Below, in pieces: positions 1-64,000 of a stretch of 64,000 bases of DNA (its first letter is position 1; every line of letters begins with the position of its first letter). Location: NCBI RefSeq assembly GCF_000243075.1, contig NC_016745.1, positions 1,629,001 through 1,693,000 of the forward strand, given 5' to 3'. The notes beneath the pieces are model-generated. The model searched no databases. It saw only the letters and a list, made by a program, of their open reading frames with translations, and was not told where the DNA came from. Source of the DNA: Oceanimonas sp. GK1. Lineage in GTDB: Bacteria; Pseudomonadota; Gammaproteobacteria; Enterobacterales; Aeromonadaceae. A program made the translations under genes and the position numbers.

Positions 1-740
1 AGCGACTGGGGATCGTGGTTGCTGATGATGATAATGCTCTTTGACAGGTTGCGCCGGCGGCGCAGCAGGTGGCCGAGAAAGCTGGACTGGCTTTCCGCCA
101 GCCGGCTGCGGTTGGCGGCCACTTCATCGAGCACCAGCAGATCCACTTCTTCCAGGGCACGGCGATACTGGTTGCGGCTTTCCTGATCTTCAATGACCCC
201 AAAGAACAACCGGTCCACTACCGAGGCCCACTGCTGAAAGATCACCGACTTCTGGTGCTGCTGGATCAATTCGTGGGCAATGGCCCCGGCCAGGGTAGAC
301 TTGCCGGTGCCAAAATCGCCGTAGATCAGAATGCCGGTGCCGCCCTTTTTTTCCCAGTGATCAAAGGCATTGATAAAGTGGTGGGCGGTCTCAATATGGT
401 GTGACAGGGCCGGATCGTTGCGGTCCATGTTGGCGAAGGTCCAGTCGGTGTTCAAATCCGCCTGGGCCAGCAGGCGCTCGGTGCGGTGCATTCGGGCTTC
501 CTGCTGCAGCCGTTTTACGTCGGCGTTGGCCTGTTGCTCATACTGCAGGCGCAGGGCGTCGTAGTCATACTGCGGCAGGTTGCCGCCGGCGCGAAGCCGC
601 TGCAGGTGCTGGAGCACCCCCTGAACCTCGCCCCTGGCGGCGGCAGGGGTGGTGTCTTTTTGCGGGCGCTGCTGCTGACGGCGACGCCGGGCAATCTCGG
701 CCATGTCGGCGGCCATTTCTTCAGGTGTCTTTTTCATCAT
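1..740 (-). CDS. dnaC: DnaC-like replicative helicase loader (partial, C-terminus off the left edge)
   Basis: Cytoplasmic AAA+ ATPase that loads the replicative helicase DnaB during primosome assembly and replication restart. About 246 codons from the N-terminus are visible. Walker A GDFGTGKST is at residues 141-149, the Walker B strand LLVLDEV near 201-207, and a sensor-I-like stretch IIIISNHD lies close to the window edge. The N-terminal 100 residues are charged and helical, as expected for the DnaB-binding part. It overlaps the end of dnaT by 20 bases, so the two are probably co-translated. Two adjacent ATG codons are possible starts (740 and 737), behind AGGAGAG. Identification rests on the fold motifs plus the dnaT neighbour. 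Confidence 0.9.
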   Translation of the reverse strand, partial: MMKKTPEEMAADMAEIARRRRQQQRPQKDTTPAAARGEVQGVLQHLQRLRAGGNLPQYDYDALRLQYEQQANADVKRLQQEARMHRTERLLAQADLNTDWTFANMDRNDPALSHHIETAHHFINAFDHWEKKGGTGILIYGDFGTGKSTLAGAIAHELIQQHQKSVIFQQWASVVDRLFFGVIEDQESRNQYRRALEEVDLLVLDEVAANRSRLAESQSSFLGHLLRRRRNLSKSIIIISNHDPQS

Positions 741-1437
741 GGCTCTCCTGGTGCTCGTCGCTCAGACGCCGGGCTTCTTCCATCATCTCCCGGGCCCGTT
801 TGCTCGGGCCGGTCTCGGTTTCTGCCGGTGCGGCCGCTTGCTGGTAGCCGGTAGGGGGCTCAAGGCCCGGTGGACGCCGCAGGGCACGGCGGCTTTTCAG
901 CTGGCGTACAAAACGCAGCATCCACTGATGCTGGTTTTCAAATACTTCCGGGCGGCCCAGCCAGTAGGCGATGAATTCGCCCAGCTCCACGTCATCAAAA
1001 CGGCTGTCGAGCAGGCCGCACAGCCGCGCCAGCCCGTCGAGCTGCTCATCGGGCCGCCATTCAGGATACATGGCAAACTGGCGGGCGGGCAGGGGCGTGA
1101 GGCCTTGCAGGTTTTTCAGGGCCAGCCGAAAGCGGGCGCCGTGATAATGCTGGGGATGGGCACGCTCTTCCAGGGCCAACAGGCCGGCCTGCTGCAATTC
1201 GTCCACCAGGGCGGTGAGATCCCCGGGGGTTACCCGGTAGCGGTAGTCTCCCTCGCCCTGCACCGCCAGCGCCCGGCCCAGACTCGGGTAGTCGAGGGGC
1301 AGGGTCACATCGCCCCGGGCCTGGTGCCTGAGGTAAAGCAGGTAAAGGCTGCGGGCGGGGTGAGAAAGCCGGGGGGAGGTCAGTGCCTGATATTCTGCGG
1401 GAGTCATAGCGCCTGGGTACTCGAATGATGCGGCCAT
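721..1437 (-). CDS. dnaT: Primosomal protein DnaT
   Basis: Primosome component acting with PriA, PriB and DnaC in replication restart. The 238-residue protein is longer than the roughly 180-residue E. coli DnaT, but the C-terminal single-stranded-DNA-binding domain is clear: the stretch FAMYPEWRPDEQL near residue 120, followed by FIAYWLGRPEVF and HQWMLRF, lines up with E. coli DnaT. The N-terminal half (TPAEYQAL, SLYLLYLRHQ) is a more divergent oligomerisation region. It is the first gene of a dnaT-dnaC unit read leftward. A second ATG at 1407 is a possible alternative start. Confidence 0.9.
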   Translation of the reverse strand: MAASFEYPGAMTPAEYQALTSPRLSHPARSLYLLYLRHQARGDVTLPLDYPSLGRALAVQGEGDYRYRVTPGDLTALVDELQQAGLLALEERAHPQHYHGARFRLALKNLQGLTPLPARQFAMYPEWRPDEQLDGLARLCGLLDSRFDDVELGEFIAYWLGRPEVFENQHQWMLRFVRQLKSRRALRRPPGLEPPTGYQQAAAPAETETGPSKRAREMMEEARRLSDEHQESHDEKDT

Positions 1438-1534
1438 TATCCAATAAAGCGTCGCCGGAATACAGCCGGGACTGCACTATGGGTGAAATCGGCTAGGCTG
1501 AATTTAGGTATCATTTTCATTCGCGGATTACGTC

Positions 1535-2518
1535 ATGTTCATGCGAAACCCATGCATATTGTTGCTGGATGACGACGCCCTGTTCCGGCGCCAGATGCTG
1601 GCCTACCTGGAGTTGTGGGGCGCCCGGGTGCTGGAAGCCGATACCCTGGAGCAGGGGGTGCAGCTGGCCGCGAGGTGGTGGCCCGATCTGGTGCTGGGCA
1701 ACCTCGGATTACCCGTCAACGGGCAGGCGTCGTTGCTGACCGAATTTCGCCGGCATCATGTCCTGGCCCCCTTCGTTGCCATCTCCAGTGAGGGAAAAAT
1801 GGCCGAAGTGGCGGCGGCACTGCAGGCCGGCGCCGTTGATTATCTGGTCAAGCCGGTACAGGACTGGAGCTCGGTCAAGCGGCGGCTGGCGGCCTGTCTG
1901 TTGCCGGTCAGTCAGCAGGCGCAACGAGAGCTGGCGGAGTTTGAGTCCCATCTGGCGTTTTATCGCCGCCAGGACATGGCCGCGTCACGGCTGTTGCGGG
2001 ATCTGGGGGCATCGGGAGAGTTGCAACTGGGCAGCTGGCACCTGAGCTGCCATTACCGTACGCCCTGGGTGCTGACCCAGTCGGTGCGACTGGAGCAGGA
2101 CTTGCTGTTGCTGGCGGCGGAGTTCGATCCGCTGCATCAGGATACGCCCATGCTGATGTTGCTGGTGGCGTTTCTGCTGCATGAGCCCCTGCGTCAGTAT
2201 CAACGCAGAGGGAACCGCTTGCTGGAAAGCCCGGCCCGCACCCTGGAATATTTTAATCAGCGGCTGTTTGAGACGGAGCTGAATGCCGGCGTCAACCTGT
2301 TGTTGCTCAGGCTCAGGGCCGACAGCAACACCCTGGAGGTGGCCAACGGCGGCATGACCGGCTGTGACTGGCTGGCCTGCTGCAACGCCGGCCCCCTGGG
2401 GCGAGGCGATTTCACCGCCAGTCCCTGGTATCAGCCCTGCCGCTTTCCGCTGCAGCTCAGCCTCAGTGGCAGCCACGGCGGTCGCATTGAGCTCACCGCC
2501 CGCCGTGCGCCTTACTGA
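1535..2518 (+). CDS. rssB: RssB-like response regulator with Asn at the phosphoacceptor site
   Basis: The 327-residue protein has an N-terminal receiver domain (residues 7-118) and a C-terminal domain like the degenerate PP2C-type domain of RssB, the adaptor that delivers the stationary-phase sigma factor RpoS to ClpXP. The acidic triad at the start (DDD, residues 12-14) and the conserved Lys (LVKPV) are present. The phosphoacceptor position, Asp58 in E. coli RssB, is Asn56 here ([10 protein letters not shown], codon AAC). Tail-to-tail overlap with galU by 7 bases matches the rssB-galU neighbourhood of enterobacteria and supports orthology. No good ribosome site precedes the first ATG; Met3 is an alternative start. 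The RpoS-adaptor role is inferred from homology. Confidence 0.8.
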
Positions 2519-3420
2519 GCCGGCAACAGCTGTTGCAGATAGCGGCGAAAATCTTCGCCCAGCTCCTTGTGGCGCAGGCCATATTCCACATTGGCTTTCA
2601 TGTAGCCCAGCTTGCTGCCGCAATCGTGGCTTTTGCCGGTAATGTGGTGGGCATCAACCCGCTCCTTGTCCATCAGCATGGCGATGGTATCGGTCAGCTG
2701 AATTTCGTCGCCCTTGCCCAGCGGGGTTTTTTGCAGCAGCGGCCAGATGCTGGCCGGCAGCACATAACGGCCCACGACCGACAGGTTTGACGGCGCCTCT
2801 TCCCGGGCCGGTTTTTCCACCATGGCGGTAATGGCCGCCGACTCGCCCTGGGCCAGGCTGGCGTTACCCAGGTCGACAATACCAAACTGATCCACCAGCG
2901 CGTCGGCCACCGGCTCCACCAGGATCTGGCTGTGGCCGGTTTCATCAAAGGCGGCGATCATGGCGGCCAGGTTATCCCGGCCCAGATCGCAGGCGGCATC
3001 GTCGATCAGCACGTCGGGCAGCAGAATGGCAAAGGGGGCATCCCCCACCAGCGGGCGGGCACAGAGAATGGCGTGCCCCAGGCCCCGGGCCTCGCCCTGA
3101 CGCACATGCATGATGGTGACATCGGGCGGGCAGATGTTCTGCACTTCACTCAGCAGCTGGCGCTTGACCCGTTTTTCCAGGGTGGCTTCCAGCTCAAAGC
3201 TGGTGTCGAAATGGTTTTCAATGGAGTTCTTACTGGCGTGGGTGACCAGCACAATTTCCTTGATACCGGCCTGAACGGCCTCGTTGACCACGTACTGGAT
3301 AAGCGGCTTGTCGACCACCGGCAGCATTTCCTTGGGAATGGCCTTGGTGGCGGGCAGCATGCGGGTGCCGAGGCCGGCCACGGGGATCACGGCCTTGCGA
3401 ATGGATTGTTGGTGTGACAT
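2512..3420 (-). CDS. galU: UTP--glucose-1-phosphate uridylyltransferase
   Basis: Makes UDP-glucose from UTP and glucose 1-phosphate, for cell-surface polysaccharides and galactose metabolism (cytoplasm). The 302-residue protein begins [18 protein letters not shown], with the nucleotide-binding signature [19 protein letters not shown] at residues 16-34, [13 protein letters not shown], and the sugar-binding EKP within [11 protein letters not shown]. Length and order of motifs match GalU. I chose the ATG at 3420 because homologues start there; a longer in-frame extension to 3480 has no family counterpart. It converges on the rssB-like gene. Confidence 0.97.
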
Positions 3421-3463
3421 GGGATCATCGCCGTTGAAAACAAAGCCGGTATCATAACCAAAG

Positions 3464-3496
3464 CTGCCCCTTTCGGCCACGGGCCGAAAGGGGCAG
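3464..3496 (-). terminator. Strong hairpin between galU and the comEA-like gene
   Basis: A perfect 15-base-pair inverted repeat (arms 3464-3478 and 3482-3496) with a 3-base loop lies just beyond the stop of the leftward comEA-like gene. The tail in that direction is CTTTGGTTAT, only moderately U-rich, so termination is likely but may be partial. Confidence 0.6.
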
Positions 3497-3515
3497 TGCC
3501 GTCAGTGTCGCTGTC

Positions 3516-3806
3516 TTAATTGCTCAGCAGGTGCCGGTTCTTTTCCACCGTGGCCTCGCCTATTCCCCTGACTTGAACCAGATCGTCCACCGAGGAGAAG
3601 GGACCGTTGGTGTCGCGGTACTCCACAATGGCGTCGGCCTTGGCCGGTCCAATGCCGGACAGCTGGGCCAGTTGCTCCGGCGTGGCGGTATTGATGTTGA
3701 TGCTGGTGACCACCACGCTGTCGGCGTTGTCCGCTTCATTGGCCAGCGCCGGTAGGCCGGTGGCCAGCAGCATCGACAACAGAGCAGGGGCAAACAGTTT
3801 TTTCAT
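3516..3806 (-). CDS. ComEA-family helix-hairpin-helix protein, secreted
   Basis: A small (96-residue) periplasmic DNA-binding protein. A Sec signal peptide (residues 1 to about 22, ending PALA) precedes a tandem helix-hairpin-helix region: ININTATPEQLAQLSGIGPAKA followed by FSSVDDLVQVRGIGEATV. The ININTA start and the paired GIG turns are hallmarks of the ComEA family, which holds incoming DNA in the periplasm during natural transformation. Single-domain relatives (YbaV-type) are also widespread in species not known to be competent, so a role in DNA uptake here is only possible. It stands alone, with its own hairpin downstream. Confidence 0.85.
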   Translation of the reverse strand: MKKLFAPALLSMLLATGLPALANEADNADSVVVTSININTATPEQLAQLSGIGPAKADAIVEYRDTNGPFSSVDDLVQVRGIGEATVEKNRHLLSN

Positions 3807-3932
3807 TTCCGTGTCTCCTTTGGGTTGCTCCCGTTGAGTCCTGTCTGTTCAGGACCATTAAAGACTCGTTCAGAAACCTGATTTGTGCAAACTTTAAACG
3901 GAAACCGGTGGCGGCCGGTTGCAGACAGGGGC

Positions 3933-3960
3933 AATAAAATGCCGGCGCGAAGGCCGGCAT
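3933..3960 (-). terminator. Rho-independent terminator after yciI
   Basis: An 8-base-pair stem (3939-3946 with 3953-3960, ATGCCGGC/GCCGGCAT) and a 6-base loop, followed on the minus strand by TTTATTGC. It closes the leftward yciB-yciI unit. Confidence 0.65.
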
Positions 3961-4006
3961 CGAGGTAGGAGAAGGCAGTCCGGGCCAGGCCCGGATCAGT
4001 ACCGGC

Positions 4007-4306
4007 TCAGGGCAGCACTTGCTTGAACGGCTTGACGATGACGCTGGCATACACGCCGGCAGCCACGTAAGGGTCGGCGTCGGCCCAGCTCTGGGCGGCT
4101 TCGAGTGAGTCGAACTCGGCAATGACGGTGCTGCCGGTAAAGCCAGCCTCGGCGGGATCCTCGGCATCAATGGCGGGGTTGGGACCGGCCACCAGCAGGC
4201 GGCCTTCATCGGCCAGGGCCTGCAGCCGGGCCAGATGGGCCGGGCGGGCTTCCTTGCGCAGGGGCAGGCTGTTGGGGTTATCCTGGCTGAAAATCACGTA
4301 CCACAT
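4007..4306 (-). CDS. yciI: YciI family protein
   Basis: A 99-residue ferredoxin-fold protein of the YciI family, whose members resemble dimeric alpha-beta-barrel and muconolactone-isomerase-like proteins; the reaction is unknown. Recognisable features are the start MWYVIFSQD, the helix [11 protein letters not shown], the GRLLVAGP turn and the conserved acidic pair ADADPYV near residue 78 with the end VKPFKQVLP. It begins 11 bases after the end of yciB and probably shares its transcript; yciB and yciI are also near each other in E. coli. No substrate can be named. Confidence 0.9.
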
Positions 4307-4317
4307 GAAAATTGTCC

Positions 4318-4869
4318 TTAACGTTGGTTATTGGGTCCGGATTGTACCGGTTGCTGGCGATAGAGATAGAGCACGGTGGCGACCGTAAACAACAGGGTCA
4401 GGCCCAGCAGGCCGAACACCTTGAAATTGACCCACCATTCCTGGGGCAGACTGAATGCCACATAGACATTCAGGGCGCCGCAAAAGGCAAAAAAACCGGC
4501 CCAGGCCAGGTTGGCCCTGTCCCATACCGAGCCAGGCAGGGTCAGCTCCTTGCCCAGCATCTGCTGAATGAGGTTCTTGCCAAAGCCGTAGCGGCTGATG
4601 AGCAGGCCCAGGGCAAACAGGCCGTTGACCGCGGTGACCTTCCACTTGATAAAGGCGTCATCGTGAAAAAACATGGTCATGCCGCCAAAGCCCAGCACCA
4701 GCACCAGGGTGATCAGGTGCATTTTTTCCAACTTTTTGTGGCGCAGCCACTGCACCAGCATCTGCACGCAGGTGGCGGCCATCAGGGCGCCGGTGGCGGC
4801 GTAGATATCCACCGTCTTGTAGACCACGAAAAAAATGATCAGCGGAAGGAATTCGGCAAACTGCTTCAT
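4318..4869 (-). CDS. yciB: YciB inner-membrane septation protein
   Basis: Polytopic inner-membrane protein (about five transmembrane helices) linked in enterobacteria to cell-envelope and division-machinery integrity. The 183-residue sequence matches the family along its whole length: [43 protein letters not shown] and [10 protein letters not shown] placed the start at 4869 because the family begins MKQF; two extra codons upstream (ATG at 4878) are also in frame. Co-directional and nearly contiguous with yciI. Confidence 0.93.
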
Positions 4870-4939
4870 TGTCGTCACCTGTACGAAAGTAATGCTTCAA
4901 GTGTACCCGCAGGGCTGCCGGCGGGTAAAGCAAAGGGGC

Positions 4940-5845
4940 TCAGGACTGCTCCTGGGATGACAGCACCGGCTGCACATGTTGCCGGTATTTGCGCCGGTCC
5001 AGGGCGCTTTTGACGATCATCGCCAGCAGCACGATGGCACCGCCCAGCAGCCCCTGATTGCTGGGCCGTTCGCTCAAAAACAGCCACACCAGCAGGGTGC
5101 CGAACACGGTTTCCAGCAACATCAGCAGGCTCACTTCCGCCGACGGCAGATAGAGCGGGCCGCGCTGGATCAGGGTAAAGCCTGCCGGCAGCAGCACCAG
5201 ACACAGCAGTACCAGCCAGCCCAGATCCACGGCGCCGGGCAGCACCACCTGACCGCTCCAGGCCAGCGCCAGGCTCGCGGTGAACAGGCCGCTCAGGGCC
5301 AGCATGGGGCTCATATCAACACCGGGCTTACTGCGGGCCAGGGTCAGGTTGCCCGCCAGTCCCAAGGCGGCCATCAGGGCCAGCAGGTTGCCGAGCAGGG
5401 AGCCGTCACCGGCGTCGTCGAGCACAATCAGACTGATGCCGAACAGACAGGCGCCAATGGCCAGCCAGGTGCGCAATGGCAGCCGTTCGTGCAGAAACAC
5501 CCGGCTCAGCAGGGCGGCAATCAGGGGCGTGGAGGCCAGGATCACCAGTACGTTGCCGGCCTTGGTGAAGTGGTTGCCGAGCACAAAACCAAAGGTGCCG
5601 ATGGTAAACATCAGGGCACAGCCCACGCCGGTCAGACCGCAGACGCGAAAGGCCCCGGGCCAGGCCGAGCGGTGGCGGGCCACCACGATCAGCCAAAAGC
5701 CCAGCAGGTTAAACAGGGCGCGCCACAGCACCAGCTGATCCGGCGGAATACTGATAAGTCGCAGCAGCAGGGCGTCGGGGGAGATGATCAATACCCCCAG
5801 GGCCGTCAGCAGCAGCCCTTTCTGATGATGGTTCATGAGGTTCAT
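4940..5845 (-). CDS. EamA-type (DMT superfamily) transporter
   Basis: A ten-helix inner-membrane carrier of the drug/metabolite transporter superfamily, with two EamA repeats: residues from about 10 to 140 and from 155 to 280. The first repeat carries WRALFNLLGFW and FTKAGNVLVILASTPLIAALLS; the second ends in SLLMLLETVFGTLLVWLFL. Substrates in this family range from amino acids to metabolites and cannot be read from sequence. The start is uncertain: TTG 5860, ATG 5845 and ATG 5836 are all in frame, and none has a clear ribosome site. It lies downstream of rbsR, separated by about 40 bases. Confidence 0.85.
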   Translation of the reverse strand: MNLMNHHQKGLLLTALGVLIISPDALLLRLISIPPDQLVLWRALFNLLGFWLIVVARHRSAWPGAFRVCGLTGVGCALMFTIGTFGFVLGNHFTKAGNVLVILASTPLIAALLSRVFLHERLPLRTWLAIGACLFGISLIVLDDAGDGSLLGNLLALMAALGLAGNLTLARSKPGVDMSPMLALSGLFTASLALAWSGQVVLPGAVDLGWLVLLCLVLLPAGFTLIQRGPLYLPSAEVSLLMLLETVFGTLLVWLFLSERPSNQGLLGGAIVLLAMIVKSALDRRKYRQHVQPVLSSQEQS

Positions 5846-5885
5846 CGTGGTTAGAAGCAAAACCCCGAGGCTAACCGGAGTGGGC

Positions 5886-6890
5886 TCAAATGACCAGCGG
5901 TGCGCTGCTTTCCCGCACCACCAGGGCCGGCTCCAGGGGCAACAGGCGGCGAGGGGCGTGGGGTTCCCGAATACGGGCCAGCAGGGTATCCACCGCCAGT
6001 GCCCCCAGCACCGCCTTGGGCTGCTCTATGCTGGTTAGCCGCGGCACCAGGTAGCGGGCCAGCTCGATGTTGTCGTAGCCCACCACCGACATCTGCTCGG
6101 GCACTTTCACCCCCGTATCGGCCAGCGCCCGCAGGGCACCGGCCGCCATCATGTCGTTGCAGGCAAACACCGCCGTGGGGCGTTCGGGCTGGGTCAGCAG
6201 GTGCGCCATGGCTGCCTTGCCGCCGGCCAGCTCAAAGCCACCCTCCAATATCCATTCCTCCCGCACCGCCAGGCCGGCGGCGGCCATGGAGGTCCTGAAG
6301 CCGGCCAGTCGTTCATCGCTGGCGCGCTGCCCGGCGGGACCGGTGATGCAGCCGATATGGCGATGACCCAGGCTTATCAGATGCTCGGTGGCCAGCCGGC
6401 CGCCCTGCTGGCCCGAGTCCTTGATGAGATCTGCCTTCAAGCCCATGGGGCCCCAGTCCGCCAGCACCAGGGGCAGGCTGGCATGACGGTCAAAGGCGCC
6501 ATCATTAAGGTTGGCCTGGGTACACATCACGATAATGCCGTCCACCCGCTTTTGCTGCAGCATGTCGAGGCTGGCGCCGAGCCGCGCCCGGTCACCGCCG
6601 GTATTGCACAGCACCAGGCTGTAGCCCAGCTCGTAGCAACGCTGCTCCACCCCCTGCACCACCTCGGCAAAAAACGGGTTGGTGCTGGAGGTCACCAGCA
6701 TCCCCAGGGTGCGGGTCTGATTGACCTTGAGGCTGCGGGCCAGCGCCGAGGGGGTGTAGTGCAGCTGGTCGATGGCCTGCTGCACCCTTGCGGTGATCTC
6801 CGGGCTGACAAAGCGGGTCTTGTTGAGCACATGGCTGACGGTGGAAGTGGAAACCCCGGCCATTCTTGCCACGTCCTTGATGGTGGCCAT
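5886..6890 (-). CDS. rbsR: Ribose operon repressor RbsR (LacI family)
   Basis: Represses the rbs operon; ribose relieves repression. The 334-residue protein has an N-terminal LacI helix-turn-helix (MATIKDVARMAGVSTSTVSH), a hinge helix (SALARSLK) and a periplasmic-binding-protein-like core with TNPFFAEVVQGVE, KRVDGIIVMC and FACNDMMAAGALRAL. It closely follows E. coli RbsR throughout. The rbsK stop and rbsR start share one base (TAATG), so the repressor is the last gene of its own operon and is translationally coupled to the kinase. A candidate operator lies upstream of rbsD. Confidence 0.95.
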   Translation of the reverse strand: MATIKDVARMAGVSTSTVSHVLNKTRFVSPEITARVQQAIDQLHYTPSALARSLKVNQTRTLGMLVTSSTNPFFAEVVQGVEQRCYELGYSLVLCNTGGDRARLGASLDMLQQKRVDGIIVMCTQANLNDGAFDRHASLPLVLADWGPMGLKADLIKDSGQQGGRLATEHLISLGHRHIGCITGPAGQRASDERLAGFRTSMAAAGLAVREEWILEGGFELAGGKAAMAHLLTQPERPTAVFACNDMMAAGALRALADTGVKVPEQMSVVGYDNIELARYLVPRLTSIEQPKAVLGALAVDTLLARIREPHAPRRLLPLEPALVVRESSAPLVI

Positions 6891-7801
6891 TAATCTTGCT
6901 CCAGCAGGGCCTCGATGTCGGCCCTGTAGGGCACCGAGGTCTGGGCGCCGGGGCGGGTCACGGAAATGGCCGCCGCGGCCTGAGCGAAGCGTACCGCCGG
7001 CTCCAGCGCCAGGCCCTGCTGCAGGGCGGCAACCAGGGCGCCGTTAAAGGTGTCTCCTGCCGCCGTGGTGTCCACTGCCTGCACCGCAAAGCCGGGCATG
7101 CGCCGGCCCCGGCCGGCCTCGCTCAGCCACACGCCCCGGGCGCCGAGGGTGATGATCACGGTGGCAATGCCCCGCGCATGCAGCGCCTGAGCGGCGGCCG
7201 CGGCCCCGGCGTCGTCGTTGACCGCGATGCCGGTGAGCCGCTCGGCTTCGGTCTCGTTGGGGGTGATGACATCCACCAGCGTCAGCAGCTCGTCGGGCAG
7301 GGCCTGGGCGGGGGCGGGGTTGAGCACCACGTTGGCTCCCTGAGCGCGGGCGAGGCGGGCGGCGGCCAGGTTGGTTTCCAGGGGGATTTCCAGCTGCAAC
7401 AGCAGCTGATCGCAAAACAGGGCGCTGGCATGGCGCTCCAGCCGTTCTGGCGTCAGGGCGGCGTTGGCGCCGGCGGCCAGGGCGATGGTGTTTTCGCCGG
7501 CGTCGTTGACCTGGATCAGCGCCACCCCGGTGTTGACCCCGGGCACGGTGTCGATGGCGTTGATGTTAATGCCGTCGGCGGCGAAACCGGCCAGCAGATC
7601 GCCGGCCATGGGATCTTCACCCACGCAGGCCACCAGCCGGGTGGCGGCGCCGGCCCGGGCGGCGGCCACCGCCTGATTGGCGCCCTTGCCTCCGGGCACG
7701 ATGCGGTAGTCATGGCCGGTGAGGGTTTCGCCGGGGCGGGGAAACTGGGGCAGCCGAATGACGTGATCGATATTGATGCTGCCGGTTACGGTTAAGGTCA
7801 T
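6890..7801 (-). CDS. rbsK: Ribokinase
   Basis: Phosphorylates ribose to ribose 5-phosphate in the cytoplasm, feeding the pentose phosphate pathway. The 303-residue PfkB-family protein shows the N-terminal signature GGKGANQAVAAARAGAAT near residues 37-54 and the C-terminal ATP/anion-hole signature DTTAAGDTFNGALV with the catalytic Asp in AGDTF. The sequence N-I-D-H near the start is the ribose-binding strand. It follows rbsB, with a stable hairpin in between, and overlaps rbsR. Confidence 0.96.
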   Translation of the reverse strand: MTLTVTGSINIDHVIRLPQFPRPGETLTGHDYRIVPGGKGANQAVAAARAGAATRLVACVGEDPMAGDLLAGFAADGININAIDTVPGVNTGVALIQVNDAGENTIALAAGANAALTPERLERHASALFCDQLLLQLEIPLETNLAAARLARAQGANVVLNPAPAQALPDELLTLVDVITPNETEAERLTGIAVNDDAGAAAAAQALHARGIATVIITLGARGVWLSEAGRGRRMPGFAVQAVDTTAAGDTFNGALVAALQQGLALEPAVRFAQAAAAISVTRPGAQTSVPYRADIEALLEQD

Positions 7802-7831
7802 GATGCTTGCTCTAAAATGCCTTGGCTAATA

Positions 7832-7859
7832 GGCCACTCCTGCGAAAGCGGGAGTGGCC
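7832..7859 (-). promoter_or_regulatory. Intercistronic hairpin between rbsB and rbsK
   Basis: Arms 7832-7843 and 7848-7859 form a 12-base-pair stem (one G-T pair) around a 4-base loop, 8 bases after the rbsB stop. No T-rich tail follows in the leftward direction. This placement fits a message-stabilising or partial-termination element that would raise the level of the binding protein over the kinase and repressor. Confidence 0.55.
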
Positions 7860-7866
7860 AGAGAAG

Positions 7867-8748
7867 TTATTTGCTGATCACCTGCAGCGGTACCGGAATA
7901 TGGTCGGCCACGGTCTCGCCGTTCAGCACCCTGACCGCGGTTTCCACCGCGATGGCGCCGATTTCGCCGGGCTGCTGGGCAATGGTGGCCGCCAGCCGGC
8001 CGCCTTGCACCGCCTTGATGCCGTCTTCGGTGCCGTCAAAGCCCACGATCAGCACCTCTTGCTTGTTGGCGGCCTGTAGCGCGCGCAGGGCGCCCAGCGC
8101 CATTTCGTCGTTCTGGGCAAACACCGCCTGCACGTCCGGGTTGCCGGTGAGCAGGTTTTCCATCACGTTCAGGCCCTTGGTACGGTCAAAATCGGCAGGC
8201 TGGCTGGCCATCAGGGTCAGGCCGTGCTCGCTCATCGCCTGGGCAAAACCTTCGCCGCGCTCCCGGGCGGCGCTGGTGCCGGCAATGCCTTCCAGCTGGA
8301 TCACCCTGGCGTCGGCCCCCACCTGTTCGGCGATAAAGTCGCCGGCCATTTTGCCGCCGGCCACGTTGTCGGAGGCGATGTGGGAGACCACCTCGCCCCG
8401 GCTGGCGGCGCGGTCCAGGGTCAGCACCGGCAGATTGGCGCGATTGGCCAGGCGAATGGCATTGGCCACCGCATCGGAGTCGGTGGGGTTGATCAGCAGC
8501 ACCTTGGCGCCCCGCACGCTCAGGTCTTCCACGTTGGCCAGCTCCTTGGCCGGATCGTTCTGGGAGTCGAGCACGATCAGGTTGTAACCGAGCTCGGCGG
8601 CCTTTTGCTCGGCGCCTTCCTTCATGGTCACGAAGAAGGGGTTGTTGAGGGTGGAGATCACCAGCGCCAGGGTATCCTGGGCGTAGGCGCCGGCGGTCAG
8701 GGTGGCGCTGACCAGCGCCGTGGACAGCAGGGTCGTCAGTTTTTTCAT
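7867..8748 (-). CDS. rbsB: Ribose ABC transporter, periplasmic binding protein
   Basis: High-affinity ribose receptor of the periplasm. The 293-residue protein has a signal peptide ([23 protein letters not shown], cleaved before QDTLALV) and the type-1 binding fold: [47 protein letters not shown] and [17 protein letters not shown]. The order and wording of these blocks are those of RbsB. Start chosen at 8748, where the signal peptide begins, rather than the in-frame ATG six codons upstream. It sits in the operon order D-A-C-B-K-R. Confidence 0.95.
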
Positions 8749-8770
8749 GATGATGGTCCTTTTCATTGGG

Positions 8771-9736
8771 TTACTTGTTCTTGTTGTCGACCAGTACCGC
8801 CAGCAGGATCACCGAGGCCTTGGCGATCATCTGGTAATAGGACGACACATCGAGCAGGTTCAGGGCGTTGTTGAGAAAGCCGATAATCAGCGCACCGATC
8901 AGGGTGCCCATAATGGCGCCCCGGCCGCCGGCCAGGCTGGTGCCGCCCAGTACCACGGCGGCGATGGCGTCCAGCTCGTAGCTGGTGCCGGCGGTGGGCT
9001 GAGCCGACGACAGCCGGCTGGTGACGATAATGGCCGCCAGCGCCGACAGCATGCCGCAGATGGCGTAAACGCCCATTTTTACCCGGGCCACGTTGATGCC
9101 CGAGAGCCGGGCCGCCGCCTCGTTGCCGCCCACGGCGTAAATGTAGCGGCCAAAGCGGGTGTGGTTGAGCAGGTACCAGGCGCCGAGAAAGGTCAGTCCC
9201 ATCAGCCACACCGGCACCGGAATGCCGAACACATAGCCGGTGCCGAACCAGGCGAACAGATCGGCGGTATCGGTAAAACCGGTGGAAATGGGCCGGCCGT
9301 CGGTATACACCATGGTCACGCCCCGCAGCAGGGTCATGGTCACCAGGGTGGCGATAAAGGCCTGCACCCGGCCCTTGGCCACGATCACCCCGCTGACCCC
9401 GCCAAGGGCAAAGCCTGCCAGCAGCACCGCCGGCAGGGTGATGAAAATGGACAGCTCCATCGACACCATGCTGGCGGCAAAGGCGCCGCACAGGGCCAGC
9501 ACCGAGCCCACGCTCAAATCGATGCCGGCGGTGAGGATCACCAGGGTCATGCCCACGGCGATAATGGCGTTGACCGAGGTCTGGCGCAAAATGTTGAGCA
9601 GGTTGTCGACGGTAAAGAAGTTGGGGTTGAGCACAGAGACCACCGCAATCAGCAGGAACAGGGCGATCAGCGATTTCTGGGCGATCAGCCATTCCTTGCT
9701 GAACCAGCGACGGCCGGAGTTGAGTGCGGTGTTCAT
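8771..9736 (-). CDS. rbsC: Ribose ABC transporter, permease
   Basis: Inner-membrane channel subunit of the ribose importer. The 321-residue protein has about ten hydrophobic helices and the family motifs [25 protein letters not shown] (residues about 54-78), the EAA-like loop [12 protein letters not shown] near residue 210, and [19 protein letters not shown] near the end. The start overlaps the rbsA stop by four bases (ATGA), which indicates coupled translation. Confidence 0.95.
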
Positions 9737-11235
9737 GCCATTTCCTCTTGTTGCGCCTGGCTCACGGCGGCGGCCAGCAGTTGTTCCTGAGTGGCCTCGG
9801 CGGCCTCGAATTCACCGGTAATGCGCCCTTCGTGCATTACCATGATGCGATCACTGATGCCCAATACTTCCGGCATGTCGGAGGACAGCAGCAATATGGC
9901 CATGCCCTGTTGCTTGAAGCGGTTGATCAGCTGATAGATTTCTTTTTTGGCGCCCACGTCCACGCCCCGGGTGGGCTCGTCCAGGATCAGCACTTTGGGC
10001 TGGGTCATCAGTCCTTTGGCGATGGCCACCTTTTGCTGATTACCGCCGGAGAGGTTGCCGATAAGCTGCTCGCGCCCGGGGGTCTTGATGTTGAACAGCC
10101 GAATGAATTCGTCCACCGCGTGGCGTTCGGCGCCGTGATCGAGCTGGGGCCCCTTGCTGAACTCGGCCAGCGCCGACAGGCTCATGTTGGCCAGCACCGA
10201 CAGCCCCAGCACCAGGCCGTCGCCCTTGCGGTCTTCGGAGATGTAGGCGATGCCCGCCTCCAGCCCCTGGTGGGGGGTCGTGGCGTGGTAGGGCTGGCCC
10301 GCCAGGGTGACGGTGCCGCCGTTACGGGGCAGGGCGCCATAGAGAATGCGCGCCAGCTCGGTGCGACCGGCGCCCATCAGCCCGGAGAAGCCGAGAATTT
10401 CGCCTTCCTTCAGGGTAAAGCTGACGTGCTTGACGCCGGGGCCGGAAAGTCCTTCTACCCGCAGCACTTCCTTGCCAGCGGGCACGGCCAGGCGCGGATA
10501 CTGCTCATCCAGCCGGCGGCCCACCATCATTTCAATCAGCCGATCCTCGTCGATGTCGGCCACCGCTTGCTCGCCAATCCACTTGCCGTCGCGCAGCACG
10601 GTAATGCGATCGCAGATTTCGAAAATCTCCGCCAGCCGGTGGGAGATATAGACGATGCCGCAGCCGGACTGGCGCAGCTCTTCTATCACCCGGAACAGGG
10701 CCCGGGTTTCGGTGTCGGTCAGGGCATCGGTGGGCTCGTCCATGATGATGACATCGGCGTTGAACGACAGCGCCTTGGCGATTTCCACCATTTGCTGAGC
10801 GCCAATGCTCAAATCGCCCACTCGGGTTTTGGGAGAGTGCCTGATCTGCAACCGGTCCAGCAGGCCCTGCGCACCGGCATAGAGCCGGCGCCAGTCGATG
10901 TTGCCGAAGGCGCCGATCGGCTCCCGTCCGAGAAAGATGTTTTCCGCGATGGTCAGCTCCGGCAGCAGGTTCAGCTCCTGATGAATAATGCCGATGCCGG
11001 CCTGCTGCGACTCGCGCGGGCCTTTAAAACGGCGAGCTTCCCCCCGGTAGCAAATGGTGCCGGCATCGGCCTGGTAAATGCCGGTAAGCACCTTCATCAG
11101 GGTGGATTTGCCGGCGCCGTTTTCACCCATCAGGGCCATTACCTGGCCCGAATAGACATTGAGGCCGGCCTGATCCAGCGCCTTGACGCCGGGAAAGGCC
11201 TTGTCGATGCCGGAAAGAGACAATATCGGGTTCAT
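9733..11235 (-). CDS. rbsA: Ribose ABC transporter, tandem ATPase
   Basis: Energises ribose import. The 500-residue protein carries two ABC domains. The first has Walker [10 protein letters not shown], signature [15 protein letters not shown] and Walker [12 protein letters not shown]. The second has a degenerate Walker A (GLMGAGRTE) but an intact signature [16 protein letters not shown] and Walker [10 protein letters not shown]. One degenerate site is normal in sugar-importer ATPases of this family. The start at 11235 (after TGAGGAAAACC) matches the family; a longer frame to 11292 runs into rbsD and is not needed. It is 8 bases from the rbsD stop. Confidence 0.95.
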
Positions 11236-11243
11236 GGTTTTCC

Positions 11244-11663
11244 TCAGAAGGGCACGCCGGCGCACAGAATAAGATTGGCGTAGGGCGTGCATTCACCGGT
11301 GCGGATCACGGCCCGGCTGTGGCCGTTGCGGCCCTTGAACTCGGCATGGCTGAGATAACGGACGGCAATGTCGCGTCCCTGATCATGGGCGGCTTCGGCC
11401 ATTTGCGCCAGCAGGCGCCGGTGCAGCTCGGGGCTCGCCGTTTTGATTTCTTCCGCCAGTACTACCGCCTCCAGCTGCAGCTCGGTGAGCAGGGCGGCAA
11501 GGGTGTCTTCAAGGCCCGGCAGGCCTGGGCTCACCGCCAGATCGATACGTTCCACTCCCGGGGGCACCGGCAGGCCGGCATCCCCCAGGGTGATTTCGTC
11601 GGTATGGCCCAGGCTTGCCACCAGGGCGGAGAGGTGGCTGTTCAGCAGAGTGGTTTTTTTCAC
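11244..11663 (-). CDS. rbsD: D-ribose pyranase
   Basis: Interconverts the pyranose and furanose forms of ribose so that ribokinase gets its substrate. The 139-residue protein shows [24 protein letters not shown] with the catalytic His in [16 protein letters not shown], and the C-terminal [26 protein letters not shown]. It is the first gene of the rbs operon and has a LacI-type palindrome about 57 bases upstream. Confidence 0.96.
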
Positions 11664-11719
11664 GGCGGCGCCTTGCTTTAGGGAGAAGCAGCTTCTCCTG
11701 ATTAACCGAAAAATAACTG

Positions 11720-11734
11720 GCGAAACGGTTACGC
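11720..11734 (-). promoter_or_regulatory. Candidate RbsR operator upstream of rbsD
   Basis: The 15-base sequence GCGAAACGGTTACGC is an imperfect palindrome (six of seven arm positions pair around a central G). It resembles LacI-family operators, with GCGAAAC and GTTACGC half-sites. A second partly symmetric AAACG-containing stretch (11732-11744) overlaps it. The location, about 57-71 bases before rbsD, is where a repressor would cover the promoter. Assignment to RbsR is inferred from position. Confidence 0.5.
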
Positions 11735-11825
11735 AAACGATTCGATGGCGGGATTTTAGGTAAAAACCGCGATAATGTTAGGCGAATATCTGCCGTGAAT
11801 TGAAAACTGTGATCCGGGTCAAGTT

Positions 11826-11856
11826 TTGACGTTGTACCTGCCGGGCGGGTTATATT
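11826..11856 (+). promoter_or_regulatory. Candidate sigma-70 promoter for miaE
   Basis: TTGACG (11826-11831) and TATATT (11851-11856), or TTATAT one base earlier, are separated by 18-19 bases, about 105 bases before the miaE start. The spacing is on the long side. The rest of 11664-11961 holds the rbs promoter region and no gene that I can support. Confidence 0.35.
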
Positions 11857-11961
11857 CGTTCGAAACCTGTGCAGCCCGGGCAGGAAAAATACCGGCCCGA
11901 GGCTGTCTGGGGCGGAGCGAATTGGTACACTGCGGGCCGCCGTTTTTGCACCGAACAGGTA

Positions 11962-12738
11962 ATGATTGTGACTGCCAGCCCGTTAACCCCCGAATTCAAC
12001 ACCCTGCTTGCCCCCATCCATGACTTTCTGCACTGCGCCACCCCTGAGGCGTGGATAGCCGAGGCGCGCCAGCCCGCGCGGCTGGCGGTGCTGCTGGTGG
12101 ATCACGCCAACTGCGAGATGAAGGCGGCGATGAGCGCCCACAGCCTGGTGCGCCGCTACTGCCTGCCGAGGGACAAGCGCAAGCTGCTGCCCAATCTCGA
12201 CTTTTACAAGTCCCTCGATGCCCTGCCGGAAAAGGGCGAGGTGCTGGGCAAGCAGACCCTGCTGGGGGACAACCGCCGAGTGTTCGACGAGCTGGCCAAG
12301 AACGATCTGCTGGTGAAGATGGTACGGCTTATTCAGGAAGAGCTGCACCATTTCGAGCAGGTGCTGGAAATCATGGCCGCCCGCAAGGTGCCTTACGACA
12401 CCCTGTCGGCGTCCCGCTACGCCAAGGGGCTGCTGGCCCATGTGCGCACCCATGAGCCGGCGGCCATCGTCGATCGGCTGATCATCGGCGCCTATATCGA
12501 AGCCCGCTCCTGCGAGCGCTTTGCTCAATTGGCGCCGTTTCTGGATGAGGAGCTGAGCCGGTTTTATGTGTCGCTGCTGCGCTCGGAAGCCCGTCACTAC
12601 CGGGACTACTTGGTGCTGGCCCGGGATTATGCCGGGGAAAGTATCGATGATCGGGTGGCGTTTTTTGGTGAGCAGGAAGCGGCGCTGATACAAGCCCCCG
12701 ACTCCCTGTTTCGTTTTCACAGCGGCGTGCCGGCCTGA
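11962..12738 (+). CDS. miaE: tRNA-(ms2io6A37) hydroxylase MiaE
   Basis: Diiron monooxygenase that hydroxylates the isopentenyl group of 2-methylthio-N6-isopentenyladenosine at tRNA position 37. The 258-residue protein carries ferritin-like iron-ligand motifs: QEELHHFEQV (residues 125-134), YIEARSCERF (178-187) and SEARHYRDY (208-216). The start at 11962 is preferred because the family begins close to PEFNTLLAPIHDFL; a 31-codon upstream extension looks non-coding. It converges on sapF and appears monocistronic. Confidence 0.9.
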   Translation: MIVTASPLTPEFNTLLAPIHDFLHCATPEAWIAEARQPARLAVLLVDHANCEMKAAMSAHSLVRRYCLPRDKRKLLPNLDFYKSLDALPEKGEVLGKQTLLGDNRRVFDELAKNDLLVKMVRLIQEELHHFEQVLEIMAARKVPYDTLSASRYAKGLLAHVRTHEPAAIVDRLIIGAYIEARSCERFAQLAPFLDEELSRFYVSLLRSEARHYRDYLVLARDYAGESIDDRVAFFGEQEAALIQAPDSLFRFHSGVPA

Positions 12739-12766
12739 CTTAAGCTCCGGGCCGCTCGCGCTTTCA

Positions 12767-13564
12767 TTATTTCGGTGGCTGCCAGCGGTATTCGTTGTTG
12801 TAGCTTTGCAGCAGGCGCGCGGCCTGTTCGCTTTGAGGGTGATTGAGCACCTTGTGGCTGGGGCCGGCTTCCACCACGTGGCCCTCGTGCATCAGGATCA
12901 CCTGATCGCTGATATGACGTACCACCCCCAGATCGTTGGCCACCAGCACGTAAGACAGCCCCAGGTTTTGCTGCAGGCTCAGCAGCAGGTTGATGATCTG
13001 GGAGCGCACCGAAATGTCGAGGTTGGAGATGGCCTCGTCGGCCACAATGATGCTGGGGGAGAGGATCAGGGCCCGGGCCAGGGCCACCCGCTGCTTTTGG
13101 CCGGTGGAGATCATCTGCGGATAGAAATGGTAGTGATCCGGCAGCAGCCCCACCATGCGCAGGGTATCCATCACCAGCGCCTCGCGCTGCTCGGCATCCA
13201 GATCGGTGTTCAGCTGCAGGGGAGCATCCAGGATCTGCCCGATGCGGTTACGCGGGTTGAGCGCGGTGTTGGGATCCTGAAAAATCATGCGGATCAGCTG
13301 GCAGCGTTTCTTGTAATCCCCGGCCTCGATTTTTTCCCCGTCAATAAAAATGCTGCCCTGGGTGGGCGGCAGCACCCCGGCCAGCACCTTGGCCAGGCTG
13401 CTCTTGCCCGAGCCCGCATCGCCCATCAGCGCCAGGGTCTGGCCCCGCTCCAGGGTGAACGACAGCGGGTGAAAGGCGGTTTTCACGGTCTTGCGAAACA
13501 GCCCGGTGTGGTTGACGAATACCTTGCTGAGGTTGTCCACCTTGAGCAGCGGGGCGCGGATCAT
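12767..13564 (-). CDS. sapF: SapF, ABC transporter ATPase
   Basis: Second ATPase of the Sap transporter (peptide/nickel/opine type). The 265-residue protein has Walker [10 protein letters not shown] near residue 46, Q-loop [12 protein letters not shown], signature [16 protein letters not shown] and Walker [13 protein letters not shown]. The signature reads STGQ rather than the usual LSGGQ, as in other SapF proteins. Start overlaps the sapD stop by four bases (ATGA). It is the last gene of pspF-sapABCDF. Confidence 0.93.
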
Positions 13565-14562
13565 TTGTGTTTTTTCTCCGGCATGTTGAGGGGGAAGTGG
13601 CAGTAATAGCTCTGCCCCTTGTATTTGGCCAGCGGCGGGGTGATCACGCATTGCTTCTGCGCCCGGGGGCAGCGGGGTCCCAGCCGGCAGCCGATAGGCA
13701 GGCTTTGCAACGGCGGAATGGCGCCCGGCAGGGTATTGAGCCGGGACTTGTGGGGCAGGTTGCCACCGAGATCCGGCATCATTTGCAGCAGGGCATCGGT
13801 GTAGGGGTGGTGGGGCCGGGACAGCAGTTGATCCCGGGTGCCCGACTCCACCGCCTGGCCGCAGTACATGACGGTAATGTTGTGGGTGAGCTGGGCAAAG
13901 CTGGTGATGTCGTTGCCAATCAGCAAAATGGTGGTGCCCGACAGCTTGTTGACCCGCTCCAGCAGCCGGAATATCTGAGCCTGGTTGGTGGCCTCCATGG
14001 CGTTGGTGGGCTCGTCGGCCACCAGCAGCTTGGGCTGGTTGGCAATGGCCATGGCAATCATCACCTTCTGGCATTCGCCGTCGGAGAGCTGAAAGGGGTA
14101 GGCGTTCATCACCATTTTGTGATCCCGAATGCCCACCCGGTGCAGCAGGCCAATGGCCTGGGTGCGGCGCCAGTGCCAGCGCTGCCACCACTTGCCCCGA
14201 AAGCTGCGGGCGGGAATGGCCTCCACCAGCTGGGCGCCGATCTTCTCCGACGGATCCAGGCTGGTGGACGGCTCCTGAAAGATCATGGCCATGTCCCGAC
14301 CCATCAGCAGCCGGCGCTCTTTGGCAGACAGGCTTTGCAGGTCCACGTTGTCCAGGTACATGCGGTCGGCGGTCACCCGCCAGGTGTCCCGCTCAATGCC
14401 GACGATGGTCTGGGCCACCAGGCTCTTGCCTGAGCCCGACTCGCCCACCAGGCCGCGGATTTCGCCTTCGGCCAGGGTCAGGCTGAACTTGTCCACCGCC
14501 TTGACCATGCCCTGGGGGGTGTCGATTTCAATGGTGAGATTGCGAATATCCAGCAGCGGCAT
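13561..14562 (-). CDS. sapD: SapD, ABC transporter ATPase
   Basis: First ATPase of the Sap transporter. The 333-residue protein has Walker [10 protein letters not shown] (residues 39-47), [17 protein letters not shown], the signature region [19 protein letters not shown] (modified from LSGGQ), Walker [13 protein letters not shown], and the C-terminal oligopeptide-ABC extension with the Cys pattern C(R)[12 protein letters not shown] near residue 293-305, typical of the DppD/OppD group. Start overlaps the sapC stop by one base. Confidence 0.93.
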
Positions 14563-15438
14563 CAGTCCATCACCTCGTTAATGGCCTGGCGCAGGCCTTC
14601 CCCCACCATGTTCACCACCAGCACGCTGAACAGGATGGCCAGCCCCGGCAGGGTCACGGTCCAGGGCGCCAGAAACACCAGATCCATGGCGTCGGACAGC
14701 ATGGCTCCCCATTCCGGCCGGGGGGGCTGGGCGCCGAGACCGAGAAAGCCCACGGCGGTAATGTCGAGCATGGCCGCCGACAGCGCCCTGGTGGTCTGGC
14801 TCACCAGGGTATCACTCAGGTTGGGCACAATACCAAAGCGCAGAATACGCCAGGCGTTGCCCCCGTCCAGGCGAATGGCGGTGATGTATTCCTTCTGCAT
14901 TTCTTCCGACACCGCGTTATAGGTGGCGCGGATGTACTGGGGAATGAGCGCCAGGGTAATGGCGATCAGGGTGTTGAACAGGCCGGGGCCGAGAATGGCC
15001 ACGAAGATGATGGCCAGCAGCAGCGAGGGAATCGACAGCAGGGTGTCGAGCAGATGGTTAAGAATGCTGCCTTTCAGGCCCCGGCTCATGCCCCCGAGAA
15101 TGCCGATGGCGCTGCCGGTAAAGAGCGCCACCACCACAATCAGCACGGCGTTGCCAAAGGTCAGCCGGGCGCCGTTAATCAGCCGGGAGAGCATGTCCCG
15201 GCCCAGATCATCGGTGCCGAGAAAGAAGTCGACATTGCCCGCATCGGCCCAGGACGGCGGCAGCAGCAGGGCCTCATTGAACTGTTCATAGGGGGCATAG
15301 GGGGCGAGCCAGGGGCCGAGCAGGGTCAGGGTGCACAATATGCCGAGCCCCCACAGGCCCACCATGGCCAGGGTGTTCTGGCGAAACAGCTGCCAGGCCC
15401 GCTCCCGGGGCGAGCGGACGTGCAGCTCGGGATAGATG

Positions 15439-15455
<17 letters not shown>
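14562..15455 (-). CDS. sapC: SapC, ABC transporter permease
   Basis: Inner-membrane permease of the DppC type (297 residues, about six helices). Visible features are the N-terminal OppC-like region [18 protein letters not shown], the extracytoplasmic loop with [22 protein letters not shown], and the EAA loop [23 protein letters not shown]. It overlaps the end of sapB by 17 bases. Confidence 0.93.
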
Positions 15456-16401
<946 letters not shown>

Positions 16402-16403
16402 GG

Positions 16404-18002
16404 CTATTCCTTCCAGGCCTGGCGCAGGGCCACGCCGCCATAGGGGCGCAGTTGCAGGCCGTTGACCGTCTGCCGGTGGGCCTGTTGCTTGAGGGTATGG
16501 TTAAGGGGGATCAGCGGCATGTCCAGCTGCACGATTTCCTGGGCGCGGTGGTAGTAGCCGATGCGCTCGCTCAGGTTGGGAGCGGTAAGGGCCGCCGCCA
16601 GCTGTTGTTCAAACAGCGGATGGCACCAGCGGGTGGCGTTGGTACCGGTGGCGATGGCCTGGCAGCTCAGCAGATTGTGCAGCATGTTGTCGGGATCCGG
16701 GGTGTCGGCAGACCAGCCGGTGAGCACCGCGTCCTGCTGGCCGGCCATCAGCTCCCGGCGCAGTATTTGCTCCTCCAGGCTTTGCAGCCGCACGCGAATG
16801 CCGAGCTCTCCCAGCCGGCGCTGGATAAGCTGGCCGGTTTTGAGGCTGTCGGGATTGTAGCTGCGCGCGCCCGACGGCACCAGCAGGGTCATGGCAAAGC
16901 CGTTTTCCAGCCCGGCCTGGGCCAGCAGCCAGCGGGCGCGGTCGGTGTCGGGCAGCGGCATCACCAGGTTGGGGTGGTAGCCCCAGGACACCGGCGGCAG
17001 CACCGACTCGGCCGAATAGCCGATGCCGAAATACACCGCCTGCAGAATGTCATCGCGAGACAGCGCCAGGGCCAGGGCCCGGCGCACCCGGACATCATCA
17101 AAAGGCGCCTTTGTGGTGTTGAGTGCCAGTACCGAAATATTCATGCCGGTGGCCTGATCCAACACCAGTTCCGGGTGAGACTTAATAACCGCCATCTGGC
17201 TGGCGCCCGGATGGGCCATGACATCGCACTCACCGGTGAGCAGTTTGGCCAGCCGTTTCGACGACTTGGGGGTGATGTCGAACACCAGCTGGGCCAGCTG
17301 GACCTCGCCGCGCCAGTAGCCGGGGTGGCGGTAATAGCGGATAAAGTCGTCAATGCGGTACTGGGCCAGCAAAAAGGGGCCCGTGCCCACCGGCTGCTGA
17401 TCCAGGCGCTCGGGCGTGCCCGCGGCCAGCAGCCGGGCGGCGTATTCCGCCGACAGGATCACGCCGTAGTCGGTGGCCAGGTTGGTGATGAAGGTGGCAT
17501 CGGGGCGGCTCAGCACAAATTCCACTTCCCGCGGCCCCAGCGCCTTCACTTCGGTAATGAGCGTGCTCAGGCCAATGCTGTCGAAAAAGGGATAATGGCC
17601 GCCGCTGACTCCATGATAGGGGTGGGTTTTGTCGATCAGCCGTTGATAGCTGAACACCACATCGTCGGCGTTCAGCGGCCGGGTGGGAGTAAACCAGTCG
17701 GTATGGTGAAACTGCACCCCGGGGCGCAGGGTAAAGCGGTAACGCAGGCCGTCGTCACTGCGGCGCCAGCTCAGCGCCAGAGCCGGTTCCGGCTGCAGGG
17801 TGTCGGGGTTGATGTCCAGCAGCCGGTCATAAAGCTGGTGGGCGGTGGCGTCCAGGGTCTGGGTGGAAGCGGCCAGCTGCGGGTTGAAGGTGAGGGGAGC
17901 GCCTTCCGCGCAGTAAAGCAGGCTTTCTTTTGCCAGTTGTCGGTCACTGCCGTCGCACCCTGCCAGCAGCAGGGCGGTGAGCCAGCATAGCCAGAAACGC
18001 AT
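16404..18002 (-). CDS. sapA: SapA, periplasmic substrate-binding lipoprotein
   Basis: Family-5 extracellular solute-binding protein (532 residues) for the Sap ABC transporter. The N-terminus has a lipobox LLLAGC with Cys16 as the lipid-modified residue and Asp17 at +2, which by the E. coli Lol rule would keep it on the inner membrane. The body shows DATAHQLYDRLLDIN, LALSWRRSDDGLRYRFTLRPGV, and the family pattern DDVVFSYQRL. It begins two bases after the pspF stop, so pspF and sapA must share a transcript. Binding specificity cannot be read from sequence. Confidence 0.92.
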   Translation of the reverse strand: MRFWLCWLTALLLAGCDGSDRQLAKESLLYCAEGAPLTFNPQLAASTQTLDATAHQLYDRLLDINPDTLQPEPALALSWRRSDDGLRYRFTLRPGVQFHHTDWFTPTRPLNADDVVFSYQRLIDKTHPYHGVSGGHYPFFDSIGLSTLITEVKALGPREVEFVLSRPDATFITNLATDYGVILSAEYAARLLAAGTPERLDQQPVGTGPFLLAQYRIDDFIRYYRHPGYWRGEVQLAQLVFDITPKSSKRLAKLLTGECDVMAHPGASQMAVIKSHPELVLDQATGMNISVLALNTTKAPFDDVRVRRALALALSRDDILQAVYFGIGYSAESVLPPVSWGYHPNLVMPLPDTDRARWLLAQAGLENGFAMTLLVPSGARSYNPDSLKTGQLIQRRLGELGIRVRLQSLEEQILRRELMAGQQDAVLTGWSADTPDPDNMLHNLLSCQAIATGTNATRWCHPLFEQQLAAALTAPNLSERIGYYHRAQEIVQLDMPLIPLNHTLKQQAHRQTVNGLQLRPYGGVALRQAWKE

Positions 18003-18004
18003 GT

Positions 18005-18991
<987 letters not shown>

Positions 18992-19104
18992 AAAGGCTAC
19001 ACTTTGGTTAATTTCGCCAAATAGTAGTTTTTTTTGCCATGCCTGGCCACTTAAAACCGGGGCTGTGACGTCTTCCGCCCAGGCTGGGCGCGCCTTGTGA
19101 AGGC

Positions 19105-19120
19105 TGGCACGAACCTTGTA
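19105..19120 (+). promoter_or_regulatory. Sigma-54 (-24/-12) promoter of the psp operon
   Basis: TGGCACGAACCTTGTA matches the sigma-54 consensus TGGCAC-N5-TTGC(A/T) at all key positions except that -12 reads GT instead of GC. It is 57 bases upstream of the pspA start and downstream of pspF, which encodes the matching activator. Roughly 110 bases between the two genes are available for PspF binding. Confidence 0.8.
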
Positions 19121-19176
19121 TTGATCAGGGCCAAGACACGGGCAGTCCGCCCGTGGTTTCATCAAGGAGACGCCTC

Positions 19177-19845
19177 ATGAGCATATTTTCCAGAATGGCC
19201 GATATCATTAATGCCAACCTCAACTCCCTGCTCGACAAGGCAGAGGATCCGGAAAAAATGGTGCGACTGATCATTCAGGAGATGGAAGACGAGCTGGTGC
19301 GCGAGCGCTCCAACCTGGCCCGTTTTCTGGCCGAGAAAAAGGATCTGCTGCGCCAGATTGAACGCCACCGGGAGCGGGTGGAAGAATGGCAGGGCAAGGC
19401 CGAGCTGGCGCTGACCAAGCAGCGGGAAGATCTGGCCCGGGCCGCGCTGCTGGAGAAGAAAAAGCAAAGCGAGCTGCTCACCGCCCTGGAGCAGGAATGC
19501 ACCGTGGTGGAGGAGAGCATGAACAAGCTTTCCGACGCCATTGCCAAGCTGGAAGCCAAGCTGGGTGACGCCCGGGCCCGCCAGCAGGCCATGCAGCTGC
19601 GCCAGCAAAGCGCCCAGAGCCGCATCAAGGTACAGGAGCGGGTACGCCGCAGTGAAAGCTCGGCGGCCATCGACAAGTTCGATCGCATGGAGCGCAAAAT
19701 CGACGAACTGGAAGCCCGGGCCGATCTCTACAGCCAGAGCAAGGGCCTGGATCAGGAATTTGCCGAGCTGGAAGTGGACGATGCCATCAGCAAGGAGCTG
19801 GAGCGGCTCAAGGCAAAAATGCATGATGACAAGGAGCAGCAATGA
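19177..19845 (+). CDS. pspA: PspA, phage shock protein A
   Basis: Peripheral membrane protein of the PspA/Vipp1 (ESCRT-III-like) family. It binds PspF in unstressed cells and, when freed, assembles on damaged inner membrane. The 222-residue sequence begins MSIFSRMADIINANLNSLLD, has the amphipathic N-terminal helix followed by nearly continuous coiled coil (QIERHRERVEEWQGKAELAL) and ends in the family C-terminal helix. The start at 19177 has AAGGAG nine bases upstream. A sigma-54-type promoter precedes it. Confidence 0.97.
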   Translation: MSIFSRMADIINANLNSLLDKAEDPEKMVRLIIQEMEDELVRERSNLARFLAEKKDLLRQIERHRERVEEWQGKAELALTKQREDLARAALLEKKKQSELLTALEQECTVVEESMNKLSDAIAKLEAKLGDARARQQAMQLRQQSAQSRIKVQERVRRSESSAAIDKFDRMERKIDELEARADLYSQSKGLDQEFAELEVDDAISKELERLKAKMHDDKEQQ

Positions 19846-20075
19846 CCGAACTGGCCTGGGCCCTGGTGGCCCCGTTAAACATTTTTCTGTTTCTGGTGGT
19901 GCCCATCTGGCTGGTGCTGCACTATCGCAGCAAGCGCCGGCTGGATGAAGGCCTGGACGACAACGCCCGCACTCGCCTGGAGCAGGCCCTGCAACAATCC
20001 GAGCAGCTGGCCGAGCGGGTCGAGACCCTGGAGCGGCTGCTGGATCAGGAGGTGCCCGAATGGCGTCGACGCTGA
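19842..20075 (+). CDS. pspB: PspB, phage shock protein B
   Basis: Small inner-membrane regulator (77 residues) that relays stress to PspA-PspF together with PspC. One N-terminal transmembrane helix (LNIFLFLVVPIWLVLHY) is followed by a charged coiled coil with LEQALQQSEQLAERVETLERLL. Start overlaps the pspA stop by four bases (ATGA). Confidence 0.95.
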   Translation: MTELAWALVAPLNIFLFLVVPIWLVLHYRSKRRLDEGLDDNARTRLEQALQQSEQLAERVETLERLLDQEVPEWRRR

Positions 20076-20455
20076 TTAACCTTTATCGTGACAAGCGCAA
20101 CGGCAAACTGGGCGGCGTGTGCGCCGGCATTGCCCGGCGGCTGGAGGTGGAGCCCTGGCTGGTGCGGGTGCTGGCCATTACCGGCCTGCTGTTTGCCAGC
20201 TTTCTGACCCTGGTGCTGTATATCGCCGCCTGGCTGTTGCTGGACGATCTGCCCCGGGAGCAGCAGGCGCCGGCGCATCAGGAGCACGTCAAGGCCGCCG
20301 GCTGGCGTTCCGGGCTGGCGCCCAGAGAGGCACTGGAGCGGCTGGAAAGCCGGCTGGCGCGGCTTAACGGCCGGGTCGCCGCCATGGAGCGGCTGATCAC
20401 CTCCGGCGAGTTTCGCCTGCGACGACAATTCAATGATCTGCGCGAGGACAAATGA
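20060..20455 (+). CDS. pspC: PspC, phage shock protein C
   Basis: Inner-membrane partner of PspB (131 residues). The PspC domain is evident: LYRDKRNGKLGGVCAGIARRL, then the hydrophobic segment VRVLAITGLLFASFLTLVLYIAAWLLL and a C-terminal leucine-rich coiled coil (LESRLARLNGRVAAMERL). It overlaps pspB by 16 bases. No pspD or pspE follows; the next genes are ycjX and ycjF, which are commonly psp-linked. Confidence 0.95.
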   Translation: MASTLINLYRDKRNGKLGGVCAGIARRLEVEPWLVRVLAITGLLFASFLTLVLYIAAWLLLDDLPREQQAPAHQEHVKAAGWRSGLAPREALERLESRLARLNGRVAAMERLITSGEFRLRRQFNDLREDK

Positions 20456-21855
20456 ACAAAACGGCCCTTCGGCAGTGGCGCAACAAGGCCGAATCCTGGG
20501 TACAGCGGGGGCTGGACCGCCGGCTGCGGCTGGCGGTCACCGGCCTGAGCCGCAGCGGCAAGACCGCCTTTATTACCAGCCTGGTCAACCAGCTGGAGCA
20601 TGCCGGGCTGGATGCCCTTCTGCCGCACTGGCCGCCGGCGGCAGAAGGGCGCCTGCTGGGCAGCCAGCGGGTACCCGGCCGTCATCATCATGTGCCTGCC
20701 TTTGGTTACGAGGCGGCCCTGAGTCAGCTGTCGGCCAACCCGCCCCACTGGCCCGAGCCCACCCGGGGCATCAGTGAAATCACTCTCGCCATTCGTTACT
20801 GCCCCAAAAACCGGCTCAAGCGCCGGCTGCAGGACACCGCCACCCTTTACTTGGAGCTGGTGGACTATCCCGGTGAATGGCTGCTCGACCTGCCGCTGTT
20901 GTCCATGAGTTATGCCGACTGGAGCGCCCAGCAGCGCGAACTGCTGCGCACCCCGGCACTGGCCGCGCTGGCCCGGCCCTGGCTCGATGCCGGCAAGCTC
21001 ATTGCCCCCGACCACCCCGCCGATGATGCGGTGCTGGCGCCCCTGGCGGCGGCCTACACCCAGTGGCTGCACGACATCAAGCGCGAATGCGGCGCCTATC
21101 TGGTGCAGCCGGGCCGGTTTATTCTGCCCGGGGAATACCAGGGCGCGCCCATGCTGCAGTTTGTGCCCTGGGTATGGGGCGAGGTGGCGGCAGGGCTCAA
21201 CGAGCAGCACCATTACGGCATGATGGAAACCCGTTTCGAGCACTATAAAAAGCACCTGGTGGCGGGGTTCTACCGGGAGCATTTCGCCGGTTTCGATCGC
21301 CAAATAGTGCTGGTGGACTGCTTGAGTGCCCTCAACCGCGGCCCCGACAGCTTTGCGGATCTGGGCCGGGCGGTGAATGCCATCGTACAGAGCTTTGACT
21401 ATGGCAAAACCGGCTGGTGGCGGCGCTTGTTTGCGCCCCGCATCGACCGGCTGCTGTTTGCCGCCACCAAGGCCGATCACCTGACCCCGGATCAGCACGG
21501 CCGGCTGACGAGCCTGCTTGCCACCCTGGTACGGGGTGGCCACCGTCATGCGAGGCTCTCGGGCATCGACATCGAGACCCTGGCGCTGGCCTCCATCAAG
21601 GCCACCACCAGCGGCACGGTGAGCTACCAGGGCGACACCATTCCGGCCCTGCAGGGCCGACGCCTGGAGAGCGGCGAGCCGGTGACCCTGTATCCGGGCG
21701 AGGTACCGGAAAGCCTGCCCGACGCCGGTTTCTGGCAGCATCAGGGTTTTGACTTTACCGACTTCGCCCCGCCCGGCTGGCAGCCGGAGCAGCCATTGCC
21801 CCATCTGCGCCTGGACCGGGCGCTGGCCTTTTTACTGGGAGACAAACTCGCGTGA
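20452..21855 (+). CDS. ycjX: YcjX family P-loop protein
   Basis: A 467-residue protein of the YcjX/DUF463 family, predicted nucleotide-binding (Walker A GLSRSGKTA near residue 32-40). Family signatures include LELVDYPGEWLLDLPLL, FGYEAAL, FARPWLDA-like AALARPWLDAGKL, and the acidic EPVTLYPGEVPE near the end. Function is unproven, but ycjX-ycjF travel with pspABC and respond to the same stress. Start overlaps the pspC stop (ATGA). Confidence 0.92.
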   Translation: MNKTALRQWRNKAESWVQRGLDRRLRLAVTGLSRSGKTAFITSLVNQLEHAGLDALLPHWPPAAEGRLLGSQRVPGRHHHVPAFGYEAALSQLSANPPHWPEPTRGISEITLAIRYCPKNRLKRRLQDTATLYLELVDYPGEWLLDLPLLSMSYADWSAQQRELLRTPALAALARPWLDAGKLIAPDHPADDAVLAPLAAAYTQWLHDIKRECGAYLVQPGRFILPGEYQGAPMLQFVPWVWGEVAAGLNEQHHYGMMETRFEHYKKHLVAGFYREHFAGFDRQIVLVDCLSALNRGPDSFADLGRAVNAIVQSFDYGKTGWWRRLFAPRIDRLLFAATKADHLTPDQHGRLTSLLATLVRGGHRHARLSGIDIETLALASIKATTSGTVSYQGDTIPALQGRRLESGEPVTLYPGEVPESLPDAGFWQHQGFDFTDFAPPGWQPEQPLPHLRLDRALAFLLGDKLA

Positions 21856-22859
21856 CCCTGAAGAGCAAAGTGATCCTCGACCAGTCCCTGCATCAGGCCG
21901 GGCCCGAGCCATTGCGGCCGGGGCAGGATCTGACCGAACAGGACTTTCTGCAGGCCGAAGCCGTCCCCGGCGGCCCCGCCGAGGCGTTGCGGCCCCGCCG
22001 TCGGCACCGGCTGTGGTGGAGTGCGGTCAGCCTGGTAATGGTACTGCTGCTGGTACACTCGGGCTTGTCATTGTGGCAGACCTGGCAGCAAAACCAGTGG
22101 CTGGGCGCGGCCTGGAGCCTGGCGCTGGCACTGCTGGCGCTGGCGGCCGGCAGCAGCCTGTGGCGTGAAGCCAGGCAGTTGCGCCGGCTGGAACGGGTGA
22201 CGCGCCAGCGGGCGCGGGCCGAAGCGCTGCTGGCGAAAGCGGGCCATGGCCGGGCTCAGGGGTTTTGCGAGCAGCTGGCCCGCCAGAGCGGGCTGGAACA
22301 CAGCGACGCCTTTGCCCAGTGGCAGGCCGGCCTCACCGGTGACGAGCAGGACACGGAAGTGCTCGGCCTCTACAGCCGTCAGGTACTGGCCACCCAGGAC
22401 CGGCAGGCCCGGGCCCGGGTGCTGAAATGGTCCGGCGAGGCGGCGGTCATGGTGGCCGCCAGCCCCCTGGCGGCGGTAGACATGCTGCTGGTGCTGTGGC
22501 GCAACCTGAAAATGATGGAAGATATCACCCAATGCTATGGCATTCGGCTGGGGGCGCTCAGCCGGTTACGGCTGCTGAAAGGCGTGCTGCACCATATGCT
22601 GTACGTGGGGGTGTCGGAGGCGGCCATTGACGCCGGCATGGACTTGCTCGGGCTGGAGCTGGCCGGACGACTGTCGGCCCGGGCCGGGCAGGGGGTGGGC
22701 GCCGGTCTGCTCACCGCCCGGCTGGGACTGCAGACCATGGACTTGTGCCGGCCCATTCCCTGGCAGGGGGATGAGAAAAAACAGTTGGGCGGCATACGCC
22801 GCGCGTTGCTTGACCGAGTGGCAACCCTGCTGAGCCGCAGTGATAAAAATGGGGATTAG
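21852..22859 (+). CDS. ycjF: YcjF family (DUF697) membrane protein
   Basis: A 335-residue inner-membrane protein with two hydrophobic segments (WSAVSLVMVLLLVHSGLSLW near 55-74 and LGAAWSLALALLALAAGS near 82-99), and the DUF697 region in the C-terminal half (SPLAAVDMLLVLWRNLKMMEDI, YGIRLGALSRLRLL). The start is GTG, overlapping the ycjX stop as GTGA. Last gene of the psp cluster; function unknown. Confidence 0.9.
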   Translation: MTLKSKVILDQSLHQAGPEPLRPGQDLTEQDFLQAEAVPGGPAEALRPRRRHRLWWSAVSLVMVLLLVHSGLSLWQTWQQNQWLGAAWSLALALLALAAGSSLWREARQLRRLERVTRQRARAEALLAKAGHGRAQGFCEQLARQSGLEHSDAFAQWQAGLTGDEQDTEVLGLYSRQVLATQDRQARARVLKWSGEAAVMVAASPLAAVDMLLVLWRNLKMMEDITQCYGIRLGALSRLRLLKGVLHHMLYVGVSEAAIDAGMDLLGLELAGRLSARAGQGVGAGLLTARLGLQTMDLCRPIPWQGDEKKQLGGIRRALLDRVATLLSRSDKNGD

Positions 22860-22992
22860 GGATAGGGGATTAGGGAATTGTAGCTGCCACTTTAGTTGGC
22901 AGGGCCTGTGCAACAGGCCTTAAATACACGTGGTCTTCGGGTTTGCGCCAGCTAAAGCGTCGCCTACAGCCGGATACAGAATGAGCGCGTAG

Positions 22993-23019
22993 GTTGGGAT
23001 GAGTTTCACGAATCCCAAC
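22993..23019. repeat. Short inverted repeat, possibly a REP-like dispersed element
   Basis: Arms GTTGGGAT (22993-23000) and ATCCCAAC (23012-23019) flank an 11-base spacer in the gap between ycjF and the YebE-like gene. Similar GTTGGGAT/ATCCCAAC hairpins occur as dispersed intergenic repeats in several gammaproteobacteria. Only one copy is visible in this window, so the repeat status is a guess. Confidence 0.35.
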
Positions 23020-23044
23020 ACATAAAGTTCATAACAGGAGAACC

Positions 23045-23689
23045 ATGATGGATGTGGAAAAACTGATGAAAAAGTTTCTCGGCAACTCGTCGGGCTTTGG
23101 TAAGGGCGCGGCCACCGGCGGCATTCTGGGGGCCGTGCTGGGCAGTAAAAAAGGCCGGAAGATGGCCGGCAGCGGCCTCAAGTACGCGGGCCTGGCCGCC
23201 GCCGGCGTGATGGCCTGGAAGGCCTATCAGGGCTGGCAGCAGGGGCGGCAACCGGAGCAGGCCACGCCGGTCCGGGAAGGCGATTGGCAGCGCATGGATC
23301 CGCGCTTTTCACCCCAGGCTCCCGCCGCCGGCGGTGAGTCGTTTCAGCTGTCGCTGATGCGGGCCATGATTGGCGCGGCCAAGGCCGATGGCCATGTGGA
23401 TGCCCGCGAGCAGCAACGGATTTTCGAGCAGGTAGAGCAAATGGGGCTGGCGGCGGATGAAAAGGCGCTGGTGTTCGACATGCTCTCGGCCCCGGTGGCG
23501 ATGAGCGAGATTGTGGCATCGGCCAAAGGCCCGGAGCAGGCGGCGGAGCTGTATCTGGCATCCCGGCTGGTGGTGGATCCCGATGAGGCGTCGGAGCGGG
23601 CCTACCTGGACGCACTGGCGCACCGGTTGCAGTTGCCGGCAGAGCTGGTGGCGCATCTGGAACAGCAGGTAAAGCAGGGGCTGGAATAA
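23045..23689 (+). CDS. YebE-like DUF533 (TerB-fold) protein
   Basis: A 214-residue protein like E. coli YebE. The N-terminus (FGKGAATGGILGAVLGSKKGRKM, then GLKYAGLAAAGVMAWKAYQGW) holds a Gly/Ala-rich hydrophobic stretch that may insert in the membrane. The C-terminal half is a helical TerB-like domain: LMRAMIGAAKADGHVDAREQQRIFEQ and YLASRLVVDPDEASERAYLDAL. Molecular function is not known; E. coli yebE is an envelope-stress gene. A second ATG three bases later is an equal candidate start. Confidence 0.85.
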   Translation: MMDVEKLMKKFLGNSSGFGKGAATGGILGAVLGSKKGRKMAGSGLKYAGLAAAGVMAWKAYQGWQQGRQPEQATPVREGDWQRMDPRFSPQAPAAGGESFQLSLMRAMIGAAKADGHVDAREQQRIFEQVEQMGLAADEKALVFDMLSAPVAMSEIVASAKGPEQAAELYLASRLVVDPDEASERAYLDALAHRLQLPAELVAHLEQQVKQGLE

Positions 23690-23706
23690 CAGGGTAAGGC
23701 AGACAG

Positions 23707-23783
23707 TGGGGTGACCGACGGGGCTCGAACCCGCGACAACCGGAATCACAATCCGGGACTCTACCAACTGAGCTACGGTCACC
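23707..23783 (-). tRNA. tRNA-His (GTG anticodon)
   Basis: Full cloverleaf read leftward. Acceptor GTGACCG pairs with CGGTCAC; the anticodon loop TTGTGAT contains GTG, and the T-loop is GGTTCGAGCC. The histidine identity element is present: an extra 5' G (from base 23783) opposite discriminator C, followed by encoded CCA (23707-23709). Confidence 0.95.
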
Positions 23784-23789
23784 ACATAA

Positions 23790-23866
23790 TGGCGCGCCCT
23801 GCAGGACTCGAACCTGCGACCATCCGCTTAGAAGGCGGATGCTCTATCCAGCTGAGCTAAGGGCGC
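23790..23866 (-). tRNA. tRNA-Arg (TCT anticodon)
   Basis: A 77-base tRNA read leftward, with encoded CCA at 23790-23792. Acceptor GCGCCCT pairs with AGGGCGC; the anticodon stem TCCGC/GCGGA encloses CTTCTAA (anticodon TCT). It lies 6 bases upstream of tRNA-His on the same strand and beside folD, as does the tRNA-Arg(TCT) gene argU of E. coli. Confidence 0.95.
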
Positions 23867-23973
23867 ATGTTGCGCGGCGAGGCTGCCGGCAACGGGGCGG
23901 CATAATACCGGCTTGGGCCCACAGGGTCAACGGCTTTATCCGCCCGGGGTTTCTTATCAAAGGCGCGAAAAAA

Positions 23974-23989
23974 TGCGACAATTGTCGCA
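23974..23989. promoter_or_regulatory. Perfect 16-base palindrome upstream of folD
   Basis: TGCGACAATTGTCGCA is a perfect palindrome 28 bases before the folD start codon, in the likely promoter region. It has the size and symmetry of a dimeric repressor site. I cannot match it to a known regulator. Confidence 0.5.
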
Positions 23990-24016
23990 GGTTTATAAAG
24001 GTGAGAAACAACGCAG

Positions 24017-24874
24017 ATGTCAGCTCAAATAATCGATGGAAAAGCGATTGCACAGGCGGTGCGCAACCAGGTGGCCGAGCGGGTGGCTGCCCGCAAAAGC
24101 GCCGGCAAACGGGCCCCCGGCCTGGCGGTCATACTGGTGGGAGCCAATCCGGCATCTCAGGTTTACGTGGGCAGCAAGCGCCGGGCCTGTGAGGAAGTCG
24201 GGTTCGTGTCCAAGTCTCACGACTTGCCCGAACACACCACGGAGCAGCAACTGCTGGAGCTTATCGACGAGCTGAACCAGGACGCCACCATAGATGGCAT
24301 TCTGGTGCAATTGCCGCTGCCGGCCCATATCGATACCACCCTGGTAATAGAGCGTATTCACCCTCACAAGGACGTGGACGGCTTTCACCCCTACAACGTG
24401 GGCCGCCTGGCCCAGCGCATTCCGGCCCTGCGCCCCTGCACCCCCAAGGGCATCATGACCCTGATTGAGCGCAGCCACATCAAGACCCATGGCCTGAACG
24501 CCGTGGTGGTGGGCGCGTCCAATATCGTGGGCCGGCCCATGACCCTGGAGCTGCTGCTGGCCGGTTGCACCACCACCACCTGCCACCGTTTTACCGAGGA
24601 TCTGCGCGGCAAGGTGGCAAATGCCGATCTGCTGGTGGTGGCGGTGGGCAAGCCCAACTTTATTCCCGGTGACTGGGTCAAGCCCGGTGCCGTGGTGATC
24701 GACGTGGGTATCAACCGCCTGGACGACGGTCGTCTGGTGGGCGATGTGGAATACGCGGTGGCCGCCGAGCGCGCCGCCTACATCACGCCGGTGCCCGGTG
24801 GTGTGGGCCCGATGACGGTGGCGTCCTTGATTGAAAACACCCTGATCGCCTGCGAGCGTTACCACGACAACTGA
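24017..24874 (+). CDS. folD: Methylene-tetrahydrofolate dehydrogenase/cyclohydrolase
   Basis: Bifunctional enzyme that interconverts 5,10-methylene-THF, 5,10-methenyl-THF and 10-formyl-THF, the central one-carbon carriers. The 285-residue protein has the active-site motif [13 protein letters not shown] (catalytic Lys), the family signature [27 protein letters not shown], the NADP site [12 protein letters not shown] and the C-terminal [12 protein letters not shown]. Length matches FolD. It is followed 19 bases later by the K+ channel gene. Confidence 0.97.
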
Positions 24875-24893
24875 TCAGTAACGGGGGAAGGGC

Positions 24894-25730
24894 ATGAAGT
24901 GGCTCGACAAGGAAGTCCTGTACACCGTCATTTTCGGCACCGAGACCCCGGCCGGGCGCCGCTTCGACATTGCCCTGATCATCGCCATTCTGTTGTCGAT
25001 GGTGGTGTTGCTGCTGGATTCCATCAGTTCGTTCCGGGCTAAGTATGGCCCCTGGCTCTACGGCCTGGAGTGGGGCTTTACCCTGCTGTTTACGGTGGAG
25101 TTCGGCTTGCGCATCTGGTGCGCCCAGAGCCGAATGGGGTACCTGCGCAGCTTCTACGGCATTATCGATCTGCTGGCGGTGCTGCCCACCTACCTGGCGA
25201 TATTCATGCCCGGCGCCAGTTTTTTGCTGATGGTGCGTCTGCTGAGGGTGCTGCGGGTGTTCCGGGTGCTCAAGCTCATCCGTTATATGGACGAGGCCAA
25301 CACCCTGATGCGCTCACTCTACCAGAGCCGGCGCAAGATACTGGTGTTCTTCAGCAGCCTGTTCATTCTGGTCACCCTGTTCGGTTCGCTGCTGTATGTG
25401 GTGGAAGGCCCTGAAAACGGCTTTACCAGCATTCCCACCGGCATTTACTGGGCCATTGTCACCATTACCACGGTGGGTTTTGGCGACATTACGCCGCAAA
25501 CCTGGCTGGGCCGGGGCATTGCCGCCGTGACCATGCTGATGGGCTATGCCATTATCGCCGTGCCCACCGGCATTATTACCGCCGAGCTGGGGCGGGAAAT
25601 GCGGCGGGAATATTCACGGCGCCATTGCCCCCAGTGCGATCGCAGCGGCCACGAGCGGGATGCGAAATTCTGCAATCATTGCGGTGGCGAGCTGGAGCCG
25701 CAGACTGACAAGGCATCGGGTGAAACCTGA
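24894..25730 (+). CDS. Voltage-gated-type K+ channel with C-terminal zinc ribbon
   Basis: Inner-membrane ion channel with six helices (278 residues). A voltage-sensor-like S4 carries regularly spaced arginines (VRLLRVLRVFRVLKLIR, residues 114-130). The pore has the K+ selectivity filter TVGFGD (193-198) after WAIVTITT. After the last helix a four-Cys zinc ribbon (Cys245, 248, 260, 263) forms the cytoplasmic tail. This architecture recurs in bacterial Kv-like channels; the zinc ribbon may be a sensing or assembly element. GGGGGAAGGG precedes the start. Confidence 0.9.
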   Translation: MKWLDKEVLYTVIFGTETPAGRRFDIALIIAILLSMVVLLLDSISSFRAKYGPWLYGLEWGFTLLFTVEFGLRIWCAQSRMGYLRSFYGIIDLLAVLPTYLAIFMPGASFLLMVRLLRVLRVFRVLKLIRYMDEANTLMRSLYQSRRKILVFFSSLFILVTLFGSLLYVVEGPENGFTSIPTGIYWAIVTITTVGFGDITPQTWLGRGIAAVTMLMGYAIIAVPTGIITAELGREMRREYSRRHCPQCDRSGHERDAKFCNHCGGELEPQTDKASGET

Positions 25731-25740
25731 GGCGTAAGAC

Positions 25741-25775
25741 GTAAAAGGGGGGAGCCGATGGCTCCCCCCTTTTAC
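25741..25775. terminator. Bidirectional terminator between the K+ channel and lipoprotein genes
   Basis: A perfect 16-base-pair stem (25741-25756 with 25760-25775) around a 3-base loop, with A-rich and T-rich ends in the arms, so it can serve both converging genes. Confidence 0.85.
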
Positions 25776-25792
25776 TTTCTTGCGTCGTGTAC

Positions 25793-26224
25793 TTACTGCT
25801 CGCTGTCTTCCAGCACTTCGTTGACCTTGCGTTCGGCTTCGGTGCTGATGTCATCCATGGTTTCACTCATGGCTTCGGCCTGCTCTTCGGCGGCCCGGGC
25901 GGCATCGTCCATGGCCTCACCGGCGGCCTGAGTGGCATTGTCCAGCGCCTCACCGGCGGCCTCGGCCTGCTCGCTGGTGGCCTGGGCGGCATCGTCCACC
26001 GCCTGATCCACGGCTTCACCCAGCTGCTCCATGGTGCCTTCTTCTTCCACGCCCAGGGCTTCCTGGGTGTCATCCACGGCCTGTTCGGTTTGTTCCTGCA
26101 CCTGCTCTACCGTTTCATCGACGTTTTCACCGGCCTGCTCGGCGGGCCCCTGGTTATCGCAGGCGACCAGACCAAAGGTGGTGACGGAGGTCAGCAGTAA
26201 AATATTCAGCAGTGACTTCTTCAT
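25793..26224 (-). CDS. Acidic, alanine-rich helical lipoprotein
   Basis: Unrecognised 143-residue lipoprotein. The signal peptide ends in the lipobox GLVAC (Cys22), with Asp23 at +2, predicting inner-membrane retention. The mature part is almost entirely Glu, Ala, Gln, Asp and Thr, with repeats such as EQAEAAGEALDNATQAAGEA. It would form a long negatively charged helix or coiled coil, somewhat like LEA-type or Lpp-like proteins. AGGGAGAG precedes the ATG at 26224; a 38-codon upstream extension lacks signal character. The start of the mature part, CDNQGPAEQAGENVDE, resembles that of the neighbouring lipoprotein at 26454-26732. No function can be assigned. Confidence 0.75.
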   Translation of the reverse strand: MKKSLLNILLLTSVTTFGLVACDNQGPAEQAGENVDETVEQVQEQTEQAVDDTQEALGVEEEGTMEQLGEAVDQAVDDAAQATSEQAEAAGEALDNATQAAGEAMDDAARAAEEQAEAMSETMDDISTEAERKVNEVLEDSEQ

Positions 26225-26453
26225 GGGCTCTCCCTTTTGTTGTTCAAACTGAATGGCGGGAAATTCCGCCTTTCGGGATGTCATAAACAGTAATAGCCCA
26301 AATGGGGCGGAAACAACAGTCTGCGCCATCGCCATCAAGGACGAGTGATTGACATAAAAGCATTAAAAATCAAAAGCTAAGATAGAATGGCGAAGCGGGC
26401 TGACGCAGCAAAAAGCCACCGGCTGCGCCGCCCTGTGACCAACCCTGACCGGC

Positions 26454-26732
26454 TCAGGGCTGGGGTTGGGTGTTTTGCAGAATTTCGTCCAGCTTTTCTT
26501 CCGCCTCTTTGGAGGCCTGCTGTACTACCTGCTCATGCCGCTTTTTTTGCTGCTCAATCACCTCGGGCTCGGGGCGGGCCTCGGCCGGCAGGGTGGGGGA
26601 GGCGTCGGAGGCAAAGCCGGTTTCCACCACCTCATCAATATGATCTCCCACATCGGCGGCGGGGCCCTGAGGGTCGCAGCCGGTGAGCAGGGCGAGAGAA
26701 AAGGCCAGAACGGGAAAAGTAAACTTGTGCAT
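26454..26732 (-). CDS. Small acidic lipoprotein related to its neighbour
   Basis: Unrecognised 92-residue lipoprotein: signal peptide with lipobox LLTGC (Cys19) and Asp20 at +2. The mature start CDPQGPAADVGDHIDEVVE parallels the neighbour's CDNQGPAEQAGENVDETVE. The rest is a charged helix (EVIEQQKKRHEQVVQQASKEAEEKL), so the two look like diverged paralogues with different tails. A small hairpin (26443-26459) overlaps the stop codon. The 229 bases between the two genes hold AT-rich DNA and no gene I can support. Confidence 0.7.
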   Translation of the reverse strand: MHKFTFPVLAFSLALLTGCDPQGPAADVGDHIDEVVETGFASDASPTLPAEARPEPEVIEQQKKRHEQVVQQASKEAEEKLDEILQNTQPQP

Positions 26733-26845
26733 ATCAGGCTCCTGTTAACGGCACATCGGCCACTGTCATTCACATCAATCTGCGCGGGCGTAAAACACCA
26801 AGGACACCACATGGGTGCCCTTGATGCCAGTTTCAACCGGGTGAC

Positions 26846-28225
26846 TTATTTTCGGCGCCAGCGGGTGCCCTCCGGGCCGTCTTCCAGCACGATGCCCATG
26901 GCGGTGAGCTGGTCGCGGGCGGCGTCGGCGGCGGCCCAGTCCTTGTTCTGGCGCGCATCCAGACGGGCCTGTATCAGCCGCTCGATGTCGGCCACCTCGT
27001 CATCGGCGCCGGCATCGCCGCGCAAAAAAGCCTCGGGCTCTTGGGTCAGCAGGCCCAGCACCCCGGCCAGCTCCCGCAGGCGGCCGCCCAGGCCGGCGGC
27101 CGCGGCGTCGTCCTTGCCCTTCTGGCGGTTGATTTCCCGAGCCAGATCAAACAGCACCGAATAGGCCTCGGGGGTGTTGAAGTCGTCGTCCATGGCGGCG
27201 GTGAAGCGCGCCACAAAGTCCTCGCCGCCGGCGGCCGCTACTTCGGGCAGATCCCGCAGGGCGGTATAGAGCCGCTCCAGGGCGGTGCGGGCCTGCTTCA
27301 GGTTCTCGTCGGAATAGTTGAGCTGGCTGCGGTAGTGACCCGACAGCAAAAAGTAGCGAATGGTTTCGCCGTCGTAGTGCTTGAGCACGTCTCGAATGGT
27401 AAAGAAGTTGCCCAGCGACTTGGACATTTTCTCCTGATCCACCATCACCATGCCCGAGTGCATCCAGGTGTTCACATAGGGACTGTGGTTGGCGCAGCAG
27501 CTCTGGGCGATTTCGTTTTCATGGTGGGGGAACTGCAGATCCGAGCCGCCACCGTGAATGTCGAAGTGCTTGCCCAGGTGCTTGCCGTTCATGGCCGAGC
27601 ACTCAATGTGCCAGCCCGGGCGGCCCGGGCCCCAGGGGGAGTCCCAGCTCGGCTCACCGGGCTTGGACTGTTTCCACAGCACGAAATCGAGGGGGTTGCG
27701 CTTGCTCTGCTCCACTTCCACCCGGGCACCGGCCTGCAGTTGCTCCAGGTTCTGGCCGGAAAGCCGGCCGTAGTCGGCAAAGCTGTTGACCTCGAACAGC
27801 ACATCGCCGTTGTCCGCCACATAGGCGTGGCCGTCTTTGATCAGGGTGTCGACCATGGCAATGATTTCGGGAATATGGCCGGTGGCCTTGGGCTCGATAT
27901 CGGGCCGGGCGATATTGAGGGCATCAAAGTCCCGGTACATCTCGGCGGTCAGGCGCTCGGTGAGGGCGTCGCAGCTTTCGCCATTTTCCGCCGCCCGTTT
28001 GATGATCTTGTCGTCAATGTCGGTGATGTTGCGCACAAAGGTCAGATCATAACCGGCGTAGCGCAGGTAACGGGTGACCACGTCAAAGGCCACAAAGGTG
28101 CGGCCATGGCCGATATGACAGAGATCGTAAATGGTTACACCACACACATACATGCCGACCTTGCCGGGCACCAGGGGTTTGAATTCTTCTTTTTGTCGGG
28201 TCAGGGAATTGTAGATTTTCAGCAT
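26846..28225 (-). CDS. cysS: Cysteinyl-tRNA synthetase
   Basis: Class I synthetase charging tRNA-Cys (459 residues, the normal length). The HIGH motif is in [21 protein letters not shown] in [12 protein letters not shown], and the zinc-binding Cys of YVCGVTIYD, the [10 protein letters not shown] block and HENEIAQS are present. It is divergent from ppiB, as in many gammaproteobacteria. Confidence 0.98.
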
Positions 28226-28379
28226 GATTTGGGTCTTGGTGGTGGTGAGTGGTTAGGAACGTCAGCGCTTATTGAACCGTTAATGGCCACTCGGTGCAAG
28301 CCCGGCGGCAGCAGGGGTTCGCTAACGGCCCGGCTTGCGCTAAACTCGGCCCTGAACTCAAACATTCGGAAGCATCAAC

Positions 28380-28877
28380 ATGGTCACACTGCACACTACC
28401 TACGGCGACATCACCCTGAACCTCTTTGCCGACAAGGCCCCGGACACCGTTGCCAACTTTCTGCAATACTGCCGCGACGGCCACTACGACAACACCCTGT
28501 TCCACCGGGTGATTGACGGCTTCATGATTCAAGGCGGCGGTTACGGCCCCGGTTTCGAAGAAAAGGAAACCCGTGCCGCCATCAAGAACGAAGCCGATAA
28601 CGGCCTCGGCAACAAGGTGGGCACCATCGCCATGGCCCGTACCATGGAGCCCCACTCCGCTACCGCCCAGTTCTTTATCAACGTCAATGACAACGACTTC
28701 CTGAACTTCAAGTCCGCCACCACTCAGGGCTACGGCTACTGCGTGTTCGGCGAAGTGAGCGAAGGCATGGACGTGGTCAACAAGATCAAGGGCGTGGCCA
28801 CCGGCACCCGCGGCTACATGCACCAGGATGTACCGGTAGACGACGTGCTGATCACCGGCGTGACCGTCAGCGAATAA
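28380..28877 (+). CDS. ppiB: Peptidyl-prolyl cis-trans isomerase B (cyclophilin)
   Basis: Cytoplasmic proline isomerase that assists folding; 165 residues. Cyclophilin motifs: [54 protein letters not shown] and [15 protein letters not shown]. No signal peptide, which separates it from PpiA. Confidence 0.97.
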
Positions 28878-28899
28878 GGCCGCTCAGCAATGGCCTTGC

Positions 28900-28930
28900 A
28901 ATGCCCGCCCCGGCGGGCATTGTTGTGTTT
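28900..28930 (+). terminator. Terminator after ppiB
   Basis: Stem ATGCCCGC/GCGGGCAT (28901-28908 with 28913-28920), extended by an A-T pair, followed by TGTTGTGTTT. Confidence 0.65.
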
Positions 28931-28949
28931 GGAACCGGATTTTTACCTG

Positions 28950-29678
28950 ATGCCCCACACCCTGTTTATTGCCGATCTGCACCTGAGTGCCGGCCGGCCC
29001 GATATTACCGCCGCGTTTTTGCGTTTTATGGCAGAAGAAGCCCCCAGGGCCGATGCCCTTTACGTGCTGGGGGATTTGTTCGAGTTTTCCATCGGCGACG
29101 ATGAACAAAGCCCGCTCAACCGCTTGGTGGCCTCGGCCTTTCGCGACTGTGGCGTGCCGGTGTTTTTTATCCACGGCAACCGGGATTTTATGGTCGGGCG
29201 GCGCTTTGCCTGGGAAGCCGGCATGACCCTGCTGCCCGAGCATCAGGTCATCGACTTGTACGGCGAGCCCACCCTGATCATGCACGGCGACACCCTGTGC
29301 ACCGACGATGCCGGCTACCAGCGCTACCGCCGCATCACTCGGCTTCGCTGGTTGCAATGGCTGTTTTTACGGCTGCCGCTTAAAAAACGCCTGGGCATCG
29401 CCGATGGCATTCGTGGCAAGAGTGCCGAGGCCAAGCAGGACAAGAGCATCACCATCATGGATGTGAACCAGGATGAGGTAGCGCGGCAGATGCGTAAAGA
29501 AGGTGTGCGGCGGCTGATCCACGGCCATACCCACAGGCCTGCTATTCACGACTTTATGCTGGACGGCCAGCCGGTGCAGCGCATCGTGCTGGGGGACTGG
29601 TACACCCAGGGCAGTGTGCTGCGTATTACCCCGAATGAGACAGCGCTGCAGCAGCAAGCCTTTGAGGAGACACCATGA
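28950..29678 (+). CDS. lpxH: UDP-2,3-diacylglucosamine diphosphatase LpxH
   Basis: Cleaves UDP-2,3-diacylglucosamine to lipid X and UMP in lipid A synthesis, at the inner membrane's cytoplasmic face. The 242-residue calcineurin-type phosphoesterase shows all metal motifs: FIADLHLS, VLGDLFEFSIGDD, IHGNRDFMVG, MHGDTLCTDD and IHGHTHRP. The start at 28950 gives the family N-terminus. Its stop overlaps dgkA by four bases. Confidence 0.96.
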   Translation: MPHTLFIADLHLSAGRPDITAAFLRFMAEEAPRADALYVLGDLFEFSIGDDEQSPLNRLVASAFRDCGVPVFFIHGNRDFMVGRRFAWEAGMTLLPEHQVIDLYGEPTLIMHGDTLCTDDAGYQRYRRITRLRWLQWLFLRLPLKKRLGIADGIRGKSAEAKQDKSITIMDVNQDEVARQMRKEGVRRLIHGHTHRPAIHDFMLDGQPVQRIVLGDWYTQGSVLRITPNETALQQQAFEETP

Positions 29679-30043
29679 AACCGGGCAAAACCGGCATACG
29701 GCGAATGATTGCGGCCCTGGGCTATTCCCGCCAGGGGCTGGCCAGTGCCTGGCGTTTTGAAGCGGCCTTTCGCCAGGAGTGTGCCCTGGCGCTGGTACTG
29801 GTGCCATTCGCCTTCTGGCTGGACGTGCCGTTGTCCCATACCCTGTGGCTGGTGGTGAGCCTGATGATGGTGCTGGTGGTGGAGCTGCTTAATTCCGCCA
29901 TTGAGGCGGTGGTGGACCGCATTGGCCCCGAGCACCACGAGCTGGCGGGCCGGGCCAAGGATACCGCCTCGGCGGCGGTGCTGCTGACCCTGCTGCTGGC
30001 CATATTGGTGTGGGGACTGGTGCTGGCCGATCATGTCTTTTGA
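29675..30043 (+). CDS. dgkA: Diacylglycerol kinase
   Basis: Small three-helix integral membrane kinase that returns diacylglycerol (from membrane-derived oligosaccharide synthesis) to phosphatidate. The 122-residue protein has AWRFEAAFRQE with the catalytic-region Glu, the motif ELLNSAIEAVVDRI and the AKDTASAAV block of helix 3. Coupled to lpxH by an ATGA overlap. Confidence 0.96.
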   Translation: MKPGKTGIRRMIAALGYSRQGLASAWRFEAAFRQECALALVLVPFAFWLDVPLSHTLWLVVSLMMVLVVELLNSAIEAVVDRIGPEHHELAGRAKDTASAAVLLTLLLAILVWGLVLADHVF

Positions 30044-30070
30044 ATACGGCGGGGCCGCTGACCGCGGTGC

Positions 30071-30757
30071 TCAGGGCACCACCAGCCGGTAGCCGATGCC
30101 CGGCTCGGTGAGCAGAATGCGGGGATGGGCCGGCTGGGCTTCCAGCTTCTGGCGCAGCTGGGACATGTGTACCCGCACGTATTCGTGGTGCTCCACATGG
30201 GCCGGCCCCCAGACCGCGCTCAGGATCTGGCGGTGGGTCACCACCTTTTCCGCGTGGCGCAGCAAAAACAGCAGCAGCTTGTATTCGGTGGGGGTCAGGT
30301 GCAGCGGCTCGCCCCCCTTGCACACCCGCCGCGCTGCCGGATCCACGGTAATTTCTCCCAGTTGCAGGGGCAGCTCGGCGTCCCGCCCCGGGCGGCGCAG
30401 CGCCACCCGGATCCGCGCCAGCAACTCCTGAGCGCCGAACGGCTTGGTCAGGTAGTCGTCGGCACCGGCGTCCAGCGCCTCCACCTTTTCCGCTTCCCGT
30501 TCCCGGGCCGAGATCACGATCACCGGCATGGCGGACCAGGATCTCAGCTCCCGCAGTAACGCCACTCCGTCCATGTCACCCAGGCCCAGATCGAGCAGCA
30601 CCAAATCCGGTGTGCGGCCACTCAGGCAGCGTAATCCCTCGGCACCGCCGGCCGCTGCCGTGACCCCATAGCCGTGGCTGCGCAGCAGGGTCTGCAGGAA
30701 ACGGGTCATGGAGGCATCGTCTTCGATGATCAGAATATGAGGGAGCGGTGCTGTCAT
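30071..30757 (-). CDS. kdpE: KdpE-like response regulator
   Basis: OmpR-family regulator (228 residues) closely resembling KdpE: acidic pair EDD, phosphoacceptor in LVLLDLGLGDMDG, VIVISARE, DDYLTKPF with the conserved Lys, and a winged-helix output domain (HLTPTEYKLLLFLLRHAEKVVTHRQIL, GIGYRLVVP). In E. coli KdpE activates the kdpFABC potassium pump. No kdpFABC is present here; instead it closes an operon headed by ktrA and ktrB. The start overlaps the kinase stop by four bases. Confidence 0.9.
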   Translation of the reverse strand: MTAPLPHILIIEDDASMTRFLQTLLRSHGYGVTAAAGGAEGLRCLSGRTPDLVLLDLGLGDMDGVALLRELRSWSAMPVIVISAREREAEKVEALDAGADDYLTKPFGAQELLARIRVALRRPGRDAELPLQLGEITVDPAARRVCKGGEPLHLTPTEYKLLLFLLRHAEKVVTHRQILSAVWGPAHVEHHEYVRVHMSQLRQKLEAQPAHPRILLTEPGIGYRLVVP

Positions 30758-32061
30758 GGCTGCGTTCTCCAGGCGGGCCAGACCAGATGGCTGACGGCCA
30801 CCCGGCCGTCGTCACCCTCGGTCAGATAAAAGGAACCCTGGTGCCAGTCGGCCACCGCCCGGCAGATGGGCAGGCCCAGGCCGGCGCCGCCATCACCCCT
30901 GGGCTGGGCCGGCCGGACCGGCTTGCCGTTGGTCAGGATGAAATCGTAAAGCTCGCCGTGCCAGCGTCCTTCCAGCCGGTAAGGAGGCAGGCCGTGGCGC
31001 ACCGCGTTTTCCAGCATGTTGGCCAGGGCGATCTCCAGCAGGGTATCGTCGCCATGGATGGGCACCTTGTTGTCGATATCAATGTCGAAATGCACGGTGT
31101 CGAACAGGTTGCCGCGCCGGCGCAGGGCGGCGCTGACCACTTCTTCCGGCATCAGCGCCTGCGCAACAACTGCATCCTGGCGCTGCACCCGGTTGAGCTC
31201 CATCACCTTGTCGAAGTGACTGCTGAGCACCCGGCTCTGCTGGTAGATGGCTTCGGCAATTTCCCGGTATTCCTGCTCCTCAAGGCGTACCTGGGGGTCT
31301 GCCAGCATGCTGGCGTTGCCCATGATGCTGGCCAGCGGAGTGCGCAGATCGTGGGACAGGGAGCGCAGCAGGGCGTTGCGGCCGCTGGCCAGCTCTGCTT
31401 CCAGCCGTGCCTGCTGCTCGGCACCGGCCAGCCGGGCCCGGGTCAGGGCCTGGCCCAGCAGCGAGGCCGCCACCCGCAGCAGGGTGCGGTTGGCTCGGTA
31501 AGGACCGCTGGCACAGCACAGGTAGGAGACCACCTGCTGCTTGTCGAACACCGGCAACGCCTCGCCTGCTGCCGGCGGCTTGAGGGCAATGCTGACCGGG
31601 CTCCCCAGCCGGCGGGTCAGCAACTGGGTCACGAACGCGTACATGGCCTCGGGCCGGCCGTGCCCGGGCAGGCCCCGGGCCAGCAGAAACATGCCCCTGA
31701 GCTGGCGCAGCAACTGACGTACCCGCTCCAGCCGGCCGCGTAACTGGCCGCTGAGCCGGCTGATCAGCAGGCCCACCGCCAGCATCACGGCGAAGGTAAG
31801 CAGGTAGTCCAGGTTGTGCACATGCAGGGTGTAGTAGGGCTCGACGAAGAGCACATCGAACAGCAACACGCTCAGCACCGTGGCCAGGCTGGCGCGGCGG
31901 CTGCCCTGGCGCACCGCTATGATTGCCACCACCAGCAGCAGCGCCATGGCGATGTCGGTGGTGGTAAGCCAGCCCCGCAGTGGCAGCAGCAGCACCACTG
32001 CCAGCAGAGGGCCGCCCAGGCTCGGCAGCCAGGGTGGCAGACGTGGATTATCCCAGAGCAA
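30754..32061 (-). CDS. Short KdpD-like sensor histidine kinase lacking the cytoplasmic N-terminal domains
   Basis: Inner-membrane kinase of 435 residues, about half of full KdpD. It has only the DUF4118 membrane block (helices about 18-100, with DVLFVEPYYTLHV), a GAF-like linker and the kinase core: His237 in LSHDLRTPLASIMG, the N-box LLEIALANMLENAVRHG and GGAGLGLPICRAV. The KdpD N-terminal Walker domain and the universal-stress-protein domain are absent; the frame begins inside ktrB, so they were never part of this gene. Overlaps: 14 bases with ktrB, 4 with kdpE. Which signal it senses is unknown; K+ or osmotic status is the contextual guess. Confidence 0.88.
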   Translation of the reverse strand: MLWDNPRLPPWLPSLGGPLLAVVLLLPLRGWLTTTDIAMALLLVVAIIAVRQGSRRASLATVLSVLLFDVLFVEPYYTLHVHNLDYLLTFAVMLAVGLLISRLSGQLRGRLERVRQLLRQLRGMFLLARGLPGHGRPEAMYAFVTQLLTRRLGSPVSIALKPPAAGEALPVFDKQQVVSYLCCASGPYRANRTLLRVAASLLGQALTRARLAGAEQQARLEAELASGRNALLRSLSHDLRTPLASIMGNASMLADPQVRLEEQEYREIAEAIYQQSRVLSSHFDKVMELNRVQRQDAVVAQALMPEEVVSAALRRRGNLFDTVHFDIDIDNKVPIHGDDTLLEIALANMLENAVRHGLPPYRLEGRWHGELYDFILTNGKPVRPAQPRGDGGAGLGLPICRAVADWHQGSFYLTEGDDGRVAVSHLVWPAWRTQP

Positions 32062-33370
32062 TACGGCCTCCCGCGTAGCGCAGCGGACGCTCCGGGTTGC
32101 CCGCCAGGGCGGTAAACAGATACACCGGGCTCAGCTTGCCAATCATCATGACCGCCATGATGAGCACTTTGCCTCCCGGACTCAACTCCCCGGTCATGCC
32201 CGTCGACAGCCCCACCGTGCCCAATGCCGAGATCAGCTCGAAGATCATCGAGAAGGGATCCGCCCCGGGCATCAGGTAGAAGGCCAGCAGGGTCACCAGC
32301 AGCAGCAGGCTCAGGGTGATCACCAGAATGCCGGCGGCCCGCAGCATGTACTCCACCCCCAGCATGCGCCCCAGCATGCGGGTTTCGGTGCGGCCCTGCA
32401 GGGCCGCCACCACCCCGGTGATCAGCAACACAAAGGTGGTAACACGTATGCCGCCGGCGGTGGAGCCGGGGCCGGCGCCGATCACCATGTTGAGCATCAG
32501 CCAGGTCTGGCCCGCCGGGCTCATGGCGGCAATGTCCAGGCTGTTGAAGCCGGCGGTGCGGGCGGAGGCATTCTGAAAGAAGGCGTGCAGCAGGCGTTCC
32601 TGCCAGCCCAGCCCGGCCAGGCTGTGGTTGTGTTCGAACAGCAGCAACAGCAGGGTGCCCACCGCCAGCAGGGTCAGGGTAGCCCACAGCACCAGCCGGG
32701 TATGGACGCTGCGGCAGCGGCGCAGCACCAGCAGCTCGAACAGCACCGCAAAGCCCAGGCCGCCGACGATAAAGCCCGCCGCGTGGGCCAGCACCATCCA
32801 GCCCGGCGCCACCGACATCAGCGAGTCACCGAACAGAGCGAAACCGGCGTTGTTGAAGGCCGACACCGCATGAAACAGGCTGGTGCCCAGGCCCTGTGGC
32901 CAGCCCAGCAGCGGCACCCAGTGCAGGGCGAACAGCACCGTCAGTACCGATTCCACCCCCAGGCTGAACAGCAGGGAGAAACGGAGCACATCCGGCAGCC
33001 GCAGATCCGGCCCCAGCTGCCAGAAGGAGCTGAGCATGGCCTGGTTGCGCAGGCCCACGCTGGCGTTGAACGACAGCATGGCCGCTGCCCCCAGGGTCAT
33101 GTAGCCCAGGCCGCCGAGCTGGATCAGCAGGCCGATGATGGTCTGGCCCAGGGCCGAATAGTCGCTGCCGGTATCCACCACCACCAGGCCGGTGACGGTA
33201 ACCGCCGATACCGAGGTAAACAGGGTGTCGAGCCAGCTCACCGGGTTAATTCGGGCTGCGGGCAACAACAGCAACAGGCTGCCGGCCAAGGCCAGCGCCA
33301 GGTAGCCCTGCAACAGCAGCAGTGCCGGCGAACTCAGCCGTTTGTGGGTCAGGACAAGGCGCGCAGACAT
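32048..33370 (-). CDS. ktrB: KtrB/TrkH-type potassium translocating subunit
   Basis: Inner-membrane K+ channel-like subunit of the SKT superfamily (440 residues). Four pore-loop repeats can be placed: SVSAVTVTGLVVVDTG, AFNNAGFALFG, ASARTAGFNSLDIA and LGTVGLSTGMTGEL. Each carries a Gly at the selectivity site. The shorter length and lack of extra N-terminal helices favour KtrB over TrkH. The ktrA frame overlaps by 22 bases upstream. Confidence 0.9.
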   Translation of the reverse strand: MSARLVLTHKRLSSPALLLLQGYLALALAGSLLLLLPAARINPVSWLDTLFTSVSAVTVTGLVVVDTGSDYSALGQTIIGLLIQLGGLGYMTLGAAAMLSFNASVGLRNQAMLSSFWQLGPDLRLPDVLRFSLLFSLGVESVLTVLFALHWVPLLGWPQGLGTSLFHAVSAFNNAGFALFGDSLMSVAPGWMVLAHAAGFIVGGLGFAVLFELLVLRRCRSVHTRLVLWATLTLLAVGTLLLLLFEHNHSLAGLGWQERLLHAFFQNASARTAGFNSLDIAAMSPAGQTWLMLNMVIGAGPGSTAGGIRVTTFVLLITGVVAALQGRTETRMLGRMLGVEYMLRAAGILVITLSLLLLVTLLAFYLMPGADPFSMIFELISALGTVGLSTGMTGELSPGGKVLIMAVMMIGKLSPVYLFTALAGNPERPLRYAGGRIALG

Positions 33371-34005
33371 GCTTCCAGTGACTCCGTTTCGGCCAGCAGC
33401 AGCAGCTTGTCACCCGGTTGCAGGCGGGCACTCTGGATCATCTGCTCGGGCTGGTAATCCTTGTAGCGGGTCATGCCCAGCAGCTGGACATGGTGACGGC
33501 CGAGCAGGCCCACCAGGTTGCGCTCAAGGTGACTGGCATTGACTTCCAGCTCCGCCACCACCTGGCCGGTGGACAACCCCTGGCGGGTCAGCAGTTCGGG
33601 ATGGCCCAGCCAGGCCGCCACCATCTCGCCCATGGCCTGCTCCGGGTTAATGGCCCGGCTCACGCCCATCTTCTGTGCCAGCTTGTGGTGATAACTGTCG
33701 CGAGTTTTGCACCAGATTGCCTCGACCCCGGCCTCCTTCAGGTTGAGGATGGTGATCAGACTGCTCTGCAGATCGGTGCCGATGGCCACCACCACCGCGA
33801 AAAATTGTCGCCAGTCGATGCTAGCGATCACCTTGGGATCGGTGCCGTCGGCGATAATGGCCTCGGCCACATCATCGGCGATGGCATGCACCCGCTCCTG
33901 AGCCGAGTCTATTGCCATTACCTCCAGACCGGCGCCCCGCGCCGCCCGGCAGAAGGCGGAGCCGAAGCGGCCCAGGCCGATCACCGCAATACGTTTTTTT
34001 GCCAT
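33349..34005 (-). CDS. ktrA: KtrA/TrkA-type regulatory subunit (RCK protein)
   Basis: Cytoplasmic octameric ring that gates KtrB in response to nucleotides. The 218-residue protein has one RCK-N Rossmann domain (IAVIGLGRFGSAFCR, then AIDSAQERV, and Asp for ribose binding) and one RCK-C domain (residues about 135-218), the single-unit KtrA layout. The start at 34005 follows ACGGAGAC. First gene of the four-gene operon; promoter in the 374-base gap shared with creatinase. Confidence 0.92.
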   Translation of the reverse strand: MAKKRIAVIGLGRFGSAFCRAARGAGLEVMAIDSAQERVHAIADDVAEAIIADGTDPKVIASIDWRQFFAVVVAIGTDLQSSLITILNLKEAGVEAIWCKTRDSYHHKLAQKMGVSRAINPEQAMGEMVAAWLGHPELLTRQGLSTGQVVAELEVNASHLERNLVGLLGRHHVQLLGMTRYKDYQPEQMIQSARLQPGDKLLLLAETESLEACLRALS

Positions 34006-34379
34006 GGTTGAAGTCTCCGTAAGCCATGACTCAAGCCTACGCCGGCTCCTGTAAAAAGGCTGTTTAGAGTGCGGAAACGGATATAAAGAAAACATAAAGA
34101 AAGGGCAGGGCGCCAACAGAAAGGTTTCAAAAGAAACCAACATGCCGGTTCAAACCGGGCCAAGTGGTTAGATAAATGTGAATAGTGACGGTTTTTTGTC
34201 ACTAAGTGGTGGTTTTTTGGTTGTTTTTTAACAAGGTATTAACGAAGCTAATGTGTCGATTTGAAGTATTCATTTCTGTTATGGACGGCCAGCCTCTAGC
34301 ATCAGGGACATGCGCTAATCAGCCATTCATGGGGCGCAGTTAACCACCCTGTTACCAGCTAGAAGGAAGGAGCCTTACC
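34006..34379. other. Divergent intergenic region between ktrA and creatinase
   Basis: No gene seen. It contains three closely spaced inverted repeats: GGTTTC-AAAA-GAAACC (34123-34138), CCGGTT-CA-AACCGG (34145-34158) and TAGTGAC-N8-GTCACTA (34183-34204). T6 runs follow (34191-34230). It must hold the promoters for both the ktr operon and creatinase. The creatinase ribosome site is AAGGAAGGAG at about 34361-34370. Confidence 0.6.
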
Positions 34380-35591
34380 ATGCAGATGCCCAACACCCTG
34401 ACCATTCCCAACGGTGAAAAAGTCCGCGGCATGTTTTCCGAGGCGGAAATGCGTTCCCGCCAGCAGAAGCTGCGCCAGTACATGGCCGCCAGCGACGTAG
34501 ACGCCGTGCTGTTTACCTCCTACCACAACATCAACTACTTCAGTGATTTTGTGTACTGCCGGTTTGGCCGGGACTATGGCCTGGCGGTGACCCAGGACAT
34601 CCATACCACCATTACCGCCAACATCGACGGCGGCCAGCCCTACCGTCGTAATGCCCTGGGCGACAACCTGGTATACACCGACTGGCAGAAAGACAACTTC
34701 TTCCGCGCCGTACAGCAGCTGATCGGCGGCGCCAAGCGAGTGGGCGTGGAATTCGACCATCTGAGCCTGCAGAACCTCGACAAGCTGAAGGCGGCCCTGC
34801 CCGAGGCCGAGTTCGTGGACATCGGCGTGCCCACCATGAAGATGCGCATGATCAAGTCGGCGGAAGAAATTGCACTTATCAAGCAGGGTGCCCGGGTGGC
34901 CGATGTGGGCGGTGCCGCCATTCGCGACGCCATCGGCGTGGGCGTACCGGAATACGAAGTGGCCCTGGCCGGTACTCAGGCCATGGTGCGCGAAATTGCC
35001 CGCACCTTCCCTCACGGCGAGCTGATGGACACCTGGGTGTGGTTCCAGTCCGGTATCAACACCGACGGTGCCCACAACCCGGTCACCAGCCGCAAGATTG
35101 AGGCCGGCGACATTCTCAGCCTGAACACCTTCCCGATGATCGGCGGCTACTACACCGCCCTTGAGCGGACCCTGTTCAGCGAGCACGTCTCCGACCGCCA
35201 CCTTGAGCTGTGGGAAATCAACTGCAAGGTGCACCGCCGCGGCCTGGAGCTGATCAAGGCCGGCAACCGCTGCTGTGACATCGCCGCCGAGCTGAACGAA
35301 ATTTTCGCCGAGCACGACGTACTGCAGTACCGTACCTTTGGTTACGGCCACTCTTTCGGTACCCTGAGCCACTACTACGGCCGCGAAGCGGGCCTGGAGC
35401 TGCGCGAAGACATTGAAACCGTGCTGGAGCCGGGTCATGTGGTCTCCATGGAGCCGATGATCATGCTGCCGGAAGGCCTGCCGGGTGCCGGCGGTTACCG
35501 TGAGCACGACATTCTGGTGATCAGCGAAAGCGGTGTGGAAAACATCACCCGCTTCCCCTTCGGCCCCGAGCACAACATTATCAAGGGCTGA
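34380..35591 (+). CDS. Creatinase (creatine amidinohydrolase)
   Basis: Hydrolyses creatine to sarcosine and urea (EC 3.5.3.3), cytoplasmic homodimer with a pita-bread fold. The 403-residue sequence matches Pseudomonas putida creatinase over its full length: MQMPNTL start, FTSYHNINYFSDFVYC with Cys60, WFQSGINTDGAHNPVT with catalytic His232 at the same number, YRTFGYGHSFGTLSHYYG, and EPMIMLPEGLPGAGGYREHD. The metal ligands of related aminopeptidases P are not required. It has its own terminator, so it is probably monocistronic. Confidence 0.96.
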   Translation: MQMPNTLTIPNGEKVRGMFSEAEMRSRQQKLRQYMAASDVDAVLFTSYHNINYFSDFVYCRFGRDYGLAVTQDIHTTITANIDGGQPYRRNALGDNLVYTDWQKDNFFRAVQQLIGGAKRVGVEFDHLSLQNLDKLKAALPEAEFVDIGVPTMKMRMIKSAEEIALIKQGARVADVGGAAIRDAIGVGVPEYEVALAGTQAMVREIARTFPHGELMDTWVWFQSGINTDGAHNPVTSRKIEAGDILSLNTFPMIGGYYTALERTLFSEHVSDRHLELWEINCKVHRRGLELIKAGNRCCDIAAELNEIFAEHDVLQYRTFGYGHSFGTLSHYYGREAGLELREDIETVLEPGHVVSMEPMIMLPEGLPGAGGYREHDILVISESGVENITRFPFGPEHNIIKG

Positions 35592-35596
35592 TGAAT

Positions 35597-35630
35597 GCAG
35601 GCTCGCCCGTAAGGGCGAGCCTGCTTTGTT
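35597..35630 (+). terminator. Terminator after creatinase
   Basis: A 12-base-pair stem (35597-35608 with 35613-35624) with loop GTAA, followed by TTTGTTTC. Confidence 0.8.
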
Positions 35631-35759
35631 TCAACCATGTGTTAACGGCGATAGAGGGAATATTATTGCCGCCCTACTTCTGATGAGGCCGGCCCTGGCC
35701 GGTGGAATCAGGGACATTAACGCCAGCTTCGCAAGAAGCCGCTCAAAGAGGTAGAAGTC

Positions 35760-35873
35760 ATGCTAAGTGAATCCTGGACCATGGAATGGTTTGTCTATCT
35801 GAACGCCATCATTCTTGCCTGGGCCGCCCTGGCCTATGTCTACCGGGAATACGTTTGTCAGTCCAAGGACTGA
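35760..35873 (+). CDS. 37-residue single-helix membrane protein upstream of the symporter
   Basis: A short frame with AGAGGTAGAAG directly upstream of the ATG. It encodes 37 residues, with a hydrophobic helix (WFVYLNAIILAWAALAYVYREYV) and a short polar C-terminus (CQSKD). It ends 36 bases before the SSS symporter gene, on the same strand and after the creatinase terminator, so it should share the symporter transcript. Small accessory membrane proteins precede other Na+/solute transporters (for example the small partner of MetP-type carriers), which suggests a stabilising subunit; that role is inferred from position only. Confidence 0.7.
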   Translation: MLSESWTMEWFVYLNAIILAWAALAYVYREYVCQSKD

Positions 35874-35909
35874 TGCACGACACGACCAAACGACCAAAGG
35901 GAATTTGTG

Positions 35910-37373
35910 ATGGAAAATTATGCATTTTTAAACTGGGCCCTGCTGCTGGGCTCCTTCGGTGTGCTGATCCTTATCGGCTGGCTGTCCAGCCGGGTGGTAA
36001 AAGACAGCGATGAAACCGGCTTTCTGGTGGCCGGGCGCAGCCTGGGCCCCTTTGTGGGGGCGGGCACCATAGTGGCCACCGGCTTCAGCGGCTGGGGTTT
36101 TATGGGCTCCCCCGGGGTGGCCTACGAGTTTGGCTCGGTGGAAGTGCTGGGCAATTTCTTCTTTGCTCCGGCCATGGTGATTGCCGTGCTGTATTTTGCC
36201 CACTTTCTGCGCCGTCGCGCCGATGAACTGGGCAGCTGCACCATTCCCGAGTACGTGTCCCAGGTGCACGGCGGCGGCGCGCTGCTGGAGCGCTGGGTCA
36301 AGGGCGTGGCCGCCACCATTACCATAGTGCTGCTGCTGGTGTTCCTTACCAGCCAGATCAAGGCGGTGGGCTTGCTGGGGGCGTCCTGGCTGGGCATTGA
36401 ACTGACCGAAAGTGCCCTGCTGATGATCTCGGTGATCATCCTTTACACCATGCTGGGCGGGCTGGCGGCGGTAGCCTGGACCGATACCCTGATGGTGGCG
36501 GGCATGGGCATTGGTGCCATTGTGATGATGGTGCAGATCTTCACCGACATTAACCTGACCGATTTCATCGACCGCCTGAACGCGGCGGATCCCGAACTGC
36601 TCAATCCGAGCACCGCGGCCCCTTACGGTGAAAGCAAGGGCTCGGTGTTTCTGGTGCTGCCCTATGCCTTCCTGTTTACCGCCGTATTGCCTTACATGGC
36701 GGTGCGTTTTCTGGCCTTTAAACCCACGGTAAAAATGCATCAGGTGGCCATCTGGGTGGCGCCCATGGGCTGTTTGCTGAGTCTGGTGCCGATTGTGGGC
36801 ATGTATGTGCGGGTGGCCCACCCCGAGCTGGCGGAAGCGGATCAGGCCATGCCGGTGTACCTGGCCAAGTTCCTGCATCCGGCGCTGGCGGGCATTATTA
36901 CCCTGTTCATTCTGTTTGCCATGAAGTCCACCGCCAACTCGCTGCTGCATACGGTGTCGAGCGCCGCGTCCCACGATTTGCGCACCGCCCTGTTTCCCAA
37001 CAGCAAGGCGTCCGGTGCGCGCATTCTGTGGGTTAACCGTATCTGGGTGGCCATTCTGGGCTTTGTCGGCTTCCTGATGATGCTGTATGCGCCGCCCTTT
37101 ATGCTGTCCTGGCTGGGGATCCTCGGCTCCGGCACCCTGCTGGCGGTGATGATAGGTCCGGTGTTCATCTCCTCCTTCTGGCAGGGCAACGGCTACGGCG
37201 CCCTGGCCGCCATGTTCACCGGCCTGGTGACCAGCGGCAGCTTCCTGCTGTTCACCAATGTGGGCTGGGTGGAAGGTCCGCTGTACGGTTGCCTGGCGTC
37301 CTCCGTCATCTATATCACCGTGAGCAAGCTGACCCAGTCTGCCCCGGCCGGAGCGGTGGCCCGCAGCTACTGA
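35910..37373 (+). CDS. Sodium:solute symporter (SSS family), probable creatine-related uptake
   Basis: Inner-membrane Na+-coupled carrier with about 13 helices (487 residues). Family features: GFLVAGRSLGPFVGAGTIVATGFSGWGFMGSPG (residues 40-72), SCTIPEYVSQ, MLGGLAAVAWTDTLMV and SSAASHDL. The LeuT-fold SSS family carries proline, choline, sugars and similar solutes; substrate cannot be read from sequence. Location after creatinase suggests creatine. A GTG at 35907 precedes the ATG at 35910; AAAGGG favours the ATG. Confidence 0.88.
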   Translation: MENYAFLNWALLLGSFGVLILIGWLSSRVVKDSDETGFLVAGRSLGPFVGAGTIVATGFSGWGFMGSPGVAYEFGSVEVLGNFFFAPAMVIAVLYFAHFLRRRADELGSCTIPEYVSQVHGGGALLERWVKGVAATITIVLLLVFLTSQIKAVGLLGASWLGIELTESALLMISVIILYTMLGGLAAVAWTDTLMVAGMGIGAIVMMVQIFTDINLTDFIDRLNAADPELLNPSTAAPYGESKGSVFLVLPYAFLFTAVLPYMAVRFLAFKPTVKMHQVAIWVAPMGCLLSLVPIVGMYVRVAHPELAEADQAMPVYLAKFLHPALAGIITLFILFAMKSTANSLLHTVSSAASHDLRTALFPNSKASGARILWVNRIWVAILGFVGFLMMLYAPPFMLSWLGILGSGTLLAVMIGPVFISSFWQGNGYGALAAMFTGLVTSGSFLLFTNVGWVEGPLYGCLASSVIYITVSKLTQSAPAGAVARSY

Positions 37374-37398
37374 GCCCCCTCAACCCAACCATCATAAA

Positions 37399-37425
37399 AA
37401 GCCCGGTTCGCCGGGCTTGTTGCGT
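37399..37425 (+). terminator. Terminator after the SSS symporter
   Basis: Stem AAGCCCGG/CCGGGCTT (37399-37406 with 37411-37418) with a TTCG loop, followed by GTTGCGTTG; flanked upstream by an A-run. Confidence 0.7.
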
Positions 37426-37529
37426 TGCCGGCCAAAACGGAAAGGCAAAGCGGACAGGTTCCGTATGAAAATATTTCCGAGTGCTTTGGATCACATTTCT
37501 GTCATCTTTGCGTGGATGATAACCATTTT

Positions 37530-37557
37530 TAAAATAAGGATATTACCTTGCCGACTC
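37530..37557 (+). promoter_or_regulatory. Candidate sigma-28 (flagellar) promoter for the chemoreceptor
   Basis: TAAA (37530-37533) and GCCGAC (37550-37555) resemble the -35 and -10 of sigma-28 promoters (TAAA-N15-GCCGATAA), with a 16-base gap (15 if read from AAAA). Location about 60 bases before the receptor gene fits. Confidence 0.4.
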
Positions 37558-37613
37558 CGCCAAGCGATGGAATGATTCCACCGTCGGCACCCTCAAGGAT
37601 GAGATGACCGGAG

Positions 37614-39203
37614 ATGAAGGGAATGCGTAATAACCAGCCCGTTACCGGGCGCAATGTGGAATTGCCGGAAGGCGTCAATATACTGTCTACGACCACGCCG
37701 GACAGTCATATCACCCATATCAACCAGGCCTTTATCGATGCGTGCGGTTTTCAGCGGGAGGAGCTGATTGGCGAGCCCCACAACCTGATCCGCCACCCGG
37801 ACATGCCCGCCCAGGCCTTTGCCCATATGTGGCAGACCCTGAAGGCGGGCCGCTCCTGGATGGGACTGGTAAAGAACCGCTGCAAGAACGGCGATCATTA
37901 CTGGGTCAATGCCTATGTCACGCCCATCATGCACGACGGCGAGGTGGTGGAATACCAGTCGGTGCGCACCAAACCCGAGCCCGACCAGGTTGAGGCGGCA
38001 GAAGCGCTCTACGCCCGGCTGCGGACCGGTAACACCACGGGGTCGCGCTGGGGTCGCCTGGGGCTGACCTTCAGGCTGCCGCTGCTGATGGTGCTGTTCA
38101 CCCTGCTGGGGGCACTGGGCCTGACGGCGCTGTTTTCAGGTGCCTGGCTGCCGGTGTTGCTGGCGGCGGGTACCAGCGGCGGGCTCTGTGCCCTGACGGC
38201 GGCGGTGATGCTGCAGCCTCTGCGCCGGCTCGCGGCCGAGGCCCGAAGCCAGGCCGACAACCCCCTGAGCCGGCTGGCCTATACCGGGCGGGAAGACGAG
38301 CTGGGGCAGATTGAGTTTGCCCTTAACATGGCCCGGGCCGAATCCGGCGCCCTGTTGGGCAGGCTGTCCGACTCGGCCCAGCGCCTGGGCGGGCACAGCA
38401 GTGAGTTGCTGCAGGACATGGCCGCCAGCCACCAGCTGACTCGACGTCAGCAGGCCGAAACCGATCAGGTGGCCACCGCCATCAACCAGATGGCCGCCAG
38501 CATTCAGGAGGTCGCGTCGAGTGCCCAGCAGGCGGCCACCGCCGCCGAACTGGCGGATCAGGATACCCGCTCCGGCCAGTGCCTGGTGGCCAGCACCAGT
38601 GAGTCCATTTATACCCTGGATAATGAAATCCAGGAGGCGGGCCGAGTCATTCGGGATCTGGAAAGCCACGGCCAGAGCATTTCCACCATTGTTGACGTGA
38701 TCAGTGGCATTGCCGAGCAGACCAACCTGCTGGCACTCAATGCCGCCATCGAGGCGGCCCGGGCCGGTGAGCAGGGCAGGGGCTTTGCGGTGGTGGCCGA
38801 CGAAGTGCGCAACCTGGCGGGCCGGACCAGCGAGTCGACTACCCACATTCAGAACATGATAAGCCAGTTGCAGGAAGGCACCCGTCAGGCGGTGGCGGTG
38901 ATGGAGCGCAGCCGGGAGCAGGCGCAGCACTGCGTGGATCACGCCCGGCAGGCGGCAGGGGCGCTGGAGGGCATTGGTGAGCGGGTGCAGGAAATCACCG
39001 CCATGAATATTCAGATAGCCACCGCGGTGGAGCAGCAAAGTGCGGTCAGCGAGGAAATCAACCGGGGCGTGAGCACCATTCGTGATGCCGCCGATCACCA
39101 GGTGGAAACCGGCCAGCACAATCGTCAGCGTTGTGACCTGGTGGCGGAGCTGGCCGAGGGGCTGAACGAGCTGTCACGCCAGCTCTGGCTGCGACGGGCC
39201 TGA
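37614..39203 (+). CDS. Aer-like PAS methyl-accepting chemotaxis receptor
   Basis: Membrane-anchored chemoreceptor (529 residues). The N-terminal PAS domain has the FAD-contacting motif of Aer ([18 protein letters not shown], residues 56-73; [14 protein letters not shown]), so it probably senses redox or oxygen. A hydrophobic hairpin follows (about 153-200), then the signalling helices with the hairpin tip [21 protein letters not shown]. No CheR/CheB-binding pentapeptide is at the C-terminus. An ATG at 37623, after GAAGGG, is the alternative start. It abuts the LysR gene tail-to-tail with no gap. Confidence 0.9.
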
Positions 39204-40061
39204 TCAGAGCGCGTTCAGCCCCTGCCGGAGGTAATCCAGCAGCATATGGCCCGCTGAGGTGAGCTCGTTGGCATCGTAACAAAAGCCGATGGACACACTG
39301 CCCAGATCCGGGCAATAGGCGAAACTGGGGGAGGCTTCCAGCCCCTCGGGCACGGTGCTTTTGGACAGCACGCTGATGCCCAGCCCCGCCCTGATGGCGG
39401 ACTGAATGCCGAGCAGGCTGGAGGTGCTGTACACGATGCGCCAGGGCAGGTTGGCGCGGGTGAGGGCATTGATGATGGAGCGGCGGTACAGGCAGCCCTT
39501 GGGATAAAGAATGAGCGGCAGCGGGGCGTCCGGCGACAGCATCATGTTGCTGTTGCGTACCCACACCAGCGGCTCGGTAATGTAGTCGGTCAGTTGCGGA
39601 TGACTGGAGCCGCTTTCCTCAATGGCCATCACCAGATCGTAGGCGCCTTTTTTATAGTCACTCAGCAGATGGGCACTGATGTCACTGCTCACGTCCAGGG
39701 TCACCCCCGGATAGGCCTGGGCAAAGCGGCCTATGGTGGTGGCCAGAAACGAGACCTCAAAGTCATTGGGGATGCCCAGGCGCACCGAGCCACTGACCCT
39801 GGGGGTGCCCAGGCGGGAAATCAGGGCGTCGTTGAGTTCCAGCATTTTCTGGGCGCAGCTCAGCAGCAGCTGGCCTTCTTCGGTCAGTTGCAGGCCCTGG
39901 CCGCGGTTGAACAGTTTGGCATCGAGCAGCTCTTCCAGCCGCTTCATCTGCAGGCTGACGGCGGGCTGGGAGCGGCCCAGCCGCTCACCGGCCTGGGTAA
40001 AGCCCCCCAGCTGGTTGATGGTTACAAAGGTACGCAGCAGATCCGTGGGCAGATTCTTCAT
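39204..40061 (-). CDS. LysR-family regulator of the LrhA/HexA type
   Basis: Transcription factor of 285 residues. Winged helix-turn-helix at 1-62 (LLRTFVTINQLGGFTQAGERLGRSQPAVS), followed by the periplasmic-binding-like effector domain. The block ALTRANLPWRIVYSTSSLLGIQSAIRAGLGISVLS is very close to LrhA, a regulator of motility and chemotaxis in E. coli. It faces the Aer-like receptor, so motility control is a fair guess; control of the creatine genes is an alternative. AT-rich DNA lies before its start. Confidence 0.88.
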   Translation of the reverse strand: MKNLPTDLLRTFVTINQLGGFTQAGERLGRSQPAVSLQMKRLEELLDAKLFNRGQGLQLTEEGQLLLSCAQKMLELNDALISRLGTPRVSGSVRLGIPNDFEVSFLATTIGRFAQAYPGVTLDVSSDISAHLLSDYKKGAYDLVMAIEESGSSHPQLTDYITEPLVWVRNSNMMLSPDAPLPLILYPKGCLYRRSIINALTRANLPWRIVYSTSSLLGIQSAIRAGLGISVLSKSTVPEGLEASPSFAYCPDLGSVSIGFCYDANELTSAGHMLLDYLRQGLNAL

Positions 40062-40149
40062 CCCGAAGCATCACCATTTAAAAATTTAATTATCTTATTA
40101 TTAGCATTTAACTAACAAATATTAAGTGATATTTGCCACAAAGATGCGT

Positions 40150-41532
40150 TCAGGATTCCGGCTCGGGCCTGGGCTTCTTGCGCTTGAGCGGTGCCATGCC
40201 GTCGGTGGCGCCGCCCGCCGTATCCTGGCCCTGGCCGGTAAAGCCTTCGGGTCGCTTGGGCCCCGGCCGTTTGGGAGTGGGCCGGGCCGGCTTTTTCCCG
40301 TTCGGCAGGTCTTTGCCCCCGGCGGCCCCCGGCTTGCCCTTGAAGCCGTGCTTGCGGGCCGGCGGACGAAGGCCCTTGAACTTGCCCTGCAGCCCTTCGA
40401 TGGCGGTAAAGCTCAGGGTGCGCTGCAAGAACCGCTCTACTCGTTTGAAGGCGTCCCAGTCCCGCGGGCCCACCAGGGAGACGGCGGTGCCGCTGGCGCC
40501 GGCCCGGCCGGTGCGGCCGATGCGATGCACGTATTCTTCCGCCTGCTTGGGCATGTCGAAGTTGATGACCAGCGACACCTGCAGCAAATCCAGCCCGCGT
40601 GAAGCCACGTCGGTGGTGATCAGCAATTTGTGCTGGCCCCGGGCAAAGGCGTCCATGATGCGGTTGCGTTCGGCCTGGCTCAGATCGCCGTGCAGCGCCG
40701 CCGTGGTCAGCTCTGTTTGCTGCAGGTGGCTGGCCAGCCGCTCGGTGTCGGCCCGGGTGGCGGTAAAGATAATGGCCTGCTGATAGGGCTCGCTGGCCAG
40801 CAGGTGCTCCAGCAAGGCCTGCTTGTGATCCAGGTGATCGCCCAGCACAAAGCGCTGCTCGATGTCCTGGTGCTCGGCATGGGCTTCGCCCACCGCGACC
40901 CGTTTGGGCGAGGTGAGCAGGGTGGCGGCCATGGCGTTGGTCTCGGCATGATCCAGGGTGGCGGAAAACATCAGGGTCTGGCGGCGACGATGATCGGCGG
41001 CCTGATTAATGCGTTCAAGCTGGGGGGCAAAGCCCAGATCCAGCATGCGATCCGCCTCGTCCAGGATCAGCAGTTCCAGGCCATTCAGCATCAGTGAGCG
41101 GGCATCCAGGTGGTTGGCCAGGCGGCCCGGGGTGGCTACGATGACGTCCGGCTGGCGACGCAGCGACTTGAGCTGATCGTTGAAGTTTTCGCCGCCCAGC
41201 AGCAGGGCAATATTAACGCTGTTGCCGGCCAGGGAGCGCAGCTGGGCATACACCTGCCGGGCCAGCTCGCGGGTCGGGGCCAGGATCAGCGCGCGGGGAT
41301 CCCGCTTGCTCAGGGCCCGGGTTTTCATCAGCCGCTGCAGCGCCGGCAGCAAGTAGGCCAGGGTCTTTCCGGAGCCGGTTTTGGAGGAGGCCAGCAGATC
41401 AAAGCCGGCCATGACCACAGGAATGGCCTTGAGCTGGATGTCGGTGGGGGTGTTCAGCCCTTGATGATCCAATGCTCGAACCAGACGGGTATCCAGTCCA
41501 AAATCGCGGAAAGTGTCGTTATTTTGCGCCAA
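40150..41532 (-). CDS. DEAD-box ATP-dependent RNA helicase
   Basis: RNA helicase with all core motifs: PTDIQ, ASSKTGSGKT, APTRELARQ, DEAD (ILDEADRML), MFSAT, TDVASRGLD and HRIGRTGRAG. The C-terminal tail of about 80 residues is rich in Lys, Pro and Gly, an RNA-binding extension like those of RhlE-type proteins. I prefer a TTG start at 41532: the domain begins there (AQNNDTFRDFGLD), GGAG lies 8 bases upstream, and the alternative ATG at 41598 overlaps a TATACAAT promoter-like box. The subfamily is uncertain. Not evidently linked to the catabolic genes around it. Confidence 0.9.
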   Translation of the reverse strand: MAQNNDTFRDFGLDTRLVRALDHQGLNTPTDIQLKAIPVVMAGFDLLASSKTGSGKTLAYLLPALQRLMKTRALSKRDPRALILAPTRELARQVYAQLRSLAGNSVNIALLLGGENFNDQLKSLRRQPDVIVATPGRLANHLDARSLMLNGLELLILDEADRMLDLGFAPQLERINQAADHRRRQTLMFSATLDHAETNAMAATLLTSPKRVAVGEAHAEHQDIEQRFVLGDHLDHKQALLEHLLASEPYQQAIIFTATRADTERLASHLQQTELTTAALHGDLSQAERNRIMDAFARGQHKLLITTDVASRGLDLLQVSLVINFDMPKQAEEYVHRIGRTGRAGASGTAVSLVGPRDWDAFKRVERFLQRTLSFTAIEGLQGKFKGLRPPARKHGFKGKPGAAGGKDLPNGKKPARPTPKRPGPKRPEGFTGQGQDTAGGATDGMAPLKRKKPRPEPES

Positions 41533-41655
41533 GTCGCTGCTCCGGGGAATATCGGGAAATGAGAGGCCATCAACCGGCCTGAAAACGTTGCCGGCCATTG
41601 TATAAGAAAGCGGGGCGCTTGTAATGACCGACGGGACGGTCTGCCCCCGGCAGGT

Positions 41656-41919
41656 TCAGCGCAGCTGGCTGTCTTTGCTGGCGCGGCGGTTAATGCCCTC
41701 GGCCCGGTGCTGCTTTTCCTGCTCGGCCTGGCACGCGATGCACAGCCGTACTCCCGGCACCGCCCGGCGCCGGGCCTCGGGAATGGGGGCCTCGCATTCC
41801 TCGCAGTGGCTCAGGCTGTCGCCGGCACCCAGCCGGCGGCGGGCCGTTTGCACCGCGTCTTCCACACTGGCATCAATCTGCTCCTGCACGGCGCCGTCCC
41901 GTGTCCATCCTCCTGCCAT
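41656..41919 (-). CDS. ybiI: DksA/TraR zinc-finger protein YbiI
   Basis: An 87-residue protein that matches E. coli YbiI nearly end to end: start MAGGWTRDGAVQEQID, helix SVEDAVQTARRR, zinc finger CEECEAPIPEARRRAVPGV with CIACQ, and the end INRRASKDSQLR. TraR-like proteins bind the RNA polymerase secondary channel; the role of YbiI is not established. The start at 41919 follows AGGAGGACGCC. Confidence 0.93.
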   Translation of the reverse strand: MAGGWTRDGAVQEQIDASVEDAVQTARRRLGAGDSLSHCEECEAPIPEARRRAVPGVRLCIACQAEQEKQHRAEGINRRASKDSQLR

Positions 41920-42024
41920 GGCGTCCTCCTGAACCGATGAGACTGTCATCATCATACTGCACCGGCCGAGCGCCGGCAGCCGGTTTGAGCACATTCCACA
42001 GCAGGATCTTTTATTGTTCCATTT

Positions 42025-42066
42025 AGGTTATCAATGGCGGCAAAAAGTGAATTGGATGTTAATAAC
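42025..42066 (+). promoter_or_regulatory. Shared upstream element, copy 1 (before first amidohydrolase)
   Basis: AGGTTATCAAT, six variable bases, then AAAAAGTGAATTGG and ATGTTAATAA. The same element, with identical spacing, lies upstream of the second amidohydrolase gene (45917-45957). It is 93 bases before the start codon. Conservation between two otherwise diverged leaders suggests a promoter or regulator site. Confidence 0.6.
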
Positions 42067-42158
42067 GACGGTTGTTAACTTGAAATCACCCAAGGGGGAA
42101 AGCGCCGGAGAAGGTGCCGGAGCTCAACCGTTTTTACCGTGAAATCAGGAGAATAACC

Positions 42159-42857
42159 ATGTCCCACGACTCCCAGGATCTGCTTGCCATGCTCAACCAG
42201 GCGTTTGACGAAGCCACCTCCCTGTATCAGAAAAACGGCTTTCAGCGCCGGGTAGGATTCGGCAAAAAACCGGCGCTGATCAGCGTCGATCTGGCCAACG
42301 CCTGGACTCAACCCGGCAACCCCTTTACCTGCGACAAGATTGACGACGAGATCATTCCCGGCATGCAGCGCCTGCTGGAAGCGTTCCGCGCCAAGAACCT
42401 GCCGATTGTGCACGTCACCACCTGCTATCAGGTGAACGATCGCAACAACCCCAACACCGACATGGGCCTGTGGCACAACAAGATCCCGGTGGACTTCTGC
42501 GCCCAGGACAACGAAGAGCTGTGGGCCATCGACTCCCGCATCGCGCCGCTGGAAGGGGAGCAGGTGCTCATCAAGAAGCACGCCAGCTCCTTTCAAGGGA
42601 CCTATCTGGCCGGCTTCCTGCGCGCCGCCGGGGTCGACACCGTGCTGGTGACCGGCGTGACCGCCTCCGCCTGTGTGCGTACCACCATCTGTGACGCCAT
42701 GGCCGAGGGTTTCCGCCCCATCGCGGTGAAGGAATGCATTGGTGACCGTATTCCCGGTGCCGTGGCCTGGAACCTGTTCGACATCGACGCCAAGTTCGGC
42801 GACGTGGAAACCGTCGACACTTGCGTGAACTATCTGAACAAGCTGGAACGTCAGTAA
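42159..42857 (+). CDS. N-carbamoylsarcosine amidohydrolase, copy 1
   Basis: Isochorismatase-fold Cys hydrolase (232 residues) predicted to cleave N-carbamoylsarcosine into sarcosine, ammonia and CO2 (EC 3.5.1.59). Catalytic residues fit the family: Asp44 (LISVDLANAWTQPG), Lys140 (LIKKHASSF), and Cys172 in VTGVTASACVRTT, preceded by the cis-peptide region. A start at 42159 follows AGGAG. It is nearly identical to the gene at 46050-46739. Downstream lies a TRAP transporter, and hyuA/hyuB, which make its substrate, follow copy 2. Confidence 0.88.
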   Translation: MSHDSQDLLAMLNQAFDEATSLYQKNGFQRRVGFGKKPALISVDLANAWTQPGNPFTCDKIDDEIIPGMQRLLEAFRAKNLPIVHVTTCYQVNDRNNPNTDMGLWHNKIPVDFCAQDNEELWAIDSRIAPLEGEQVLIKKHASSFQGTYLAGFLRAAGVDTVLVTGVTASACVRTTICDAMAEGFRPIAVKECIGDRIPGAVAWNLFDIDAKFGDVETVDTCVNYLNKLERQ

Positions 42858-42880
42858 CCATGTACTGATGGCTGAACTCA

Positions 42881-42913
42881 GGACCGGCACCGGCCGTGGT
42901 CCGGTGCCGGTCC
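42881..42913 (+). promoter_or_regulatory. Long intercistronic hairpin between amidohydrolase 1 and the TRAP operon
   Basis: A perfect 13-base-pair stem (42881-42893 with 42901-42913) and 7-base loop, with no T-run after it. It may attenuate transcription or protect upstream mRNA. Confidence 0.5.
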
Positions 42914-42931
42914 CCACTATAGGGACATAGG

Positions 42932-43972
42932 ATGAAAGCATTCAAGGCAAGCAAATTTACCCTGGCGCTGACCACCGCCCTGGCGGTCACGCCCCTTTTC
43001 TCCACCCTGGCGCAGGCGGCGCCCATCGTACTCAAATTTCACAGTGGCTACGCCGAATCCCGGCCGGAAGCCGGTTATCTCAACGACTTTGCCAGGGACG
43101 TGGAGCAGCTGTCGGGCGGCGAGCTGAAGGTAGACGTGTTCCATGCGGCCTCCCTCGGGCTGAACGAGCCGGATCTGCTGCGTATTCTGCAGCGGGGCTC
43201 GGTGGACATGGCCCTGCTCTACGGCGAATACTACACCCGTGACGCCCCTGAGCTGGCCGCCGTTTATGCCCAGGGCGCCATTACCCAACCCGAGCAGCAT
43301 CTCGACATTCTTCCCACCATTCGCGACATTTACGAGCAGGGTTACGCCAAGTGGAATATCAAGACCATTGGCGGCATCGTCTCGCCGGTGTTCAGCGTGG
43401 GCCTGCACTGCAAGGAGCCGCTCAACAGCCTGGCCCAGCTGCAGGGCAAAAAGGTAAGGGTGTGGTCGGCCCAGCTGGTCGACGCCTTTGGCAAGCTCGG
43501 CGTTTCCGCTCAGGTCATTCCCCAGAACGACATGTACATGGCGTTGCAGACCGGGGTCGTGGACTGCGCCTATTACCTCTCCACCGTGGCGGAAACCGTC
43601 TCCCTGCATGAGGTCACCGATTACGAAGCCTACCTGCATCCCTGGGCGGCGGTGCCGGCCTTGTTCGGCATCAGCGAACGCAGCTGGAAAAAGCTGAGCG
43701 ACGAGCAGCAGCGAGTGCTGCAGCAGGCCGGCGAAACCCTGTGGCAGAAAACCCGCGCCGCCGCCGTGGACCCGGAGCGGGAAGCCAGCGCCCGGGCCCG
43801 GCGCGCAGCCCTGGGGGTGACCATGCTGGCGGACTTCTCGGCCCAGGATGTGGCCAGCTTCCAGCAGGCGGCCATGGCAGCCTGGCATACCATTGCCGAG
43901 CGGGCCGGTCCCGACGGCGAAACCATTTACGATACCGTGACCGGCAAGCTCAGCGCGCTGGCCAGCCAGTAA
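42932..43972 (+). CDS. TRAP transporter, DctP-type periplasmic binding protein
   Basis: Extracytoplasmic receptor of a tripartite ATP-independent transporter (346 residues). The signal peptide ends LAQA, before APIVLKFHSGYAE. DctP-family traits include GGELKVDVFHAASLG, VRVWSAQLVDAFGKLGV, and the ligand-carboxylate-binding Arg in GKKVRVW. Sandwiched between the two amidohydrolase genes, it probably brings in a related small acid (N-carbamoylsarcosine, methylhydantoin or similar), which is inference. Confidence 0.88.
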   Translation: MKAFKASKFTLALTTALAVTPLFSTLAQAAPIVLKFHSGYAESRPEAGYLNDFARDVEQLSGGELKVDVFHAASLGLNEPDLLRILQRGSVDMALLYGEYYTRDAPELAAVYAQGAITQPEQHLDILPTIRDIYEQGYAKWNIKTIGGIVSPVFSVGLHCKEPLNSLAQLQGKKVRVWSAQLVDAFGKLGVSAQVIPQNDMYMALQTGVVDCAYYLSTVAETVSLHEVTDYEAYLHPWAAVPALFGISERSWKKLSDEQQRVLQQAGETLWQKTRAAAVDPEREASARARRAALGVTMLADFSAQDVASFQQAAMAAWHTIAERAGPDGETIYDTVTGKLSALASQ

Positions 43973-44027
43973 GCGCTGCACACCGGGGCCTGGCCCCGGT
44001 GGTGGCTCACCAGGAGGGTGAATTACC

Positions 44028-44543
44028 ATGTCCCTGTTTACCAAAACCGTTGACAGGCTATGCCATGGCCTGTTTCTCGTCGGGGTCGCCGGCGGCATAC
44101 TGATGACCATTACCGTCTTCGTCAGTACCCTGCTGCGCTACCTGTTTGACCATCCCCTTCATTTTTCCAACGAACTCGCCGGTTTACTGTTTTTTTCCCT
44201 GACCTTTCTTACCCTGCCCCATGTGCTCAACAGCGGCCGGCATATTCGTATCGATCTCGTTACCCGCACCCTGTCGGCACGAACGGCCCGGCTGGCGGAG
44301 ACCCTGGCCGGTCTGGTGCTGATCCTGTTTTCCGCCATTGTCATTTACGAGTCCTGGGATTTCATGGTGTTTTCCCGGGAGATCGGCGCCCGTTCCGATA
44401 TCAGCGGCCTGCTGCTGTGGCCCTGGATGGCGCTGATGCCGCTGTCGTTCGCCTTGTGCATTCTGGTGCAACTGCGCCACGGCCTGCGCTACCCGGACGG
44501 TAACGTCCATGCCGATAATGAACACTCCGTGGAGGTGGCGTAA
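44028..44543 (+). CDS. TRAP transporter, small (DctQ-type) membrane subunit
   Basis: Four-helix inner-membrane subunit (171 residues). The pattern FVSTLLRYLFDHPLHFSNELAGLLFFSLTFL and GRHIRIDLVTRTL is typical of DctQ. AGGAGGGTGAATTACC precedes the ATG. A short hairpin (43982-44000) separates it from the dctP-like gene. It overlaps the next gene by one base (TAATG). Confidence 0.9.
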   Translation: MSLFTKTVDRLCHGLFLVGVAGGILMTITVFVSTLLRYLFDHPLHFSNELAGLLFFSLTFLTLPHVLNSGRHIRIDLVTRTLSARTARLAETLAGLVLILFSAIVIYESWDFMVFSREIGARSDISGLLLWPWMALMPLSFALCILVQLRHGLRYPDGNVHADNEHSVEVA

Positions 44544-45829
44544 TGAGCTGGCTTATCCTGAGTTCCGGGCTGCTGTTGCTGCTGGGCGGCGGTGCCTTGT
44601 TGGGGGCGTCGCTGGGTCTGGTGGGGCTGATTTTGCTGCACTTTCAGGGCGGCGGCGCCACTTCCCTTGCCATTAATTCGGTGTGGAACCTGCTGACCGG
44701 GTTTTCCCTGACGGCGGTGCCGCTGTTTATCTTTCTGGGTGACATATTGCTGGCAAGCGGCGTGTCGACCCGGGTCTATAACGGCCTGACGCCGCTGTTC
44801 CGGCGCATACCGGGCCAGCTGCTGCACACCAATATTGCGGTGTGCACCCTGTTCAGCGCGGTCAGCGGCTCCAGCTCGGCCACGGCGGCGGCCATCGGCT
44901 CCATCGGCTATCCGGAGCTCAAGCGACGTGGCTACTCGCCGAGCATGGTGGTGGGCACCCTGGCGGCGGGAGGCACCCTGGGGTTGCTGATCCCGCCCAG
45001 CCTGGCGCTGATCATCTACGGCGCCACCCAGCATGTGTCCATCGGCAAGCTGTTTCTGGCCGGCATTCTGCCCGGGCTGATGATCTCCGCCGCCTTTTTT
45101 GTCTGGATCATTATTCGCTCCCGCATCGGCAGCCGGGTGGTACCGGAAGGCCTCGAGGCCATGGACTGGGCCGAGGTGCGCCGGGGGCTGACCCAGATCT
45201 GGCCGCTGCCCATTCTGATCTTCTTTGTGCTGGGCACCATTTACCTGGGCATAGCCACGCCCACGGAAGCGGCGTCGCTCGGGGTGGTGGCCAGCATGGT
45301 GCTGGGCTTTAGCTGGGGGGATCTGACTTTCGCCAGGCTGTGGCAGGCGTTCAAGCGCTCTACCATGATGTTCAGTGCCATCGCCTTTATCATGCTGGGC
45401 ACCGCCATTCTGTCCCAGGCGGTGAGCATGCTGGCGTTGCCCCGGGAAGCGGTGGCGGCCATCTCGAACATCGGCTTTGGCCCCTACGGCATTCTGCTGA
45501 TGATAGTGCTGGTGTACATCGTGCTCGGTTGCTTCTTCGACGGCATCTCCCTGCTGCTGATGACCTTGCCCATTACCTTTCCCATGGTGATGAGCCTGGG
45601 GTTCGATCCCATCTGGTTCGGGGTCATTGTCACCCTCTTGATGGAAATCGGCATGATCACGCCGCCGGTGGGGCTCAACCTGTTTGTGCTGACGTCCATC
45701 ACCCGCAACGAGGTCAACCTTACCGAGGCGGCCTGGGCATCCTTGCCCTACTGGCTGATCCTGCTGGGGGCGGTGGGCCTGTACACCCTGTTCCCGGGGC
45801 TGGTGCTGTGGCTGCCCGGCTTTGGCTGA
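44543..45829 (+). CDS. TRAP transporter, large (DctM-type) membrane subunit
   Basis: Twelve-helix Na+-coupled transport subunit (428 residues). Family features include AVPLFIFLGDILLASGVS, SAVSGSSSATAAAIGSIGYPELKRRGY, GGTLGLLIPPSLALIIYG and GMITPPVGLNLFVL. Its four-part neighbourhood is closed by a terminator. Confidence 0.93.
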   Translation: MSWLILSSGLLLLLGGGALLGASLGLVGLILLHFQGGGATSLAINSVWNLLTGFSLTAVPLFIFLGDILLASGVSTRVYNGLTPLFRRIPGQLLHTNIAVCTLFSAVSGSSSATAAAIGSIGYPELKRRGYSPSMVVGTLAAGGTLGLLIPPSLALIIYGATQHVSIGKLFLAGILPGLMISAAFFVWIIIRSRIGSRVVPEGLEAMDWAEVRRGLTQIWPLPILIFFVLGTIYLGIATPTEAASLGVVASMVLGFSWGDLTFARLWQAFKRSTMMFSAIAFIMLGTAILSQAVSMLALPREAVAAISNIGFGPYGILLMIVLVYIVLGCFFDGISLLLMTLPITFPMVMSLGFDPIWFGVIVTLLMEIGMITPPVGLNLFVLTSITRNEVNLTEAAWASLPYWLILLGAVGLYTLFPGLVLWLPGFG

Positions 45830-45856
45830 TGAAATGAATGTGGTTATTTGCTTCGA

Positions 45857-45882
45857 AAAGCCGGCATATTGCCGGCTTTTTC
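45857..45882 (+). terminator. Terminator after the TRAP operon
   Basis: A 10-base-pair stem (45857-45866 with 45871-45880, AAAAGCCGGC/GCCGGCTTTT) with a short loop and a following TC. The arms' own T-run serves as the tail. Confidence 0.8.
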
Positions 45883-45916
45883 ACGTATTAAGCGCAGTAT
45901 AGGGATTATTCACTTC

Positions 45917-45957
45917 AGGTTATCAATCCATTAAAAAAGTGAATTGGATGTTAATAA
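45917..45957 (+). promoter_or_regulatory. Shared upstream element, copy 2 (before second amidohydrolase)
   Basis: AGGTTATCAAT, six bases (CCATTA), then AAAAAGTGAATTGG and ATGTTAATAA; matches copy 1 (42025-42066) in sequence and spacing. 92 bases before its gene's start, almost the same as copy 1. Confidence 0.6.
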
Positions 45958-46049
45958 TGAGGCTGGGTACTCTGTAGTTGCCAACGAAGGAAACGGCGTG
46001 AAAGAGCCGGGATATTCCACTTTTAATCAGCAAAAAACGGAGAATGACC

Positions 46050-46739
46050 ATGTCAAAGGATTTAATGAGCATGCTGAACCAGGCGTTCGATGAAGCCACC
46101 TCCCTGTATCAGCAAAACGGCTTTCAGCGCCGGGTGGGATTCGGCAAAAAGCCGGCGCTGATCAGCGTCGATCTGGCCAACGCCTGGACTCAACCCGGCA
46201 ACCCTTTTACCTGCGACAAGATTGACGACGAGATCATTCCCGGCATGCAACGCCTGCTGGAAGCGTTCCGCGCCAAAAACCTGCCGGTGGTGCACGTGAC
46301 CACCTGCTATCAGGTGAACGACCGCAACAACCCCAACACCGACATGGGCCTGTGGCACAACAAGATCCCGGTGGACTTCTGCGCCCAGGACAACGAAGAG
46401 CTGTGGGCCATCGATTCCCGCATCGCGCCCATTGAAGGAGAGCAGGTGCTCATCAAGAAGCACGCCAGCTCCTTCCAGGGCACCTACCTGGCCGGCTTTC
46501 TGCGCGCCGCCGGGGTCGACACCGTGCTGGTGACCGGGGTGACCGCTTCCGCCTGTGTGCGCACCACCATCTGTGACGCCATGGCCGAAGGTTTCCGCCC
46601 CATCGCGGTGAAGGAATGCATCGGTGACCGCATTCCCGGCGCCGTGGCCTGGAACCTGTTCGACATTGACGCCAAGTTCGGTGACGTGGAAACCGTCGAC
46701 ACCTGTGTGAACTACCTGAACAAGCTCGAGAAACAGTAA
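46050..46739 (+). CDS. N-carbamoylsarcosine amidohydrolase, copy 2
   Basis: A 229-residue isochorismatase-fold hydrolase, nearly identical to the product of 42159-42857. Beyond the extreme N-terminus (MSKDLMSML versus MSHDSQDLLAML), I count only a handful of conservative changes (K/Q, I/V, L/I, R/K). Catalytic Asp, Lys and Cys are intact. It precedes hyuA by 82 bases, including a 12-base-pair hairpin (46757-46803). The ATG at 46050 fits GGAG spacing better than the ATG at 46044. Confidence 0.88.
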   Translation: MSKDLMSMLNQAFDEATSLYQQNGFQRRVGFGKKPALISVDLANAWTQPGNPFTCDKIDDEIIPGMQRLLEAFRAKNLPVVHVTTCYQVNDRNNPNTDMGLWHNKIPVDFCAQDNEELWAIDSRIAPIEGEQVLIKKHASSFQGTYLAGFLRAAGVDTVLVTGVTASACVRTTICDAMAEGFRPIAVKECIGDRIPGAVAWNLFDIDAKFGDVETVDTCVNYLNKLEKQ

Positions 46740-46756
46740 GATTCTCACCCACGGCT

Positions 46757-46803
46757 CGGTGGAAGGCGGAGCCCCATAAAACGCCTTCCACCGGCTCCTT
46801 AAT
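46757..46803 (+). promoter_or_regulatory. Intercistronic hairpin between amidohydrolase 2 and hyuA
   Basis: Arms CGGTGGAAGGCG (46757-46768) and CGCCTTCCACCG (46792-46803) form a 12-base-pair stem with a 23-base loop. No T-run follows, so it may adjust expression without fully stopping transcription. Confidence 0.5.
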
Positions 46804-46821
46804 GGATTGAAGGAGAAGCAA

Positions 46822-48915
46822 ATGGCACGTATCGGCGTAGATGTAGGCGGTACCAATACCGACCTGATACTGGAAACCACGAACAGGGACTCTATCGGAA
46901 GGGGGATATTTGAACACAAGGTGCCCAGCACCACCGAGGATCAGTCCATCGCGGTGATGAAGGGCATACTGGAAATCTGTGACAAGGCCGGGCTCGACAA
47001 GCGTGAAATCGACCTGATTGTGCACGGCACCACGGTGGCTACCAACATTTCCATTGAAAAAAACGGCGCCGAGGTGGGCATGCTTACCACCAAGGGCTTT
47101 CGGGACATACTGCACATCGGTCGCCACAAGCGCCCGCACAACTTTTCCCTGCACTTCGATGCCCCCTGGCAGTCTTCCCCCCTGGTCAAACGCCGCAACC
47201 GTATTCCCATCAATGAACGTATTCTGCCCCCCCACGGCACAGTAGAAACCCCCCTCGATGAGCAGGAAGTGCGCGACGCGGTCGCCACCCTCAAGGCCTG
47301 GGGCGTGCAGGCGGTGATTATCGGCTTTCTGTATTCCTTCCTGAACCGGGAGCACGAGCAAAAAGCCAAGGAAATCGTGCAGGAAATGATGCCCGGTGCC
47401 TTTGTCTGCTGCTCCAGCGAAGTGGTGGACGTGATGCGCGAGTACGAACGCTTCTCCACCACCGCCATGAACGCCTATGTGGGCCCCAGCACGTCCAGTT
47501 ACCTGACCCACCTTTCCGATCAGTTGCGTGAAAACGGCATTGATGCCGACCTGCGCATCATGCAGTCCAACGGCGGCGTGGCCACGGTGGAAAGCTGCTG
47601 CGAGCGGCCGGTCAATATTCTGATGTCGGGCCCGGCCGGCGGGGTGATTGGCGGCCATCATTTTGCCCAGCTGGACGGCGAGCAGAACATCATCACCGTA
47701 GACATCGGCGGCACCTCGGCGGACATTTCCACCCTGTCCGATGGCGGCATCAAGATCATGAACCCGCGGGACTCCTACGTGGCCGGTTATCCGGTCATGG
47801 TGCCGATGATCGATCTCATCACCATAGGGGCGGGGGGCGGCTCCATCGCCTACGTCGACGACGCCGGCGGCTTTCAGGTGGGGCCGCGCTCGGCGGGCTC
47901 CAATCCCGGCCCGGCCTGTTACAACCGGGGCGGTACCGAGCCCACGGTGACCGACGCCAACATTGTGCTGGGGCGGCTGGATCCGGACCGCATGCTGGGG
48001 GGCGATCTCAACCTGGATCCGGCGCTGTCGGCGCAGGCCATACGGGAAAAGATCGCCGAGCCGCTGGGGCTCAGCGTCAAGGAGGCGGCGCTGGGCATTC
48101 TCAAAATCGTCAACAACAACATGGCCCTGGCCATTCGCTCCAACTCGGTGGCCCGGGGCGTGGATCCGCGGGACTTTGTGCTGATGCCCTTTGGCGGCGC
48201 CGGTCCGGTGCATGGCCCGGCCCTGGCGGCGGAAGTGAACGCCAAGGCGGTATTTGTGCCACCGGCGCCGGGGATTACCGCCGCGGCCGGCCTGCTCACC
48301 ACCAACCTGCAGTATGAAGCCACCCGCTCCATGCTGTGCGATCTCAACACCATTACCGATGACCGCCTGGAGCAGTTGCAGCACAACTTGGCGCTGCTGG
48401 AAACCGAGATCATTCAGAAGCTCAAGGACGACGGGGTGGAAGCGGAAAACATGGTGCTGACCCGGCTGGCGGAATGCCGCTACTACGGCCAGGGCTTTGA
48501 GTTGCGGGCCAGCATTCCCGCCGGCGAGGTCAGCCGCGAGGCCGTGCAGGCGGTGATCCGCGATTTCCACCAGGCCCACGAGGCGGATTACGGTTACTGC
48601 TTCCAGGATGCGGTGGTGGAACTGGTGACCCTGAGGGTGATTGGCAACGCCGAGTCCCGCAAGCTGGACTGGCCCGAGTGCGAGGAAGCGGGCCCGGACG
48701 ATCTGGCCAGGGCCTTCCTGTATGAGCGCACCACCGTGTTTGACGACGGCCAGGAATGCGTGACCCCGCGTTATGACCGCAAGGCCCTCAAGGCCGGGCA
48801 GACGGTGACGGGGCCGGCGCTGCTGGTACAACGGGATTCCACTTCACTGGTGCCGCCCGGATGGCAGGCCCGGATTTCCCGCCATGGCAATCTGTTTATT
48901 TCCAAGGACGCGTAA
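46822..48915 (+). CDS. hyuA: N-methylhydantoinase A (ATP-hydrolysing) / hydantoinase-oxoprolinase family
   Basis: Large catalytic partner of an ATP-dependent hydantoinase (697 residues). The N-terminal ATPase-fold region has IGVDVGGTNTDLILE (residues 4-18) and HGTTVATNISIEK; the central domain has VDIGGTSADIS, NPRDSYVAGYPV and DLITIGAGGGSIA. With HyuB it would open N-methylhydantoin (from creatinine deamination) to N-carbamoylsarcosine. The neighbour encodes the next enzyme, which favours this role over 5-oxoprolinase or acetophenone carboxylase. AAGGAGAAG precedes the ATG. Confidence 0.88.
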   Translation: MARIGVDVGGTNTDLILETTNRDSIGRGIFEHKVPSTTEDQSIAVMKGILEICDKAGLDKREIDLIVHGTTVATNISIEKNGAEVGMLTTKGFRDILHIGRHKRPHNFSLHFDAPWQSSPLVKRRNRIPINERILPPHGTVETPLDEQEVRDAVATLKAWGVQAVIIGFLYSFLNREHEQKAKEIVQEMMPGAFVCCSSEVVDVMREYERFSTTAMNAYVGPSTSSYLTHLSDQLRENGIDADLRIMQSNGGVATVESCCERPVNILMSGPAGGVIGGHHFAQLDGEQNIITVDIGGTSADISTLSDGGIKIMNPRDSYVAGYPVMVPMIDLITIGAGGGSIAYVDDAGGFQVGPRSAGSNPGPACYNRGGTEPTVTDANIVLGRLDPDRMLGGDLNLDPALSAQAIREKIAEPLGLSVKEAALGILKIVNNNMALAIRSNSVARGVDPRDFVLMPFGGAGPVHGPALAAEVNAKAVFVPPAPGITAAAGLLTTNLQYEATRSMLCDLNTITDDRLEQLQHNLALLETEIIQKLKDDGVEAENMVLTRLAECRYYGQGFELRASIPAGEVSREAVQAVIRDFHQAHEADYGYCFQDAVVELVTLRVIGNAESRKLDWPECEEAGPDDLARAFLYERTTVFDDGQECVTPRYDRKALKAGQTVTGPALLVQRDSTSLVPPGWQARISRHGNLFISKDA

Positions 48916-48929
48916 AGAGGATGAGTGAC

Positions 48930-50696
48930 ATGAACCAGACACAGGTCGATCCCATTACCCTGCAGGTCATCAACGGTGCCCTGAAAACCATCGCCGAAGA
49001 AATGGGCCACATCCTTTACCGTATGTCCTTTTCTTCCATTATTCGGGAGTCCCAGGATCTGGGGGCGGGGTTGTTTGACACCAACTTTCAGACCATCTGC
49101 GAGTCGGAGTCCACGCCCATGCACATTGGCTCCATTCCCGCCTACCTGCGTGGCATCGAGCAGACCCTGCAGGGCGGGGAGTGGCATGAAGGGGACGTGG
49201 TGATCCACAACCATCCCTATTACGGCTCCAGCCACTCGCCGGATCTGGCGGTGATCATTCCGGTGTTTTACCAGGGCGAGCTGGTGGGTTTTTCCGGCAA
49301 CACTGCCCACCATATCGACATCGGTGCCGCCACTCCGGGGCTGATTATCGATGTGGGCGATGTGTACGCCGAGGGCATGCTGCTGGCGGGCATCAAGCTC
49401 TATGAAAAGGGCGTGCGCAACGAGGCCCTGGCCCAGATGATCACCCAGAACAGCCGGGCCTCCACCCAGTTGCTGCGGGACATCGACGCCCAGGTGGCCT
49501 CGGCCCAGCTTGGGGTCAAGCGCTTCAAGGAGCTGCTGGACCGCTACGGCAAGGACACCACCTTTGCCGCCGTGGATCAGCTTATCGACTACTCCGAGAG
49601 CATACTGCGCCAGAAAATCCGTGAGGTGCCCAACGGCGAATACCGGGCCGAAGGCTTTCTGGACGACGACGGCCGCAACCGGGAAGAGCGCCTGCCGGTG
49701 GTGGTGACGGTGAAGGTGGAGGACGACAGCATCACGGTGGATCTCACCGGCTCGGCGCCCCAGACCCCCACCGCCTACAACGTGCCCTTTGAGGGCTCGT
49801 GCAAGGTGGCCGCCTACGCCGCCTTTCGCAAGCTGTTGCTCGACACCCACACCATGGATGTGCCGGTGCCGTCCAACGAGGGATCGTTCCGGCCCATCAA
49901 GGTGGTGGCGCCGAAAGGCTCCATTTTTAATCCGGTGTTTCCGGCGGCGGCCGAGGCCCGCTTTACCCAGTGCAACCGCATGATCGATCTCATCATCAAG
50001 GCGCTGGCGCCGGTCATGCCCGAACGGGTGATTGCCGGCAGCTCCGCCTCCATCTCCTTTGCCTCCTATTCCGGGGTCAAGGAGGACGGCGACTACTGGG
50101 TGTTCCTGGAGGTGAACGAGGGCGCCTACGGCGGCCGGCCTCATTCCGACGGCCCCGACTGCATCGACAACCTGATGGCCAATACCCGCAACAACCCCAT
50201 CGAGGATCTGGGCATGCACCTGCCGATGATCTGCGATCGCTACGAGCTGCGCGACGACGTCATGCCCGGCGCCGGCAAGTACCGGGGCGGCATTGGGGTG
50301 GTCAAGGCTCAGCGGGTGCTGACCCCGGGCTTTATCACCCATGAAAGTGAGCGCCATTTCGACGTGCCCTGGGGCGTGTTCGGCGGCACCGACGGCGCCG
50401 TGGGCAAGACCGAGATCTACAACCAGGCCGAGCCTGAGCGGGTAACCCAAATGCACTCCAAGTTTTCCGGCCATGCCACTCAGGCCGGCGACGTCATGGC
50501 CTATTACTCCCCTTGCGGCGGTGGCTACGGCAACCCGCTGGAGCGCCCGGCGGAGCAGGTGCGGGAAGACGTGCTGGACGACTTCTGTACCCGGGAGCAT
50601 GCCTTTGAGGTGTACGGCGTGGTGCTGAACGAGGCGCTTGAACTCGACATGATGGCCACCCTGGATCGCCGGGAGCTGCTCGCCCGCGCCGGCTGA
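48930..50696 (+). CDS. hyuB: N-methylhydantoinase B / hydantoinase family
   Basis: Second subunit of the hydantoinase (588 residues). HyuB-family features: VDPITLQVINGALKTIAEEMGHILYRMSFS, GSIPAYLRGIEQTL, VVIHNHPYYGSSHSPDLAVIIPVF, and GAGKYRGGIGVVKAQRVL. It begins 14 bases after hyuA; AGAGG fits the ATG at 48930 better than that at 48921. A strong terminator follows. Confidence 0.9.
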   Translation: MNQTQVDPITLQVINGALKTIAEEMGHILYRMSFSSIIRESQDLGAGLFDTNFQTICESESTPMHIGSIPAYLRGIEQTLQGGEWHEGDVVIHNHPYYGSSHSPDLAVIIPVFYQGELVGFSGNTAHHIDIGAATPGLIIDVGDVYAEGMLLAGIKLYEKGVRNEALAQMITQNSRASTQLLRDIDAQVASAQLGVKRFKELLDRYGKDTTFAAVDQLIDYSESILRQKIREVPNGEYRAEGFLDDDGRNREERLPVVVTVKVEDDSITVDLTGSAPQTPTAYNVPFEGSCKVAAYAAFRKLLLDTHTMDVPVPSNEGSFRPIKVVAPKGSIFNPVFPAAAEARFTQCNRMIDLIIKALAPVMPERVIAGSSASISFASYSGVKEDGDYWVFLEVNEGAYGGRPHSDGPDCIDNLMANTRNNPIEDLGMHLPMICDRYELRDDVMPGAGKYRGGIGVVKAQRVLTPGFITHESERHFDVPWGVFGGTDGAVGKTEIYNQAEPERVTQMHSKFSGHATQAGDVMAYYSPCGGGYGNPLERPAEQVREDVLDDFCTREHAFEVYGVVLNEALELDMMATLDRRELLARAG

Positions 50697-50729
50697 AACA
50701 TAACGTCGTCATTGAGTACAGCTTTGCTC

Positions 50730-50756
50730 GGGGCGGGTTATCCGCCCCTTTTTTTG
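50730..50756 (+). terminator. Strong terminator after hyuB
   Basis: GGGGCGG/CCGCCCC stem (50730-50736 with 50742-50748) followed by a run of seven or more T. It separates the hydantoinase transcript from the permease gene. Confidence 0.88.
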
Positions 50757-50782
50757 TCTGAAATATGACTAAGGACGGTAAT

Positions 50783-52273
50783 ATGAACACAAATGAGCAA
50801 GTGATTACGTCGCCCGAAGGGGTTGCCGGGCAGCACACCAACCATCTGATGGAGTCCTCCATTCTGCCGGTGCGGCATCAGCGCAGAACCATCGGCGCCT
50901 GGGGCTTTGTGTGGATCTGGGTGGGGATTGCGGTGATCATCGCCACCTTTCAGCTGGGGGCCAACGGCGTCACCGGCCTGCCCTTGTGGCAGGTGATCCT
51001 GACCATACTGATCGCCAACGTGATCTTGGCGTCATTGATGACCCTGACCGCCGACATCGGCACCGAGCACGGACTGTCGTTCTCAGTGTACCTGAGGGCG
51101 CCGTTCGGGGTGTACGGCACCCACATTCCCTCCATCTTTCGCGGGCTGATCGCGGCGGTCTGGTTCGGTATTCAGACCTACCTGGGGGCGTTGGCGCTGA
51201 ACGGCATCGTGGAATACCTGACCGGCTTTTCCAGCTGGCCGCTGTGGTACCTGGTGTTCGCCCTGGTGCAGGTGGCCAATACGGCACTGGGCATCAAGTC
51301 GGTGGAGCGGCTGGCGGCCATTGCCGCTCCGGCGATCATGGCGATCTCGGTGTGGATGTATTTTACCCTGGATGTGCTGGCCCAAACACAGGGCATCAAT
51401 ATCTGGACCTTTGTGGGCGAGGCGGATGTTTCCATTCTGACCCTGTTCCTGGCCAATGTGGCGTTCTGGTCGACCCTGGCCATCGACATTCCCAATATCA
51501 CCCGGTACGTCAAAACCACGCCGGGCGCCCGGGGCTTTGTGGCGCGCAACCGTAATATCTTTCTGGCCCAGCTGGTGGCCCTGCCGGTCACCCAGGCCTG
51601 GATTGCCCTTATCGGTGCCGTGTCCTTTATTGCCGCCGGCGACTGGAATCCGATCACGGTGATCCAGGGGCAGAGTGAAGGCTTCAGCCTCATCGTGCTG
51701 CTGGTGCTGGTGATCCTGGCCCAATGGTCCACCAACAATGCCGCCAATCTGATCCCGGCGTCGCTGGCCTTTGTCAATGCCGGCGCCCCCTACATCAAAT
51801 ATCCGGTGGCGGTGTTTATTGCCGGTGTGGTGGGTACCCTGTCCATGCCCTGGGCGATACTGGATAATCTGTTTGCGTTTTTATTTTCTTATGGCTCATT
51901 TTTGTCGGCCATTGGCGGCATCATGATTGCCGATTATTTCATTTTACGAAACCGGCGGCTGAATGTGCCCGAGCTTTATTCCACTCAGGGCCAGTTCCGT
52001 TATTACAAAGGAGTGAATCCGGCGGGCCTGATTGCCTGGCTGGCGGCCGGCGTGCTGGCGTTTTTCTCCGGCATCTGGGCCTTTGTGGTGGGTCTGTTTG
52101 CGGGCATGTTCATTTACTGGCTGCTGATGATCGTCTGGATATTGCGTTATTACCCGCAGAAAGACATTGAAAATAAACAGGGTGAACACTATCTTGGTAC
52201 CAGCAGCGCCATTAACTGGCACTACAATAAATCCCTGAAGTCATTTCAGCGAGTGCCTTCCGACGAGCAATAA
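50783..52273 (+). CDS. NCS1-family permease (cytosine/purine/hydantoin type)
   Basis: Inner-membrane nucleobase:cation symporter-1 (496 residues, about 12 helices). NCS1 features: RRTIGAWGFVWIWVGIAVIIATFQLGANGV, GTEHGLSFSVYLRAPFGVYGTHIP, RGLIAAVWFGIQTYLGALALNGI (with the Trp-Phe-Gly-Ile-Gln segment) and FWSTLAIDIPNITRYV. Family substrates include cytosine, allantoin and hydantoins. Next to N-methylhydantoinase, creatinine or N-methylhydantoin is the likely cargo. AAGGACGG precedes the ATG. Confidence 0.88.
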   Translation: MNTNEQVITSPEGVAGQHTNHLMESSILPVRHQRRTIGAWGFVWIWVGIAVIIATFQLGANGVTGLPLWQVILTILIANVILASLMTLTADIGTEHGLSFSVYLRAPFGVYGTHIPSIFRGLIAAVWFGIQTYLGALALNGIVEYLTGFSSWPLWYLVFALVQVANTALGIKSVERLAAIAAPAIMAISVWMYFTLDVLAQTQGINIWTFVGEADVSILTLFLANVAFWSTLAIDIPNITRYVKTTPGARGFVARNRNIFLAQLVALPVTQAWIALIGAVSFIAAGDWNPITVIQGQSEGFSLIVLLVLVILAQWSTNNAANLIPASLAFVNAGAPYIKYPVAVFIAGVVGTLSMPWAILDNLFAFLFSYGSFLSAIGGIMIADYFILRNRRLNVPELYSTQGQFRYYKGVNPAGLIAWLAAGVLAFFSGIWAFVVGLFAGMFIYWLLMIVWILRYYPQKDIENKQGEHYLGTSSAINWHYNKSLKSFQRVPSDEQ

Positions 52274-52298
52274 AGACGAAACTCCGTGGTGTATTTTT

Positions 52299-52326
52299 GG
52301 GCAAGGTCTCTTGCCCCTTTTTTATT
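52299..52326 (+). terminator. Terminator after the NCS1 permease
   Basis: Stem GGGCAAG/CTTGCCC (52299-52305 with 52310-52316), loop GTCT, followed by CTTTTTTATTC-like T-rich DNA. Confidence 0.8.
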
Positions 52327-52438
52327 CTTTCGATTTCATGTTTTATTGATGTTTATATTCAATCAATGACCTGGAAACGGCGTGATAACGTTAACCCTAC
52401 AATCTCAGAGCGCCCAATACATTGCAGAGGTGAGCAGC

Positions 52439-53650
52439 ATGCGTCGAGTCGTCATTACAGGAATGGGAATAGTTTCAAGCCTTGGCAACAGCCTGGAAGA
52501 GGTGACGTCGTCACTGAAACACGGCTATTCCGGCATCGACATCAACCCGGCCTACCGGGACGCCGGGCTGCGCAGCCATGTGTCGGGCATGCTGGACGCG
52601 GACTTCAGCCGCATCAACCGCAAACACCGGCGTTTTATGGGCGATGCCGCCGCCTATGCCTATCTGGCGATGCAGGACGCCATTGCCGATGCCGGACTGA
52701 CGCCGGCGCTGGTGTCTCATGTAAAAACCGGTTGCGTGATGGGCTCGGGAGGCGGCTCCAGCCGCGACATCGTGGAAGCCAACCAGCTGCTGGCAAGCGG
52801 CGGAGTGAAAAAGGTCGGCCCCTACCGGGTGCCGCGCACCATGACCAGCACGGTGTCGGCCTGTATCGCCAGTTTTTTCAATATTCGCGGCCTTAATTAT
52901 TCCATCGCCTCGGCCTGCGCCACCAGCGCCCACTGCATTGGCCATGCCTTTGAACAAATTCAGTTCGGCAAGCAGGACATTATTTTTGCCGGCGGCGCCG
53001 AGGCGGAAGACGTCAGCCAGAGCTGCATGTTCGACGCCATGGGCGCCTTTTCCACCGGCTACAACGAGAACCCTACCCGGGCCAGCCGGCCCTACGATCA
53101 GCACCGGGATGGCTTTGTGATCAGCGGTGGCGCCGGCGTGCTGGTGCTGGAAGAGCGGGAGCACGCCCTGGCCCGGGGGGCGCGCATCTACGGCGAAGTG
53201 GTCGGTTACGGCACTTCCTCCGACGGCCAGGACATGGTGTCGCCCTCGGGAGAAGGGGCCTTGAGAGCCATGCAAATGGCGCTGGCAGACTGTGCGCTGC
53301 CGGTGGACTACCTCAATACCCACGGCACCAGCACTCAGGCGGGGGATCTGGTGGAGATTGACGCGGCCCGGGATGCCTTTGGCGGCAAGCTGCCGCCGTT
53401 CAGCTCCACCAAGGCCCTGAGCGGCCATGCCCTGGGGGCGGCGGGGGCGCACGAGGCCATTTATTGCCTGCTGATGATGCGCGACCGGTTTCTGACGGCC
53501 TCGCACCATATCGAGCAGCTGGACGAGGCCCTGAAGGGGTCGCCCATTCTGCTCAATACCCTGATGGATGAGCCGGTGCACTGCGTGGTGTCCAACAGCT
53601 TTGGCTTTGGCGGCGCCAACGCCAGCCTGGTATTTGCCCGCGCCGACTGA
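52439..53650 (+). CDS. fabB: Beta-ketoacyl-ACP synthase I (FabB type)
   Basis: Condensing enzyme of fatty-acid synthesis (403 residues). The catalytic triad of KAS I is intact: Cys160 in [11 protein letters not shown], His295 in LNTHGTST and His330 in [11 protein letters not shown]. The sequence is FabB-like throughout ([42 protein letters not shown]). It is a full gene, yet sits between a permease and a LysR gene in a catabolic cluster. It may be the main FabB or a second copy; the window cannot tell. GCAGAGGTGAGCAGC precedes the ATG. Confidence 0.93.
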
Positions 53651-53659
53651 AACCAAGGC

Positions 53660-54565
53660 TCAGGCGGGCAGGGCTTCACCCTGCAGGTGCCGAATAAAGT
53701 GGGCGAAGCTGGGGCTGATAAAGGCGCTGTTCCAGGCCGCAATGGTTTCCACCTGGTGCTCAATGCCTTCCAGCGGGATCAGGTGAATGTCTTTGCGGGT
53801 AAATTTGCGCACGCACTCGGTGTATACCGAAATGCCCATGTTGGCCGCCACCAGCCCGAAAATACCGGTGCTGGTGGTGGCTTCCTGCACGATATTGGGG
53901 GAAAAGCCCGCCTGCTGGCAGTTCTTGAGAAAGCGGCTGCGAAAGGCCCGCCAGCAATTGTCCGCGCCCAGAATAAACTTTTCATTCCTGAGCTCTTCCA
54001 GCCGCAGGCTGCTGCGCTCCGCCAGCGGATGGCGCTGGGGCAACACCACCAGCAGCCCTTCCACCGCGCAGGGGAGGGTTTCGATACCCGGCATGTTGAG
54101 CGGCCCTATCATGAAGCCGGCGTCGATGCTGCAGTCCTGCAGCGCCCGGTGCTGCTCGTGGGAGGGCATGTGGCTCAGCTCGATGGAGATATTGGGGTAT
54201 TTTTCCTTGAACCGCTCGATGATGTCCGGCAGTACGCCGTTGATGGAAAAGTCGTTGTAGGCGATGGAAATATGGCCAATGTCCCCCTGGGAGGCAGCCT
54301 GGGCCAGGTGCACGCCCCGCTCCAGCACCCGCAGCCCTTCACGGCACTCGGCCAGCAACAGCCGGCCGGCTTCGGTCAGTGCCACCTGGCGGGTGGTGCG
54401 GGCCAGCAGCTCCACCCCTACGGATTCTTCCAGCCCCTTGATTAACCGGCTCAAGGCCGGCTGGGTAATAAACAGGCTGTCCGCCGCCTTCTTGAAATGC
54501 AACGACTCGGCCACGGCCATAAAGGCCTTGATATGGCGCAGATCGAATCTGAAGTTCATGCCCAT
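53660..54565 (-). CDS. LysR-family transcriptional regulator
   Basis: A 301-residue regulator with an N-terminal helix-turn-helix (FDLRHIKAFMAVAESLHFKKAADSLFITQPALSRLIKGLE) and an effector domain (GDIGHISIAYNDFSINGVLP, GIFGLVAANMGISVYTE). It converges on fabB (9-base gap) and lies downstream of betA on the same strand. The target genes are unknown; the HyuAB/permease genes or the bet genes are candidates. I start at 54565, with AAGGA 10 bases upstream; an ATG six bases later is possible. Confidence 0.88.
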   Translation of the reverse strand: MGMNFRFDLRHIKAFMAVAESLHFKKAADSLFITQPALSRLIKGLEESVGVELLARTTRQVALTEAGRLLLAECREGLRVLERGVHLAQAASQGDIGHISIAYNDFSINGVLPDIIERFKEKYPNISIELSHMPSHEQHRALQDCSIDAGFMIGPLNMPGIETLPCAVEGLLVVLPQRHPLAERSSLRLEELRNEKFILGADNCWRAFRSRFLKNCQQAGFSPNIVQEATTSTGIFGLVAANMGISVYTECVRKFTRKDIHLIPLEGIEHQVETIAAWNSAFISPSFAHFIRHLQGEALPA

Positions 54566-54684
54566 GCTGAAACAGTCCTTGCGTTGGTTTATCGTCCATG
54601 ACCGCCCTTTTTTCCTGAAAGGGCCGTTATGACCATAAAGACTGAACCCAAGGCTGTAAAGAGGGTCGCTCACGCGGCCATACA

Positions 54685-54710
54685 AAACGGGCGCCTCTCA
54701 ATGGGCGCCC
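54685..54710 (-). terminator. Terminator after betA
   Basis: Inverted repeat GGGCGCC/GGCGCCC (54689-54695 with 54704-54710) with an 8-base loop; on the minus strand the tail reads GTTTTGTA. It closes the leftward betIBA operon. Confidence 0.65.
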
Positions 54711-54718
54711 CTGCAAGG

Positions 54719-56401
54719 TCAGCTTACCTTGCGTGCCGGCTGACCGGCACGCTGCCGTTGCTGCCACTCGGGATCCAGGCCGATGTCCGCCTCGGACGGT
54801 GCCAGCGGCGCCTTGCCCCGGATCAGATCCGCGGCCCGCTCCGCCACCATGATGGTGGGAGCGTTGAGGTTGCCGTTGGGAATGGTGGGGAAGATGGACG
54901 AGTCCACCACCCGCAGGCCCGCTATGCCCCGCACTTTGGTTTCGGGGTCTACCACTGCCAGCTCGTCCGTGCCCATTTTGCAGGTACAGGAGGGGTGGTA
55001 AGCGCTTTCCACCGCCTGGCGCACAAAGGCATCGATTTGTTCGTCGGTGTGAATGTGTTCACCGGGCTGGATTTCCGCTTCCCGGTAGGGGTCCATCGCC
55101 GGCTGGTTGATGATCTCCCGGGTCAGCCGCACGCAGGCGCGAAAGCCCTCGCGGTCTTCCTCGTGCTCCAGGTAATTGAAGCGAATGCGCGGCGCCATGC
55201 CGGGATCGGCGCTGGCCACCTTCACGAAGCCCCGGCTTTTCGGCTTGTTGTGGCCGATGTGCACCTGAAAACCATGGCCGTCGAAGGCCTCGCGGCCGTC
55301 GTAGCGCATGGCGGCGGGCAGAAAGTGGTATTGCAGATCCGGCCATTCCACCCCGGCTTTCGAGCGGATAAAACCGCAAGACTCGAAGTGGTTGGTGGCG
55401 CCCAGGCCGTCTTTTTTCAGCAGCCAGCGGCTGCCGATCAGGAACTTATTCCAGAGATCCAGCTTGCCGTTGAGGGAAATGGGCTGCTTGCAGCGGAACT
55501 GGAAATAGAACTCCAGGTGATCCTGCAGGTTTTCGCCCACCCCGGGCAGCTCGTGCTTCACCTCGATGCCGGCGGTCTCCAGGGTGTCTCTGGCGCCGAT
55601 GCCGGACAGTTGCAGCAGGTGTGGCGAGCCGACGGAGCCGGCACTGAGAATGACCTCCTTGCTCACCCGCACCTCCTGCACCCGGCCGTTGCGTTCATAG
55701 CGCACGCCCACCGCCCGTTTGCCGTCGAGCAGCACTCTGTGTACCAGGGCGTGGGTGACCACGGTCAGGTTGGGGCGGCTCATGGCCGGGCGCAGGTAGG
55801 CGTTGGCGGTGGACCAGCGGCGGCCGTTTTTCACCGTCATGTGCATGGGGCCAAAGCCTTCCTGCTGGCGGCCGTTGTAGTCGGCGGTGGGGAAGTAACC
55901 GGCTTCCACCCCGGCGTCCACAAAGGCCTGGTACAGAGGGTTTTGCATTCGGTTGCCGTTGTTGACCCCGAGCGGCCCTTGGTCGCCGCGATAGTCGTCG
56001 CCGCCAAAGGCCCAGCTTTCGGCCTTCTTGAAGTAGGGCAGGCAGTGGGCGTAGTCCCAGCCCTCGGCGCCGTGCTGCTGCCATTCGTCAAAGTCGCGGG
56101 CATGGCCGCGCACGTAGACCATGCCGTTGATGGAGGAGGAGCCGCCCAGCACCTTGCCGCGCGGGCAGTGCATGCGGCGGTTGTCAAGGAAGGGCTCGGG
56201 CTCGGTCTCGAACTGCCAGGCGTACTTCTTGGTGTTCATGGGAATGGACAGGGCGGTGGGCATCTGAATGAAGATGCTCTTGTCGCTGCCGCCGGTTTCC
56301 AGCAGCAGCACGGTGTGCTGGCCGTCCTCGGTGAGGCGGTTGGCCAGCACGCAGCCGGCGGAGCCCGCGCCCACGATGATATAGTCGAATTGGTTTTGCA
56401 T
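54719..56401 (-). CDS. betA: Choline dehydrogenase BetA
   Basis: FAD-dependent GMC oxidoreductase that oxidises choline to betaine aldehyde at the inner membrane (560 residues). The N-terminal FAD site is [18 protein letters not shown] (residues 6-23), followed by [22 protein letters not shown] and the C-terminal [31 protein letters not shown] with NPAPT-like [17 protein letters not shown]. It matches BetA in length. GAGGTAACGCA precedes the ATG; 18 bases after betB. Confidence 0.96.
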
Positions 56402-56419
56402 TGCGTTACCTCGCGGCCC

Positions 56420-57873
<1,454 letters not shown>

Positions 57874-57883
<10 letters not shown>

Positions 57884-58476
57884 TGGGACACTCCATGCTG
57901 CTGTAGCAGATCGGTGATGAATTTCTTGCACAGTTGCTCGCCGTCGCGGAATTCCTGATCCGGATCCGGGCTGAGCGCACTGCGCAGCCAGAAGCCGTCA
58001 ATCAAGGCGGCGGTCTGATGGGCGGCAATTTTTGCCTGCTCCGGCCCCAGCAGGGGGCGGAAGGAATAGCGCAGGTTGCTGATCAGCCGCTGGCTGTTCA
58101 CCTGCTGCAGCCGGGCCAGGCGCGGGTCGTGCATGGCCTGGGCCCAGAAGCTCAGCCACGACTTGGTGGCCGGGCGCGAGCGCTGGAACTCGGTAAAGTT
58201 GGCTTCCACAATGCGCATCAGTCGCTGCTCTGGGCTGATGTCGGCGCTGGCGCGGCTGAGCAGTGCCTGCTTCAGCTCGTCCAGCAATTGGCGAACGGTC
58301 GCTTCAATCAGCTCCTGTTTGCCGCCGAAGTAATGGCTGATGATGCCCGACGACATGCCGGCCAGCCGGCTGATGCTGTTGATGGTGGTGTTCTGCAGGC
58401 CGTATTCGGCCACCGAGGCCAGGGTGGCGTCGATCAGCTGTCTCCTGCGGGTATCCTTGATTCCGGTAATAGGCAT
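57874..58476 (-). CDS. betI: BetI, TetR-family choline-responsive repressor
   Basis: Represses the bet genes; choline is the inducer in other species. The 200-residue protein has the TetR helix-turn-helix ([44 protein letters not shown]) and the BetI-type C-terminal pocket ([27 protein letters not shown]). A perfect palindrome lies 13 bases before its start, as expected for autoregulation. No ribosome-binding site is visible before the ATG. Confidence 0.95.
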
Positions 58477-58841
58477 AATTTTTTATTAATTGAACGTTCA
58501 ATAAAAATAAGCTTAAGGACAGATTTTCAAATGATCAAGTGAAATCTGCTGGCGAAGTCAGCAGGGTGGGGAAATAGGCTTTCTTAATGCAACCATTAAT
58601 TAATACAATTTTAACATGATGCCATTCTGCCCTAGTCTGGCACCGGGAGCGCGGCCCTGTCTGCGGTGCAGTGGGGGGCCATGTCTTGTTTTGGCAAGTG
58701 GATGTCTTAATCAGCAATGTTGCAAATGGATTTCGGCAGTCTACTGGGAGCCTGCCGGAGAAGGCGACACGACTTCCCGGCTCGGTACGTTTCGGCCCGG
58801 CGCCGAAGCGTCAAACCCGTCAAGCAAGAAGGATGCTGAAC
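58477..58841. other. Intergenic region between betI and fdhA
   Basis: No gene that I can support. The left end carries the BetI palindrome. The centre (58590-58630) is AT-rich (TTAATTAATACAATTTTAAC) and could hold a promoter. Farther right a GC-rich stretch has an inverted repeat GGCACCG/CGGTGC near 58638-58665. The ribosome site for fdhA (GAAGGA) is at 58828-58833. No known riboswitch could be recognised. Confidence 0.5.
58489..58502. promoter_or_regulatory. BetI operator (perfect palindrome)
   Basis: ATTGAACGTTCAAT, a perfect 14-base palindrome, lies 13 bases upstream of the betI start codon. It has the TTGAACGTTCAA core reported for BetI sites. Position overlapping the likely promoter and leader fits repression. 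Confidence 0.75.
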
Positions 58842-60038
58842 ATGTGTGCGATACACGGTAACAGGGGTGTGGTTTATACCGGTCCCGGCAAGGTCGAGGT
58901 CCAGTCCATCGCCTTTCCCGAGCTGTCTCTGGGCAACAGGGCCTGCCACCACGGGGTGATCCTCAAGGTGGTGTCCACCAATATCTGCGGCAGCGACCAG
59001 CACATGGTACGCGGCCGCACCACGGCGCCTTCCGGCCTGGTGCTGGGCCACGAGATCACCGGCCAGATCATTGAATGCGGTCGGGATGTGGAGTTTCTCA
59101 AGGTGGGCGACATTGTGTCGGTGCCGTTCAATATTGCCTGCGGCCGCTGCCGCAACTGCAAGGAAGGCAAAACCGGCATCTGCCTGAACGTGAACCCGGC
59201 CCGTCCCGGCGCTGCCTACGGCTACGTCGACATGGGCGGCTGGGTCGGTGGCCAGTCCGAATACGTGATGGTGCCCTACGCCGACTTCAACCTGCTGAAG
59301 TTCCCGGATCCCAACCAGGCGCTGGAAAAGATTCGCGATCTGACCCTGCTGTCGGACATCTTCCCCACCGGTTTCCACGGCTGCGTGACTGCCGGCGTGG
59401 GCCCGGGCTCCACCGTCTACATTGCCGGGGCCGGCCCGGTCGGTCTGGCCGCCGCCGCCTCAGCCCAGCTGCTGGGTGCCGCCTGCGTGATCGTGGGCGA
59501 CATGAATCCGGAGCGCCTGGCCCAGGCCCGCAGCTTTGGCTGCGAAACCATCGATCTGCGTGAAGAGGGCTCGATGGAAGACAAGCTGGAGGTCATTCTG
59601 GGCGAGCGGGAAGTGGACGCCTTTGTGGACTGCGTTGGCTTCGAGGCCCATGCCTGTGGCTGCAACCACGGCAAGGAGGCCCCGGCCACCGTGCTCAACT
59701 CGGCCATGCAAATCACCCGCGCCGGCGGCCAGATTGGCATTCCCGGCCTGTACGTGACCGAAGATCCGGGCGCGGTGGACGCAGCGGCCAGAGAGGGCGC
59801 GCTTAGCATGCGCTTTGGTCTGGGCTGGGCCAAGTCCCACTCCCTGCACACCGGTCAGTGTCCGGTGATGAAGTATCACCGCCCCCTGATGCAGGCTATT
59901 CTGTTCGACAAGGTGCAAATCGCCAAGGCGGTAAACGTGCAGGTGATTTCCCTGGATCAAGCGGTACAGGGCTATGCCGACTTCGACGGCGGCGTGGCCA
60001 AGAAGTTTGTCATTGACCCCCATGGCATGGTGGCCTGA
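58842..60038 (+). CDS. fdhA: Glutathione-independent formaldehyde dehydrogenase
   Basis: Zinc- and NAD-dependent enzyme converting formaldehyde to formate without glutathione (398 residues), as in Pseudomonas putida. Catalytic zinc ligands Cys49 and His70 (NICGSDQH, LGHEITG), structural zinc Cys100, 103, 106 and 114, and the nucleotide-binding GAGPVGLAAA. The tail segment GIPGLYVTEDPGAVDAAAREG is specific to this family. Start at 58842 follows GAAGGATGCTGAAC. It would detoxify formaldehyde released by demethylation of betaine and sarcosine. Confidence 0.94.
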   Translation: MCAIHGNRGVVYTGPGKVEVQSIAFPELSLGNRACHHGVILKVVSTNICGSDQHMVRGRTTAPSGLVLGHEITGQIIECGRDVEFLKVGDIVSVPFNIACGRCRNCKEGKTGICLNVNPARPGAAYGYVDMGGWVGGQSEYVMVPYADFNLLKFPDPNQALEKIRDLTLLSDIFPTGFHGCVTAGVGPGSTVYIAGAGPVGLAAAASAQLLGAACVIVGDMNPERLAQARSFGCETIDLREEGSMEDKLEVILGEREVDAFVDCVGFEAHACGCNHGKEAPATVLNSAMQITRAGGQIGIPGLYVTEDPGAVDAAAREGALSMRFGLGWAKSHSLHTGQCPVMKYHRPLMQAILFDKVQIAKAVNVQVISLDQAVQGYADFDGGVAKKFVIDPHGMVA

Positions 60039-60063
60039 GCCCCGCCCGGGAGTGAATGATGTG

Positions 60064-60133
60064 GCCCGGTTCGCCAGTGGTGAGCCGGGCGTAAGCAATT
60101 GAGCAAGCAGACCGGTGCCCTTAGCGGCACCGG
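60064..60133 (+). promoter_or_regulatory. Hairpins between fdhA and fdsG
   Basis: Two stems: GCCCGG/CCGGGC (60064-60069 with 60085-60090), and CCGGTGCC/GGCACCGG (60112-60119 with 60126-60133). Neither has a T-run, so they may terminate only partly. Confidence 0.35.
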
Positions 60134-60157
60134 CTTCATAACAACAAGGTGGATACG

Positions 60158-60649
60158 ATGGAAGATAATCACACAGTCATGGACACCACCCTGGAGCAGT
60201 TGGTCGGCTCCCTCAAAGATACCCCCGGCGCCCTGTTGCCTATCTTGCACCGTATTCAGGACCAGTTCGGTTATGTGCCGGACCGGGCTTTGCCGATCAT
60301 CGCCAAGGCCCTGCGTTGCACCACCGCCGATGTACACGGCGTGATCAGTTTTTATCACCACTTTCGCCGCAGCCAGCCCGGTCGCCACCTGCTGGAGGTG
60401 TGCCGGGCCGAGGCCTGCCAGGCCCGGGGCGCCCGGGAGTTTGAACGTCACGTGAAGGAAAGGCTCAAGATTGGCTTTGACCAGACCACGGCGGACGGCG
60501 AGTTCACCCTGAAGGCGGTGTATTGCCTGGGTAACTGCGCCACCGGGCCCTCCCTACGCCAGGGTGACCGGGTGCTGAGCCGCATGAACCCCGAGCGTTT
60601 CGACAAGCTGGTGGAGGATCTCACCACCTACAAACTGGAGCTGAAATAA
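60158..60649 (+). CDS. fdsG: NAD-dependent formate dehydrogenase, gamma subunit
   Basis: A 163-residue thioredoxin-like 2Fe-2S protein of the NuoE/FdsG type. Cluster ligands: Cys in LLEVCRAEACQARG (two) and CLGNCATGP (two). N-terminal helices include LPILHRIQDQFGYVP and VHGVISFYHHF. The ATG at 60158 follows AAGGTGG; a GTG at 60149 would give three more residues. Overlaps the next gene by one base (TAATG). Confidence 0.93.
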   Translation: MEDNHTVMDTTLEQLVGSLKDTPGALLPILHRIQDQFGYVPDRALPIIAKALRCTTADVHGVISFYHHFRRSQPGRHLLEVCRAEACQARGAREFERHVKERLKIGFDQTTADGEFTLKAVYCLGNCATGPSLRQGDRVLSRMNPERFDKLVEDLTTYKLELK

Positions 60650-62202
60650 TGACCCTGCGTGTCTTTGTTCCTTACGAGACCACAGCGTTGTCCCTCGGCG
60701 CCGACGACGTGGCCACCCTGATCTGCCGCGAAGCCGAGGCCCGCGGCATTGAGCTTGAGCTGGTACGCAACGGCTCACGGGGCCTGTTCTGGCTGGAGCC
60801 GCTGGTGGAAGTGGAGACCGATGCCGGCCGTTATGCCTTTGGCCCGGTGGAAGCCGGTGACGTGGCCTCGCTGTTTGAGGCGGGCTTTGCGCGCGGCGCC
60901 GTCGATCACCCCCTGGCACTGGGGCCGACCGAGGAGATCCCCTGGCTCAAACGCCAGCAGCGGGTCACCTTTGCCCGCATCGGCGTGACTGATCCGGTAT
61001 CCATTGAGGATTACCGCGCCCACGGCGGCTTTGCCGGCCTTGAAAAAGCGGTGACCTGCACGCCCCAGCAACTGGTGGACATGGTCAAGGCCTCGGGCCT
61101 GCGGGGCCGGGGCGGTGCCGCCTTTCCTACCGGCATCAAGTGGCAGACGGTGCTGGACGCCAAGGGCGCGAAGAAATACATCGTCTGCAACGCCGACGAG
61201 GGCGACTCCGGCACCTTTGCCGATCGCCTGGTGATGGAAAGCGATCCCTACATGCTGATTGAAGGCATGGTGATTGCGGGGCTCGCCGTGGGCGCCACCC
61301 AGGGCTACATCTACCTGCGGGAGGAATACCCGCTGGCAGACGAGCTGCTGACGCTGGCCATTGAACGGGCCCGGGCCGCCGGCTTTCTGGGTGACGACAT
61401 ATTGGGCAGCGGCCAGCGCTTTGAGCTGGAGGTGCGCCTGGGCGCCGGCGCCTATATCTGCGGCGAGGAGACCTCGCTCTTGGAAAGCCTGGAAGGCAAG
61501 CGCGGCCTGGTGCGCGCCAAGCCGCCGCTGCCCGCCATTGAAGGCCTGTTCGGGATGCCGACCGTGGTCAACAACGTGCTCAGCTTGGCCGCCGTGCCGT
61601 CCATTCTGAGCGAGGGGCCCGAGCATTACGCCAGCTTCGGTATCGACCGCTCCAAGGGTACGCTGCCGTTCCAGCTGGCCGGCAACCTCACCCGGGGCGG
61701 CCTGGTGGAGCTGGCCTTTGGCCATTCCCTGCGTGAACTGATTGAAGACTTCGGCGGCGGCACCGCCACCGGCCGACCGGTGCGGGCGGTGCAGGTGGGC
61801 GGCCCGCTTGGCGCCTATCTGTCGCCGGCGCAGTTCGACACCCTGCTGGATTACGAGGCGTTTTCCGCCATCGGCGCCGTGCTGGGCCACGGCGGGGTGG
61901 TGGTGTTTGACGACAGCGTCGACATGGCCGAGCAGGCCCGTTTTTCCATGGAATTCTGCGTGGAGGAGTCCTGCGGCAAGTGCACCCCCTGCCGCATCGG
62001 CGCCGTGCGCGGGGTGGAGGTCATTGACCGCATCATGCAGGGCGAGAGCCGGGACGCCAACCTGGCGCTGCTGGATGACCTCTGCGACACCATGATGCAG
62101 GGCTCGCTGTGTGCCATGGGCGGCATGACCCCCTTCCCGGTGAAGAGCGCCATGACCCTGTTCCCCGAAGACTTTCAGCGCCAGAGAGGCGACCAGTCAT
62201 GA
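60649..62202 (+). CDS. fdsB: NAD-dependent formate dehydrogenase, beta subunit
   Basis: NuoF-like diaphorase subunit (517 residues) that passes electrons to NAD+. It has an N-terminal thioredoxin-like extension, the NAD/FMN sites GLRGRGGAAFPTGIKW and GAGAYICGEETSLLESLEGKRG, and a C-terminal 4Fe-4S motif ESCGKCTPCRIG. This subset of NuoE/F/G-like subunits is characteristic of soluble Fds-type formate dehydrogenase. Its stop overlaps the next start (ATGA). Confidence 0.95.
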   Translation: MTLRVFVPYETTALSLGADDVATLICREAEARGIELELVRNGSRGLFWLEPLVEVETDAGRYAFGPVEAGDVASLFEAGFARGAVDHPLALGPTEEIPWLKRQQRVTFARIGVTDPVSIEDYRAHGGFAGLEKAVTCTPQQLVDMVKASGLRGRGGAAFPTGIKWQTVLDAKGAKKYIVCNADEGDSGTFADRLVMESDPYMLIEGMVIAGLAVGATQGYIYLREEYPLADELLTLAIERARAAGFLGDDILGSGQRFELEVRLGAGAYICGEETSLLESLEGKRGLVRAKPPLPAIEGLFGMPTVVNNVLSLAAVPSILSEGPEHYASFGIDRSKGTLPFQLAGNLTRGGLVELAFGHSLRELIEDFGGGTATGRPVRAVQVGGPLGAYLSPAQFDTLLDYEAFSAIGAVLGHGGVVVFDDSVDMAEQARFSMEFCVEESCGKCTPCRIGAVRGVEVIDRIMQGESRDANLALLDDLCDTMMQGSLCAMGGMTPFPVKSAMTLFPEDFQRQRGDQS

Positions 62203-64000
62203 TTGAATATTGTTTCCCGGAAAAAGATCTGGGCACCCCGGCCAGGGAGTCGGAGGTGCACGTTACCCTCGTGATCGACGGGGTGGAAGTCACCGTGCCG
62301 GAAGGCACCTCGGTGATGCGCGCTGCCGCCCTGGTGGACATCAACATTCCCAAGCTGTGCGCCAGCGACAACCTGGAGGCCTTTGGCTCCTGCCGGCTGT
62401 GCACCGTGGAGATCGAAGGCCGGCGCGGCTATCACGCCTCCTGCACCACGCCGGTGGGCGAGGGCATGGTGGTGCGCAGCCAGACTCAAGGGCTGGCCAA
62501 ACTGCGCCGCAACATCATGGAGCTGTATATCTCCGACCACCCCCTGGACTGCCTGACCTGCCCGGCCAACGGCGACTGCGAGCTGCAGGACATGGCCGGC
62601 GACGTGGGCCTGCGCGAGGTGCGCTACGGCTTTGCCGGCGAAAACCACCTGAGCTTGGGCAAGGACGAGTCCAACCCCTATTTCACCTTTGACGCCAGCA
62701 AGTGCATCGTCTGCTCCCGCTGCGTGCGCGCCTGCGGCGAAGTGCAGGGCACCTTTGCCCTGACCCTGGAAGGCCGGGGCTTTGACTCCAAGGTGTCCAC
62801 CGGGCGGGACAACGACTTTTTAAGCTCCGACTGCGTGTCTTGCGGCGCCTGCGTACAGGCCTGCCCGACCGCCACCCTCACCGAAAAATCGGTGATCGAG
62901 CAGGGCCAGCCGGAGCACAGCGTGGTGACCACCTGCGCCTATTGCGGCGTGGGCTGCTCGTTCAAGGCGGAGATGAAGGGCGACCAGCTGGTGCGCATGA
63001 CCCCCTACAAGGGCGGCCAGGCCAACCACGGCCACGCCTGCGTGAAGGGGCGCTTCGCCTTTGGGTACGCCACCCACAAGGACAGGCTGACTCAACCCAT
63101 GATCCGGGACGCCATCGATCAGCCCTGGCGCGAGGTGAGCTGGGACGAGGCCATCGGCTTTGCCGCCCGCCGTCTGCGCGAGGTGCAGCAGCAACACGGC
63201 AAGCACAGCGTGGGCGGCATTACCTCGTCCCGCTGTACCAACGAGGAAACCTACCTGGTGCAGAAGCTGGTGCGGGCCGCGCTCGGCACCAACAACACCG
63301 ACACCTGCGCCCGGGTCTGCCACAGCCCCACCGGCTATGGCCTCAAGATGACCCTGGGCGAGTCGGCGGGCACCCAGGACTTCGACTCCGTGCTGCAGTC
63401 CGACTGTATTCTGGTGATCGGCGCCAACCCCACCGACGCCCACCCGGTGTTCGGATCCCTGCTGCGCAAGCGGCTGCGCCAGGGCGCTCAATTGATCGTG
63501 GCGGATCCGCGCCATATCGATCTGCTGGACACCCCGCACACCGCCGAGGCCCTGCACCTGCCCCTGCGCCCCGGCGCCAACGTGGCCCTGGTGAACGCCC
63601 TGGCCCACGTGATCGTGACCGAGGGGCTGGAAGACCAGGACTTTATCGCCGCGCGCTGCGCCCCCGAGGACTACGCCGCCTGGCACGAGTTCATTGCCGA
63701 TCCGCGCCATGCCCCCGAGGTCATGAGCGATGTGATTGGCGTGCCCGCCGAGCGCATTCGTGAGGCCGCCCGGCGCTATGCCGGCGCCGGCAACGGCGCC
63801 ATCTATTACGGCCTGGGCGTGACCGAGCACAGCCAGGGCTCCACCACCGTCATGGGCATTGCCAACCTGGCCCTGGCCACCGGCAACATCGGCCGGCCCG
63901 GCGTGGGGGTAAACCCGCTGCGGGGCCAGAACAACGTGCAGGGCTCCTGCGACATGGGCTCCTTCCCCCACGAGCTGCCGGGTTACCAGCCGGTGACCGA
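62199..64000 (+). CDS. fdsA: NAD-dependent formate dehydrogenase, alpha (molybdenum) subunit, partial
   Basis: Catalytic subunit that oxidises formate to CO2; cut by the right edge, with 600 of roughly 950 residues seen. Modules in order: NuoG-like N-terminus with 2Fe-2S ligands (CASDNLEAFGSCRLC) and His-Cys 4Fe-4S (HPLDCLTCPANGDCELQ), two ferredoxin 4Fe-4S clusters (CIVCSRCVRACGE; CVSCGACVQACPT), then a molybdopterin domain with CAYCGVGC. The molybdenum ligand is Cys (TCARVCHSPT), not selenocysteine. In other bacteria fdsC and fdsD follow; they lie outside. Confidence 0.94.
   Translation, partial: MIEYCFPEKDLGTPARESEVHVTLVIDGVEVTVPEGTSVMRAAALVDINIPKLCASDNLEAFGSCRLCTVEIEGRRGYHASCTTPVGEGMVVRSQTQGLAKLRRNIMELYISDHPLDCLTCPANGDCELQDMAGDVGLREVRYGFAGENHLSLGKDESNPYFTFDASKCIVCSRCVRACGEVQGTFALTLEGRGFDSKVSTGRDNDFLSSDCVSCGACVQACPTATLTEKSVIEQGQPEHSVVTTCAYCGVGCSFKAEMKGDQLVRMTPYKGGQANHGHACVKGRFAFGYATHKDRLTQPMIRDAIDQPWREVSWDEAIGFAARRLREVQQQHGKHSVGGITSSRCTNEETYLVQKLVRAALGTNNTDTCARVCHSPTGYGLKMTLGESAGTQDFDSVLQSDCILVIGANPTDAHPVFGSLLRKRLRQGAQLIVADPRHIDLLDTPHTAEALHLPLRPGANVALVNALAHVIVTEGLEDQDFIAARCAPEDYAAWHEFIADPRHAPEVMSDVIGVPAERIREAARRYAGAGNGAIYYGLGVTEHSQGSTTVMGIANLALATGNIGRPGVGVNPLRGQNNVQGSCDMGSFPHELPGYQPVT

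Follow-up and report, generated by a model that had tools for sequence, protein, structure and literature searches.

Four consecutive genes lie on the minus strand of the 64,000-nucleotide stretch of Oceanimonas sp. GK1 DNA analysed here, which we call the window. The first, ktrA (33349..34005; ATG start, 218 aa), encodes a single-RCK regulatory subunit with a TrkA_N domain (Pfam), and is followed by ktrB (32048..33370; ATG start, 440 aa), which encodes the K+ translocating subunit and matches Pfam TrkH at 160.6 bits. Downstream are a minimal KdpD-like histidine kinase (30754..32061; 435 aa, with a TTG start preceded by GGAGG), consisting of DUF4118, HisKA and a weak HATPase_c, and a KdpE-like response regulator of the OmpR/PhoB type (30071..30757; ATG start, 228 aa; Response_reg and Trans_reg_C in Pfam). 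The overlaps of 22, 14 and 4 bases between these genes, reported in the first-pass annotation, were confirmed from the ORF coordinates. The same overlaps and start codons, including the ATG of ktrA, recur in all six loci examined: the window, one locus each from Oceanimonas smirnovii and O. baumannii, and one from each of three Zobellella species. The overlaps make co-translation of the four genes plausible. Homology with two Zobellella loci (L092 and L094), which occupy other genomic sites, begins at 30069/30070, at the kdpE stop, and extends to 34101, immediately beyond the first of the upstream boxes described below. A plasmid origin of the module was considered and rejected, as a plasmid search returned no record covering 80% of it.

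Potassium importers encoded in the genome

The best solved relative of the ktrA product is KtrA (PDB 5but, 1.6e-59), and the best solved relatives of the ktrB product are KtrB chains (7e-84), with no TrkH chain among 11 matches; the KtrA and KtrB chains of 5but and 4j7c are presumably those of Bacillus subtilis. Four glycines of KtrB (G61, G176, G274 and G387) stand at the P-loop positions and are taken by us to be the P-loop glycines, although the protein falls below the TIGR00933 cut-off (280.2 versus 331.15 bits). A KtrB-type membrane subunit and a single-RCK KtrA are encoded together, as expected of a KtrAB system, and by family membership ktrAB is a predicted K+ uptake system.

The first-pass annotation had noted that kdpFABC is absent near these genes, and had pointed out that a copy elsewhere in the genome could be the true target of the regulator. 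As far as KdpA is concerned, no such copy was found: PF03814 has no match in this genome, and none over the cut-off in the 23 genomes of the genus, two of which (G054 and G046) gave weak sub-threshold matches. Likewise, a full-length KdpD elsewhere in the genome was rejected as the true partner, because the N-terminal KdpD domain PF02702 gave no match genome-wide. Kup was not found in a PF02705 search of the genome, and a PF02386 search returned only the window KtrB. At first this looked like a loss of the canonical TrkH, although 20 of the 23 genus genomes match TrkH with E values under 1e-95. We nevertheless rejected the idea that KtrAB is the sole Trk/Ktr importer here: a trkH gene of the same genome starts beside an assembly gap, with 26 codons identical to the N-terminus of O. 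smirnovii TrkH running into a stretch of N, beyond which lies 23S rRNA. The rest of this trkH is most likely inside the gap. Because a canonical trkH begins there, KtrAB is probably not the only Trk/Ktr-type importer of the genome.

Candidate KdpE boxes upstream of ktrA

The regulator has KdpE as its best NCBIfam match (NF007820; 261.5 bits, below the cut-off of 325) and E. coli KdpE as its best PDB match (4kny, 3.1e-70). Equivalents of the phospho-acceptor D52 and of the DNA contacts R193, R200 and T215 are kept in all 43 linked regulators, the window included. The regulators form a clade of 42 rows (support 100/99) apart from E. coli KdpE.

Upstream of ktrA, on the same strand, lies a KdpE-type box (box 1, TTTATG-TTTTC-TTTATA, 34082..34098), which matches TTTAYR-N5-TTTAYR at 12 of 12 positions, is the only strict match within the 64-kb window, and closely resembles the mapped E. 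coli kdpF site (TTTATA-CTTTT-TTTACA). A degenerate second box (box 2, TAAACA-GCCTT-TTTACA, 34050..34066, minus strand) follows 32 bp downstream of box 1. At the +32 offset the six class-A promoters score 9.33 of 12 on average, and E. coli kdpF reaches 10 there. In class A this second box is weak, and L111, L113, L117 and L102 lack it. The putative -10-like sequence TAGGCT (34034..34039, minus strand) occupies offset 59–64 from box 1, where the E. coli kdpF region, aligned by offset, has TACCCT. It may act as a -10 element; a sigma-70 scan recognised no promoter. Judged as a sequence match, the 6-5-6 direct repeat is a candidate KdpE target at the ktrA promoter.

The box pattern was found in six of the 23 genus genomes, once in each, and these are exactly the six that carry the kinase and module; the other 17 contain none, as does the reversed control. 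When both boxes were searched for together with up to three mismatches, the window genome gave a single match and its control none. Across 20 genomes, three mismatches allowed 64 matches (34 in the reversed control), and the module site was recovered in 18 of the 20. One single-mismatch match to the double box (G454:C6) lies away from any module.

The kinase and its ATP site

The DUF4118 membrane part of the kinase (aa 12–115, 31717..32028, minus strand; Pfam, 91.3 bits) is a four-helix unit, with helices at 11–28, 34–52, 54–72 and 84–133 in the AlphaFold2 model. HisKA scores 48.4 bits and HATPase_c 25.2, below its cut-off of 26.4; against the KdpD equivalog NF007793 (NCBIfam) the protein reaches 146.2 of 1123 bits, again below the cut-off. 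PF02702 finds no match in the kinase, and since DUF4118 starts at residue 12 there is no space for that domain in the ORF, which bears out the initial description of a short KdpD lacking its N-terminal part. The accompanying claim, that the membrane and catalytic parts of KdpD are kept, stood for DUF4118 and the H, N and G2 boxes and failed for the G1 DxGxG and much of the ATP lid.

The phospho-acceptor His237 in SHDLRTPL (31351..31353), Asn378 at the expected place of the KdpD G1-box Asp (30928..30930) and Asp390, the first residue of a fused DxGxGLG motif (30892..30894), all on the minus strand, are each invariant in the 31 aligned kinases. These are 31 of 43 sequences (all but L105, L106, L108, L109, L110, L115, L119, L124, L125, L129, L130 and L132), and the equivalence of Asn378 with the G1 Asp was read by eye from the alignment. 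The segment around Asn378 contains no separate G1 DxGxG motif, so that the complete set of N, G1 and G2 boxes expected of a KdpD CA domain is not present. In the window and in 39 of the 42 related loci measured, a separate G1 DxGxG is likewise missing and the N-box to G2 distance is 37–41 residues versus 54 in E. coli KdpD. Two kinases in which the pattern missed G2 agree with the clade, L095 in its alignment and L122 in the invariant columns of the 31-kinase alignment, and the L130 kinase differs. We rejected the possibility that this degeneracy is common to all short kinases linked to TrkH, as DxGxG and a longer lid are both retained in two of them, L032 and L039, which are the kinases of loci L086 and L090.

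Because the catalytic domain has been remodelled, ordinary autokinase activity is not to be assumed. The kinase might be phosphatase-dominant or dead, with another donor phosphorylating KdpE and the minimal KdpD switching the same operon off when K+ is plentiful. The missing G1 motif and the shortened N-box to G2 distance would fit such a role, as would the invariance of HDLRT, which we take to be the HisKA phosphatase motif, and the low confidence of lid residues 386–393 in the model. However, the N box, G2 box, Asn378 and Asp390 remain invariant at 35–47% identity outside the genus, as if the ATP site were still selected, and the fold search returned DHp-CA kinases, some of them ATP-bound, though also the pseudokinase DivL. 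On balance we regard this alternative as possible but doubtful.

The signal might also be something other than K+, such as salt, turgor or Na+, or the pair might repress rather than activate the cassette. The hosts are marine and halotolerant, and the part between membrane and DHp, one of the proposed K+-sensing places of E. coli KdpD (TM/GAF, PMC11018627), is shortened in the window kinase and missing in the short kinases of L118, L120, L121 and L126. Against this, DUF4118 is kept, external K+ is described as acting on E. coli KdpD at an externally accessible site (PMC5936718), and the promoter geometry is like that of the KdpE-activated kdpF promoter. We therefore think a different signal, or repression, unlikely.

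Distribution of the kinase–regulator pair

KtrAB and/or TrkH adjoins the kinase–regulator pair in 41 of 42 related loci, in three arrangements, and the clade is linked repeatedly to one or the other across several genera. The contig scan used two exact peptide patterns, which can miss diverged members, and the loci are related rather than independent. Strict boxes are present in 40 of the 42 loci (none in L127 or L130), and 55 of 56 fall in the promoter region of a transporter gene, of the kinase gene or of kdpA, with these regions defined after the matches were seen; the strict box of L126 is at kdpA, and L098, L099 and L101 contribute overlapping matches on both strands. A first-order Markov model predicts 3.15 strict boxes over all 42 loci (range 1–7 in 20 runs). 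Besides the window and E. coli, the box profile drew on 39 of the 42 loci, those other than L126, L127 and L130.

Could the two-component genes lie beside ktrAB by chance, with KdpE acting elsewhere in the genome? Our regulon search relied on pattern alone, and a divergent site would escape it. Nevertheless, overlapping genes preserved at every locus compared, linkage to Ktr/Trk in three arrangements, and a box pattern confined within the genus to module-bearing genomes make a chance association very improbable.

Two broader distributions were examined and rejected. Among 369 genomes sampled across the class, with up to four candidates scored per genome, two gave a profile match at E 1e-40: the window genome itself and one genome with a 943-aa frame. 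The minimal type was found in none of the other 368. Nor are short KdpD frames in general linked to TrkH: within the five class-sample loci L086–L090, only L086 and L090 are divergent from TrkH, and in the other three no match to TrkH or to KdpA-C passed the threshold.

Discussion

We consider it likely that the four genes form a self-contained, autoregulated K+-uptake cassette in which the KdpE-like regulator acts at the box pair of ktrA. The minimal kinase would control the regulator, which would bind the boxes and probably activate all four genes as a single operon. If the pair behaves as in E. coli, phospho-KdpE would rise when K+ is short and fall when K+ is replete, so that uptake through KtrAB would exert negative feedback on a positively autoregulated operon. 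The original proposal, that a minimal KdpD/KdpE controls Ktr rather than Kdp, is thus supported at the level of sequence, by a box pair at ktrA that is the sole pattern match in the genome, by the conserved KdpE contact residues, by the failure to find KdpA, and by the repeated linkage to KtrAB or TrkH. The N-terminal domain of KdpD is reported to phosphorylate Ser162 of KdpB (PMC11018627), and the serine-kinase/Usp part is presumably missing because this known substrate is presumed missing too.

Some features count against the circuit. The regulator scores below the KdpE cut-off, and a kinase with no recognisable G1 box and much of its lid gone may not autophosphorylate. For E. coli KdpD, the place where internal K+ acts is reported to be the C-terminal cytoplasmic part (PMC5936718), and this is the part remodelled in the window kinase. 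Also on this side are the weakness of box 2 in class A and its absence from four loci, the lack of a strict box in L127 and L130 and the kdpA position of the one in L126, the double-box counts with three mismatches and the single-mismatch match away from any module, and the failure of the sigma-70 scan to recognise a promoter.

A bolder reading, which we put forward tentatively, is that the kinases are a KdpD-derived sensor clade that has lost the serine-kinase arm and rebuilt its ATP site (G1 Asp replaced by Asn, a short lid and a fused DxGxGLG) to become, with KdpE, a dedicated K+-responsive switch for interchangeable Ktr/Trk cassettes, possibly driven by phosphatase activity; that such a clade is undescribed is part of the same tentative proposal. 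Published accounts present Trk-type importers as constitutive, with Kdp as the inducible system (PMC3610689, PMC5936718); if this bolder reading were true, importers usually thought constitutive would be placed under K+-responsive control. The clade also offers a natural case of histidine kinases with a short lid and no separate G1 box, and, because some members have little beyond the membrane part and DHp-CA, a compact way to test which KdpD parts are responsible for K+ sensing.

For the cassette as a whole, a KdpE circuit known from a K+ pump has apparently been rewired onto another kind of K+ importer. The clade suggests that, in several genera of gammaproteobacteria, KdpDE was uncoupled from the pump and joined to Ktr/Trk channels, and further suggests that in this move the DNA site was kept and the domain with the pump as its known substrate was dropped. 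In the parts of the literature available to us we found no description of KdpDE control of Ktr or Trk, aside from a statement on Kup in Azotobacter. Extension of known KdpDE control to Ktr/Trk, as a variant in the target, is probably the best reading.

The closest parallel is E. coli KdpD/KdpE–kdpFABC, with which the window shares the DNA-contact residues of the regulator, the 6-5-6 box and the degenerate +32 box, as well as a kinase with the DUF4118 membrane part and HisKA. It differs in that the target gene is ktrA rather than kdpF, the regulator belongs to a separate clade, and the kinase lacks the serine-kinase/Usp part and a separate G1 box and has a shortened GAF-like region. Split KdpD histidine-kinase chains (TM/GAF/DHpCA only) similarly lack the N-terminal domain. 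In a survey of 5495 species with a Kdp pump, such chains are described as accompanying a separate serine-kinase chain (PMC11018627), whereas searches of the window genome found no KdpA and no N-terminal domain. B. subtilis KtrAB (PDB 5but, 4j7c) has the same subunit pair and family; its expression is described as being under a c-di-AMP riboswitch (PMC11018627), in place of the in-operon two-component system that we infer here. Finally, the Azotobacter KdpD1/KdpE1–KupA operon, annotated in a genome paper as regulating a non-Kdp K+ transporter (PMC4465626), likewise combines a KdpDE-like pair and such a transporter in one operon, a likeness drawn from its described gene content, with Kup there and Ktr/Trk here.

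Operon anatomy and kinase architecture

The 3.53 Mb genome that carries the window is 99.99% complete. At the module, its closest named relatives are Oceanimonas smirnovii, whose kinase is 97% identical, together with Zobellella and O. baumannii. The module consists of four minus-strand genes: ktrA (34005-33349), ktrB (33370-32048), a histidine kinase with a TTG start (32061-30754) and a KdpE-like regulator (30757-30071). The ktrA/ktrB, ktrB/kinase and kinase/regulator overlaps are 22, 14 and 4 bases; these and the start codons, the TTG included, are unchanged in all six loci compared. The nearest solved structures to KtrB and KtrA are KtrB and KtrA chains (TrkH is absent among the 11 KtrB structure matches), and that to the regulator is KdpE.

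The kinase contains a DUF4118 membrane part, HisKA and a weak HATPase_c. Its AlphaFold2 model (mean pLDDT 79.9, pTM 0.45) has four membrane helices, a small alpha/beta unit (137-190), a DHp hairpin and a CA domain, and Foldseek returned DHp-CA structures. No separate G1 motif was found in this or the clade kinases examined. N-box and G2 are 37-41 residues apart in the window's kinase and in 39 of the 42 related loci, compared with 54 in E. coli KdpD; in L095 and L122, G2 escaped the search pattern, and both follow the clade by alignment. L130 has a G1 motif and a distance of 57 residues. Two TrkH-linked kinases (L032, L039) retain G1 and a longer lid, and the loss is therefore a trait of the clade. 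All 31 aligned kinases carry Asn378 and Asp390, yielding DxGxGLG. The remodelled ATP site leaves room for a phosphatase-dominant kinase mode.

In 14 of the 42 loci, from Rheinheimera, Arsukibacterium and two unclassified gammaproteobacterial MAGs, the kinase is shorter still (348-389 aa); the GAF-like region is missing in the four of these shown in the alignment (L118, L120, L121, L126). Three other Rheinheimera kinases (L111, L113, L117) have 439-452 aa.

Other potassium transporters

Whole-genome searches gave zero matches to KdpA or to the KdpD N-terminal domain. Among 23 genus genomes, six carry the kinase and none has KdpA above cut-off, with weak sub-threshold matches in G054 and G046; Kup was found in none of the nine genus genomes searched. 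The module KtrB was the sole match to PF02386 in this genome. Family searches most likely miss the canonical trkH because a gap hides most of it: the gene starts at a run of N at the expected site, and the first 26 residues of its product are identical to O. smirnovii TrkH. The module thus probably supplements another importer and does not act as the sole one.

The run of N lies between a 23S rRNA and the trkH start (L075, ~6525-11500; contig C1 near 377 kb). Contig C3 (L077, 4245 bases) matches the RNAI family at 57.2 bits, which suggests a small ColE1-like plasmid.

A KdpE-type site upstream of ktrA

When six ktrA upstream regions were aligned, dissimilar sequences converged right at a direct repeat, TCTTTAxxxTTTCTTTAT. 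Gel shifts mapped the E. coli KdpE site to the half-sites TTTATA and TTTACA, separated by 5 bp, their TTTA cores being required for binding (PMC3264566); the ktrA repeat fits two such half-sites. The box pattern occurs once per genome in all six module-bearing genus genomes; the remaining 17 lack it, and its reversed control is absent from all 23.

A second, weaker box lies 32 bp downstream. Scored out of 12, it averages 9.33 over the six ktrA promoters, 10.57 over 14 trkH-kinase promoters and a full 12 over 11 from Pseudoalteromonas, with an all-offset mean background of 4.3-4.6. For six further Pseudoalteromonas loci the downstream box served as the anchor; the partner at -32 averages 9.67, with L102 lacking one. 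The box is missing in L111, L113 and L117 (score 4.0), and L126, L127 and L130 were left out of the profile. The E. coli kdpF promoter scores 10 at this offset and shares the arrangement, a degenerate box (TTTGCG-AAATC-TTTGCA; L141:8405 region) following its mapped site at a distance of 32 bp. TAGGCT (window) and TACCCT (E. coli) share the same offset and are putative -10 elements; a sigma-70 scan recognised no promoter.

Allowing three mismatches, the double box matches once in the Oceanimonas sp. GK1 genome, at ktrA, with none in the reversed control. Twenty genomes gave 64 matches versus 34 reversed, and the module's own double box was recovered in 18 (not in L111; the L126 match is that at kdpA). 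With at most one mismatch, 10 of 11 matches lie at modules, the other being at G454:C6. These counts make a single regulator target well supported by sequence in this genome, and only likely in the others.

The wider family

Scanning 84,980 species genomes yielded 42 loci, in 41 of which KtrAB and/or TrkH adjoins the kinase-regulator pair. Five have co-directional ktrA-ktrB-kinase-regulator, 19 have co-directional trkH-kinase-regulator, and in 17 the pair is divergently oriented to ktrAB, trkH or both. L130, from Gemmatimonadales and 28% identical, lacks KtrAB as well as TrkH beside the pair. Strict boxes number 56, against a first-order Markov expectation of 3.15 over all loci; 55 of them fall in promoter regions of a transporter or the kinase and are spread over 40 of 42 loci. 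Upstream of trkH, L126 and L127 carry a one-mismatch box, judged by eye.

All 43 regulators conserve Asp52, Arg193, Arg200 and Thr215 (E. coli numbering). Without L130, the regulators form one clade of 42 (support 100/99), separate from L130 and from 11 others; owing to long branches, the deeper joins are uncertain. In G110 and G234, more distant short kinases lie divergent from TrkH with 11/12 box matches in between, and three loci of the same sample (L087, L088, L089) showed no TrkH or KdpA-C nearby at the cut-off applied.

In L123, L124, L125 and L129 (Rheinheimera and a related MAG), a full-length KdpD/KdpE with kdpB/kdpC adjoins, in convergent orientation, a trkH-minimal kinase-regulator operon. 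Both kinds of system therefore coexist, and these loci offer a natural pair for testing the insulation of two KdpDE systems.

In L126, kdpA/kdpB follow the minimal system and the strict box precedes kdpA, trkH having the one-mismatch box only; the minimal system may control both. In L115 (Pseudoalteromonas ostreae), the trkH beside the kinase is an 86-aa open frame only, while ktrA and ktrB are full length.

Probable mobility of the cassette

Between the window and O. smirnovii, dS is 0.012-0.182 in the four module genes and 0.39-1.09 in seven flanking genes. DNA identity falls from 94-100% within the module to 84-85% just beyond either side, and ktrA is 99.7% identical between the window (30000-34000) and L091/L080. 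In Zobellella (L092, L094), the cassette occupies a different genomic site; homology (30069/30070-34101) begins at the kdpE stop and ends just beyond box 1. The simplest reading is that the regulated unit was recently exchanged as a whole.

Proposed mechanism and precedents

Taken as a whole, the observations are best explained, we believe with good though not complete confidence, by an autoregulated K+-uptake cassette under a minimal KdpD/KdpE. The one-mismatch match away from a module, at G454:C6, takes slightly from that confidence. The sequence shows the anatomy of the cassette and its box site; its signal, direction and enzymatic balance we infer. The sensor would read K+, in line with what has been proposed for KdpD of E. 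coli (PMC5936718), and set regulator phosphorylation; the phosphorylated regulator would bind the box pair and switch on its own operon, and KtrAB would refill the cell with K+, closing the loop. Loss of the KdpD N-terminal domain is understandable because its role is to phosphorylate KdpB (PMC11018627).

We recognised no description of KdpDE-type control of Ktr or Trk in the full-text literature searched, which mostly excluded subscription papers. Its closest precedents are KdpDE of E. coli, the split KdpD chains of Kdp-bearing species (PMC11018627) and the Azotobacter KdpD1E1-KupA operon, stated in a genome paper (PMC4465626).
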